From a bacterium (lineage in GTDB: Bacteria; Margulisbacteria; Marinamargulisbacteria; GCA-2716485; GCA-002719695): a DNA stretch of 45,490 nt. The number at the start of each line of letters is the position of its first letter. The first letter of the stretch is position 1. The notes beneath the pieces were generated by a model. It was not told the origin of the DNA. It was given only the letters and a program-made list of their open reading frames with translations, and ran no database searches. The position numbers and the translations under genes are program-made. Location: contig PBBX01000036.1 in NCBI GenBank assembly GCA_002716725.1, positions 1-45,490 on the forward strand, read 5' to 3'. Shown piece after piece: positions 1 through 45,490 of this stretch.

Positions 1-1469
1 CTTACTTCTTCTTTACTATATCCCGTTATTTCTTCTGCTTTTTGGTTCCATTCATTAACGTTTCCTTTTTTATCAATTCCAAAGATAGGCGCATTTGCTG
101 TATCTATTAATTGGGTTAATTCTATTCCTAAAGCATCTTTTTCTTGCTCTAGTTTTTGCGCCTCTGTTTCAGCTATTTTCTTTTCTTCTTTTATTTTATT
201 TTTTTCTGTTGTATCTAATATAATGCCTGTCCATATAACACTTCCGTCCTTTTGTTTTTTTGGCCAGGCTTGGCAGGTCGTCCATTTTTCATGTCCAGAG
301 GGTGTGCTAATTTCAGCTTCAAATTCAAATAAAGTTAGTGTTTTTCTCGAATTTTCTACCGCTTTAAATAATGCTTGCTGATACTGTGGTTTTGTTTGGT
401 TAAATAACAAATTTACATCCTTTATTGCCTCTGTTTTTGTTATTTCATAAATATTATAGACATAGTCATTACAATCTAATAATGCAGCCTGGTTATTTTG
501 ATCTATTTTAAAACTATAGACCATTCCTGGCATATTATTAGTTAATATTTGTAATCTTTCAGCTAGTTTTACTCTTTCTTTTTCTAACGCGCTTTCTTCT
601 GTCATGTCTTTGATAATTCCTATTAATTTTATAGGGTCTCCGTTTTCACTACATATGATATTTTTCTCTTCATAAAAAACCTGATCTGGCAAATGCTTAA
701 ATGTGAGTTCTAACCTTGTCTTTTGTTTTGTTTTTAGTATAGCCTCTATGGCAGCTGCCATCTCTTTTTGTGATTGCTTAGTTAATATCTTATAAAATGT
801 CTCATATGAGGGTATGTGTTTTTTGGGATCCAACTGTAAAAGATTATAACTGTTTTTTGACCACCATACTTCTTTTGTTTTTAAGTTATATTCCCATGTA
901 TATGATTTACTAAATCTTTCTATATCATCAAAAAAAGTATTTTGTTTTTTTGTTTCTTGTTCTTTTTTTTTGTGATCTATAATGATGGCTATAAAAGGGA
1001 GTAGATGCTCTACTTCTTTCATTAACTTATTACTTTCTTCTTGCTTACTTGTAAAATATATACTTAGTGTTCCTACTAAGTTTTTTTCCTTGTTAAGAAT
1101 TGGAAACGCCCAACATTCTCGTATATTTATTCTTTTTATTAATTTTTTTATGCCCTTGTAAGCATTGTAATCCATAAGATTATCTAAAATAACTCGCTTT
1201 TTATAAAATGCGGCCATGCCGCACGAACTCCCGTTTTTGTCTATAGGCACTTCTTGTAACAGTTTTTTATACTCTGAATCGATTATCTGGGAACTTACTA
1301 AATGTGTTAATATAGGCTCTTTTTTTGAGACTGCTAGCATATAAGGGACACTATTTGGATATACATGTGTTATTAATGATAATATCTGCTTTAAAGATGC
1401 CTCTTTATCGTATGTTTCTAAGTATCCTTGTAGAATTTCTGAGATATTTTTATATACATTTATAGGCAT
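1..1469 (-). CDS. GAF/multi-PAS sensor protein, C-terminal part outside the window
   Basis: The frame is open from an ATG at 1467-1469 to the window edge, about 489 residues with no stop. Residues ~1-170 form a GAF domain of the type found in sensor kinases (NGSSCGMAAFYKK, then RECWAFPILNKEKNLVGTLSIYF). At least two PAS domains follow (~190-300 and ~310-430), with linkers such as IIKDMTEESALEKE and TGIILDTTEKNK. A third PAS begins near residue 450 (ANAPIFGIDKKGNVNEWNQ) and runs off the edge. There is no signal peptide or membrane segment, so it is probably cytosolic. The output module, most likely a histidine kinase and possibly GGDEF, is not visible. No clear Shine-Dalgarno precedes the start. 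The domain family is well supported; the output function is inference. Confidence 0.82.
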   Translation of the reverse strand, partial: MPINVYKNISEILQGYLETYDKEASLKQILSLITHVYPNSVPYMLAVSKKEPILTHLVSSQIIDSEYKKLLQEVPIDKNGSSCGMAAFYKKRVILDNLMDYNAYKGIKKLIKRINIRECWAFPILNKEKNLVGTLSIYFTSKQEESNKLMKEVEHLLPFIAIIIDHKKKEQETKKQNTFFDDIERFSKSYTWEYNLKTKEVWWSKNSYNLLQLDPKKHIPSYETFYKILTKQSQKEMAAAIEAILKTKQKTRLELTFKHLPDQVFYEEKNIICSENGDPIKLIGIIKDMTEESALEKERVKLAERLQILTNNMPGMVYSFKIDQNNQAALLDCNDYVYNIYEITKTEAIKDVNLLFNQTKPQYQQALFKAVENSRKTLTLFEFEAEISTPSGHEKWTTCQAWPKKQKDGSVIWTGIILDTTEKNKIKEEKKIAETEAQKLEQEKDALGIELTQLIDTANAPIFGIDKKGNVNEWNQKAEEITGYSKEEV

Positions 1470-1559
1470 TTCTTATTTTTCACTTCGTTGTTTATACCCT
1501 TTTATTCTCTATAAACTATCCTAACTATATCTTACCTCGTCATCTTTGTAAAAACTGAT

Positions 1560-1634
1560 TTAAATCGTTGAGTTAAATAGTTTTATGGATTCTGCTAGTC
1601 TATGGTTTAAAAATTATATGGTTTCATTAATATG
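1560..1634 (-). pseudogene. Remnant of the C-terminus of a cyclase-like gene
   Basis: Read on the minus strand, this gives a 24-codon tail (HINETI*FLNHRLAES, then IKLFNSTI and a stop). It aligns without gaps to the last 24 residues of the neighbouring gene at 1744-2574 (HIEETVAFLNHSLSQS, then VKLFNSTI). By my count 17 of 24 positions are identical. An in-frame TAA lies at 1614-1616, and a further stop lies about 20 codons upstream. The similarity continues past the stop codon: 1521-1635 resembles 1691-1820, sharing blocks such as CACTATATCTTA-like, TTTGTAAAAA and TTTAAATCGTT. This is best explained by a tandem duplication whose second copy decayed to its 3' end. Confidence 0.75.
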
Positions 1635-1743
1635 GGGCATTTTTCTTAATATTATCATTGTGATTCTGTTTGTAGCATCATACATCGCCCTCACTATATC
1701 TTAAATTTCATTTTTTTGTAAAAATGGGAGAGGTTTAAATCGT

Positions 1744-2574
1744 TTAAATTGTTGAATTAAATAACTTTACAGATTGGGATAAGCTATGGTTTAAGAAGGC
1801 CACTGTTTCCTCGATATGAGTCTTTTTTTCTTCATGAAGCACTTTAAAATCTCCATATATAGTCTCAAAAGGGGCATAAAACTCTTCTACAGAATAGGAG
1901 CGAACCGTTTCAAAAACATCTAATGAAAACCGCGGCCAATCGGCCACTACCATGGATTGCTTAACTAATCCCCCTTGTAATAAACTGCCAAAAATAGGTA
2001 CGTCCCACGTTGTCATTAAGGATTGTCCTAAGCTTGTAAAAAGCTCATCATCATTTGTAAATAATCGTGCTTCTTCTATGTTTTGTTTAATAATTTTATC
2101 ACATACTAAAGCATTTAATTGGATTTTAGCGGCAAACTGATCGGCTATTACATATGGCTTTCCACACATAATGTGTCGTGTTTCATTTAAATAAAAATGC
2201 CCATATGTTAAGTATCCTGTTATAAATATCGCTTTTCCTGTACATTCTGTTAAAAAGTCTGTTGTCGCTGTTAACATAGCGACACAATCTGCATTGGTAT
2301 TTCCTATACTAGAAAATATTATTTTATCTACACAAAAATTAACCGTAACTCTACTTTTTAACTCTATTTTGTCAAACTTAATATTAATTTCTTTGTTTAA
2401 AATACGTTCAATGGAGGCTTCACACTCACATAATGTTGTAAATGCTTCCTTTGTATGATTCATGACAATATCAGAAAAATATTTTAAATTAAACACAGCT
2501 ATATAGCGTAATGTATTGGTTATGCTTTGTAATTCTTCTACTTCATTTTTATTACTATTATTATTTAATTTCAT
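1744..2574 (-). CDS. Uncharacterised protein, possibly with a degenerate nucleotidyl-cyclase-like fold
   Basis: This is a 276-residue soluble protein with no signal peptide. I do not recognise it firmly. The pattern of residues ~30-190 recalls class III nucleotidyl cyclase-like domains: a first strand YIAVFNLKYFSDIV, a strand FCVDKIIFSS, a central TGYLTYGHFYLNETRHIMCGKPYVIADQFAAKIQLNA split around a GxxxxxGxxY-type turn, then a strand ALVCDKII. The metal-binding aspartates expected in an active cyclase are not obvious; the strand-1 motif has FNLKYFSD rather than the usual FxDxxxFT. A degenerate or regulatory domain is therefore more likely. It lies between the PAS sensor and the HEAT-repeat gene on the same strand. 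A decayed copy of its 3' end lies just downstream. Confidence 0.45.
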   Translation of the reverse strand: MKLNNNSNKNEVEELQSITNTLRYIAVFNLKYFSDIVMNHTKEAFTTLCECEASIERILNKEINIKFDKIELKSRVTVNFCVDKIIFSSIGNTNADCVAMLTATTDFLTECTGKAIFITGYLTYGHFYLNETRHIMCGKPYVIADQFAAKIQLNALVCDKIIKQNIEEARLFTNDDELFTSLGQSLMTTWDVPIFGSLLQGGLVKQSMVVADWPRFSLDVFETVRSYSVEEFYAPFETIYGDFKVLHEEKKTHIEETVAFLNHSLSQSVKLFNSTI

Positions 2575-2605
2575 ATCTTTCTTATTATACGAAATCTTAT
2601 CATTT

Positions 2606-3496
2606 TTATTTAGGTTTTAAATTATTTAAATTAATTTTTTTTGCTAAACTAGGATAGTTTGAAACCTTTTTTTCTAATAATGTATATACTGGCACGGTAA
2701 TTGTCATTTTTTTTAAACAGTACAATAGCTCTTCTGTAAAGGGGGCTTTGTGTATGCTCTGAATAATATAAGGGACACATGGTTTTCCACATTTAATCAT
2801 CATACTTTGAACGTTTTTTCTTGTGCTTGGATATTCTAAATACTCTATTAACTTAGGGTAAATAATCGTTGGGTCCATTACTTGAATCGCGTTAATAATA
2901 TGCCTTTTTAAGGATCCCTGGTTATATAGCATAATAAAATAAGCAATGCCTTTTTCAGAGTTTATGATGGCTAACATCATAATAGCGTGTTTCTGAGTGT
3001 TTTTTATTTTTGTTGCTTTCATTAACAGTTTTTCTGATTTTTCTTTTTTCTCTAAAAAAAAGATGTGTAATAATTGATTTGCAATAATCCAAGGTTGATA
3101 AAAAATTGCCTCTTGTATTTCTTTGAAGTGACTATCTATATGTTTAGATAAAAATGTTTTACAAAATATTGAAATATGATAATTGGTTGATGATACTCTT
3201 TGAATAATGGGCTGTATATCATGTTTTATACATTTTAGGATCGCTTTTTTAGTGTTTTTTCGAACATGACTATCAGGATCTGATAGCTTTTCAAATAATT
3301 TGTCTAGGCAGTTTGTTAATTTTAAATCTCCAATTTTTTCAATAATGGCCCATCGAATTAACCAAAATGAGTCATCACAATAATATATAAAGCGGTCTGT
3401 TTCACTTGTTTCTGTTAACTCCTTTAGTTGAACCAGTCCATCCCACCGCGTGTTTTTTTTACGAATCGTTTCTACTATTTTATCAAGCATGTGCAT
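2606..3496 (-). CDS. HEAT-repeat protein
   Basis: This is a 296-residue, Lys/Ile-rich, all-helical protein. Residues ~25-100 show HEAT-type repeats (DSFWLIRWAIIEKIGDLKL, LFEKLSDPDSHVRKNTKKAIL). Further helical pairs continue to ~residue 270 (YPKLIEYLEYPSTRKNVQSM). HEAT repeats form solenoid scaffolds that bind proteins; no catalytic motif is present. Its start overlaps the 3' end of radA by 14 bp, so it is translationally coupled to radA and is the third gene of a clpC-radA unit. The partner is unknown. A role linked to recombination repair or protein quality control is only inferred from the operon. Confidence 0.65.
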   Translation of the reverse strand: MHMLDKIVETIRKKNTRWDGLVQLKELTETSETDRFIYYCDDSFWLIRWAIIEKIGDLKLTNCLDKLFEKLSDPDSHVRKNTKKAILKCIKHDIQPIIQRVSSTNYHISIFCKTFLSKHIDSHFKEIQEAIFYQPWIIANQLLHIFFLEKKEKSEKLLMKATKIKNTQKHAIMMLAIINSEKGIAYFIMLYNQGSLKRHIINAIQVMDPTIIYPKLIEYLEYPSTRKNVQSMMIKCGKPCVPYIIQSIHKAPFTEELLYCLKKMTITVPVYTLLEKKVSNYPSLAKKINLNNLKPK

Positions 3497-4865
3497 CGTT
3501 GTGATTTATAAAACTATATTGCAATACATCCTTAATATAGCCAACTTGAATTATATTGAATGAATTTAGAGATGTTGATGATAGAACATTTCTTTTTGGT
3601 ATTATTCCTCCCTTAAATCCACATTTTTTTAATTCTAGGATTCGTTTATCTACATATGAAATTGGCCTAATTTCACCTGTTAAGCCTACTTCACCGCAAA
3701 TTCCAACTCTATCTGAAACAGCCTGTTGTTTTAATGAGGATATAATCGCTACAGCAATTGCTAAATCTGCCGATGGATCTGTAATTGAAAAGCCTCCTAT
3801 TACGGTTAAAAAAATATCATGTGCTGATAATTTTAAATGACATAATTTATCTAATGCAGCAATTAATAAATTAGCTCGATTTGGATTAATCCCTACAAAA
3901 TTTCGTTTTGCCATACCATATCCACTTTCAATGACGAGTGCTTGTATTTCTAATAAAATAATTCTATTTCCCTGAGAATATGGCACAATAACGGATCCAG
4001 GGGTTGTATCTTGAGCCGTTTCTATAAAGGCTTGAGATGGATCTTTAATTGGAATTAAGCCCTGCTCTTTCATTTCAAACAACCCGATATGATCCGTACT
4101 GCCATACCGGTTTTTATGGCACCTTAATATTCGGTAATTAAAATGTCTATCTCCTTCTAAATATAAAATAGCATCTACTAAATGCTCTAACACTTTGGGT
4201 CCTGCTATTTGACCATCTTTTGTGATATGCCCAATCATGATAGCACTTTTATCATGAGATTTTACCCAATTAATTAATGTTGTAGCACAATATCTTACTT
4301 GTGATACCGTCCCTTCTAAAGAGGATAACTCTGGATGTTGCACAACTTGAATAGAATCTAACAAAACAATATCTGGATCTAATCGTTCACATTCCTTAAT
4401 AATAGCCATCATATTTGTTTGTGAAAAAACCCATAATGTTTCTGTAATACCGTTCTTATCCAATCGTAGTGCGCGTGACTTTATTTGCCCCTCTGATTCT
4501 TCAGCAGAAATATATAAAACCTTCATTGCTTGCTGCGCACATTGCTGACACACGTGTAATGATAAGGTTGACTTGCCTATTCCTGGTTCTCCTCCTAATA
4601 AAACGACGGATCCTTTGACTAAGCCATTTCCTAGTACGTTATCTAACTCGGTTATGTCCGTTTTATAATAAAAAATATCCTCTTGAACAACATCTGCTAA
4701 TACTGTTGACTTTGCATCCTTATTATAATTATTTTTAAGCTTGTTTTCCTTAACTGATTTTGTCTCTATCAGTGTATTCCACTCGCCACATGCTTCACAC
4801 TGACCTTTCCATTTGGGATACTCACTTGCGCAACTTTGACATTCAAATAAAGCTGCTTTTTGCAT
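3483..4865 (-). CDS. radA: RadA/Sms DNA repair ATPase
   Basis: RadA is a RecA-like, DnaB-type helicase that promotes branch migration during recombination repair. The 460-residue length is normal. An N-terminal four-cysteine zinc finger (CQSCASEYPKWKGQCEACGEW) is followed by a RecA domain with Walker A GGEPGIGKST near residue 90. Walker B is DIVLLDSIQV, and the family-specific KNRYGS motif is present as HKNRYGSTDHIG. The C-terminus is the Lon-protease-like domain (SADLAIAVAIISS, GEVGLTGEIRP). Four bases separate it from the clpC stop, and the HEAT-repeat gene overlaps its end. A clpC-radA pairing is common in bacteria. Confidence 0.97.
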   Translation of the reverse strand: MQKAALFECQSCASEYPKWKGQCEACGEWNTLIETKSVKENKLKNNYNKDAKSTVLADVVQEDIFYYKTDITELDNVLGNGLVKGSVVLLGGEPGIGKSTLSLHVCQQCAQQAMKVLYISAEESEGQIKSRALRLDKNGITETLWVFSQTNMMAIIKECERLDPDIVLLDSIQVVQHPELSSLEGTVSQVRYCATTLINWVKSHDKSAIMIGHITKDGQIAGPKVLEHLVDAILYLEGDRHFNYRILRCHKNRYGSTDHIGLFEMKEQGLIPIKDPSQAFIETAQDTTPGSVIVPYSQGNRIILLEIQALVIESGYGMAKRNFVGINPNRANLLIAALDKLCHLKLSAHDIFLTVIGGFSITDPSADLAIAVAIISSLKQQAVSDRVGICGEVGLTGEIRPISYVDKRILELKKCGFKGGIIPKRNVLSSTSLNSFNIIQVGYIKDVLQYSFINHNDAHA

Positions 4866-4869
4866 AGGC

Positions 4870-7353
4870 TTACTTCGTGGTTACTAATTCTTTTGATTTT
4901 CCTTTTGATTCTTTTTTTGCCTTTTTTGGTTTTTTTATTGGGGCTATTGCAAATTGTATTTCATTATTTTTTACCGTTGCTGTTGCTATAATGTTTGTAC
5001 TTACATTTTTTATTAATAAGGCATCTGCTAATTCATCTTCAAAATGAGTTTGAATGGATCGCCTCAATGGTCTTGCTCCTAATTTTTGGTCATAGCCTTT
5101 TGATACAACCAATTCTTTAACTTTTTTATCATACTTTAATATTATTCCTTGATCTTCTAATCGTTTTTTAATATCAAGAAGCATCACATCTGCTATGTCA
5201 TACATATTTTCCTTATTTAAGGCTTTAAAAATAATAATATCATCAATTCTATTTAAAAATTCCGGTTTAAAATTTTCTTTGAGCTCTTGTTGCAATTTCG
5301 TTTTTATCGCATCATATTTTTTTTCTTCTACGCGCGTTGCATCCACAAAACCAAACGATGTTTCTTGATGAATATGTTTGCTGCCAATATTAGATGTCAT
5401 GATTACGATTGTATTTTTAAAATTTACAACTCTCCCACTAGAATCGGTTAATCGTCCATCTTCTAAAATTTGTAATAAAATATTTAAAATATCTGGGGAT
5501 GCTTTTTCTAATTCGTCAAATAAAATGACAGAGTAAGGCTTTCTTCGTACAGGCTCTGATAGCTGCCCTCCCTCATTAAAGCCTACATAGCCAGGAGGTG
5601 ATCCAATTAACCTAGAAACGGTATGCTTTTCCATGTATTCAGACATATCAATTCGTATCATATTATCAATGCTACCAAACAAATATTCGGCTAATCGTTT
5701 TGCTAATTCAGACTTTCCTACCCCCGTAGGCCCTAAAAATAAAAATGATCCTGTTGGCCTCTTTGGGTCTTTCAAGCCTACCTTCGCTCTTTTTACGGCT
5801 TTTACTAATGCTGTTACAGCGTCACGTTGGCCTATAACATGTTTTTCGATGTCTTTATCCATTGTAATTAATCGCTTTGTTTCTTCACTATTAATTTTTG
5901 TGATGGGCACTTTAGTCCATGCTGATACGATTTCGGCTATTACATTTTCATCAACTGTCGGTGATATTAATTGCCTTTCTTCTTCGGACAACTTTTTTAT
6001 TTTCTTTTTAAGAGCTGTCAGTTGTTCTTTTAACATTTTTTCCATATCACTATCTTCTTTTTGCTTTGCGATGGCTAGTTCATTCGTTAGATTATTTTTC
6101 TCTTGTATGATCTGCTTTGTTTCTATTGGCAAGCCGGATGCTTTTAACATAACCTTTGCAGCCGCTTCATCAATGACATCCACCGCTTTGTCGGGCAAAA
6201 ATCGCTCTGTTATATATCTGTTTGATAAGGTTACCGCTTCAATTAAAGACTCATCTGTAATGGTTACATTATGAAATTCTTCATATCGCTGTCTAATTCC
6301 TCGTAAAATTAGAACGGTTTCTTCTATCGATGGTTCTTCTACTAAAACGGATTGAAATCGTCTTTCTAATGCGCCATCTCCTTCAATATGCTTTCTATAT
6401 TCTTCTAAGGTTGTTGCTCCAATACATTGTAACTCTCCCCTTGCTAAAGCGGGTTTAAATAAATTAGCAGCATCTAAACTTCCTTCTGAGCCGCCTGTCC
6501 CTATAATGGTATGTAACTCATCCACAAAAATAATAATATTTCCAGCTTTTCTAGCTTCTTCCATTACTTTTTTTACGCGATCTTCAAACTCACCTCTATA
6601 CTTTGTTCCGGCTACTAACAAGCCTAAATCCAGAGTTATTACCCGCTTGTCTTTTAACTTATCCGGAATCGTTTCTGAACATATATTTTGTGCTAAGCCC
6701 TCAATAATTGCTGTTTTTCCAACACCAGGTTCTCCTGTCAGTACGGGATTGTTTTTTGTCCGTCTACATAATATTTGAATAATTCGTTCTATTTCTTGAG
6801 TTCTTCCAACAACGGGATCTAATTTTTTTTCTCTTGCTAGCCATGTAAGATCCCGTCCAAATAAATCTAATGTTGGTGTCGGTACGTTGGTTTTTGATTT
6901 CTGCTGAATCGTTACTTTATCTCCTAAATGTTTAAATAAGGTATTTTTAAACGTAGACACTTCTATTCCTAGCTCCGCTAAAACTCTAGCTGCTATTGAC
7001 GTAGGGTCACGAAATACAGATAAAAATAAATGTTCTACATTAACATAATTATGTCCCAACTTTCGTGCTTCATCCCATGCATACGTTAATACTTGTTTGG
7101 CTTGTTGAGTAAATGGAATATTGCCATAATCTGTTGCAATCCCTCCATACTCTAATCGTTCTTCTGTTGCATTTGTAATTTGATCTGACGTATATCCCAT
7201 TTCATATAAGGACTTTACGACAACATTATCGGCTTCTCCAATAATTCCTAACAAAATATGCTCGGTTCCTACATAGCTATGATGAAAGCGTTTCGCTTCT
7301 TCTTGAGCTAACATAATGGCCTGTATGGCTTTTTCTGTGAATCTTGAAAACAT
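4870..7353 (-). CDS. clpC: ClpC AAA+ unfoldase of the Clp protease
   Basis: ClpC unfolds substrates and feeds them to ClpP. The 827-residue protein has two N-terminal Clp-N repeats (from MFSRFTEKAIQAIMLAQEEA to ~150). AAA-1 carries Walker A GEPGVGKT at 207-214 and Walker B IIFVDELHT. A central coiled-coil/UVR-like middle domain (~410-480) gives the short M-domain of ClpC rather than the long ClpB one. AAA-2 carries Walker A GPTGVGKS near 540-547 and a sensor/GAR motif KLGARPLRRSIQ. The C-terminal tail is Lys-rich. It heads the minus-strand unit clpC-radA-HEAT and is divergent from queA. No CtsR or CIRCE operator was recognised upstream, and mcsA/mcsB are absent. Confidence 0.97.
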   Translation of the reverse strand: MFSRFTEKAIQAIMLAQEEAKRFHHSYVGTEHILLGIIGEADNVVVKSLYEMGYTSDQITNATEERLEYGGIATDYGNIPFTQQAKQVLTYAWDEARKLGHNYVNVEHLFLSVFRDPTSIAARVLAELGIEVSTFKNTLFKHLGDKVTIQQKSKTNVPTPTLDLFGRDLTWLAREKKLDPVVGRTQEIERIIQILCRRTKNNPVLTGEPGVGKTAIIEGLAQNICSETIPDKLKDKRVITLDLGLLVAGTKYRGEFEDRVKKVMEEARKAGNIIIFVDELHTIIGTGGSEGSLDAANLFKPALARGELQCIGATTLEEYRKHIEGDGALERRFQSVLVEEPSIEETVLILRGIRQRYEEFHNVTITDESLIEAVTLSNRYITERFLPDKAVDVIDEAAAKVMLKASGLPIETKQIIQEKNNLTNELAIAKQKEDSDMEKMLKEQLTALKKKIKKLSEEERQLISPTVDENVIAEIVSAWTKVPITKINSEETKRLITMDKDIEKHVIGQRDAVTALVKAVKRAKVGLKDPKRPTGSFLFLGPTGVGKSELAKRLAEYLFGSIDNMIRIDMSEYMEKHTVSRLIGSPPGYVGFNEGGQLSEPVRRKPYSVILFDELEKASPDILNILLQILEDGRLTDSSGRVVNFKNTIVIMTSNIGSKHIHQETSFGFVDATRVEEKKYDAIKTKLQQELKENFKPEFLNRIDDIIIFKALNKENMYDIADVMLLDIKKRLEDQGIILKYDKKVKELVVSKGYDQKLGARPLRRSIQTHFEDELADALLIKNVSTNIIATATVKNNEIQFAIAPIKKPKKAKKESKGKSKELVTTK

Positions 7354-7426
7354 ATTATAGATAATAATAGTTCATTACAACTTATAAATGCAAGTAACTG
7401 CATGATATTATACATTAAAATTGTTA

Positions 7427-7454
7427 TTGCTGTTTAATCTATATCTCGTACAAT
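7427..7454 (+). promoter_or_regulatory. Candidate queA promoter
   Basis: A TACAAT hexamer (7449-7454) is a good -10 match, and a poor TTGCTG -35 lies 16 bp upstream. The -10 ends only 10 nt before the queA ATG and no Shine-Dalgarno is visible, so the transcript could be nearly leaderless. Confidence 0.4.
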
Positions 7455-7464
7455 ACTATTAATT

Positions 7465-8484
7465 ATGAAACTTTCTGAATTTGACTATTTTTTACCCCCG
7501 CATCTTATTGCTCAGTCTCCTACAATAAATCGTGATCATAGCCGGCTTATGGTCGTTGATACAAAAAATAATAGAATTTTCCATCATAGTTTTCATAATA
7601 TTATCGATTATTTAAATAGTAATACTGTTTTAATTTTAAATGATACAAAAGTGTTTAACGCACGCCTATATGGGTATAAAAATACAGGTGCTCTCATAGA
7701 AATGTTTTTACTTAAACAAATTGATAAGACCACGTGGTCCTGTTTATTACGTCCTGCTAAACGATTGTCGGTAGGAGATTCTATTGATATTCATGATAAT
7801 TTTTATGCTACTGTTATTGAAAAAAAGGATACTATGTTACTTCATTTTACGTTTTCTGGTAACTTTTTTGAGCTTCTTGATCGTCATGGGGAACCTCCAC
7901 TTCCTCCTTATATTAAACCGTCTAATCCCAATGCCTTTAAACAACGATACCAAACTGTTTATGCTAAACAAGCAGGCTCTGTTGCAGCGCCAACAGCCGG
8001 GCTTCATTTTTCTGAATCTTTATTAAATACCATTCGTTCTAAAGGGGTTTCTATTGAATATATAACCTTGCATGTTGGGTATGGCACGTTTAATCCCGTG
8101 TCTTGTGATAATATCCATGATCATCCTATGCATTCTGAATCTTATGTTATTACATCTGATACATCACACCGTCTACAATCTTATCTTAAACAAGGAAAAA
8201 CGTTTGTTACTGTTGGCACTACCTCAACGAGAACCATTGAATCTGCCATAGCTCATTCACCCCCTTTTTCTCCTGGACACTTTGATTCTAATTTGTTTAT
8301 TTATCCAGGATATACCTTTAACTGTGTTGATCGTATTGTTACTAATTTTCATTTACCTAAATCTACATTACTCATGCTTGTTAGTGCTTATGCGGGATTA
8401 CCCCTTATTAAACGCGCTTATGAAGAAGCAATCGCTGAAGAATATCGATTTTATAGTTTTGGTGATGCGATGCTATTGATATGA
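7465..8484 (+). CDS. queA: S-adenosylmethionine:tRNA ribosyltransferase-isomerase (queuosine synthesis)
   Basis: QueA transfers and isomerises the ribosyl moiety of SAM onto 7-aminomethyl-7-deazaguanine in tRNA, making epoxyqueuosine. The 339-residue protein matches the family end to end. It has an N-terminal LSEFDYFLPPHLIAQSP, then LNDTKVFNARL, GEPPLPPYIK, the signature YQTVYAKQAGSVAAPTAGLHF, LHVGYGTF, VGTTSTRTIES, and NFHLPKSTLLMLVSAYAG near the C-terminus. Its stop overlaps the start of the large barrel gene by 4 bp (ATGA), so the two are coupled. The divergent neighbour is clpC. No Shine-Dalgarno is visible before the start. Confidence 0.97.
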   Translation: MKLSEFDYFLPPHLIAQSPTINRDHSRLMVVDTKNNRIFHHSFHNIIDYLNSNTVLILNDTKVFNARLYGYKNTGALIEMFLLKQIDKTTWSCLLRPAKRLSVGDSIDIHDNFYATVIEKKDTMLLHFTFSGNFFELLDRHGEPPLPPYIKPSNPNAFKQRYQTVYAKQAGSVAAPTAGLHFSESLLNTIRSKGVSIEYITLHVGYGTFNPVSCDNIHDHPMHSESYVITSDTSHRLQSYLKQGKTFVTVGTTSTRTIESAIAHSPPFSPGHFDSNLFIYPGYTFNCVDRIVTNFHLPKSTLLMLVSAYAGLPLIKRAYEEAIAEEYRFYSFGDAMLLI

Positions 8485-11400
8485 AATTTTTTGTTATTGC
8501 TAGCTTAATCATTCATGTTGTTTTGTTAAATAACGCATCTATTTTTGCTAAAACATTTTCGTTTGTTGAAGTTATCGTTACAAAATCCGTTGTTTTAATT
8601 AATCCTTTTGAAGATTCTACTCCACTATATAGCATTAAACAGGGTGATTTATTTCCCTTTATTAAAAAACAAAACAACTATATCAATATCTATGTTGAGG
8701 GTGCAAAACATGGGTGGGTTAAGGCCTCTGCCGTCTCCATTAAAGAGTTTGATATCGTGCCTACGCCATCGATTGCAGAAAAACTTAATGCTGTTTCACA
8801 GCCTTATTATAATTATTCTGGTCAGGAAAATTATCGTTTTCCTAGCCGCTCTTCAAACCAAAACTTTGATATTAATAGCGATGGCTTTGTTGAAGTAAAA
8901 GCGAGTGGACGACAGTATTCTCCAAATGATATTGAGTCTCCTCTTTGGCCTACGATTATCAATGATCCTGTTTATAAAAAGATACCTCGTGATGTTTTGC
9001 TAGGACCCATGGATATTGATACTCGCTCTCGTATTAGTTTAGAAGGAAAACTATCAGAAGATTTATATGTTTATTATGATATTGAACAAGAACCAGAAAT
9101 GCCTGGAAAATATGATGTTGAAATTAAATATCAAGATCATCATCTTCAATTTTTTCATTTAGATGCCAATTACAAGCAGGGTCCTTATATTAATGTTCAA
9201 AAATCGCTTCGGGGTGCACAATATCGCTATGACGATTCGTATAATTTATTTCAACTATCTATGGGTAAAGAGCGTTCTGAATCTCATAAACTTGAAAGTT
9301 TTGGATCTGGGTCTAAATTAATTAAACTTACTCATAAATATATTTATCCTGGCTCTGTCCGTGTTTATATCAATAACTCTAGAAAAGAAGAAAATCAGCA
9401 TTATACTGTTGATTATTATAATGGAACCGTTTTATTTGAATTTCCAATTGAAAAAACCGATTATTATAAAATTATATATGAAGTTTCCAATCCCATTGCT
9501 GATTACCTTCCCGTCCTTGCTCGTCGAAATTTTCAAGCGATTCAATACTCTGGATCGTCTCGTTCCATCGAATCCCATTCCCTTATCACATTATCTCAAA
9601 CAGATGCCTTTATCTATAAACCGGAGCTTCCTCCCATACAGTTTCCAACGTTTAATACGTCTATCATTGATACTATTGTATCTAACAATAAGCTACTAAG
9701 CTTAAACCCTATGACTATGTTGGTTGATATGGGTATCTTAAATTCTGACTATACGTTATTAAACTATATCTCAACTATTAATAGTGTCTCTTTATTTGAA
9801 TTGTCGATTGCTTCATCTGATATTGCTTTGATTGTTGATGAATTAGATCATTTATTTGTTGAAACAGCCCTGTTTAAAGAAAGTCTTCTTGAACAATATT
9901 CTGATGTTCAGATCTTTCCTGATTCGTTTCTTAATCTTGAGGGAATGACCTTAAAAGATTCTCTTGATATTTTTTATGCCTTAGTTGATGTAAAGGTTTT
10001 AAATGGTCAAGGTTATATTATATCTAATTTACTCTCTCAGTCTTCTATTTTTGACGATTCATCTCTTTTTTATTACTACAATGATATTATACTGACGTGG
10101 CTAAAATCCTTTTATCTCGAAACCAAACAATCGATACGACCTCGTTTTATTTTATCAAAAAACCCTGTCGAGCTTGGCTCTGTTTCTATTCAATTAAATG
10201 ATGTCTCCTTACAACTCAACAAAGATTTTATTGTGGATTATTCTTTGGGTGTTATTTCGTTTCTAATTCCTCTCCAACAACAAGATGCTATTGATATTGC
10301 TTATAATTATTATATTAGAGAATCTCATGTTAATGAATTTATCGGAAAAAATATAACGGGGCCTTACCAACTCTCCAATTTTCCAATTTTAGATGGAACG
10401 GCTAAAGTTACTCTTGATGATACCTTATTACAAGAATTAGATGATTTTATTATTGATTATGATAATGGAGAGATTTTCTTTAATTTTGATGTGTCTCACC
10501 CCTCTATTATTACGGTGCATTATGACTTTATTCAAAAACAAGTTGTTACCAAGGTTAGCAAGGAACGTCCTTTTGATATTAGTGCTACCTATATTAATGA
10601 ATTTGTGCCTGCTGATGATCAAGTTCAAATTATGTCTATTGTTTCTGAAAATGTTGCTATTGTCGACTCTATTATCTCGTTAGCAAACACCCCTCTTACC
10701 AATACTGAAAATATTATAATTTCTGTTGATGGTACCCTAATTACATCTCAAAACTTTGTTGTTACAAGTAACTATAAAGGTGATATCCAGCTTATTAATA
10801 CACCTTCATATCCTTCTTTAGCATCTGGTTCTAAGGCAATTATCTCATATGATTATCTTAAAAGTTATCGTACAAAAGATAGCATTACACCTAAAACAAG
10901 TGCTACTCAAACGATTCCTTATAAAATTGATGGTGTTGAATATATTATAGATTATCTTCCTGTAAAATATGATGGGGTTCACTATATTACCTATCAAGGA
11001 ACTAAACTTCAGGAAGAAAGTTTTGATGTTGAATACTTAAATGATGGACTGGGCTTAATCATTACATTTTATATCTCATCTGTTAAGCCTGGGTCTAAAT
11101 TAGAGACTTATCCTAATGGCCCTTTTACAATTCATTTTGATTATACGCCACAAGAACTTTCTGCCATGGATGATATTAGACACCATATGCTTGGTACAAC
11201 GATTAAGGGCAATCTATCGGATTCCTTTAGTATTGTTGGCGACTTTGCTTTTACTGAAAATAATTTTGGTGGTCAACTTATTGATTTTGAGATGCCTGAT
11301 AGACAGGGTAACGGTATTGACAATTATTTTTATGACTTAGGCAAAACCAATCTTGTTGAAAATAGCGAACAAGTATTTTTAAATGGTCAATCTCAAACGC

Positions 11401-14000
11401 GTGATGTTGATTATATTATTATTTATAAAAATGGTAAATTTCGTTTTATTAATAAAACCCCTAGCGTGACTGATACTATTTCTGCTGATTTTCAATATTC
11501 AGAAGAAAAAGGGGTGCTTCAGACAAATACAAAACAAACAGGTTATGCCACTCAGTTTTTAGCTGAGTATGATGTGCCTTCTTTTAATGCTGTCTCCTCC
11601 TTTAAATATATTAATCCAGAGTTTGCTCCCATTGGATCGATTAATGAACAAACCGGAAATTCTATTTTTCAATCTGGTATAACGTGGGCCGTTTCTCCTG
11701 GGTTATCGTTTTCTTCTAATTATTCTCGTGGAAAACAGATAGCCTTAGTGAATGCTCAATCTGAACCTATTTATACGCATACGGATATCTTCTCTACGAC
11801 TATGAAAAACCGTTATTTTAATGCTATTGATGCCTCTCATGGCTTTGATTACAGGTTCTCTCTACAAGATCCGGATGCAGCATATGACAATGATTTTTCC
11901 CATGATGTTGATGATTTAACCGTGTCTTACAAAGGGTCTTTTTCGTTTGGCCCTTCTTTTCTTAAATCAACTATTCATCGCTCTTTTTCTCGTCAAAACA
12001 TTGATTATATTGATAAGTTAGCACCGAAAACAATCTCTTCAAAATCATCTAGTTATACCTCTAACCTTAATTTATCTGATTCGTTTTTTTTCAGATCTAT
12101 TACTATTAAGCCTAGTTATTATCAATCTTATTCTAATACTATTGAGTCTAAAGCTCCAACATCCTCCTTTAAAGAACATCGAAACTTTGATTTAACCTCT
12201 TCTTTTTCTCCATTTAAATCATGGTCATTTACCCCTATGTATAAATGGTCTAATACGCAACAACAACCCTCTAGTGAAGCTGACATTGCTGAAAATAAAG
12301 CGATGTCTTATGGTATAGGTTCTAAATATGAGCCGGTTACTTGGTTTTCTACTTATGTTTCCTATCACCACAAAGAAGATGAATCTGTTCTTTTAAACCA
12401 ACAAAGTAATATTTCTAATTCAAAGCAAGCTTCCTTAAAGCGGTTTACTCCCTATTTTGCTTTACTTTCACTAGGCTTATCTCCTAATAATTATCTTGCT
12501 ACTATTTTACAAAATAGTACGCTTAGCTATTCCTATTCAGAAAATAACAATCAAAAAAATGATAGGCGTTCCCTTTCAAATTCTTATTCAAATCGTGCTA
12601 ACTTAACGCAACTTACCCTTATTCCAACCTTACGAATTCATAATCTGTCCTATTCTCATTCTAATACAAAAAATGATAGTTATGTAGAAAGTCTGAGTGT
12701 CAGTGAAAATCACTCTTTGTCTTATTCCTCATCCTATCAAGGTCAACTTAGTTTTCGTCCTTCATGGTTTGTTCTTAAATTCATTAACTATAGTACTTCC
12801 ATTAAACACTCTTTTTTATCTTCATCTTCTCAGGCTATGGCTCGCTCTGTTACAGGTAATGAAACTGAACAACTAACTGCTGAAGATACCTTATCACATT
12901 CTTTTACTTTTTCACCTCCTCAATTTAGCCTGCCTAATATATTTAATCCTCGTAAGCGGTTTCGTCTTGGAAAAGTATCGTTGTCTCTATCATTGAATAA
13001 TTTTCAAAAGGACTATACCCAAGCTTCTTACCCCTATATTTTTGAGCCTTCTTTAGATACGTTTTCTCGTCTTGCTTCTACGTCTGAGTCTATGGACCAA
13101 GAAGATAGCCAAACGTCTGTTATTTCATCAACAGCATCTCCTTTTAATTTAATTAATATGAATGGTTCCTTAACTCAAAAAGAAAGTTACTTTAATCGTA
13201 ATACATTTTCAAACTCACAATCTCTGTTTCAGGAGATAAAAAACTATGAATCTTCACATTCTATTTCACCCTTTCGTTTTTTAACTTTTTCCCTTCAAGC
13301 CAATCAAAATCGTTCTTCTCAATGGGATTTCCCGTCAACCAATATAACCGTAAATGAGCTTATTATTACTAATAATGTTGCCTTATCTTTTACTAATAAA
13401 TGGTCTCGATTTTATCAGTTTTCATCAACACTAAAACCGTTTCGTTTTGTTTCTTTAACAGGGGCTGCGTCTCACAATTTCATTCGTCAACATCGTGGTC
13501 CTATTACTAGCCTAGATATGTCTACATTTACTACTGAAACGGTTTCTACGACACTAGGAATTTATCCTATTAAATCGTTAGCGATTTCAGGAACGTATTC
13601 AAAAAATAGAATAAATTCAAATGATTCTAATTTCAACTTGGGTGAGTCTAACTCTCAAACACTTTCATACACCCCTGTAAAAACCACCTATGCTAGCATT
13701 TCTATAAACTATACGCGTCAACAAACTAATGGCTGGGGTATTAATTCCCTTGAATTAGCCAATCAAGAACTTGCTGATAGTACCATTGGTGAAACTAAAA
13801 AGGTTGATCGCGATTATATAACACAAACAGGCTCTCTTAATGTGGATATTTCTTTTCCTATTAACAATGCATATGTCCAAAAATTTACTCTAGAAGGTGA
13901 AGGCTATATTAAAGATATCAAAGATTTTTTAGAAACCCCTGAAAACCCTTTAAGTTACTCTATTTCTGGGCTTGTTTTAAAAGGAACCTTGCACTTGTAA
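8481..14000 (+). CDS. Giant SprA-like outer-membrane beta-barrel protein
   Basis: This is a 1839-residue secreted protein. A signal peptide (MKFFVIASLIIHVVLLNNA..FA) precedes an SH3-like domain (~30-95). At least six copies of a short beta module follow, with the pattern V-x-L-[NDG]-G-x-L-x(5)-D-[FY]-x-[IV]-x-Y-x-x-G-x-[IV]-x-F. They lie near residues 295-320, 567-595, 639-668, 746-772, 838-863 and 965-990. A helical insertion (~390-545) interrupts the series. The last ~800 residues are Ser/Thr/Tyr/Phe-rich alternating strands typical of a very large barrel. Module pattern and size recall SprA, the type IX secretion translocon, but I cannot confirm orthology; a generic surface barrel is the alternative. 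It is coupled to queA by a 4-bp overlap. Ser, Thr and Phe richness partly reflects its position on the C/T-rich lagging strand. Confidence 0.65.
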   Translation: MKFFVIASLIIHVVLLNNASIFAKTFSFVEVIVTKSVVLINPFEDSTPLYSIKQGDLFPFIKKQNNYINIYVEGAKHGWVKASAVSIKEFDIVPTPSIAEKLNAVSQPYYNYSGQENYRFPSRSSNQNFDINSDGFVEVKASGRQYSPNDIESPLWPTIINDPVYKKIPRDVLLGPMDIDTRSRISLEGKLSEDLYVYYDIEQEPEMPGKYDVEIKYQDHHLQFFHLDANYKQGPYINVQKSLRGAQYRYDDSYNLFQLSMGKERSESHKLESFGSGSKLIKLTHKYIYPGSVRVYINNSRKEENQHYTVDYYNGTVLFEFPIEKTDYYKIIYEVSNPIADYLPVLARRNFQAIQYSGSSRSIESHSLITLSQTDAFIYKPELPPIQFPTFNTSIIDTIVSNNKLLSLNPMTMLVDMGILNSDYTLLNYISTINSVSLFELSIASSDIALIVDELDHLFVETALFKESLLEQYSDVQIFPDSFLNLEGMTLKDSLDIFYALVDVKVLNGQGYIISNLLSQSSIFDDSSLFYYYNDIILTWLKSFYLETKQSIRPRFILSKNPVELGSVSIQLNDVSLQLNKDFIVDYSLGVISFLIPLQQQDAIDIAYNYYIRESHVNEFIGKNITGPYQLSNFPILDGTAKVTLDDTLLQELDDFIIDYDNGEIFFNFDVSHPSIITVHYDFIQKQVVTKVSKERPFDISATYINEFVPADDQVQIMSIVSENVAIVDSIISLANTPLTNTENIIISVDGTLITSQNFVVTSNYKGDIQLINTPSYPSLASGSKAIISYDYLKSYRTKDSITPKTSATQTIPYKIDGVEYIIDYLPVKYDGVHYITYQGTKLQEESFDVEYLNDGLGLIITFYISSVKPGSKLETYPNGPFTIHFDYTPQELSAMDDIRHHMLGTTIKGNLSDSFSIVGDFAFTENNFGGQLIDFEMPDRQGNGIDNYFYDLGKTNLVENSEQVFLNGQSQTRDVDYIIIYKNGKFRFINKTPSVTDTISADFQYSEEKGVLQTNTKQTGYATQFLAEYDVPSFNAVSSFKYINPEFAPIGSINEQTGNSIFQSGITWAVSPGLSFSSNYSRGKQIALVNAQSEPIYTHTDIFSTTMKNRYFNAIDASHGFDYRFSLQDPDAAYDNDFSHDVDDLTVSYKGSFSFGPSFLKSTIHRSFSRQNIDYIDKLAPKTISSKSSSYTSNLNLSDSFFFRSITIKPSYYQSYSNTIESKAPTSSFKEHRNFDLTSSFSPFKSWSFTPMYKWSNTQQQPSSEADIAENKAMSYGIGSKYEPVTWFSTYVSYHHKEDESVLLNQQSNISNSKQASLKRFTPYFALLSLGLSPNNYLATILQNSTLSYSYSENNNQKNDRRSLSNSYSNRANLTQLTLIPTLRIHNLSYSHSNTKNDSYVESLSVSENHSLSYSSSYQGQLSFRPSWFVLKFINYSTSIKHSFLSSSSQAMARSVTGNETEQLTAEDTLSHSFTFSPPQFSLPNIFNPRKRFRLGKVSLSLSLNNFQKDYTQASYPYIFEPSLDTFSRLASTSESMDQEDSQTSVISSTASPFNLINMNGSLTQKESYFNRNTFSNSQSLFQEIKNYESSHSISPFRFLTFSLQANQNRSSQWDFPSTNITVNELIITNNVALSFTNKWSRFYQFSSTLKPFRFVSLTGAASHNFIRQHRGPITSLDMSTFTTETVSTTLGIYPIKSLAISGTYSKNRINSNDSNFNLGESNSQTLSYTPVKTTYASISINYTRQQTNGWGINSLELANQELADSTIGETKKVDRDYITQTGSLNVDISFPINNAYVQKFTLEGEGYIKDIKDFLETPENPLSYSISGLVLKGTLHL

Positions 14001-14097
14001 TTTATGTTTGCTTTTTCTCTTATGTTGTATCGTATCCCCCATTCCATTTTTTAGTCTGTCAAAAAGTATTAAAATATCTGTCTTTTTTTAAACAAAG

Positions 14098-16251
14098 ATG
14101 TTGCTTTTTATTTTATTTTTTTTTTCTATAACCTACACTATGATTATGCTTTTTTTTATTAGACCGTTTCTTATTGTTGTTTTTATTCTTTTTTCTCTTT
14201 CATCGTTCTCCTATTCGCAATCTAAGCCGTGGTTTCCAAAAGTAATCGCTTCTTCTTCTTCTTATCACTTAACAAAGCCCATCATTACTCGTGATAACAT
14301 TGATTACGTCCCTATTATAGAACTTAAATCGTTATTTAAGTTTCGTATTTCCTTTAATCACAAACTTAACGGGTATCTGTATAAAACATCGTCGTCTTCT
14401 CTTTTTTTTCCTGTTAACTCTGCAGAAGTATGGCTTAATCAGTCTCGCCATTTTCTTGCAAAGCCTTCATTTTTTTATCAGTCATGTTTATATGTTCCTC
14501 TAAATGACTTAGCGTTACTCATGGGTTATTCTATCTCTAAGACAGACACATCTATTACCTTTTCATCTATTAAGCCTTATTTGTTTTCATCTTCTTCTTC
14601 ACTTATTTCTTTCCAGAAACTACATGTGGATTCTACATCATTAAACTTTAAAAAACTTTCATCCATTTCCCATATTTTATATAAACACCATCGTATTAGC
14701 CTTAAACAATCTCTTCACTTAATTAATGGTATGACATACTTTGATCCTACTCGTTTTTTTTCTTCTCTTGGCTATTCCGTTCGTTTGTCAAAAAAAGGAA
14801 TTAGCTTGGCTTATAATAAGATATCTTATTTTATTCCGTTTTCTTCTCGTATCTGGACGATCACCATTGATAATACTCCCTCTCACTTTCTAGCAAGAGC
14901 TCCCCTCGTTCAAAAAGAAGTGACCTTATTTCCCCTATCTTCTCTTCTTGCTTTTTTAGACTACTCTCTTGCTCATAATTATGTCACATCTTCATTAGAG
15001 TTGCTTGATAATATTCATGGTATTTCTATTCAAGGTACCTCTGATCCTTTTTCTATCACTATCTTATCTCGTCATAGTTTATTAACCGATTTTGATATTG
15101 GTGCTAATCGTAACCTTATTCAGCTATTTACCATCCCCTTTTCCATTGCTTATATACCAAAGTCTATTACTCCTAATGCTAATCCTTATATTTCTAAACT
15201 GTCTCATCGCTCATTAAACTATACCTATGAACAAATGCATGCTAATCCCAAATTAATGGGTAAAAAACAAAGCGAAATTACCCTTCACTTAACCAATAAA
15301 ACATCTTTTTATCCAAAGTCTCATCCTAATGGTTTATATTTATCTCAAAATAAAATTTTAGAAACGTTTTCTATTAAAGAAACGAACCGTTTATATCGTA
15401 TCACTATTTCTGGCTTTAATCTTGATTCGCCAAAAATTATAAAAGAATCAAAAAAACTTATATTTGATTTTCCCAATACGGTTACCCTTCTATCTCCCTT
15501 AAAACGTCTAAATAAAGCTAACTTTCGTTCTGTTCGTACCTCACAGCTATCTTACTCTCCTCTTGTTTCCCGTTTTGTTTTAGATTTTAATAACCATGTT
15601 CCTACGTATACCATTGAAAAAAAGAAACACTTATATATTATTTCATTTAAAAAACCTAAATCGCCTCGGGTGGTAAAATCCAAACGGTATTCTAAATCTC
15701 GTTATCCAAAATCATTACGTAATAAAGTTATTGTTTTAGATGCTGGCCATGGTGGACGAGATCCAGGTGCTGTTGTTGGCAAGCGTTTATATGAAAAAAA
15801 ATATACGCTTGATGTTGTTCAACGTGTTAAAACATTACTTGAAAAAGAAGGCGCTTATGTTATTTTAACACGCAATGGTGACTATACACGTAGTTTACCT
15901 CGTCGTACACGCATTGCTAATCGTCAAAAAGGAGATTTGTTTGTTAGTGTTCATTTTAATACTTTTTCATCCTCAAAAGCACATGGTTCTAAGTCTTTTT
16001 ATTATAAAAAGAAGGATAAACGATTAGCCTTATCTATTCAAAAACAATTAAGAAAAGATTTGTCTCTTAAAAGTAATGGTATTAAACGAAGCCGTTTTTA
16101 TGTTTTACGCCATACAAAAATGCCTGCTGTTCTTATTGAACCCTTATTTTTATCTAATCCAAAAGAGAAAAAACTGTTACTCTCTACATCCTTTCGTAAC
16201 GCCTTAGCTTCCTCTATTTTTAAAGGCATTAAACAATATTACCGTCGTTAA
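14098..16251 (+). CDS. N-acetylmuramoyl-L-alanine amidase (AMIN + Amidase_3)
   Basis: This zinc amidase cleaves the MurNAc-L-Ala bond of peptidoglycan in the periplasm. An N-terminal hydrophobic signal is followed by copper-amine-oxidase-N-like modules (~45-290; DNIDYVPIIELKSLF, CLYVPLNDLALLMGY). An AMIN-type beta domain lies at ~410-525 (KLIFDFPNTVTLLSPLKRL, SRFVLDFNNHV). A basic linker leads to Amidase_3 at 543-717. Zinc ligands sit in DAGHGGRDPG (His), RLYEKKYTLDV (Glu) and SVHFN (His), and the catalytic Glu in AVLIEPLFLSN. Length is 717 residues. The start at 14098 gives a long hydrophobic leader; the in-frame ATGs at 14140 or 14146 would give a more ordinary signal peptide (MIMLFFIRPFLIVVF..). 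None has a Shine-Dalgarno. Confidence 0.92.
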   Translation: MLLFILFFFSITYTMIMLFFIRPFLIVVFILFSLSSFSYSQSKPWFPKVIASSSSYHLTKPIITRDNIDYVPIIELKSLFKFRISFNHKLNGYLYKTSSSSLFFPVNSAEVWLNQSRHFLAKPSFFYQSCLYVPLNDLALLMGYSISKTDTSITFSSIKPYLFSSSSSLISFQKLHVDSTSLNFKKLSSISHILYKHHRISLKQSLHLINGMTYFDPTRFFSSLGYSVRLSKKGISLAYNKISYFIPFSSRIWTITIDNTPSHFLARAPLVQKEVTLFPLSSLLAFLDYSLAHNYVTSSLELLDNIHGISIQGTSDPFSITILSRHSLLTDFDIGANRNLIQLFTIPFSIAYIPKSITPNANPYISKLSHRSLNYTYEQMHANPKLMGKKQSEITLHLTNKTSFYPKSHPNGLYLSQNKILETFSIKETNRLYRITISGFNLDSPKIIKESKKLIFDFPNTVTLLSPLKRLNKANFRSVRTSQLSYSPLVSRFVLDFNNHVPTYTIEKKKHLYIISFKKPKSPRVVKSKRYSKSRYPKSLRNKVIVLDAGHGGRDPGAVVGKRLYEKKYTLDVVQRVKTLLEKEGAYVILTRNGDYTRSLPRRTRIANRQKGDLFVSVHFNTFSSSKAHGSKSFYYKKKDKRLALSIQKQLRKDLSLKSNGIKRSRFYVLRHTKMPAVLIEPLFLSNPKEKKLLLSTSFRNALASSIFKGIKQYYRR

Positions 16252-16307
16252 TGATTTCTTTTCTTACATCAGGTTAGAAAATTGGTGTTTTGTGGTATGG
16301 TTTAGTC

Positions 16308-17111
16308 ATGAAATGTACGTTTTATGGCGTTTGTGGTTCTTATCCTTCTATTAGCCCTGATAGTTTGCCTATTAGGCATACCGCTTGTGTTGCTATTGAA
16401 ACTACTGATTTTCTCGTCATCTTTGATGCTGGCTCTGGTATTATCAATCTGGGACATAGCATTCGCGATGTATCAAAACCTATCTTTCTTTTATTTAGTC
16501 ATTTTCACTATGATCATATTATTGGTCTTCCGTACTTCTCTCCGTTATATGATCCTCGGCATAATATTACGATTCTTCATCCTAATCCCAAAAAAATAAA
16601 TTCCATTTTAGCTAAAATTTTTAATTCTGATTTTTTTCCTATTCCTTATTCTCAGCTTCCTAAACCCATTGATGTTCGCCCCCTTGATTTTTGTAAGCCT
16701 TATAATTTCTCTATAATCCCTTATTCTCTTAATCATCCTGGGGGGTGTCTTGGGTATCGTTTTATCTATCATGATACCTCTGTTATTTATGCAACTGATA
16801 ACCAATTAGATACTAATAATTTAAATGATTTTTCTACACTTTTTAAGTGTAGCTCTCTTTTGATTCATGATTGCTACTTTTTTGATGAATCTCAGGAAAA
16901 TCTTAAGACATGGGGCCATACGTTTTTACCGGACCTTCTCTCCCTTTCTTTATCCTCTAATATAGATCACTTGTGTCCGTTTCATTTTAAACCGGATATT
17001 AATCATGCTTATCTAAACTCTATGAAACACTTTGTAGATTCTACATTAAAAGAAAAGCAATCGCCTATGTCCTGCACATTTGCTTATGATGGTTTCTCTA
17101 TAGATCTTTAA
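16308..17111 (+). CDS. Metallo-beta-lactamase-fold hydrolase
   Basis: Metal-dependent hydrolase, ~267 residues. It opens with MKCTFYGVCGSYPS, a strand typical of the RNase Z/PhnP-like branch, and then VIFDAGSGIINLG. The metal-binding signature HxHxDH is present as SHFHYDHIIG. Later ligands are His in SLNHPGGCLGYRF, the bridging Asp in VIYATDNQ, and His in CPFHFKPD. No signal peptide, so it acts in the cytosol. The substrate is unknown; nuclease or cyclic phosphodiester activity is possible. An in-frame ATG 18 bp upstream (16290) gives MWYGLV before the conserved first strand, and I prefer 16308. The gene stands alone on the plus strand, convergent with the AMMECR1 gene. Confidence 0.85.
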   Translation: MKCTFYGVCGSYPSISPDSLPIRHTACVAIETTDFLVIFDAGSGIINLGHSIRDVSKPIFLLFSHFHYDHIIGLPYFSPLYDPRHNITILHPNPKKINSILAKIFNSDFFPIPYSQLPKPIDVRPLDFCKPYNFSIIPYSLNHPGGCLGYRFIYHDTSVIYATDNQLDTNNLNDFSTLFKCSSLLIHDCYFFDESQENLKTWGHTFLPDLLSLSLSSNIDHLCPFHFKPDINHAYLNSMKHFVDSTLKEKQSPMSCTFAYDGFSIDL

Positions 17112-17143
17112 ATTTTTATTATTCAAACCAATCATCGCGTTGT

Positions 17144-17659
17144 TTATTCTTCGATTTTTTCTGTTGTAAAAATATCAATAGTTCCTTTTTTCCAACCTTC
17201 TTTTTGGATTCCGGCCTTTTTCGATAATTGTTCTAATAATTCTTTTTTTTTCCATCTTTGTTCAATAGCAACCTGAGGTAAGAACACTGATGATCGATCA
17301 GAAACGTGTAATCGTAATCCATGTGTTCCTAATTCAATCTCATCGATTGTTTGGATGGTTTTTAAAGGAGATAAAATGGATATCTCAATTAAGATTTGTG
17401 ATACCTCTTGTAATGTTACTGGATCAAAGCGTGGGTCCGCAAAGGCTGCTTTTTTGGACATGTCATATACATTTTTAAACAGTGGGTTTTGAGACTCTAG
17501 TTGTCCTATACAGCCTCTTAATGTCTTGTTTTTATATAATGTAATAAAAACACTTCTTATCTGATTAAATTGCTTTTGATAGGGTTCTAAGATTACTGTC
17601 GTTTGTTGATCTAACTCTTCGTTAATACTTTCTCTTGCTAAGTGTAACAATGCTTTCAT
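17144..17659 (-). CDS. AMMECR1-domain protein (AmmeMemoRadiSam system protein A)
   Basis: A 171-residue AMMECR1-family protein. The diagnostic motif is LRGCIGQLE at ~residues 49-57, followed by AAFADPRFDPVT, EISILSPL and GLRLHVSDRSSVFLPQVA. The biochemical role is unsettled. The family commonly co-occurs with a MEMO1-like protein and a radical SAM enzyme, and the Cys in the RGCIG motif is invariant. The start lies 3 bp after the MEMO1-like stop, so the two form an operon. No radical SAM gene is present in this window. Confidence 0.92.
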   Translation of the reverse strand: MKALLHLARESINEELDQQTTVILEPYQKQFNQIRSVFITLYKNKTLRGCIGQLESQNPLFKNVYDMSKKAAFADPRFDPVTLQEVSQILIEISILSPLKTIQTIDEIELGTHGLRLHVSDRSSVFLPQVAIEQRWKKKELLEQLSKKAGIQKEGWKKGTIDIFTTEKIEE

Positions 17660-17662
17660 CTT

Positions 17663-18478
17663 CTAATAAAACCTAAAACTATTATAGCCTACTACAGAGC
17701 TGAAATCGCCTGTTACCATACCAGAGTGATAATACGTTAAATGCTCTGCTGTTTGTATCTCCCATTGATTGAGAATTGTCATCATAATTAAGAGTGGGCC
17801 TAGTCCGCATAATTGAATTGTCTTTTTTTCTTGTTCTATTTTAAGTTTTTCTATATTTTTTTCTTTTATCAATGCTACCGCCTTTAAATCTTTTTTTTTT
17901 GCTTGCTCGGCTGACAAAAAATGAGAAAAATCGGTTGAGGTAATCACTAATGTTTCTTCTGCATTACAGTTTTGGTTAATACTATGAGCTATATCTTCTA
18001 TTAACTTATTGTTATACTGACCTATTACGATTGGAATTATCGTTATGCTGGGGTGTAGTATTTGTAAAAAGGGTAAAATAACTTCGATTGAATGTTCATT
18101 TTTATACGCCTTTGGTTCATAGATAATATGCTCATTCGTTTTATTTTTAAGGATTACTTTGACTTTTTTTTCATCAATGTGCATATTTCCTAATGGTGTT
18201 TCATAGGCTTTTTTGTCTAATATACTTGCGCCAAAAAATTGATAGTGATGCGATGGACCTACTATAACGGCTGTTTTATATCGTTTGGTTTGTGTGTCAT
18301 ATATTGATTCAGCAGCAACGCTTCCTGAATATCTATAGCCTGCATGAGGCATAATTATACCTGTTGTATCTTCTTCTTTTTTGTACGTTAATGAGTTAAA
18401 AAATGTTGTAATACTGCTTTCTAATTCGTGTCTTGTATTGGGGTAAAATAAACCGGCAAAACGTGACTCCTGAATCAT
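17663..18478 (-). CDS. MEMO1-like protein (AmmeMemoRadiSam system protein B)
   Basis: A 271-residue member of the MEMO1 / extradiol-dioxygenase-like fold. It starts RFAGLFYPNTRHELES, then IMPHAGYRYSGSVAAESIY (metal-site His), VIVGPSHHYQF, NEHSIEVILPFLQ, and the ITSTDFSHFL motif with Asp and His. The C-terminus YHSGMVTGDFSSVVGY matches the family. Its ATG overlaps the stop of the 29-residue ribosomal-type gene by one base (TAATG on the minus strand), so it is translationally coupled to it. AMMECR1 follows directly. Confidence 0.93.
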   Translation of the reverse strand: MIQESRFAGLFYPNTRHELESSITTFFNSLTYKKEEDTTGIIMPHAGYRYSGSVAAESIYDTQTKRYKTAVIVGPSHHYQFFGASILDKKAYETPLGNMHIDEKKVKVILKNKTNEHIIYEPKAYKNEHSIEVILPFLQILHPSITIIPIVIGQYNNKLIEDIAHSINQNCNAEETLVITSTDFSHFLSAEQAKKKDLKAVALIKEKNIEKLKIEQEKKTIQLCGLGPLLIMMTILNQWEIQTAEHLTYYHSGMVTGDFSSVVGYNSFRFY

Positions 18479-18567
18479 TATTTCTTATTAGCTTTCATTC
18501 GTTTACCATATTTTTTATATTTATGTTTTCTCATTTTTTTTCGTCTTTTTTTGATTAAACTTCCCAT
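18478..18567 (-). CDS. Tiny bS22/mS38-like (AURKAIP1/COX24 domain) ribosomal protein
   Basis: A 29-codon gene: MGSLIKKRRKKMRKHKYKK, then YGKRMKANKK. The pattern MGSxxKKRRKxMxKxKxKKxxKRxR is the AURKAIP1/COX24 signature. That family includes bS22 of actinobacterial small subunits and mitochondrial mS38, which bind 16S/12S rRNA near the decoding region. It has one of the best Shine-Dalgarnos in the window (GGGAGGTGAGT directly before ATG), as expected for an abundant ribosomal protein. Its stop overlaps the MEMO1-like start by one base. dciA lies 14 bp upstream on the same strand. The gene is easily missed because of its size. Confidence 0.85.
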   Translation of the reverse strand: MGSLIKKRRKKMRKHKYKKYGKRMKANKK

Positions 18568-18581
18568 ACTCACCTCCCATA

Positions 18582-18926
18582 TCAGCGGCCGATCATATTA
18601 TCATAATTTTTTCTTAGAGCATACTGTCTTTTTGTTATTTCTTTTTTGGTTTCATTCATTACTAATTTAAGAGATTTTATTTTTTTGGGGCTAGCATAGT
18701 TATTTATATTCTCTATTACTTTTTGCTCATACAGTGTTATTTCTGAATACCAACAAGGGTTATTAATAGCAATAAAACACTGATCTTTTTTTATATAATT
18801 AAACTGTAGATTTTTTGCTAAAACAGCTCCCACTATTTTTTTCCACTTTTTTCTTACTGTATATGAAACCTTTAAATCCTGCATAATATCTGTATTTTGA
18901 TCTAAATATATACTTGCCTTATCCAT
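18582..18926 (-). CDS. dciA: DciA-type replicative helicase loader (DUF721)
   Basis: A 114-residue DUF721 protein. The N-terminal helix carries the KKWKKIVGAVLAKNLQF motif, followed by short strands (QCFIAINNPCWYSEITLYEQKVIENIN) typical of the KH-like DciA fold. DciA loads or operates DnaB in bacteria without DnaC or DnaI. The start overlaps the recF end by 8 bp, giving the order dnaN-recF-dciA seen in many genomes. The C-terminal tail ends MIGR. Confidence 0.85.
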   Translation of the reverse strand: MDKASIYLDQNTDIMQDLKVSYTVRKKWKKIVGAVLAKNLQFNYIKKDQCFIAINNPCWYSEITLYEQKVIENINNYASPKKIKSLKLVMNETKKEITKRQYALRKNYDNMIGR

Positions 18927-20001
18927 AGGCTATTTCTCCATTTTGAATCGATACGACTTGCTCATCATAACTTAAAAACAACGATTCCTTTCGGGTTGTT
19001 GCATAAAATAATTGCATATTTTTTTTCATATACGTTAATAACTTCTGTTTATTGTCATCATCTATTTCAGCAAATGTATCATCTAATAATAAACAAACAA
19101 GCGTTTTTTTTTCTTTTAGTCTGTTTATTTGCGCCAGTCTAAATAAAATAGCAAAACACCGATTTATGCCTCTCGAAAAAAAATCAAATATGTGTTTTTT
19201 GTTTATCGACAAAGAAAAATCATCTCTTTGTGGCCCAGAAAGCGTGTATTTTAAAATTTTTTCTTTTTCCGTATCTGCTTCTAATGTTTTATAAAAAGCC
19301 TCTTCATAGCTTTCCTGACCTGTTTGTATTATACGCTTAATATCGTAGGAAACCTCAACGTTATCATCTAATATCATTATCTCTTGTTTTGCCCTATTGA
19401 TTTCGTTCTCTATATCTTTTAAGGCTTCTTCTCTTTTTTTAACAAGTATCGCCCCACGTTTTGCTAATGTTTCATTGAGTGTTTTTATCAAGACTAAGTC
19501 ACACTGTTCTTGTTTTAAGTATTTATTCTTTTGTTTTAATACGGTTTCATATTCTTTTAATAACACCTCATACTCTTGGCTTTGTAAACAACAAAATTTA
19601 TCTAATAATTTTCTTCTAAAACCTGGGTCTTTTTGAAAAATATGTAAAGCATCAGCGGATATATAGTCACAAAAATGTGTTTTTAATTGGTTTTTTTTTA
19701 TACTTTTTGCGTTTTTTAAAATCTCTTTTTGTCCATTACGTTTGTATCGTATATAGCGTCTTTCTTTCTCTTTTTCGTTTATATCAATTCCAATAAAACA
19801 CTCTTCTTTTTCTTCTTGCATCACCTTGTCTAGATCCTCCTGAATAGGCGATTTAAACTCTATAGCAAGTGAGATCGCTTCTAATATAGAGGTTTTCCCC
19901 TGATTATTATCACCATAAATGAAACAATGTTTTTTATCTAATAAATCGATCACTATTTCGTTTAAATTTCGAACTTGCTTTATCCATACCTTTTGGATCA
20001 T
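18919..20001 (-). CDS. recF: RecF recombination mediator ATPase
   Basis: RecF is an SMC/ABC-type ATPase that helps load RecA at gapped DNA. It is 360 residues long. Walker A is GDNNQGKTSILEAI at ~31-44. A Lys/Glu-rich coiled-coil middle (~130-220) is followed by the signature LSGPQRDDFSLSI and by Walker B LLLDDTFAEIDDDNKQKL. The signature region FFSRGINRCFAILFRLA is a variant of the usual LSxGQQ-type motif. It starts 15 bp after dnaN and overlaps dciA at its 3' end. Confidence 0.95.
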   Translation of the reverse strand: MIQKVWIKQVRNLNEIVIDLLDKKHCFIYGDNNQGKTSILEAISLAIEFKSPIQEDLDKVMQEEKEECFIGIDINEKEKERRYIRYKRNGQKEILKNAKSIKKNQLKTHFCDYISADALHIFQKDPGFRRKLLDKFCCLQSQEYEVLLKEYETVLKQKNKYLKQEQCDLVLIKTLNETLAKRGAILVKKREEALKDIENEINRAKQEIMILDDNVEVSYDIKRIIQTGQESYEEAFYKTLEADTEKEKILKYTLSGPQRDDFSLSINKKHIFDFFSRGINRCFAILFRLAQINRLKEKKTLVCLLLDDTFAEIDDDNKQKLLTYMKKNMQLFYATTRKESLFLSYDEQVVSIQNGEIAYG

Positions 20002-20016
20002 AACTGTTAGTTAATG

Positions 20017-21144
20017 TTAGCTTTGGTAATCCGCTGTTCTTATTGGCATGATGATATAAACAAAGTCTTCATTTTCTTCTACTGTTATTTTGCAAGGGCT
20101 TAATTCATTGTTAAATGCTAACTGTATATCGTCTGTATTAACGGTTTTTATTACATCTAATAATAATCTAATATTAAAGGCGATCTTAACATCCTCTTCA
20201 CCGGAAATCCTTTCTAAGCTTACCTCTTCTTTAAAATCACCTAAGCCTTTTGCATTTGCAAAAATAGCAACCTTTTCTTTATCAAATGAAAAGCGAACAA
20301 CGTTATTTGATGCGGTCGCTATTAAGGCGGCTCTTTCTGCTGCGGCTAAAAACTCTTCTCTTTTTACTTTAAAGCGATTACCTGTTTCTTCTGGTATTAC
20401 TTGTTTGTAGTTTGGAAATTGACCTTGAATAATACGAGAAATTAAAATAAATTCTTCCATTTTAAATGCAATTTGGTTTTCAGAAATTGTAATATTAACC
20501 TCTTTATCTCCTTCAATATTTTGTAGTATCCGGTTGAGTTCGCTCACGGCTTTATAGGGAATAATAGACTCAAAGGTTTGTTCAAATGGCGGAATAGTAT
20601 GACTTTTTAGTGCTAAGCGATAGCCATCGGTTGCCACAAATAAAAGGGTGTCTTGATTATTTTTTACTAAAATTCCATTTAAAAATTGTTTGGTTTCATC
20701 ATGTGATACGGCGATCAGTGTGTGTCTAATCAAGCTCTGTAAATCGCTTACGTTTAATGAAAAATTGAATCCTTCATCAATACTTGGAAACACAGGATAA
20801 TCTTGTGTATGTGATCCTAAAATATCAAAATCTACTTTTTCTCCTTTTATCGATAATTTTTGTGTTTCATCTACAGATATTAGCACAGCCTTATCATCTA
20901 TTTTAGAAAAGATACTACTTAATGTTTTTGCTTTTACTAAGACACTTCCTTCAGAAACAGCATCTTCTATCATAATGCCATTTTCAATCCCAATTTCTAA
21001 ATTATTACCACGTAATTTTAGGTGAGTTCCTTTAAGTTCTAAAAAAATATTTTCTAGAACAGGCAATGATGATTTTTGAGAAACTGCTTTTTCAACAACA
21101 GCAATGCTTTGTTTTAATTTGTCCGCTTTACATTTAAATTGCAT
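20017..21144 (-). CDS. dnaN: DNA polymerase III sliding clamp (beta subunit)
   Basis: Beta clamp, 375 residues of three repeated domains. The N-terminus is MQFKCKADKLKQSIAVVEKAV. Conserved features include LFVATDGYRLALKSHT, the domain-3 hydrophobic pocket region and the C-terminal VYIIMPIRT. A good Shine-Dalgarno (TAGGAGATACCT) precedes the ATG. It is separated from dnaA by a 339-bp spacer with origin-like features and a terminator, so it probably has its own promoter. A TATAAT lies at 21173-21178 on the minus strand, though no convincing -35 accompanies it. Confidence 0.97.
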   Translation of the reverse strand: MQFKCKADKLKQSIAVVEKAVSQKSSLPVLENIFLELKGTHLKLRGNNLEIGIENGIMIEDAVSEGSVLVKAKTLSSIFSKIDDKAVLISVDETQKLSIKGEKVDFDILGSHTQDYPVFPSIDEGFNFSLNVSDLQSLIRHTLIAVSHDETKQFLNGILVKNNQDTLLFVATDGYRLALKSHTIPPFEQTFESIIPYKAVSELNRILQNIEGDKEVNITISENQIAFKMEEFILISRIIQGQFPNYKQVIPEETGNRFKVKREEFLAAAERAALIATASNNVVRFSFDKEKVAIFANAKGLGDFKEEVSLERISGEEDVKIAFNIRLLLDVIKTVNTDDIQLAFNNELSPCKITVEENEDFVYIIMPIRTADYQS

Positions 21145-21171
21145 AGGTATCTCCTAAATGAATGGTTTGAC

Positions 21172-21380
21172 TATTATAATATTATTAATTTTAAATAATT
21201 TAAATATATTATCGTCATAGTAGGGGGGTGTTAATAAGTGTATAATTTATATTTCTGTTCATATATCGGTTAAATATGGGGGTATAAAAAAATAATAATA
21301 TCGGGAACTTTGGGGATAAAGAAAATATTATAAAAAATTTTTCACATCTATTCACATCTATTCACAGTTTTTTCACGTGT
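21172..21380. other. Candidate oriC part 1: A/T-only stretch and phased DnaA-box-like repeats
   Basis: In the dnaA-dnaN spacer, 21172-21212 is 41 bp of only A and T, a plausible duplex-unwinding element. At 21338-21366 three DnaA-box-like 9-mers sit exactly 10 bp apart: TTTTTCACA (21338-21346), CTATTCACA (21348-21356) and CTATTCACA (21358-21366). A fourth TTCAC begins at 21372. CTATTCACA is the complement of TGTGAATAG, two changes from the consensus TGTGGATAA. The plus strand is C-rich to the left and G-rich to the right of this spacer, as expected at an origin. Confidence 0.65.
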
Positions 21381-21410
21381 TATTAAGACTATAGAGATTA
21401 GTGTATAGAT

Positions 21411-21479
21411 AAAAAAAAGAACGATTTTTTTGTGAATGGCGGGTTTTGTTTTATATTTGTAGAGCATAATCGTTCTTTT
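21411..21479 (-). terminator. Rho-independent terminator of dnaA
   Basis: Just after the dnaA stop, 12-bp perfect inverted arms (21468-21479 AATCGTTCTTTT with 21415-21426 AAAAGAACGATT) flank a 41-nt loop. On the minus strand the distal arm runs into a tract of eight T. The loop is long, so strength is uncertain. Confidence 0.6.
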
Positions 21480-21483
21480 ATGC

Positions 21484-22815
21484 TTAATCTTGTTTTATAT
21501 TTGTAATAAGGATATTAATAATATTTTTAAGGTTACTATCGCTTTTAATCATTGATTTAATTTTGTCACAGGCATGCATTACGGTTGTATGATCTCGATT
21601 ACCAAAACTTTCCCCTATTTTTGGTAAAGACATGTTTGTAAGTTCTCTGGCAAGATACATGCAAATTTGACGCGCATGTGCAATGTCTTTGGTTCTACTT
21701 TTTGAAGCTAGTTCCGTTGACGATACATTAAAATAATCTCCTACTTTTTTTTGAATGGTTGTAATCGTTAGAGGTTTCTCTTTTTTTATGCCAACTAAAT
21801 CACGTATTACGGTGCTTGCTATGTTTAGTGTTACCTCTGTATTTAACAAGGATGCATAGGCAAAAATTCGTGTTAAGGCACCTTCCATTTCTCTAACATT
21901 TGTTGGGATTTGTGTTGCAATAAAATGAAGAATTTCATCGGTTATTTCATAGTTGTTTAGTTCTGCTTTTTGTTGAAGGATAGCAATTCGTGTTTCTAAA
22001 TCAGGCGCTTGGATATCTGCTATTAGACCCCATTCAAATCGTGTGCGGAGTCTATCTTCTAATGTTGGTATTTCTTTTGGTGGTCTGTCTGATGTTAATA
22101 TAATTTGTTTACTTAAATTATATAAATCGTTGAAGGTATGAAAAAACTCTTCTTGTGTTTGTTCTTTTCCTGCTAAAAAATGGACATCATCTACTAATAA
22201 CACATCAACAGTTCGGTATTTTTGCCTAAATTTTTCTACAGCTCTCATTTTTATGGCATTAATTAAGTCGTTTGTAAATTTTTCACAAGAAACTAATTTT
22301 ACGGTTAGTTTTTTTTCATTTTGTATGGAATTTCCAATACCATGTAATAAATGTGTTTTTCCTAAGCCGACAGGCCCATATATAAAGAGGGGGTTATATG
22401 CTTGTGCAGGTGCTTTTGATACGGCTTCTGATGATGCAAATGCAAATCTATTATTATCTCCGATGATAAAGCTTTCTAAGGTGTATTTTGGATTAAATGA
22501 TGTTTCTTTGATAGTGTCTGTTGGTTGGTTTTTATTAAACATTTGTAATTGTAAGGGTTCGTTTTTTTTGGATTCTTCTTTTTCGTTAACAATGTAATCT
22601 ATAATAATTTCATAAGAGATGTCATCACAGTTTTCTCTAATAATTGGCTCACATTTATCTTTTATCCATTCTTTAGAAAATAAATTTGGAACTTCTATCG
22701 TTAATATATTTTTTTCAAAGGATTTGGGTGTTGCTGAGGATATTAATGTTTGGTATCCAGCACCGGATAGGTTTTCTTTTAAGCATCCTGTGATTTGTTC
22801 CCATAATTGCATCAT
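21484..22815 (-). CDS. dnaA: Chromosomal replication initiator DnaA
   Basis: DnaA binds oriC, opens the duplex and recruits the helicase. It is 443 residues long. Domain I (~1-75; LWEQITGCLKENLSGAGYQTLI) and a short domain II precede the AAA+ domain with Walker A GPVGLGKTHLLHGIGN and Walker B DVLLVDDVHFLAGKEQTQEEF. Sensor motifs follow (LTSDRPPKEIPTLEDRLRTRFEWGL). Domain IV carries the DNA-binding signature IGESFGNRDHTTVMHACDKI. The Shine-Dalgarno AAAGGAG lies 11 nt before the start, and a DnaA box (22818-22826) sits between them. DnaA boxes within its promoter suggest autoregulation. Confidence 0.98.
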   Translation of the reverse strand: MMQLWEQITGCLKENLSGAGYQTLISSATPKSFEKNILTIEVPNLFSKEWIKDKCEPIIRENCDDISYEIIIDYIVNEKEESKKNEPLQLQMFNKNQPTDTIKETSFNPKYTLESFIIGDNNRFAFASSEAVSKAPAQAYNPLFIYGPVGLGKTHLLHGIGNSIQNEKKLTVKLVSCEKFTNDLINAIKMRAVEKFRQKYRTVDVLLVDDVHFLAGKEQTQEEFFHTFNDLYNLSKQIILTSDRPPKEIPTLEDRLRTRFEWGLIADIQAPDLETRIAILQQKAELNNYEITDEILHFIATQIPTNVREMEGALTRIFAYASLLNTEVTLNIASTVIRDLVGIKKEKPLTITTIQKKVGDYFNVSSTELASKSRTKDIAHARQICMYLARELTNMSLPKIGESFGNRDHTTVMHACDKIKSMIKSDSNLKNIINILITNIKQD

Positions 22816-22817
22816 CT

Positions 22818-23012
22818 TGTTGATAACTCCTTTGTATATTTAAAATTATCCACAATTTATACACATATTTCAATGATGATGACTTTCTTTTTTTGTTTTC
22901 CCTTTCTTTTTTATATTTAAGTATAGAATTAGTGGTAATTTTTTTTTTTTTTGAGCTTAGCTAACTAGAAAACTAATTTTATCCACAAAGTTATCAACAG
23001 GTATGTTGACAA
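22818..23012. other. Candidate oriC part 2: DnaA box cluster upstream of dnaA
   Basis: Five strong 9-mers are visible: TTATCAACA on the minus strand (22818-22826), TTATCCACA perfect (22846-22854), TTATACACA (22857-22865), TTATCCACA perfect (22979-22987) and TTATCAACA (22991-22999). A near-match, TTGTCAACA on the minus strand, lies at 23004-23012. The last three are spaced 12-13 bp apart. A 14-T run lies at 22939-22952. With the spacer on the other side of dnaA this makes a bipartite, Bacillus-like origin. Confidence 0.75.
22845..22873 (-). promoter_or_regulatory. dnaA promoter overlapped by DnaA boxes
   Basis: On the minus strand a TTGAAA -35 (22868-22873) and a GATAAT -10 (22845-22850) are separated by exactly 17 bp; each hexamer matches consensus at 5 of 6 positions. 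Two DnaA boxes (22846-22854 and 22857-22865) cover the -10 and the spacer, which fits repression by DnaA. Confidence 0.65.
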
Positions 23013-23038
23013 GCTGTATATAATTTGTTTTTTTTCCT

Positions 23039-23629
23039 TTAAATATGTTTAAGAACGGTTTTTATGGATGTTTCGATGGGATCAGTTTCAGAGATTTGAT
23101 GGGTAGCTTTTGTAATTAGATTTTTTGTTTCTTCTTTTGTATAACCTAATGTTTTTAATGCAAGTGTTAAATCATCAATGTAGGCATTGTTTGTAAACGG
23201 ATGTGATTTAGTATTGCTTGTTTCTATCATGTTTAATTTATCTTTTAATTCTATGATAAGTCTTTCAGCCATTTTTTTTCCAACACCTGAGATACTTACT
23301 AAGCTACTAATATTGTTGCTATAAATAGCGTGAGCTAAGTCTTGAATGGTTTGTTCGGATAAAATTTTGATGGCAACTTTTGGGCCAACACCAGATACGC
23401 TTGTTAATTTCTGAAAAAACTCTTTTTCTTGAATCGATAAAAAGCCAAATAAGATTTGCTGATCTTCTCTTACATGAAAATAGGTGAATAATTGAAGAGG
23501 GTTTCCTAAAGGAGGTAAGGTTTGTTGATAGGATGATGGGATAATAATTTGATACCCGATTCCATTAACGTCGATGATGATAGAGTCTGATAGTATATTA
23601 ACAAGGGATCCTTTAATCTGATAAATCAT
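23039..23629 (-). CDS. ruvA: Holliday junction complex subunit RuvA
   Basis: RuvA tetramers hold the four-way junction for the RuvB motor. It is 196 residues long. The N-terminal OB domain (MIYQIKGSLVNILSDSIIIDVNGIGYQI) is followed by two helix-hairpin-helix motifs: FFQKLTSVSGVGPKVAIKIL at ~70-90 and ISSLVSISGVGKKMAERLIIELK at ~105-127. A flexible linker leads to the C-terminal RuvB-binding three-helix domain (DDLTLALKTLGYTKEET). ruvB is not in this window; ruvC lies 15 kb away. Confidence 0.97.
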   Translation of the reverse strand: MIYQIKGSLVNILSDSIIIDVNGIGYQIIIPSSYQQTLPPLGNPLQLFTYFHVREDQQILFGFLSIQEKEFFQKLTSVSGVGPKVAIKILSEQTIQDLAHAIYSNNISSLVSISGVGKKMAERLIIELKDKLNMIETSNTKSHPFTNNAYIDDLTLALKTLGYTKEETKNLITKATHQISETDPIETSIKTVLKHI

Positions 23630-23679
23630 CAGATGTAGTATACAGTGTTTGTTAATGTGATGTAAAATATAAATACATT

Positions 23680-24069
23680 ATGCCTACATTATTTACAAAA
23701 ATTATTAATAAAGAAATTCCTTCATTTTGTATTAAGGAAGATGAACGCTATTATGCGTTTTTAGATATTAGGCCTATTTCGCCAGGACACACACTTGTGA
23801 TTCCAAAGATAGAAATAGATTGTTTTTATGATTTACCAGATGATTATATTGGAGATCTTTTTGTGTTTGCTAAGCCTATTGTAAAGGCCATTGAAGCCGT
23901 TGTTGATTGCCAACGGGTGGGTAGTATGATTGCTGGTTTAGAGGTTCCTCATGCTCATCTTCATTTGGTTCCCATTATTACAATGGAACGGTTTAGTTTT
24001 TCTTTTGCAACCGAAGCTAGCTTAGACTCTTTAGCTACGATGCATAAAAAAATTTGTAACAGGATGTAA
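23680..24069 (+). CDS. HIT-family nucleotide hydrolase
   Basis: A 129-residue histidine-triad protein of the HINT/HIT branch. It starts PTLFTKIINKEIPSF, with YAFLDIRPISPGHTLVIPK in the middle. The triad HAHLHLVPI sits at residues 91-99 (catalytic H91, H93, H95). Such enzymes hydrolyse nucleoside phosphoramidates or dinucleotides. It is slightly longer at the C-terminus than minimal HINT proteins. It is divergent from ruvA across only 50 bp. No Shine-Dalgarno is visible; a TAAAAT (23663-23668) ends 11 nt before the ATG. Confidence 0.93.
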   Translation: MPTLFTKIINKEIPSFCIKEDERYYAFLDIRPISPGHTLVIPKIEIDCFYDLPDDYIGDLFVFAKPIVKAIEAVVDCQRVGSMIAGLEVPHAHLHLVPIITMERFSFSFATEASLDSLATMHKKICNRM

Positions 24070-24230
24070 TTTTTTCTTTACAAAATTGTTTTTGATTTGT
24101 TTTTGTTAACAAATTTGTTGTTAGTAAGAAATAGGATTATTGTTTTTTTTATATAATTTTTAATATAAACGATGTTTTGGCATGGTATTTGTTTTAAATA
24201 AATTAAGAAACAAGTTAAGGAAGGTTTTTT

Positions 24231-24863
24231 ATGTCATTTACCCTATTCTCCGGGGCAATATTACCCAGAGCAACATTGCCGAAAGATATCGCTGAAAAGC
24301 CTTCTGGTTCGCTGTCGCCTGAGTTTTATGTTGGATCGCCAGATGGTTACATAGACCACGAGAGGCGTGAGATGTTGCAGAATTATTTCGAGGCACTTAG
24401 GTATTTTGACGAAAAAATTTCGATAGTTAACGAGCTTAAAGAAAATTCAATTGATATTAGTGGAGGTTCTGTTTTTCAGACTGCTTTGGCGGATTCAATA
24501 GATAGAACTATTTTTTCTATTTATGACTTAGTAGTATTTCTGATACCTATTGCAGGAGATGTGCTTCCATTAGATACTAGTGAAAGTGATGACGCAGATT
24601 TAGCCGAAACAGGAAATAAAGATACTAAGCAAAATGAGGCTAGAAATAATACAGTCTACGCTTTACCTAAAGCAGATAAATTGAAAAAATTAGCTGAGTT
24701 ACAAAAAGCAGTGAATGATTTACAACATACTTATGATAATCCTGATTATGTTTCTGGTTCTCAAAAACATGTTTTAAACAGCAAAGAAATAAGCATTTTG
24801 TTGACCAATGCACGGGCAGTTTATGTTTATTTAGATAGATTGTGTGGGGGGAGGGGGAAATAA
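24231..24863 (+). CDS. Orphan protein of unknown function
   Basis: A 210-residue protein that I do not recognise. It is mostly helical and acidic. Residues ~43-70 form an amphipathic helix (HERREMLQNYFEALRYFDEK). Residues ~86-108 include a hydrophobic run (DLVVFLIPIAGDVLP) that is too interrupted for a sure membrane segment. Residues ~115-145 are a charged low-complexity linker (SESDDADLAETGNKDTKQN). Residues ~150-175 look coiled-coil (KADKLKKLAELQKAVNDL). There is no signal peptide. A good Shine-Dalgarno (TTAAGGAAGG) precedes the ATG. Its first ~200 bases are visibly richer in G and C and less T-skewed than neighbouring genes, which may indicate recent acquisition. Confidence 0.7.
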   Translation: MSFTLFSGAILPRATLPKDIAEKPSGSLSPEFYVGSPDGYIDHERREMLQNYFEALRYFDEKISIVNELKENSIDISGGSVFQTALADSIDRTIFSIYDLVVFLIPIAGDVLPLDTSESDDADLAETGNKDTKQNEARNNTVYALPKADKLKKLAELQKAVNDLQHTYDNPDYVSGSQKHVLNSKEISILLTNARAVYVYLDRLCGGRGK

Positions 24864-24882
24864 TAGGATCAGTAATTTTGGG

Positions 24883-27705
24883 TTATATGGGGAGTAAACT
24901 GTCTAGCATTATTTTATTATTTTTAAAATAGGGTTTACAGATTACGGTATCTAGGTGGCTGCTATACAAATATGTTTTAATATCTTTTTTGCTTGTTGAT
25001 AGTAAACAACAGGCATAGCATTCAAGTTGGGTTTTATATTTTTTAAATAAGGCATCTATGGTTTTGCAATAATCAGTTTTAATTTCAATTAAAATTATCG
25101 TTTCTTTTGTGATAGATACAGCATCAGCTCTGCCAGTTAAAATGGCGTCTTCATTTGTATATGATAATGGGTATTCAAACATAAAATTATAGTGTTGAAA
25201 TTGTTTAAGGCAAGAGGATGTCTGTAGCATTGTTAAGGTTTGTAATATGATTTCTTGAAAGGGTTTGGTTAGTAATTTGTAATGCTGACGTGTTTTGCAG
25301 TAGGATTCGAGCTTGGCTAAGGTGCAGTTTTTTGTTGCTAATAGATACATGATGCTTTCGTGTATTAATGTTCCTTTTAGGCTATGCTGGAGCGTGTCTA
25401 AAGAAAGATGAGATTTGTTTTTGGGGACTAAATCGGATATTTGTAGACGTTTTTTGGGCTTTTTAAATGTATAGTGCCTGTTTGTTGGAGTTGTTAAAAT
25501 TTGTTCTTGCTTTTCGGTAGGATGTTGACTGGATGTTGGTGCTTGAAACGTGCAAGGTATGTGGATGTGTTGAGTATCGTTATAAAAAGAAATTGTGTTT
25601 TCTGTTTCTTGGAATCGTGGCAATGATTTGAGAAATGAAAGATAGGAATATAAAGGCTTGTTTGTATTTGCATTGTATAAACCTGTTAAACATAACTGTT
25701 TTTTTGCACGTGTACAGGCTACATAAAATAAGCGTTTTTCTTCATCTAAAACGTCTTTTTCTTCTTGAGTAAAAAAGGTGTTTCGAATCTCTTTATCGGC
25801 TTGGCTATGGGTTGTTGTGTGACAATAGCTTTTGTTTATGATGATGGGGGATGATTTTCGTAATGGGAATACTTTATGACAGCCTAACAGGATGACGGTA
25901 TCAAACTCTAGTCCTTTTGCTGCATGGATTGTCATAATAGAAATGGGGGTTTCTGTTGATTGAGGCATGTCAAAGGCACTGTCGTGGATGGATAGTTTAA
26001 AGGTTAATAGATCGATTAAAGACTCTTTGGTTTGATTATGGGTTTGTTCTAACTGGATTAAAAGGGATAGAAATATTTCTATTTGATAGGATCCATTTGG
26101 AGTTTCGTTAACATAGCGGGAGAATGGTTCTGAATATAACACGGATGATAATAGGGCTGATAAGGATGTCGTGAGTTTTTCTTTTTCCCAGGTTTTGACG
26201 GTTGTTTGTGTTGTTTTGATTTGTTGTATGATGTATGGATCTAGGGATTTATACTTTTTTAAGCAATATGATAATTTATTTAAGATACCATCTTCTTTGT
26301 TGGTAAAAATTAATTGGCATGTTTGCATGCTTAACTTAAATAATGGGGATTGTAGTAAGGAAACCCAGGAGTGGTAGTCGTTTGGATATATCCATACTTT
26401 AATTAATAAGTAACAATCAATAATGAGTTGTTGTGAAAAAAAACCTTTTTGTTTATCGGTTTGTACAGGAAGGCCTTTATGTTTTAAATAGTTAAATATT
26501 TTTTCGCAATATTGCCTTTCTCTTGCTAAGATCCCAACTGTTTCTCCTTTTTTAATGGACTGGGATAGGTAGGTATAAATAGTGTGGAATTCTATGGTTT
26601 CATCGGTAGTATCTTTTAAAAAAAAGCAGTGGAGGGAGCCGTCACTATGTTGTTGTGACTGTAAGGGGGTAAACGGGGTAATGGTGGGGGTTGTTTTTTC
26701 AAAGATATACTTAAAAATAGGGTTTAGTGTGGAAAGTAATGCAGGGCTTGTTCGAAAGTTATCGGTAAGGGATATAACACGACACGTATGGGGGTTATTG
26801 GTAAATGTGTGAGTTAAGGTATTAAAAAAGGATAATTGTGCACCACGGAATCGATAGATGCATTGTTTGGTATCTCCTACTAAAAATAATTTTTTTTGGT
26901 TATAGGGATCGATTGTGTGGGTGAGTTTGGTAATGATATCCCATTGTTCAGGATCGGTATCTTGGCATTCATCTACCATAATATATCGATAGGTTTCTTG
27001 TAAGGATGTTTGTATCTGTTTAATAGTTAGTAGCTCGTTTGTTTTTTTGATTAAATCATTATAATCTAAGCTTATTTGAGTGTTTTTTAGGTCTGTGTAA
27101 TGGGTGTCTGCTTCTTTATATAACTGAAGTAAGGCTTGTGTTAAGGGCGTAAATGATCGTGTTTGTTTTTCTGTATAGGCATGGATAGTATGACTATGTT
27201 TAAAGCAGGTTAATAAATCATTTTCTAGTCGTGTTTCTGTGTGTTCTAGTAAATAGTTTTCGATGGCTTTATGATTTTTTTCGAGTGCTTTTTGGATACA
27301 TAATCGGATGGCTTTTTTGGCTAAAAACTGGCTTTCATCATCACTTAAAACAGAGGCTAGGGGCGATATGTTTTGCTGAAAGGCATAGTGTTGTAGTAGG
27401 TGTTTGCAAAATCCATGGAAGGTGGTAATGGGTGCTTGGTATAAAAGCGGGATGAGTGTTTCAAAGTGTGGATCTGTTTGAGATTTTTTATGAATGTTTT
27501 TATAAATTCTATGAAGACATTCTGAGGCTGCTTTATTTGTAAATGTTAGGGCGAGAATATGCTGTGGTTTTAATGTAGGGTCTTGTCTTAATAAGGTGCA
27601 ATATCGGTCTACAAATAAGGTTGTTTTTCCAGAGCCAGCACCCGCTTCTACTAAAATGTTTCCTGTATTTAGGATGGCTTCTTTTTGTTTTTTGGTTAAT
27701 TTCAT
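24883..27705 (-). CDS. addA: AddA/RecB-like helicase-nuclease
   Basis: A UvrD-type superfamily 1 helicase with a C-terminal RecB-family nuclease, 940 residues. The Q-motif region TKKQKEAI is followed by Walker A VEAGAGSGKTTLFVDRY, motif Ia ALTFTNKAA, motif II YIMVDECQDTDPEQW, motif III LVGDTKQCIYRFRGAQ, motif V SIMTIHAAKGLEFDTVIL and motif VI RLFYVACTRAKKQL. The nuclease domain (~830-900) keeps GRADAV and ILIEIKTDY (Asp, Glu-x-Lys) and looks active. It overlaps the upstream addB-like gene by 4 bp. AddAB resects double-strand breaks for RecA loading. It is shorter than Bacillus AddA (about 1230 residues), and it is transcribed against the local leading strand. Confidence 0.9.
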   Translation of the reverse strand: MKLTKKQKEAILNTGNILVEAGAGSGKTTLFVDRYCTLLRQDPTLKPQHILALTFTNKAASECLHRIYKNIHKKSQTDPHFETLIPLLYQAPITTFHGFCKHLLQHYAFQQNISPLASVLSDDESQFLAKKAIRLCIQKALEKNHKAIENYLLEHTETRLENDLLTCFKHSHTIHAYTEKQTRSFTPLTQALLQLYKEADTHYTDLKNTQISLDYNDLIKKTNELLTIKQIQTSLQETYRYIMVDECQDTDPEQWDIITKLTHTIDPYNQKKLFLVGDTKQCIYRFRGAQLSFFNTLTHTFTNNPHTCRVISLTDNFRTSPALLSTLNPIFKYIFEKTTPTITPFTPLQSQQHSDGSLHCFFLKDTTDETIEFHTIYTYLSQSIKKGETVGILARERQYCEKIFNYLKHKGLPVQTDKQKGFFSQQLIIDCYLLIKVWIYPNDYHSWVSLLQSPLFKLSMQTCQLIFTNKEDGILNKLSYCLKKYKSLDPYIIQQIKTTQTTVKTWEKEKLTTSLSALLSSVLYSEPFSRYVNETPNGSYQIEIFLSLLIQLEQTHNQTKESLIDLLTFKLSIHDSAFDMPQSTETPISIMTIHAAKGLEFDTVILLGCHKVFPLRKSSPIIINKSYCHTTTHSQADKEIRNTFFTQEEKDVLDEEKRLFYVACTRAKKQLCLTGLYNANTNKPLYSYLSFLKSLPRFQETENTISFYNDTQHIHIPCTFQAPTSSQHPTEKQEQILTTPTNRHYTFKKPKKRLQISDLVPKNKSHLSLDTLQHSLKGTLIHESIMYLLATKNCTLAKLESYCKTRQHYKLLTKPFQEIILQTLTMLQTSSCLKQFQHYNFMFEYPLSYTNEDAILTGRADAVSITKETIILIEIKTDYCKTIDALFKKYKTQLECYACCLLSTSKKDIKTYLYSSHLDTVICKPYFKNNKIMLDSLLPI

Positions 27706-30422
27706 TGATTTTTTTGATTAGGGTTACGGCAGGTAATGGTATTTTCGCAGAAATGGCATTGAGAGGATGTGTTTTTAATATAGGGACTTAGTTTAGGGTG
27801 TGCTTCATGAGTGAAATGATTATCTTGTATTAATTCTATTAGAGAGTGAATGTGATTTTTGATGGTTTTTGGAAATGATGGTGTTAATAGAAAGGGTCTT
27901 TTTCGTTTTTCTATGTAGGTTTTTTTGAATGATTCTTGGCATGCGGGGATGGTTAATGATGTTTTTTCTTGGTTATGAATTTGAAAATAAATAAGGGCCT
28001 CTATTATATCGGTTTGTTTACATAATAAATAGATGGGCAGTTGTAAGGATTTTCCGTTTTTAATATCGGAGGGGGAGGCTATGTTTTTTCCTGTTTTATA
28101 ATCGATAATAACCTTACCTGTTTTTGTTTGAAATAGAGCATCTACCACACCTTTTATGATCGTTTGATTGATAGTAATATGGTGTTTTGTTTCGGTGTTT
28201 ATGGGGCTTAATAAGTAGTCGTTATCATGATAAATATCGATGATTGAGTGAACAAGGCCGGGATTTGATTGATGACCTAATAACTTATGACGTTTTATTG
28301 TCCATATGGCATTGTTAGGATAGTTGCTTAATATGTTCTTGCAGATTTTTATAAGTATGTTTAAGGATGTTTTTTTAGTTGGGGGAGGGTGTTTTATAAG
28401 CCATTTATTAAATGCTTCCATGATTTGATGAATCACGATTCCCCATTCTTTAGCAGATATATTTTGTTGATCGGGTTCTAGGGGATCTAACTTTAAAACG
28501 TAATATAACCAAAACTTGTAGGGACATGATTGGTAGGTATCAATCATTGTTGCTGATAGTTCTGAAAAGGTTATTTTGTCGTTTTTGTTGATAATGTTTT
28601 TATTTGTTTTATTAGTATTTTTACATTTTAATGGTCTTTTTTTAGGGTGCATTTCTTTCCAGATAGCGGGCTCTGTTTTTATTATGTTTAGTGGGATGGT
28701 TTGTGTATCATGTATCGTTTTAGCGGAGCTTAACCAAAGCGTATTATCATTACTATGTAGGTTAATAAGATGCGAGTTTAAAAGCGAGTGGCTAGGGTTC
28801 GTGCGTGTGGGTTGGTATAGTGTTTTTAATGTTTCGAAGTAGTCTTTTTTAATATCAATGTTTTGATACATGCTGTGGTTAAGGCCTAGTATAAAATTGA
28901 TTGTATGTGGTTTAAACAATGTTGTTTCAATGTGCTCTATACTTATTATCTGTGTTTGTGTATCCGCTTCATGATACTGATGGTTTAGTGTTTGTATGAG
29001 CCAATCGCAATATAGACTGGAATAGTGTTCGGATGGTGGCAGCGTGTTTAGGTATGTTAATTGAATGGCTATAAAATCTAATAATTTTTCTTTGGATTTA
29101 TAGGCATCCTTGTTGGTTTTTTCTAGTGTATTGAACACATTAAAGTAACGTATAAAGGGGATAAAAACCTCAAGCCATTTTGAGGGAGTTTTAGTTTCTA
29201 TTAATGTTTTATGATAGGTATATATGCCTATTATGTTTTCTAATTGGGTTTCTAGTGTTGTGTGGATGCTAGTTTTATCGTTTTGTTTTATGGCTTTTAG
29301 TGTTGCTTTAATGGTTTCTATGGGCGACTGTTTATTATGATTGGGGATGTATTGTTTTATATGCTGGATGTTTATTATCGAATCATTTTGATTCATGTAG
29401 TGTAGCCAAGGATGACTTGTCATGGTTGTAAGGCTTTCAAGGGAGAAAGGGGTTTTAATGAATGTTAATAAACTAACAAAACTATCTATTATATTTTGAG
29501 TGATTTCTCTTTTTTTAAGTGTGTTTACGGCGATATTATATTTTAGGAGTATTTGATTAATACTTTGTTTGTAAGCAGGGTTTTTGGGGATAATAATACG
29601 AAACGTGGTGTTTGGGTTTTTGTTTGATAGCGTGTGGATCTTATGAAGGGTGGCTTCTATTTCTTGATTATGTGTTTCGTATTCTTTGATTGTGGCGGCA
29701 TTTAGCGGGTTTAAGTGTTCTTCAAAAATTGAGTTTATGTTAGGAAAGGAGTGCTCTAACCAGTTAATTTCATGTTCAAAGCTAGTATCTAATAGCCAGG
29801 TTGATGGTGTTTTTTGTAAAGTGTTATAAAGGCAGTGTTTAGACCATGGTTCAATAAATGATGTATTTATAAATACGAGTTCTGTAATAGCTGCCAATTT
29901 TGGTGAAGAAACACGTGTTTTGTAATACGATTTAAGGTTGATGGTGTAGGTTTGACTAAGGTATTGGGTGAATTCTTGATATAGATCGGTTAAGAGAGCG
30001 GTTGTTTCACTATCAAATAATGTTTTTTTTGTTTTATATGGGTCGTTTGTTATAGCATACTCTATAAAATAGAGTATTACATTTTCCATTAACGTATAGG
30101 ACTGATAGAGTGTTTTGCGAAAGGCATTGTGTTGAAAATGGGATAGGTAAGTTTTTAGATATAATATAAGAAAGGGTTTGTTATGGGCATACGTTTGAGA
30201 GTATGATAGGTCGATTAAGTCAGATATGGAGATGATGAGGGGGGGGATTTCGATGGCTTCATTTTGATGCAGGGTTTCTTCCAAATTGCTTACATGTGCT
30301 TTGTTGTTGCAGATGATGGCTATTTGATGGGGGAGATAGCTAATGGATGTTAAGAGAGCTTGGAAGCCTTTTGAATTTGTGATGGGGATGTTTGTTGTTT
30401 TGTATAGGTGGTGGTTTTTCAT
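27702..30422 (-). CDS. addB: AddB-like nuclease subunit with Fe-S cysteines
   Basis: A 906-residue partner of the downstream helicase, overlapping it by 4 bp. The N-terminal half resembles an inactivated helicase; I see no Walker A, unlike Bacillus AddB. The C-terminal PD-(D/E)xK nuclease starts with SATMIDTYQSCPYKFWLYY and has GVVDALFQ and VIIDYKTGK (Asp, Asp-x-Lys). The four cysteines of the AddB iron-sulfur staple are present: one in QSCPYKF and three as C-x2-C-x5-C in SQCHFCENTITC at the C-terminus. The family assignment rests on the nuclease, the cluster and the operon. Confidence 0.87.
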   Translation of the reverse strand: MKNHHLYKTTNIPITNSKGFQALLTSISYLPHQIAIICNNKAHVSNLEETLHQNEAIEIPPLIISISDLIDLSYSQTYAHNKPFLILYLKTYLSHFQHNAFRKTLYQSYTLMENVILYFIEYAITNDPYKTKKTLFDSETTALLTDLYQEFTQYLSQTYTINLKSYYKTRVSSPKLAAITELVFINTSFIEPWSKHCLYNTLQKTPSTWLLDTSFEHEINWLEHSFPNINSIFEEHLNPLNAATIKEYETHNQEIEATLHKIHTLSNKNPNTTFRIIIPKNPAYKQSINQILLKYNIAVNTLKKREITQNIIDSFVSLLTFIKTPFSLESLTTMTSHPWLHYMNQNDSIINIQHIKQYIPNHNKQSPIETIKATLKAIKQNDKTSIHTTLETQLENIIGIYTYHKTLIETKTPSKWLEVFIPFIRYFNVFNTLEKTNKDAYKSKEKLLDFIAIQLTYLNTLPPSEHYSSLYCDWLIQTLNHQYHEADTQTQIISIEHIETTLFKPHTINFILGLNHSMYQNIDIKKDYFETLKTLYQPTRTNPSHSLLNSHLINLHSNDNTLWLSSAKTIHDTQTIPLNIIKTEPAIWKEMHPKKRPLKCKNTNKTNKNIINKNDKITFSELSATMIDTYQSCPYKFWLYYVLKLDPLEPDQQNISAKEWGIVIHQIMEAFNKWLIKHPPPTKKTSLNILIKICKNILSNYPNNAIWTIKRHKLLGHQSNPGLVHSIIDIYHDNDYLLSPINTETKHHITINQTIIKGVVDALFQTKTGKVIIDYKTGKNIASPSDIKNGKSLQLPIYLLCKQTDIIEALIYFQIHNQEKTSLTIPACQESFKKTYIEKRKRPFLLTPSFPKTIKNHIHSLIELIQDNHFTHEAHPKLSPYIKNTSSQCHFCENTITCRNPNQKNQ

Positions 30423-30549
30423 AAATAGGAGTATAGCATATTGAAATACTTAATTTTTATTATTCTCTAGTTTAAGCGTTGCTTGTATAGGCATTTAGTT
30501 GATGTAGGACTCCCTTTTATTCTAGATTTTTTTAAAGTATTTTATCTTA

Positions 30550-30565
30550 GGTTTCACGTTAAACA
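30550..30565. promoter_or_regulatory. Degenerate parS-like site
   Basis: GGTTTCACGTTAAACA differs from the parS consensus TGTTTCACGTGAAACA at two of 16 positions (first base, and base 11 of the palindrome). It may bind ParB weakly. Confidence 0.35.
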
Positions 30566-30683
30566 TTGAGGTGTTGGTTTTTTTTTGTTGCAATGGATTT
30601 ATTCTGGTGCGTTGCTGCTTTTTCATCAGTTGTGGGGTATTAAATGCAGGGGGCTTAGTTATTTATCAGGCTATTTACTGTGA

Positions 30684-30730
30684 GGGGTTGTTGGGGAAGG
30701 GGGGGCTTTAGTCGGGGTCGAGTTTGGGGG
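30684..30730 (+). other. Five-run G tract with G-quadruplex potential
   Basis: Five runs of at least four G (4, 4, 7, 4 and 5) occur in 47 bp, separated by short spacers (TTGTT, AA, CTTTAGTC, TCGAGTTT). This is exceptional for such an A+T-rich sequence and fits a four-tetrad quadruplex on the plus strand, in non-coding DNA. Confidence 0.55.
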
Positions 30731-30803
30731 CTCCTTCTATGTTTTCTGCCGAGGTGCTTGTCAATCTTGTTGTCTGAGGAAATTATGTCTATTCCGGGAG
30801 GCT

Positions 30804-31076
30804 TAATTTTTTCTAACTGGCCCACATTTGTGTTGCAAACAAAAAATAAAAACAAGATAAGATTATACGGCCCCTAAATTTGTTTAAAACACATTGATTT
30901 GAATATTAATAACACCTGTCAACATCCGTTAAACTAAACCATTAAACCTTCCTACCTAGAACGCCGTTAATATAGGTCATTTTTATATAGTTATCGAGGA
31001 AAATAGACAGTTGAGATGGGTTGACGGGGTTTTTTAATGATCAGCAACACGAAGGTGGGCCGGTTAGTAATTTTTT
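30804..31076. mobile_element. Candidate miniature inverted-repeat element with 9-bp target duplication
   Basis: Terminal inverted repeats of 24 bp, 21 of 24 matching by my count, lie at 30813-30836 (CTAACTGGCCCACATTTG...) and 31044-31067 (complement CTAACCGGCCCACCTTCG...). They bound a 255-bp unit. Directly outside both ends is the same 9-mer TAATTTTTT (30804-30812 and 31068-31076), as a target-site duplication would be. The interior is non-coding, and much of it has more C than G on the plus strand, unlike its surroundings. No transposase is present, so it would be non-autonomous. The T-rich 9-mer could match by chance; no second copy was seen in the window. Confidence 0.5.
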
Positions 31077-31201
31077 TGTATGGCCCTATGTATTCTTTGT
31101 CAAGAATTATGGTCCGATTAAGTTGTGTTATCGAGGTAGTCTTTAGTGGGGGGGAGATAAGTGTGCTTATGATTGGAGGAGAATAGGTGTCGTTTGTGTA
31201 A

Positions 31202-31217
31202 TGATTCACGTGAAACA
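31202..31217. promoter_or_regulatory. parS site with one mismatch
   Basis: TGATTCACGTGAAACA differs from the consensus TGTTTCACGTGAAACA at one position. It lies 4.8 kb from parA and 8 kb from the dnaA-proximal box cluster, within the range usual for ParB-binding sites. Confidence 0.75.
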
Positions 31218-31766
31218 TTACCCTCTTAATCGTGATTTAGAGTTGTTTATAGTGATTATTGAGCGTATATGGATGATTTTAGAGGTGATGTGGTTTTTAT
31301 CGGGGTATGTTTTAGGAGGGCTTCCTACAGTAAATTTTTATTATGGGGTTGCTAATGCTGTGATTTTTTATATAGAAAACGCAGTTAAGTGAATTATGTT
31401 TGATATTTACAATTTAGGCGTGGCGATTATGGGGGGATTAATAGAGGGTTTTTTCTCTTAGATTCAATAGGGCCTGTTAGGAATAGAGGATCAGATGGTG
31501 AATAATGAGGATGGATCTTGTTGTGATTTTGTAGCTCGAGGACTAGTCTACTCTTTTTTATATATAGTAAAGGGGTATATTAAAGAGGAGCTTGTGATTT
31601 CTTTTGTTAGTGAAGGGGGTTATGTTTCGTGTTTTGTATCGTAGTCTTGATCGTTATTCGCTGTATGCCAAGAATGATGGTTTGGATGATGGGTTTCGGT
31701 CTCTTTATTTGTAAATAGTTAGTGAGTCTTGTTGCTTGTTTTTCCCTTTTTTAATACACTGGTTTT

Positions 31767-32708
31767 ATGTTTGATGCTGTTGTTGATGCTAATGTTAATC
31801 GTGTGAGTGAGGGGTTGAGGGTTGTTGAGGAGTATGTTCGTTTTGTTCGTTCTCATGCCATTTATACATTAAAGCTTGCTGAGATTCGTAAGAAAGTTAA
31901 TCGTTTATTTCCTCAGTCTACAGGGTGTTTAGTTGCAAGGCGAGTCGATAGGGATGTTAGGGCCAAAGAAGCCCCTAATAAAAGGGCGGATATTCAGGAT
32001 GTTTTGATTGCTAATTTTAAAAGAGTTGAAGAGGGGCTGCGTGTTTTGGAGGAGTATTCGGGGGAGCTTGCTTGTAATGCTTTGCGCTATGATGTATATG
32101 AGCTAGAGGCGGCTATTTTATTGCTTTCTAAGAAGCCTCTTATTAAAAAGGGGGTTTATTTGATCTCTGATGATGTCTCTCGTTTAAAAGAAGGGGTTCG
32201 ATTGGGGTGTTCGTTGGTTCAGCTTAGAGATAAGTCGTCGTCAAAGGAGGTGGTTTATAATAAAGCTAAAGCGGTTTCCTCTTTTGTTGCTGATTTTGAT
32301 GTTCCGTTTATTGTAAATGACTTTTTAGATATCGCTATGTTGGTTGATGCGGATGGCTTGCATACAGGGCAGGATGATTTGGCTGTTAGTGATTTGATAT
32401 CGTTGTGGGGGCGACATAAGCTATATGGGCGAACCACGCATTCTTTAGCTCAGGGAGAACTTGCTAAATCACAAGGGGTTGATTATGTTAGTGTGGGCCC
32501 TATTTGGGAAACGCCTTCTAAGCCAGGGCGTGAGGGTATTGGGTTTGATTACTTAGAGGCGGTTAAATCTCTGGATATTGCTTATGTCGCTATTGGGGGG
32601 ATTGATGATAGTAATGTTTCTGATATTATGGCGTATTCGCCATTTATGATTGGAGTTATTCGTTCATTTAAGTCTATTTCTGATTGGCAGGCTCGTTTTT
32701 TTTCATGA
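31767..32708 (+). CDS. thiE: Thiamine-phosphate synthase with N-terminal ThiD2 domain
   Basis: ThiE couples the thiazole and pyrimidine halves to give thiamine phosphate. The 313-residue protein is a two-domain form. Residues ~1-125 are the helical ThiD2 domain, with repeated VNRVSEGLRVVEEYVRF and FKRVEEGLRVLEEYSGE. Residues ~128-313 are the ThiE TIM barrel, with LVQLRDKSSS, FIVNDFLDIAM, ADGLHTGQDD, YVSVGPIWETPSKPGREGIG and YVAIGGI. This fusion is known in cyanobacteria and some other phyla. No Shine-Dalgarno is visible; a possible TTGCTT-N17-TACACT promoter ends 6 nt before the ATG. No TPP riboswitch core was found upstream. Confidence 0.94.
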   Translation: MFDAVVDANVNRVSEGLRVVEEYVRFVRSHAIYTLKLAEIRKKVNRLFPQSTGCLVARRVDRDVRAKEAPNKRADIQDVLIANFKRVEEGLRVLEEYSGELACNALRYDVYELEAAILLLSKKPLIKKGVYLISDDVSRLKEGVRLGCSLVQLRDKSSSKEVVYNKAKAVSSFVADFDVPFIVNDFLDIAMLVDADGLHTGQDDLAVSDLISLWGRHKLYGRTTHSLAQGELAKSQGVDYVSVGPIWETPSKPGREGIGFDYLEAVKSLDIAYVAIGGIDDSNVSDIMAYSPFMIGVIRSFKSISDWQARFFS

Positions 32709-32792
32709 TTTATTAATTAGTGTTTGAGTATAAGTTTTTGATTTGCTATAATTACTAGGTTTGGAAAAAAATAGTTAAAAATAGGAAGGGCA

Positions 32793-34064
32793 ATGGATGT
32801 AATTGTATTGGTTGGGACTCAGTTTGGTGATGAAGGAAAGGGAAAGATTACGGATATTTTGGCAGAAGATTCGGATTATGTTGTTCGATATCAGGGGGGG
32901 AATAATGCAGGGCATACGGTTTGTGTGGGGGAAAGCACCTTTAAGTTACATTTAATTCCTTCAGGGATACTTTATGATAGCTGCTGTTCTGTTATTGCAA
33001 ATGGCGTTGTTTTAGACCCTGCTGTTATTTTGCAAGAAATGGAGACGTTGCGGAATCAGGGTATTACGGTAGACCCTTCAAAGTTAAAAATTTCTAGTAT
33101 TGCTAATGTTATATTGCCCGTTCATAGAAAGCTAGATTCTAAGCAGGAGTCTAAGCGGCATCATGAAAAGATAGGGACGACAGGAAAGGGGATTGGGCCT
33201 GCGTATATGCATAAGGTTGCTCGCACAGGGATACGGGTTCAGGACCTATTAAAAAAGGATCTATTAAAAAAGAAGCTTCTAAAGCAGAATTGGGGAGAGG
33301 TTTATGGTGAGGATGAGTATGATTTAGATCGCGTTGTTGATGAGTATCATGGGTATGGTTTGCAATTAGAGCCTTATATGGTGGACTCCTCTCTTTTTGT
33401 TAATAATGCTATTGATTCTGGAAAATCGATTATTATGGAAGGCGCCCAGGGAACCTTGCTTGATGTTGATCATGGAACTTATCCTTATGTGACCTCGTCT
33501 AATCCTGTGGCGGGTGCAGCTTGTGTGGGTGCGGGGATTGGCCCTCATAAAATTAAGAAGGTTATTGGGGTGACTAAGGCGTATTTGACTCGTGTGGGAG
33601 AAGGCCCTTTTACAACGGAATTACACGATCGTTATGGAGAGTATTTGCGTGAAAAGGGTGGGGAGTTTGGAACAACGACAGGGCGTCCTCGTCGATGTGG
33701 ATGGCTTGATTTGGTTGTTTTAAAATATGCCATTCGGGTTAATGGGATTACTGAAATTTGCTTAACAAAATTAGATGTTTTAGATGGTTTGGATAGTATT
33801 AAGGTGTGTACCCGGTATAAGACTGTGGATGGGGAGTTGTTGGATGAATTTCCACTTGATTTGGAAGTGTATTCTTTTTGTGAGCCGATTTATGAGACCC
33901 TTCCAGGCTGGAAGGAGGATATATCGCAGATGACTGATTTTTCAGAGTTGCCTGAGTCGGCAAGGGCTTATGTGGAATATATAGCCTTGCATACCGGTGT
34001 TCAAATTAAAATGGTTTCGGTTGGGACAAGGCGTAGGCAGACGATTCATTTGATTACACGTTAG
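32793..34064 (+). CDS. purA: Adenylosuccinate synthetase
   Basis: PurA converts IMP, aspartate and GTP to adenylosuccinate, the first step from IMP to AMP. It is 423 residues, full length. The N-terminal GTQFGDEGKGKITD loop carries the catalytic Asp, and GGNNAGHTV the catalytic His. Further motifs are GTTGKGIGPAYMHKVARTGIR, EGAQGTLLDVDHGTYPYVTSSNP, TRVGEGPFTTEL, TTTGRPRRCGWLDLV, and the C-terminal VSVGTRRRQTI. A Shine-Dalgarno AGGAAGG precedes the ATG. The gene is convergent with the KaiC pair, 5 bp apart, with no obvious terminator between. Confidence 0.98.
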   Translation: MDVIVLVGTQFGDEGKGKITDILAEDSDYVVRYQGGNNAGHTVCVGESTFKLHLIPSGILYDSCCSVIANGVVLDPAVILQEMETLRNQGITVDPSKLKISSIANVILPVHRKLDSKQESKRHHEKIGTTGKGIGPAYMHKVARTGIRVQDLLKKDLLKKKLLKQNWGEVYGEDEYDLDRVVDEYHGYGLQLEPYMVDSSLFVNNAIDSGKSIIMEGAQGTLLDVDHGTYPYVTSSNPVAGAACVGAGIGPHKIKKVIGVTKAYLTRVGEGPFTTELHDRYGEYLREKGGEFGTTTGRPRRCGWLDLVVLKYAIRVNGITEICLTKLDVLDGLDSIKVCTRYKTVDGELLDEFPLDLEVYSFCEPIYETLPGWKEDISQMTDFSELPESARAYVEYIALHTGVQIKMVSVGTRRRQTIHLITR

Positions 34065-34069
34065 ATGCT

Positions 34070-35179
34070 TTAGTGCTGGGTGCTTACCCATGATGGGTCA
34101 AAGCTTGACCATTTCATAGAGCTTACTCTGCATTTTCGTTCAGAATTTTCGCTTTTAAATTCTATTACGCCATCCATGATATATTTAACATTATTTAGGG
34201 TTGTCTCATCGACAGTCCCTTCTTCTAATACAAATAATGTTGTTACGCCGCCAAATGCCACGCCAGTCCTGGCGATTTGATTTAAGAATCGTTGGGTTGC
34301 GCCCAGCTCGAAGCTAATTAATAGGCTGGATATGGAGTCTATTAGGCGTCTTCCTCCTTGTTTTGTCTGAATGCTTTGGCCTATTTCATTGCTTGCGTCG
34401 GATATTATTCCTGCCAGTTGGTTTAGTTCTAATGTGCCTGATACAGCGAATTTTTCGTTTTCATTTGGTGTTAATGATGACCATGAGTAGGCATCTATAA
34501 ATCTTAATAGATTTTCTTTTTCATATTTTTCGGTTGTTATTTTTGGGTTTTCTTCTAATTTCTTCCTTGTTTTTTTTGGGTCGTCGTCTATGGCTATTAT
34601 GAGAGAGCTAGCTTTGTTTAGTAATCCTTTTGTAATGAAGTTTCGGCAAAATGTTGATTTTCCTGAGCCGGTTTCTCCTACTATGAGGATGTTTGATCCC
34701 ACGGGAATGCCTCCTTTAAGGGAGTTGTCTAGCTCAGGGTTTCCTGTGCTGCAGTATCGTGTTTCACGTGAAACACGATTTGTGGGGAGGGGAGCTGCTT
34801 TTTTCTTAGATTGAAATTTTTCTATTAATGTTTGTGATCGTGCTTTTAAGTCTTCTACATTAAAGGGTTTGATTATATAGTCGTCTGCGCCTTCTTCGAA
34901 GCCTGTTAGTTTGTTGTATTCATCTCCTAGTGCTGATAATAGGATGATAGGGGTTTCTTCTAGGGATGTTTCTTTTCGTATTCGCTTGCATACTTCGAAT
35001 CCATTTACTTTTGGCATGACGATATCAGATATGATTAAGTCAGGCTTTTCTTTTAGGGCAAGCGAGATGGCTTCTTCTCCGTTTTCTGCGGAGAATATGG
35101 TTGCGTCAAGGTCTCTTAGCATGATTTCTAGTAACGTTAATATGTTTGTTTCGTCGTCTGCGATAACTATTTTTGTCAT
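34070..35179 (-). CDS. Response regulator fused to a KaiC-like RecA ATPase domain
   Basis: Length is 369 residues. Residues 1-120 are a complete receiver domain: acidic D8 and D9, phospho-acceptor D52 in LIISDIVMP, S82 in IILLSALGD and K104 in YIIKPF. A short linker (~121-145) contains NRVSRETR, encoded by a parS palindrome. The remainder is a KaiC-like RecA domain with Walker A VGETGSGKST and a Walker B-type strand RRLIDSISSLLI. The pair of catalytic glutamates after the second strand in KaiC proteins is replaced by IAIDDDP, so ATPase activity may be altered. The C-terminus (DGVIEFKSENSERKCRVSSMKW) has the usual KaiC-type ending strands. It starts 2 bp after the companion KaiC-like gene. The cognate kinase is not evident nearby. 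Confidence 0.85.
   Translation of the reverse strand: MTKIVIADDETNILTLLEIMLRDLDATIFSAENGEEAISLALKEKPDLIISDIVMPKVNGFEVCKRIRKETSLEETPIILLSALGDEYNKLTGFEEGADDYIIKPFNVEDLKARSQTLIEKFQSKKKAAPLPTNRVSRETRYCSTGNPELDNSLKGGIPVGSNILIVGETGSGKSTFCRNFITKGLLNKASSLIIAIDDDPKKTRKKLEENPKITTEKYEKENLLRFIDAYSWSSLTPNENEKFAVSGTLELNQLAGIISDASNEIGQSIQTKQGGRRLIDSISSLLISFELGATQRFLNQIARTGVAFGGVTTLFVLEEGTVDETTLNNVKYIMDGVIEFKSENSERKCRVSSMKWSSFDPSWVSTQH
34757..34780. promoter_or_regulatory. parS site inside the response-regulator-KaiC gene
   Basis: The exact consensus TGTTTCACGTGAAACA lies at 34761-34776. The palindrome is perfect over 24 bp (34757-34780), with ATCG and CGAT extending both arms. It falls in the interdomain linker codons ~134-141 of the gene. 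Confidence 0.92.
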
Positions 35180-35181
35180 AT

Positions 35182-35937
35182 TTATAGTGCTTGTCTTAAT
35201 ACAATGCCTCTGTTGGGAAGGATTTCAAAGCTATACTCGGATAGGTCGATGCGGGTTCCTCTCATTTTTCGAATGGATATGGTCCTGATTCGTTTGTTGC
35301 TTTGTGGGAGTAGCTTGAGGTGGATAATGCCTGATGATGCAAATTCTTCTATTCCAAAAAAACTGACCTTGTTTGATCCTACAGGTATATATGAGGTTAG
35401 TAGGGTTGTGCAGTTTTCTATTGATTCGATTTCAAAGATTAATGATCGGATATATTCAATTACGTCAGGGATGGTGGTGTCGGTTAGGATGAGTGGGGCT
35501 ATGGGGTCTATTACGATTCGTGTTGGGTTAATTGATTTTATATAGTCGGTTATTTTGCTTACGATTAACTTGTAATCCAGTGTGTTTCCTTCTTTGTCTT
35601 TGCTTGAGCCAAAGTAATTGGTTATGTCGATTATGTTTAGGCTTTCGTTTTGGAGGTGGTGTTGTAAGTCCCATCCTAGAGCGCGTGCATCGTTTATAAC
35701 ATGTTCGGGTTTTTCGTCTATGGATATATAGATGGTTTTTTCGTTATGTTTAAGACCTTCTAGAAGAAATTGTAGAGAGAGTATGGTTTTTCCTGTCCCG
35801 GGTTCTCCGGATATTAGGTAGGATTTTCCGGTTGGGAAGCCTCCGTATGTAAGTTGATCGAGGCCTTCTATGCCAGATTTTGTTCTTGTTTGTTCTTTTG
35901 TTTTGTTTTGCATGAGTATAGTTTTACTATAATTCAT
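35182..35937 (-). CDS. Single-domain KaiC-like ATPase
   Basis: A 251-residue RecA-fold protein of the KaiC family. It begins with a family-typical TRTKSGIEGLDQLTYGGFPTG. Walker A is SGEPGTGKTILSLQFL at ~43-58, and the glutamate-bearing loop is IYISIDEKPEHV. Walker B is TRIVIDPIAPLIL, and the C-terminal strands are RTISIRKMRGTRIDLSEYSFEI. Only one of KaiC's two tandem domains is present. It is the first gene of a two-gene unit with the receiver-KaiC fusion and is divergent from parA. Single-domain KaiC homologues act as signal-transduction ATPases; a circadian role should not be assumed, and no KaiA or KaiB is seen. Confidence 0.88.
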   Translation of the reverse strand: MNYSKTILMQNKTKEQTRTKSGIEGLDQLTYGGFPTGKSYLISGEPGTGKTILSLQFLLEGLKHNEKTIYISIDEKPEHVINDARALGWDLQHHLQNESLNIIDITNYFGSSKDKEGNTLDYKLIVSKITDYIKSINPTRIVIDPIAPLILTDTTIPDVIEYIRSLIFEIESIENCTTLLTSYIPVGSNKVSFFGIEEFASSGIIHLKLLPQSNKRIRTISIRKMRGTRIDLSEYSFEILPNRGIVLRQAL

Positions 35938-36007
35938 CCACTTTTTACTTGCAAGCAGTTCTTATTTGTTTATTTTATTAATTTGTGGTGCTATTATTGT
36001 GTTAGAT

Positions 36008-36784
36008 ATGTCTGGGTTGTCTTATGTTATTTCTATATCTAATCAGAAGGGTGGTGTTGGTAAAACGACTACGGCCATAAACTTGGCTTCTTTTCTTTCG
36101 GTTGAAAGCAAGCGTGTTTTGCTTGTCGATTTAGATCCCCAGTCAAATGCTACTTCAGGTGTTGGGGTTGATCACGATCGATTAAATGGGGATGTTTATG
36201 ATGCCTTAACTAAAAAGAAGCCTGTTTCTGACTGTATTTATCCTACCGCATTTGATAGTCTTCATATTTTACCTTCAACACAAAATCTTGCTGCTTTGGA
36301 GTTAGAGTTGGTAGAGCATGTTTCACGTGAAACATACTTAAAGGAGTTGTTAAAGCCTTTAAAGGATGTTTATGATTTTATTATTGTGGACTGCCCTCCA
36401 TCGTTAGGGCTTTTAACATTAAATGGCTTGGTTGCCTCTGATTACGTTTTAATTCCTGTTCAATGTGAATATTTTGCTTTAGAGGGGATTTCTCATTTGG
36501 TAAGCACATTAGAAAATGTTCGCTTGCATTTGAATCCTGATTTAGAAATTGCGGGCATATTATTAACGATGTTTGATCGACGGACTGCTTTAAATAGAGA
36601 GGTTGTTGATAATGCGCGGCGTTTTTTTAAGCGGTTAGTATTTCAAACTATTGTTCCAAGAAATATAAAGTTAACAGAAGCCCCTAGTCATGGTATTCCT
36701 ATATTATTATATCAGCCTAATTGTGCTGGTTCGGAAGCATATTTAGATTTAACAAAGGAGGTTATGAATCGTGTCAAAAAATGA
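36008..36784 (+). CDS. parA: ParA chromosome-partitioning ATPase
   Basis: A Walker-type ATPase that moves ParB-parS complexes, ~258 residues. The start MSGLSYVISISNQKGGVGKTTT places the deviant Walker A KGGVGKTT at the usual position near residue 15. An upstream in-frame ATG at 35966 would add 14 mostly hydrophobic residues, so I prefer 36008. Other motifs are LLVDLDPQSNATSGVG, FIIVDCPPSLGLLTLNGL, QCEYFALEGISHLV and EAPSHGIPI. The gene overlaps parB by 14 bp. A perfect parS lies inside it. Confidence 0.97.
   Translation: MSGLSYVISISNQKGGVGKTTTAINLASFLSVESKRVLLVDLDPQSNATSGVGVDHDRLNGDVYDALTKKKPVSDCIYPTAFDSLHILPSTQNLAALELELVEHVSRETYLKELLKPLKDVYDFIIVDCPPSLGLLTLNGLVASDYVLIPVQCEYFALEGISHLVSTLENVRLHLNPDLEIAGILLTMFDRRTALNREVVDNARRFFKRLVFQTIVPRNIKLTEAPSHGIPILLYQPNCAGSEAYLDLTKEVMNRVKK
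36318..36335. promoter_or_regulatory. parS site inside parA
   Basis: TGTTTCACGTGAAACA is an exact consensus match at 36319-36334, flanked by A and T to give an 18-bp perfect palindrome. It encodes the peptide VSRET in ParA at about residue 106, the same peptide as in the neighbouring response-regulator-KaiC protein. Confidence 0.95.
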
Positions 36785-37652
36785 AAAACAAATATCTAAG
36801 TTAGGGCGAGGCCTTGATGCTGTTTTTGGGCGTTCTTTTGTTGGGGGTGGTAGGACTATTGTAGAAATTCCTGTTGAAAAGATAAAGGCAAATGACTATC
36901 AGCCTCGTACGATGTTTGATGAGTCTGCTTTAAATAAGTTGATTAACTCAATTAATAAAAATGGGTTGGCTCAACCTATTTTGGTAAGGCCTCTTGATGG
37001 AGGCTTTTACGAATTAATTGCAGGAGAGCGGCGTCTAAGAGCATGTCGAATGGCGGGGTTTAAAGCCGTTCCTGCTATAATAAAGGATGTTTCTAATTTA
37101 GAATCTCTGCAGTTAGCGTTAGTTGAAAATTTAGATCGTGAGGATTTAAATGCGTTAGAAGAGGCAGAGGGATATCAGCGTTTAATTTCTGAGTTTAACT
37201 ATACGCATAGTATGATTGCTGATTTGTTTGGGAAGAGTCGATCTGCTGTTACAAATTTGTTGAGGCTTATTTCATTGCCTGATAATGTAAAGAGTGCAAT
37301 TCAGCATAATTTGATTTCAGAAGGTCATGCAAGGGCTCTTTTGGGATTGGATAATAAAGCTAATATTGGGGATTTATTAAAGCAGATTATAGATGATAGA
37401 TTAAGTGTTCGAGATGTTGAAAATAAGGTTGCTTCTTTCAATAATCAAACAGAGCAGTTATCGATGTTGTCTTCTGAGGAAGAGGTTGTTATTGATAAGC
37501 ATATGCCATTTTTTGATCGTATCAAGACGAATTGTTTGGAAAAAGGGGTAACGGTTAAATGCTCTGGGTCTATTAAAAAAGGACGTGTTTCTTTTTCTTA
37601 TTCATCAGAAGATGAGTTATATAAACTGGTAGATTTGTTTTCTCCTAAATAG
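36771..37652 (+). CDS. parB: ParB partition protein (parS-binding CTPase)
   Basis: Length is 293 residues, from a GTG start preceded by a near-perfect Shine-Dalgarno (AAAGGAGGT, 36754-36762) inside the end of parA. The N-terminal LGRGLDAVFG box for ParA interaction is followed by the CTPase domain: VEKIKANDYQPRTMFDESAL, GLAQPILVRP and the ELIAGERRLRACRMAG motif. The helix-turn-helix region is HSMIADLFGKSRSAVTNLLRLISLP with ISEGHARALLG. A C-terminal dimerisation domain ends the protein. It works with parA and the parS sites at 31.2, 34.8 and 36.3 kb to segregate the origin region. It converges with rsmG, overlapping by 8 bp. Confidence 0.97.
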   Translation: MSKNEKQISKLGRGLDAVFGRSFVGGGRTIVEIPVEKIKANDYQPRTMFDESALNKLINSINKNGLAQPILVRPLDGGFYELIAGERRLRACRMAGFKAVPAIIKDVSNLESLQLALVENLDREDLNALEEAEGYQRLISEFNYTHSMIADLFGKSRSAVTNLLRLISLPDNVKSAIQHNLISEGHARALLGLDNKANIGDLLKQIIDDRLSVRDVENKVASFNNQTEQLSMLSSEEEVVIDKHMPFFDRIKTNCLEKGVTVKCSGSIKKGRVSFSYSSEDELYKLVDLFSPK

Positions 37653-38184
37653 TTTTTTTTAGATATACGTAATTATTGTTTGTGACAAATGTTACGCTTT
37701 TATTGTTTTTGTAGATCTCTTGTTGGTTTTTGCTAATGGGGATATAAATAGTTACATTTTTTAGATGTAATTTTTTGATGATTGTTTCGATTTTTTCTAG
37801 AGATGCAAACGCTTTTGCCGTAATAATATGAGGGCTTTTTAATGGGGTCCATTCAAATAGATTTTGATGGACGATGCTTATATTATTAAGATTGAGTTCT
37901 TGTTTTACTGTTTTAAGAAAACGTGTCTTACGTGATTTTGATTCTATTGCATAAATTGTGTTTTGATCATTTTGTATGGCAATTGGGATAGAGGGTAGGC
38001 CTGATCCGGAGCCAAAATCAAAGAGAGTTGTGGGGCTATTGGTGATTATTTTGGCAAGCGTAAGGCTATCTTGGATATGAAACTCTAATACATCATATGC
38101 TTTTTTTGAGTAAATATTGGTGTGCTCATTGTAATCTTTTAATAGTTTTATGTAGGTTTCTAATTTCTTTTTTTTATGGACCAT
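37645..38184 (-). CDS. rsmG: 16S rRNA (guanine-527-N7) methyltransferase RsmG
   Basis: A SAM-dependent methyltransferase of 179 residues, shorter than the usual ~210-240, with a trimmed N-terminus. The SAM motif I is LFDFGSGSGLPSIPIAI. YAIESKSRKTRFLKTVKQEL and ITAKAFASLEKI match the GidB family (equivalent to the ARA / PLxxL region). It overlaps the parB stop tail-to-tail. In most bacteria rsmG lies directly upstream of and co-directional with parAB; here it is downstream and inverted. Confidence 0.92.
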   Translation of the reverse strand: MVHKKKKLETYIKLLKDYNEHTNIYSKKAYDVLEFHIQDSLTLAKIITNSPTTLFDFGSGSGLPSIPIAIQNDQNTIYAIESKSRKTRFLKTVKQELNLNNISIVHQNLFEWTPLKSPHIITAKAFASLEKIETIIKKLHLKNVTIYIPISKNQQEIYKNNKSVTFVTNNNYVYLKKTI

Positions 38185-38207
38185 TTATGTGCGATGTTAT
38201 GGCTATA

Positions 38208-38708
38208 TTAATGTGGTGTTGGTTGCAGTTCTTTTTTTAAAGATCGGCTGTTATTATGGCATATTGCAATCGCTAATGCGTCAGCTGCATCATCGGGTTT
38301 TGGTTTTTCTTTTAAATTTAAAAGTTTTTGTACCATATATTGTACTTGGGATTTGGCAGCTTGCCCATATCCAGAAATGCCCGATTTTATTTGTGTTGGG
38401 GTGTATGATTCAATAGGAATTCGGGAGGCTTGTGCTATTAATAGATATATTCCTCTGGCTTGTGCTACAGATAATGCTGTTTTAGCATTATTGTTAAAGA
38501 AAAGTTCTTCAATGGCAACTTCGTTAACCTGATTTTCGGTTAGAATTTTTTTAAAGGCGGATGCAATAATTTCTAATCGTTCCGGCAGTGTTTTGTCTGA
38601 GGGGGTTGTGATGATACCAAAATCACACACTGTGATTTTGGATCCTTTAACGTGAATAATGCCATAGCCTGTTGTTGCTAAGCCAGGATCAATGCCTAGT
38701 ATTTTCAT
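38208..38708 (-). CDS. ruvC: Holliday junction endonuclease RuvC
   Basis: RuvC resolves junctions held by RuvAB. Its 166-residue length is typical. The catalytic acids are all visible: Asp in MKILGIDPGLATTGYGII, Glu in VAIEELFFNNN, and the pair in KPDDAADALAIAICH. The helix motif SVAQARGIYLLIA and TPTQIKSGISGYGQAAKSQV are typical. Its start overlaps the hotdog-protein stop by 4 bp, so it is the last gene of a sigma factor-hotdog-ruvC unit. Confidence 0.97.
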   Translation of the reverse strand: MKILGIDPGLATTGYGIIHVKGSKITVCDFGIITTPSDKTLPERLEIIASAFKKILTENQVNEVAIEELFFNNNAKTALSVAQARGIYLLIAQASRIPIESYTPTQIKSGISGYGQAAKSQVQYMVQKLLNLKEKPKPDDAADALAIAICHNNSRSLKKELQPTPH

Positions 38709-39637
38709 GTTTTTTTAAGATTGGATATAACGGTGTATAGGGTGTCATTTGGTTTTACCATAGTGCGGAAATTAATACGTTTGGTTGCTTGTATTTCGGT
38801 TTGGTTTGGAGTTGATGGGTCGTTAATCCAGCTTTTTAAGGTAACGGATTTGATATCTGCTATTTTATGCCCGTGTTGATTAAACATGGCTGCATCGCAT
38901 TGCCAGGTGTTGATGCCTGTTAGCTTTTTATCTTCTAGGTAAGCACAAAGGGTGTCCTCGAGACTCATCCATTGCATGACGCCCATCATTAAAGGGTTTC
39001 CTGGGAAGTGTCCTCTAATTAAGGGGTGATGGTCGGGATAAGTATAGCTCGATATAATATCTTCGTTTGTGTCATATAGGGTATCAATTATTATCATTTC
39101 AGCTACTTTATGGCGGTTATGTTTTTTTATAGTGCCTATTTCTTTTGTTGGTACATTAAATGACGTTTTTTCAGGCGTATTTGTGTGAGATGTTTGTGTA
39201 AAGAAGGCTGTCATTTCGCCTGAAGCAATTATATTTTCTGCTTGATATAGTTCGCCTTTGTATTTTAAGAAATTGTTTTTTGCATTTACACGGTTGACTT
39301 TGCCAGAAAGTAAGGTGTTTGCTAAATAATGAGAGACGGCTTGAAAATTTGAAATAGCTGCAAATATTACCATTTCGTCTTTTTTGAGTTTCCCACTTAC
39401 AACGATGGATGCTAGTGCTAAGATTTCCATTAGGATGGGGGTTTGTAAAACAATGCTTTTATGGCTATGTTCTTTTAAAAATATGTTCCGGTTTAAAGGG
39501 TCTTTTTTTTGAATAGATAAGGATAAATTGCCTGAAAAATGCTTTGGATCGGGTATTGTAATTGAATCTAATAATAAGTTTTCATGTCGATGAATGATGT
39601 GTTGTTTTATTATTTCTTGGGATAGGGTTTTTGTCAA
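38705..39637 (-). CDS. Double-hotdog FabZ-like protein lacking the catalytic acid
   Basis: A 310-residue protein with two apparent hotdog domains. The C-terminal half has the FabZ/FabA signature HHPLIRGHFPGNPLMMGV around His210. The N-terminal half (~60-150) shows the helix and strand pattern ILMEILALASIVVSGK..AISNFQA of a second, motif-poor hotdog. In FabZ the acid follows as GVLxxE, and in FabA as GCLxxD; here the sequence is GVMQWM, with Met at position 224. Beta-hydroxyacyl-ACP dehydratase activity is therefore doubtful. It could be a thioesterase-like, scaffold or acyl-sensing protein. It overlaps the sigma gene upstream and ruvC downstream by 4 bp each. Confidence 0.72.
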   Translation of the reverse strand: MTKTLSQEIIKQHIIHRHENLLLDSITIPDPKHFSGNLSLSIQKKDPLNRNIFLKEHSHKSIVLQTPILMEILALASIVVSGKLKKDEMVIFAAISNFQAVSHYLANTLLSGKVNRVNAKNNFLKYKGELYQAENIIASGEMTAFFTQTSHTNTPEKTSFNVPTKEIGTIKKHNRHKVAEMIIIDTLYDTNEDIISSYTYPDHHPLIRGHFPGNPLMMGVMQWMSLEDTLCAYLEDKKLTGINTWQCDAAMFNQHGHKIADIKSVTLKSWINDPSTPNQTEIQATKRINFRTMVKPNDTLYTVISNLKKT

Positions 39638-40380
39638 TTTCGTTTCAGCTCCTCTTGAAGATGTTTTATAGATTTGGAGAGTAATCGTGATATATGCATT
39701 TGAGATAATTCTAATCGCTCGGCTATTTCGGCTTGTGATAAACCGCCATAGAAACGAAGATAAATGATTCTTCGTTCACGTGTTGATAGTTTTAATATGG
39801 CTTGCTTTAAGGTTTCTTTGTTTAGCATAGATTCTTCTTTATTTGTTGTTGCGATTTGGTCTATTAAGGTGGGTTCGGTATTTCCTGCTCCATAAGAATC
39901 TGATTTATAAGAGGGGGAATCAAGAGATATAACCTTAATGTTTTGGCCAGCTTCCATTGCTTCAATTACTTTTTCTTCGTCTACATCTAATTTTGTTGAA
40001 ATATCTTTGATGGTTAATTGAATACCTTCTAATTGGGCTTCGTATAGCTCTGTTTTGATACGAGAATATAGCTCTTGTATTTTTCTGGGCACTTTTACAA
40101 TTTTGCTTTTATCTCTGAAATAATGTTTAATTTCGCCTATTATGTTTGGGGTTGCAAATGTGGAGAACTCGGTGTTTTTTTCTATTTTAAATCGATCTAA
40201 TGCTTTAATTAGGGCAATGGAACCTACTTGTATGAGATCATCTACATCATTTTTGTTAAACGCTAATTTTCTTGCAATATACTCTATTAAAGGCTGATAA
40301 TTTTTTAGGATTTTCTCTTTTAGAGCATTGTTTTTAGTGTCACAGTATTCTTTTACGAGAGGATCTAATTTTGGGTTCAC
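39634..40380 (-). CDS. SigB/SigF-type alternative sigma-70 factor
   Basis: A 248-residue group 3 sigma factor with regions 2, 3 and 4. Region 2 has LIEYIARKLAFNKNDVDDLIQVGSIALIKALDRF and the SigB/F-type FSTFATPNIIGEIKHYFRDKSKIVKVPRKIQELY. Region 4 has STRERRIIYLRFYGGLSQAEIAERLELSQMHISRLLSKSIKHL. Such factors drive stress, sporulation or developmental regulons in Firmicutes, Actinobacteria and cyanobacteria-related lineages. No anti-sigma factor gene lies in the window. It heads a unit with the hotdog protein and ruvC and is divergent from murE. Confidence 0.9.
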   Translation of the reverse strand: MNPKLDPLVKEYCDTKNNALKEKILKNYQPLIEYIARKLAFNKNDVDDLIQVGSIALIKALDRFKIEKNTEFSTFATPNIIGEIKHYFRDKSKIVKVPRKIQELYSRIKTELYEAQLEGIQLTIKDISTKLDVDEEKVIEAMEAGQNIKVISLDSPSYKSDSYGAGNTEPTLIDQIATTNKEESMLNKETLKQAILKLSTRERRIIYLRFYGGLSQAEIAERLELSQMHISRLLSKSIKHLQEELKRN

Positions 40381-40435
40381 CTGATAATGCTCTTTTTTTT
40401 GGGTATTTTAGTTAGAATAATATCATAGTCATTGT

Positions 40436-40441
40436 TATAAT
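40436..40441 (+). promoter_or_regulatory. -10 element of the murE promoter
   Basis: A perfect TATAAT ends 10 nt before the murE ATG. The best -35 candidate, TTAGAA 18 bp upstream, is poor. No Shine-Dalgarno is visible, so the expected start site leaves only a few untranslated bases. Confidence 0.45.
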
Positions 40442-40451
40442 TTCAAACAAC

Positions 40452-41624
40452 ATGTATGCATATGATTCTCGAAAAGTAAAACAAGGTGATATTTTTTTAT
40501 GTTTGCCGGGTGGTCAAGCTTATTGTGATGAAGCGCTATCAAATGGCGCTAAGGATATTATGTATGTTTCAAGAAAAGAAATGGCTGCATTAGCTAATTC
40601 ATGGTTTTCTTTTCCATCAAAAGAGTTAATGGTGATAGGTGTAACGGGGACAAATGGCAAGACGTCGGTTTGTCATTTTGTAACGGAAGCATTAAATGAG
40701 ATGGGTAAAAATGCGTTTTTTCAAGGAACTCTTTCTCATTCTTTGACGACGCCTGAGTCCTTAGATACCTTTAGGAATATGCGTTTGCATCTTGATAATT
40801 TGGGAACTCATTTTGTCATGGAGGTGTCTTCACATGGGATTGCTCAAGCACGTGTAGAAGAAATTGCCTTTGATGTTAAATGCTTAACGAATGTTACACA
40901 AGATCATTTAGATTTTCATGGTTCTATGGATGCTTATCGTCAGGTTAAATATGATTTTATGGATCACTTATCATGTTTTAAGATTTATCCTGATGATTTT
41001 CATGGCTTAAATATAAACGTGAGTCAATCTAGCTGTCCTTCTTTTGAAATTTTAAATAAACAGGCTGCTTTAGCCATTTTGGTAGCCTGTGGGTTTGATT
41101 ATGATCAGTCGTTACATGTTTTAAAGGGCGTTTCATCGCCAAAGGGTCGTTTTGAGCAGGTTATTTCTAATGCGCCTTTTCATGTTATTGTTGATTATGC
41201 GCATTCGCCAGATGGAGTGGAGGGCGTATTACGTGCTGCCAGAAATCAGGAGTCTTTTAAAAAAGGGAACGTGTTAGTTTGTTATGGGTGTGGTGGTGAC
41301 AGAGATAGGAAAAAAAGATCTCTTATGGCCAGTGTTGTAAGTAGGTTATCGGATTATAGTGTTATTACTATGGATAATCCGAGAACGGAAGATCCTCATC
41401 GCATTATAGAGGATATGATGCCGGGTATTTCTAAAGAACATACATATGATATTATCTTGGATCGTAAGGAGGCCATTAAAACAATTTGTTTACGAGCTAA
41501 GCCAGATGATGTGGTGCTTATTGTTGGAAAGGGGCATGAATCCTATCAGCTTATTGGTCAAGAGATGTATCCTTTTTCTGATGTGGATGTATCCAAAGAT
41601 GTTTTACGTGATATGGGGTATTGA
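40452..41624 (+). CDS. murE: Compact UDP-MurNAc-tripeptide ligase MurE (mDAP type)
   Basis: MurE adds the third amino acid to the peptidoglycan stem peptide. Clear motifs are YDSRKVKQGDIFL, the P-loop GTNGKT (66-71), FVMEVSSHGIAQARV, TNVTQDHLDFHGSMDAYRQVK with the probable carbamylated K166, IVDYAHSPDGVEGVL, CGGDRDRKKRSLM, and GKGHESYQLIG. DNPR (308-311) is the motif of meso-diaminopimelate-adding enzymes. At 390 residues it is ~100 shorter than usual. Much of the loss is in the central domain between K166 and LNKQAALAIL: about 30 residues there versus ~90 in E. coli, including the usual NxDD strand. The murF ATG follows its stop immediately. Confidence 0.93.
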   Translation: MYAYDSRKVKQGDIFLCLPGGQAYCDEALSNGAKDIMYVSRKEMAALANSWFSFPSKELMVIGVTGTNGKTSVCHFVTEALNEMGKNAFFQGTLSHSLTTPESLDTFRNMRLHLDNLGTHFVMEVSSHGIAQARVEEIAFDVKCLTNVTQDHLDFHGSMDAYRQVKYDFMDHLSCFKIYPDDFHGLNINVSQSSCPSFEILNKQAALAILVACGFDYDQSLHVLKGVSSPKGRFEQVISNAPFHVIVDYAHSPDGVEGVLRAARNQESFKKGNVLVCYGCGGDRDRKKRSLMASVVSRLSDYSVITMDNPRTEDPHRIIEDMMPGISKEHTYDIILDRKEAIKTICLRAKPDDVVLIVGKGHESYQLIGQEMYPFSDVDVSKDVLRDMGY

Positions 41625-42755
41625 ATGAAGGTTACTATTGATTCAAAAACGGTTCAGCCTGGAGATTATTTTATTCCTGTTAAGGAGGCTCATTTTGATG
41701 GACATGAGCGTATTAATGATGTGATTGCGAAAGGGGCTCATGTTTTGGATGTTGATTTAGTTTCATATGCAAAACTATATCGTAAAAAGTTGAGATGTAA
41801 GGTTATTGCGATTGTGGGATCTGCTGGAAAAACAACGGTGAAAGGGATGCTTTCTAATATTTTATCTCAACAATTTTCAGTTGTTGAAACGCACGATCAT
41901 CAAGCTCATCACTATGCACTTCCTTTAACAATTTTGTCGGCTGATCATGATACTGATTTTTTATTGATTGAATTTAATATGAAAAAAAAGGGGGATTTAG
42001 CCGTATTGACTCAACTTGTTCAGCCTGATGCTATTGTTTTTACAGGGGTGGGGATGTCTCATATTGAGTTTTTTAACTCACAGTATTATTTAGCTTTAGC
42101 AAAAGCGGAGGTGTTTAGGCGTAAGCTTCAATGGCAATCGGCTAATCGGGTTTGTTTTTTTGCTAGCTCAGGTGCTTATTATGATTTAATTTTTTCAAAA
42201 GCGTTTCAAGTTGGATACCATATCATAACATATACAGGAGACGATAAGGTTTCTGAAAATATTAATTTATGTTATCAATTGGGGGCCTATTATAATGTTT
42301 CAATGGATACTATTGAGCAGGGAATTACGACTTGGCATCATTCTTCTCGTCGTATGAATCGTATTAATCATTCTAAATTTGTTTTGTTTGATGATACGTT
42401 TAGTTCAAGTCCTAGTGAGGTTTTATATGCATTTCAATATTTATCGCGCTATGATGGAAGAAAAATAGCTGTGTTAGGGGATATGTTAGAGTTAGGGAGT
42501 TACTCTAAAAAAGAACATATGTTTATTGGAAAACTTGCCCATGATTATGGTATTGATATGTTATTTTTATTAGGAGAACATATGTCTGTTTTGGAGGGAG
42601 AGGGGATGCCTTATTATCATTTTTTTGATAAAGATGAGTTGATTAGGCGTCTTAAAGAAGAAGTAAAACAGGGAGATATTATTTTAGTTAAAGGAGCAAG
42701 GTCATTACATATGGATGAGATTGTCACGCAGTTAGATGATGATGTTATATCTTAA
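41625..42755 (+). CDS. murF: Compact UDP-MurNAc-tripeptide:D-Ala-D-Ala ligase MurF
   Basis: MurF attaches D-Ala-D-Ala to complete the pentapeptide. Motifs are TIDSKTVQPGDYFIPV, the P-loop IVGSAGKTT (63-71), FLLIEFNMKKKGDL (in place of the common E-x-G), GMSHIEFF, LAKAEVF with the probable carbamylated K160, LFDDTFSSSPSEV (usual DDSYNANP), AVLGDMLELG and ILVKGARSLHMDEIV. Length is 376 versus ~450 residues. The gap falls around residues 200-225, the same central-domain segment that is missing from MurE. Its 3' end overlaps the mraY start by 20 bp. Confidence 0.92.
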   Translation: MKVTIDSKTVQPGDYFIPVKEAHFDGHERINDVIAKGAHVLDVDLVSYAKLYRKKLRCKVIAIVGSAGKTTVKGMLSNILSQQFSVVETHDHQAHHYALPLTILSADHDTDFLLIEFNMKKKGDLAVLTQLVQPDAIVFTGVGMSHIEFFNSQYYLALAKAEVFRRKLQWQSANRVCFFASSGAYYDLIFSKAFQVGYHIITYTGDDKVSENINLCYQLGAYYNVSMDTIEQGITTWHHSSRRMNRINHSKFVLFDDTFSSSPSEVLYAFQYLSRYDGRKIAVLGDMLELGSYSKKEHMFIGKLAHDYGIDMLFLLGEHMSVLEGEGMPYYHFFDKDELIRRLKEEVKQGDIILVKGARSLHMDEIVTQLDDDVIS

Positions 42756-43635
42756 TTTTATCTTTATTTTTTTTATTTCGATAGGGATGCAATATGGTCT
42801 ATTAGTGCTTTGTCGCTATTTTAAGCTTTATCAGCCAATTTACGGATTAAGTCCCAAAACGCACCAATTAAAAGCAGATACGCCTTCTTTAGGAGGTGTT
42901 GGGATTTTGCTGTCGTTATGGTGTGCATGGTTATTTTATGGGATGCATATATTTTCGAATACTATTTTTTGGATTATGTTAGTAGTTACTTTATTTTCGT
43001 TACTAGGGATGCTTGATGATGGGTTTTCCTTATTAAGGCGACATAATCAAGGGCTTTCGTCTAAGCAAAAATTTTTGCTTCAGCTTATTTTATCGTTGAT
43101 ACTTATTGGTTTTTACGCTTATTTATTTGGGGAGCTATCGTTTTGGAGTATATGTTTATATTCTTTTGTGATGGTTGGCTCATCGAATGCAACGAATTTA
43201 ACCGATGGGTTAGATGGCTTATTGGTAAGCTGTAGTATGATAACCTTATGTGGGTTTTTTTTCGTAGGGAATAGTGAAATCCAATATTTTTCAATTATGG
43301 TTAGTCTTGTTTTATTTGGATTTTTTTTATTTAATCGCTATCCTGCTAAATTGTTTATGGGGGATTCGGGGTCTTTAGGGATTGGTGCGTTGTTTGCGGC
43401 TATGGCTATTTCTATGGAAAATGTATGGATTTTAATTCCTTTGGGGGCTGTTTATATTTTGGAAACAGTATCTGTGATTCTTCAAGTTATCTATTTTAAG
43501 TGGAAACGAAAGCGAATTTTTTTGATGACGCCACTTCATCATCATTTTGAGTTATTGGGTTTATCAGAGGTTCGTATTGTTCAGTTATTTAGCATACTAT
43601 CTTTTTTATGTTTGATGGTTATAGTTGTTTTTTAG
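42736..43635 (+). CDS. mraY: Phospho-MurNAc-pentapeptide transferase MraY
   Basis: This integral membrane enzyme makes lipid I. It is 299 residues, shorter than the usual ~320-360, with about ten hydrophobic segments. Conserved elements are the first cytoplasmic loop KTHQLKADTPSLGGVGILL, the Asp pair in LGMLDDGFSLLRRHNQGLSSKQKF, NATNLTDGLDGL, the catalytic Asp in LFMGDSGSLGIGALFAAMAI, and MTPLHHHFELLG. The start at a run of three ATGs lies inside murF; the first is used here, but the second or third is equally possible. murE-murF-mraY is the classic dcw order. Confidence 0.94.
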   Translation: MMMLYLNFIFIFFISIGMQYGLLVLCRYFKLYQPIYGLSPKTHQLKADTPSLGGVGILLSLWCAWLFYGMHIFSNTIFWIMLVVTLFSLLGMLDDGFSLLRRHNQGLSSKQKFLLQLILSLILIGFYAYLFGELSFWSICLYSFVMVGSSNATNLTDGLDGLLVSCSMITLCGFFFVGNSEIQYFSIMVSLVLFGFFLFNRYPAKLFMGDSGSLGIGALFAAMAISMENVWILIPLGAVYILETVSVILQVIYFKWKRKRIFLMTPLHHHFELLGLSEVRIVQLFSILSFLCLMVIVVF

Positions 43636-43672
43636 CCTACACAATTTATTTTTTTTTCGTTACACTAAATTT

Positions 43673-44281
43673 ATGCTTAAATATAACTACATTATAGGTT
43701 TTATTTTAATTACTTTTATATTTTTTATACACTCGTGTAAGAACGTTGAGTTAGATAAGTCAATTTTAGAAAATCAAAATCATTCTGTTGTTAAGTTGGT
43801 TACTAATAAAGGGGATATTTTTATTGAGCTTTATAATGAAAGTTCGCCAATTACGGTAGAAAATTTTTTGAATTATGTAAAGTCTGATTTTTATGATGGT
43901 ACTATTTTTCATCGTGTGATTGATGGTTTTATGATTCAGGGAGGGGGCTTTGATGTTGATATGGTTCAAAAAGATACGCTTGAGCCTATAAAAAATGAAG
44001 CGATTAATGGCTTGAAAAATAAGAGAGGAACGGTTGCCATGGCGCGAACTCAGATTGTTGATAGTGCTACTAGTCAATTTTTTATTAATGTTTATGATAA
44101 TCATTTTTTAGATCATCTTAGTATTAACCCTCAGCAGTATGGGTATGCTGTTTTTGGTAATGTTATTGAAGGGATGAAGGTTGTTGATCTTATTAAATCA
44201 TCTTCTACAGAAGTTCGCTCTCCTTATAGTGATGTTCCGAAAGAATCAATTATTATAGAAGATGTTGTTGTTATTCAGTAA
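43673..44281 (+). CDS. Cyclophilin-type peptidyl-prolyl isomerase, probable lipoprotein
   Basis: A prolyl cis-trans isomerase of ~202 residues. From ATG 43673 the protein has a lipoprotein-like leader (MLKYNYIIGFILITFIFFIHSC), so it probably folds envelope proteins. The cyclophilin core contains GDIFIELYNESSPITVENFLNYV, YDGTIFHRVIDGFMIQGGGF (active-site Arg), RGTVAMART, ATSQFFINVYDNHFLD, and YAVFGNVIEGMKVVDLI. A longer frame opens at 43625 inside the end of mraY, but it would bury the signal peptide, so I prefer 43673. Its 3' end overlaps the converging DUF3891 gene by 11 bp. Confidence 0.92.
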   Translation: MLKYNYIIGFILITFIFFIHSCKNVELDKSILENQNHSVVKLVTNKGDIFIELYNESSPITVENFLNYVKSDFYDGTIFHRVIDGFMIQGGGFDVDMVQKDTLEPIKNEAINGLKNKRGTVAMARTQIVDSATSQFFINVYDNHFLDHLSINPQQYGYAVFGNVIEGMKVVDLIKSSSTEVRSPYSDVPKESIIIEDVVVIQ

Positions 44282-44957
44282 GACATTCAATGTTTATTTG
44301 TTTTGTCCAAGGGCCTTTATTTTTTAACGAGGTTCCACGTAGCAAATAGGATAGGGGGGCTTTTAATGGTAATGATATAGTAACTTTATGGTTATTTTGA
44401 TGTATTTTAATAGGGGTATTATTAATTATGGTTTCATGATGGTTTGTATTTAGGCAGATCATTAAGGATATATAGTCTGATATCGCTAAATAATGCTGTA
44501 GTTTTTTTAGTTCAGTTTGAGATGGTAGGCGGGTTATTTTAGATCGTAATGATTCTTGGTGCTGTATTTCATTTTTTTGAAATTTTGTCAGAGTCGTACT
44601 ATCGGTTTTATCGGTGGTGTTATTAAGTCTTAAATTGCTTAAATAGATAGTATGCTTGCTAACTAAATACCCTACTAGGGGGTGTTGAGTTGTGGCAATT
44701 TCTCGTGATTGTGTCCAGATTTTAATGTGTGTTGTTGGATCTATTTCTTGAAAATCAAGGGGGTGTTGTGTATGAGGGTGGGTGCTTGGATTTTCTTCCC
44801 ATGTTTTCCAACCATGATCATGATAATGACAGGCAATTGCTAAGGGGAGAATAAGGTTTGTGGATAGATCAGTTATTATTAATGATTCAGCAATTACTCT
44901 TGATAAATGTGCGTGTGTTAATTGTGAAATGATGGTTTGTGAGTTATAGTATATCAT
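44271..44957 (-). CDS. DUF3891-family protein
   Basis: A ~228-residue protein of the DUF3891 family, function unknown. The N-terminus from ATG 44957 (MIYYNSQTIISQLTHAHLSRVIAES) matches the family start. The His/Asp cluster ACHYHDHGWKTWEENPSTHP resembles a metal-binding HD-type site. HPLVGYLVSKHTIYLSNL and LQHYLAISDYISLMICL continue the pattern. An upstream ATG at 45020 adds 21 residues with no conserved pattern. The gene is convergent with the cyclophilin gene. A hydrolase-like fold is inferred from the HD-like residues only. Confidence 0.75.
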   Translation of the reverse strand: MIYYNSQTIISQLTHAHLSRVIAESLIITDLSTNLILPLAIACHYHDHGWKTWEENPSTHPHTQHPLDFQEIDPTTHIKIWTQSREIATTQHPLVGYLVSKHTIYLSNLRLNNTTDKTDSTTLTKFQKNEIQHQESLRSKITRLPSQTELKKLQHYLAISDYISLMICLNTNHHETIINNTPIKIHQNNHKVTISLPLKAPLSYLLRGTSLKNKGPWTKQINIECLTE

Positions 44958-45087
44958 AGTTAAAGTATAGCTGTTTTTATGAAAATCTGGTATTTTTGAT
45001 AATGACATTTTTTGAGTCATGCTAGCAAAATTAAGTATTTTTATTTAAACAATTAACAAGATAATAATTTTAAAAGGATTTTAATAT

Positions 45088-45393
45088 ATGGCTCCTGATC
45101 TATCTTCAATTTGTTTTTCTCAAGTAAAGCAACCTAATAATAAGTATCAGAGCGGTGGTGCAATGACAGCTCAAGAACGTTATCAACAAACGAGGGCTAC
45201 CCGTGATTTGCCACCAACCCCTCTTCTTTGGGCTCCAGATGATTTTTATGCCTTGACACAAGGGGATCAAGTAAGCCGTTCTGATTTAAATAAGGGTACT
45301 TCTCATGGTTCAGTCAGGGATACTAATGAGTCAGCTGAAATAGCTGAAATAGCTGAAATGAGTTTTAACTGGGTTTTTGGTGAGCCTACATAG
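45088..45393 (+). CDS. Small orphan protein with a 3-residue repeat
   Basis: A 101-residue hydrophilic protein that I do not recognise, with no signal peptide or membrane segment. It follows a clear AAAAGGA Shine-Dalgarno, so it is probably a real gene. Near the C-terminus three 9-bp direct repeats (45333-45359, GCTGAAATA twice then GCTGAAATG) encode AEIAEIAEM, before a short ending FNWVFGEPT. Its base composition is more even than in the neighbouring T/G-skewed genes, as with the orphan at 24231-24863. The remaining 97 bases to the window edge show nothing recognisable. Confidence 0.6.
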   Translation: MAPDLSSICFSQVKQPNNKYQSGGAMTAQERYQQTRATRDLPPTPLLWAPDDFYALTQGDQVSRSDLNKGTSHGSVRDTNESAEIAEIAEMSFNWVFGEPT

Positions 45394-45490
45394 GATATAG
45401 ATTTTTGCTAGAAAGTGACAAAGTCTTTGCGGATATTGGTAAGCAGGGTATTTATTTTTGATGATTTGTTCGTGATTTTGGTTATTTAAC

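Follow-up and report, generated by a model that had tools for sequence, protein, structure and literature searches.

A gene for a single-domain KaiC-type ATPase, followed directly by a gene in which a phospho-receiver is fused to a KaiC domain (REC-KaiC), forms a conserved unit that recurs across several bacterial phyla. We consider it moderately likely that the two genes form an output module of two-component signalling, in which phosphorylation of the receiver would set the state of a KaiC-type ring, mostly together with the neighbouring KaiC. The pair lies in the window (the whole stretch of 45,490 nucleotides analysed, contig PBBX01000036.1), which comes from a Margulisbacterium genome of 1.26 Mb (81% complete). 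The features of the pair and of its surroundings are the following:

35182-35937, minus strand: KaiC gene, 251 aa, single-domain KaiC-type ATPase (Pfam KaiC PF06745, 1.7e-63)
34070-35179, minus strand: REC-KaiC gene, 369 aa, receiver-KaiC fusion
35024-35026, minus strand: codon of the receiver phospho-acceptor D52 of REC-KaiC (companions D8/D9, S82 and K104), from the motif table and the orthologue alignment
34583-34588, minus strand: codons of D198-D199 of REC-KaiC, at the position of the catalytic Glu doublet (same two sources)
34109-34117, minus strand: codons of M355-K356-W357 of REC-KaiC, at the position of the KxRG finger (same two sources)
34760-34775, no strand assigned: parS inside the REC-KaiC linker (encodes VSRET), an exact palindrome, context only and outside the module
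35966-36784, plus strand: parA, divergent neighbour, context only (Pfam AAA_31, 1.5e-66)
36771-37652, plus strand: parB, after parA, context only (Pfam ParB_N and HTH_ParB)

Both open reading frames, and their position beside the segregation genes and divergent from parA, agree with the earlier sequence-only reading of this DNA. Each gene carries one KaiC domain, which exceeds the PF06745 cut-off and has both Walker A and Walker B motifs; the double-domain CI+CII architecture is absent according to Pfam. In REC-KaiC, the Response_reg domain spans residues 4-114 (5.4e-27) and the KaiC domain residues 144-351 (9.2e-27). The two genes, separated by 2 bp, run away from parA-parB and convergently with purA. 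The AF2 model of REC-KaiC (mean pLDDT 79.9, pTM 0.54) supports both predicted folds, but not how they sit relative to each other. In a Foldseek search, this model matched KaiC and the receiver of RpaA (39% identity and 1.4 Å for the receiver).

A canonical REC-KaiC is found in 26 of the 56 Margulisbacterial genomes, and a divergent form in 3 more, all from family f8. In all 29 loci of the phylum (26 canonical, 3 divergent) KaiC is placed directly upstream of REC-KaiC; the adjacency table contains 26 Margulisbacterial rows (23 canonical, 3 divergent), each of them same-strand, to which G004, G007 and G015 were added from separate searches. The gaps in this table range from -20 to +85 bp, and are mostly between -8 and +7. 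Outside the phylum, KaiC is upstream of REC-KaiC on the same strand in 9/15 loci, which belong to 'Deltaproteobacteria' (7), Methylomirabilis, and one proteobacterium. The sequence-only reading had allowed for refutation by a lack of co-occurrence beyond close relatives, which the recurrence in several phyla averts. The distance matrices of KaiC and REC-KaiC correlate with r = 0.909 over 23 loci (a statistic that ignores the species tree), a value no lower than the 0.887 for the two fused domains. In plasmid records, REC-KaiC was not found at a cover of at least 80%.

REC-KaiC occurs without an adjacent KaiC in five planctomycetes and one Chloroheliaceae. In each planctomycete genome it is the sole strong KaiC match, with the other matches at the level of RadA and further P-loop ATPases, and thus the pairing is not obligatory. 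A histidine kinase, a single REC and REC-KaiC suffice there, as expected if REC-KaiC regulated on its own, binding nucleotide and switched by phosphorylation, and the KaiC next to it were an independent, co-regulated ATPase. This reading is unlikely in our view, given that the two genes nearly overlap and are inherited together in every Margulisbacterial locus and in the 9 loci outside the phylum.

In the KaiC tree (midpoint root, with some long branches) all REC-KaiC domains fall into a single clade (100/100) that contains neither the single KaiC nor CI or CII of clock KaiC, and the 'Deltaproteobacterial' and Methylomirabilis pairs cluster together in both halves. Like cyanobacterial KaiABC and other KaiBC systems, the pair has the RecA/KaiC fold, a single KaiC that is closest to CI, and kinase and receiver components around it. 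Unlike them, it consists of two one-domain genes without KaiB and without CII-like phospho-sites, the receiver is fused to the ATPase, and the fusion stands in its separate clade. KaiB was not found in the source genome and is present in 1/52 relatives (G031), beside a separate double-domain KaiC. The absence of KaiB and the separate clade rule out a KaiABC clock, and a split CI/CII was rejected since REC-KaiC does not join CII in the tree. At the G031 locus (L097, G031:C58), the double-domain KaiC is followed by KaiB, apart from the REC-KaiC pair of the same Margulisbacterium genome.

A KaiC hub or slow timer was also considered, in which KaiC and REC-KaiC share one hexameric or double ring (as an analogue of a split CI/CII), with the receiver as input and a kinase-like output that reads the ring as SasA reads KaiC. 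The order of the genes mirrors CI then CII, the single KaiC resembles CI most, and a pseudo-receiver/pseudo-kinase (described below) lies downstream in 6/7 'Deltaproteobacterial' clusters and in L133. Nevertheless, we regard a hub or timer as rather improbable, as REC-KaiC is outside the CII group, 51/52 genomes are devoid of KaiB, and the segment that holds the phospho-sites in clock KaiC reads LNN here, with no conservation of Ser/Thr.

In respect to the active sites, the KaiC of the window shows Walker A (GEPGTGKT), Walker B (RIVIDP), the catalytic loop ISIDEKP (D74-E75), and the trans-acting finger K224-M-R226-G. In clock KaiC the glutamate doublet at this place is catalytic (PMC6989803), and in its CI domain R226 holds the lytic water (PMC6378743); as clock KaiC has E-E there, the IDEKP loop retains the second glutamate alone. 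The loop of REC-KaiC reads IDDDP, with Asp (D198-D199) at both catalytic Glu positions. Both motifs are those given by the sequence-only reading, and the contrast between them is present and fixed, but its description of the KaiC loop as apparently intact has to be narrowed to one of the two glutamates.

According to the motif table, KaiC of the two-gene loci nearly always has [IV]DE[KR]P, together with Walker A, Walker B and K-[MI]-R-G; the [IV]DE[KR]P loop is different in f8 and L133, and slightly so in L081. In REC-KaiC, Walker A and B are preserved, with D-D at the Glu place and a near-invariant MKW at the place of the finger. The D-D doublet is common to all canonical Margulisbacterial REC-KaiC and to nearly all of those outside the phylum (DE in L133 and L135). 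D198 is invariant and D199 at least 90% conserved in orthologue set A2, and in the orthologue alignment K356 and W357 are invariant, with M355 conserved to at least 90%. Because D-D is kept across the REC-KaiC orthologues, the contrast is due neither to chance nor to decay. When a catalytic Glu doublet with a K-x-R finger is taken as the reference, REC-KaiC has neither (D-D, MKW), and KaiC has D-E and KMRG. As far as sequence can tell, this fixed change suggests that REC-KaiC is a switch that binds nucleotide and hydrolyses it weakly.

Families f19 and f23 have a degenerate upstream KaiC, and REC-KaiC is followed there by a third KaiC with E-E and KMRG, as would be expected if one of the subunits has to be competent. 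Family f8 is contrary to a strict rule of this kind, as both its KaiC and its REC-KaiC have degenerate catalytic sites; this pair possibly consists of two non-hydrolysing subunits. The planctomycetes, with REC-KaiC as their sole KaiC-type protein, depart from such a rule as well, and these two cases also count against a hetero-hexamer, as considered in the sequence-only reading. The three-gene KaiC, REC-KaiC, KaiC clusters (L084:8000-10557, L078:6020-8569) are located by hisZ-hisG-like genes and are divergent from a FapA gene. In the divergent f8 pairs (L090:5020-6749, L091, L095) the loop of KaiC reads IDKKP, and KxRG is missing.

The receiver residues D9, D52 and K104 are invariant in 20 diverse orthologues, and the set of acidic pair, Asp52, Ser/Thr and Lys is complete in every receiver except that of L095 (motif table). 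The planctomycete operons have the order of a kinase with an intact H-box (SHELRTPL), a single REC, and REC-KaiC in 5/5 cases. L126, L129 and L130 have an Amt domain as the sensor of the kinase, and L132 has a protoglobin; the sensor of L131 is unseen, as the sequence ends before it. Along these operons (L126:3524-8675, L129:4171-8678, L132:5134-8681), Amt-PAS or protoglobin-PAS kinases are found, with the sensor swapped and the output kept. In Methylomirabilis, an HK-REC-REC set is placed just upstream of the pair. An intact candidate kinase is linked to REC-KaiC in planctomycetes and Methylomirabilis, and in Margulisbacteria co-occurrence is the sole link. The control by phosphorylation proposed in the sequence-only reading is judged likely, given a canonical receiver and the operon linkage to intact histidine kinases in other phyla.

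The source genome (G000) is poor in signalling proteins, with four receivers and three kinases; the remaining HATPase matches resemble gyrB and mutL. The kinase on G000:C28 (transmembrane-HAMP-PAS-HisKA, with H441) is an orphan, with no regulator beside its gene. Its relatives at 226 bits or more are present in 17/19 same-class genomes with REC-KaiC vs 1/8 without (p = 3e-4), and by family in 11/11 vs 1/6 (p = 1e-3), a co-occurrence that is confounded, and as evidence weakened, by shared ancestry and by contigs missing from incomplete genomes. Two other proteins of this genome (L146:4197-5336, 379 aa, and L147:2450-4381, 643 aa) have a receiver at residues ~180-289 and an N-terminal part without a clear Pfam domain.

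Directly downstream of the pair, in 6/7 'Deltaproteobacterial' clusters and in L133, lies a gene whose product combines a pseudo-receiver with a likely coiled coil and with a kinase core in which the H-box His is replaced by Glu, Asp or Gln. It resembles a kinase in Pfam, but the alignment shows the replacement; therefore it cannot be the phosphodonor and would instead be an adaptor. The ATP-binding core of this family is kept (L121:4656-6017, L122:6089-7309, and L133:8600-9757, plus strand).

The exact parS sequence TGTTTCACGTGAAACA occurs at 34760, in the linker of REC-KaiC, and at 36319 (36319-36334), inside parA. With up to 3 mismatches, 4 sites were found vs 0.26 expected by chance. A site with one mismatch is located at 31202-31217, and the parS sites are inside coding sequence. 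The linker site recurs, exactly or nearly so, in L068 and L069, relatives from the same genus, and is absent from REC-KaiC elsewhere, being confined to genus g1. An accessory role in chromosome segregation, with the pair sensing or controlling ParABS, would agree with this site and with the divergent arrangement of the pair and parA; CpaE- and MipZ-like systems offer precedents of REC or ParA-type ATPases at the poles. Nonetheless, parA is next to the pair in no more than 7/26 canonical loci, which belong to three families (f1, f2, f13), and it is a less common neighbour than purA, which flanks the opposite side of about 11 canonical loci. Elsewhere the neighbours vary and include ruvCA, hisZ-hisG-aroA-hisD, FapA, and nucleotidyltransferase genes (the identities of hisZ, hisG, aroA, hisD and ruvCA were assigned by eye from the sequences and the window cluster). 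Among the neighbours examined in other phyla, no parAB was found beside the pair. The parAB adjacency is incidental: a functional tie to parABS is not supported by the gene neighbourhood, and with such variable neighbours we rejected the link to segregation as highly improbable. Anti-phage defence was set aside as well, since PADLOC gave just weak P-loop matches.

In the module that we favour, a histidine kinase, which in Margulisbacteria is probably the unlinked HAMP-PAS kinase, would phosphorylate Asp52 in the receiver of REC-KaiC. Phosphorylation would then switch the RecA/KaiC-type domain, which is predicted to bind nucleotide, as Walker A and B are kept. With D-D at the catalytic position and K-W in the finger, its hydrolysis is expected to be slow or absent. 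In the majority of carrier lineages the switch domain would cooperate with the neighbouring, catalytically better-equipped KaiC; REC-KaiC probably joins or stacks on the KaiC ring, and the phosphorylation of the receiver would set the assembly or the ATPase state of the ring, which would then act on a partner. Tentatively, the module may be a phosphorylation-gated ring of two kinds of subunits, with hydrolysis-deficient REC-KaiC inserting into, or stacking on, an active KaiC ring when the kinase fires. Such a ring would be a KaiB-free relay or slow timer that turns a two-component signal into a ring state.

Among solved proteins, the closest in sequence to the ATPase domain of REC-KaiC is PH0284, an archaeal single-domain KaiC-like protein (5e-13). 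PH0284, PH0186 and SSO2452 also match the single KaiC, more distantly; they are stand-alone proteins without a receiver, unlike REC-KaiC. PMC5847659, which cites Makarova et al. 2017, describes KaiC-REC fusions and gives only six Methanosarcinaceae genera as carriers; like REC-KaiC, these fusions join a KaiC-family ATPase to a receiver of two-component signalling. The Margulisbacterial protein differs in being bacterial, in its REC-KaiC order, in the second KaiC gene, and in the fixed D-D and MKW, with the archaeal side of this comparison known by description only. In the case of the planctomycete operons, at least 3/5 begin with an Amt-PAS-HisKA kinase of the kind of the ammonium-sensor kinase Ks-Amt5, for which the available part of PMC5764959 names no specific cognate regulator. 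REC-KaiC is not supported as the regulator of Kuenenia Ks-Amt5 itself, since it was found in just 5/62 genomes of that order. A literature search, with many subscription papers outside its scope, found neither the term 'REC-KaiC' nor a paper linking KaiC to Margulisbacteria. The pair seems to be a so far undescribed kind of two-component output; REC-fused KaiC as such is known from Methanosarcinaceae.

KaiC-family ATPases are parts of the clock in cyanobacteria and proposed signalling hubs in archaea. The planctomycete operons point to ammonium or a haem-bound gas as the likely input, so that the system can be tested with purified proteins. If the favoured reading is true, two-component signals would reach KaiC rings directly and without KaiB, by way of a bacterial receiver-KaiC family whose active site is altered and fixed, which usually has a KaiC partner and which is linked to sensor kinases.
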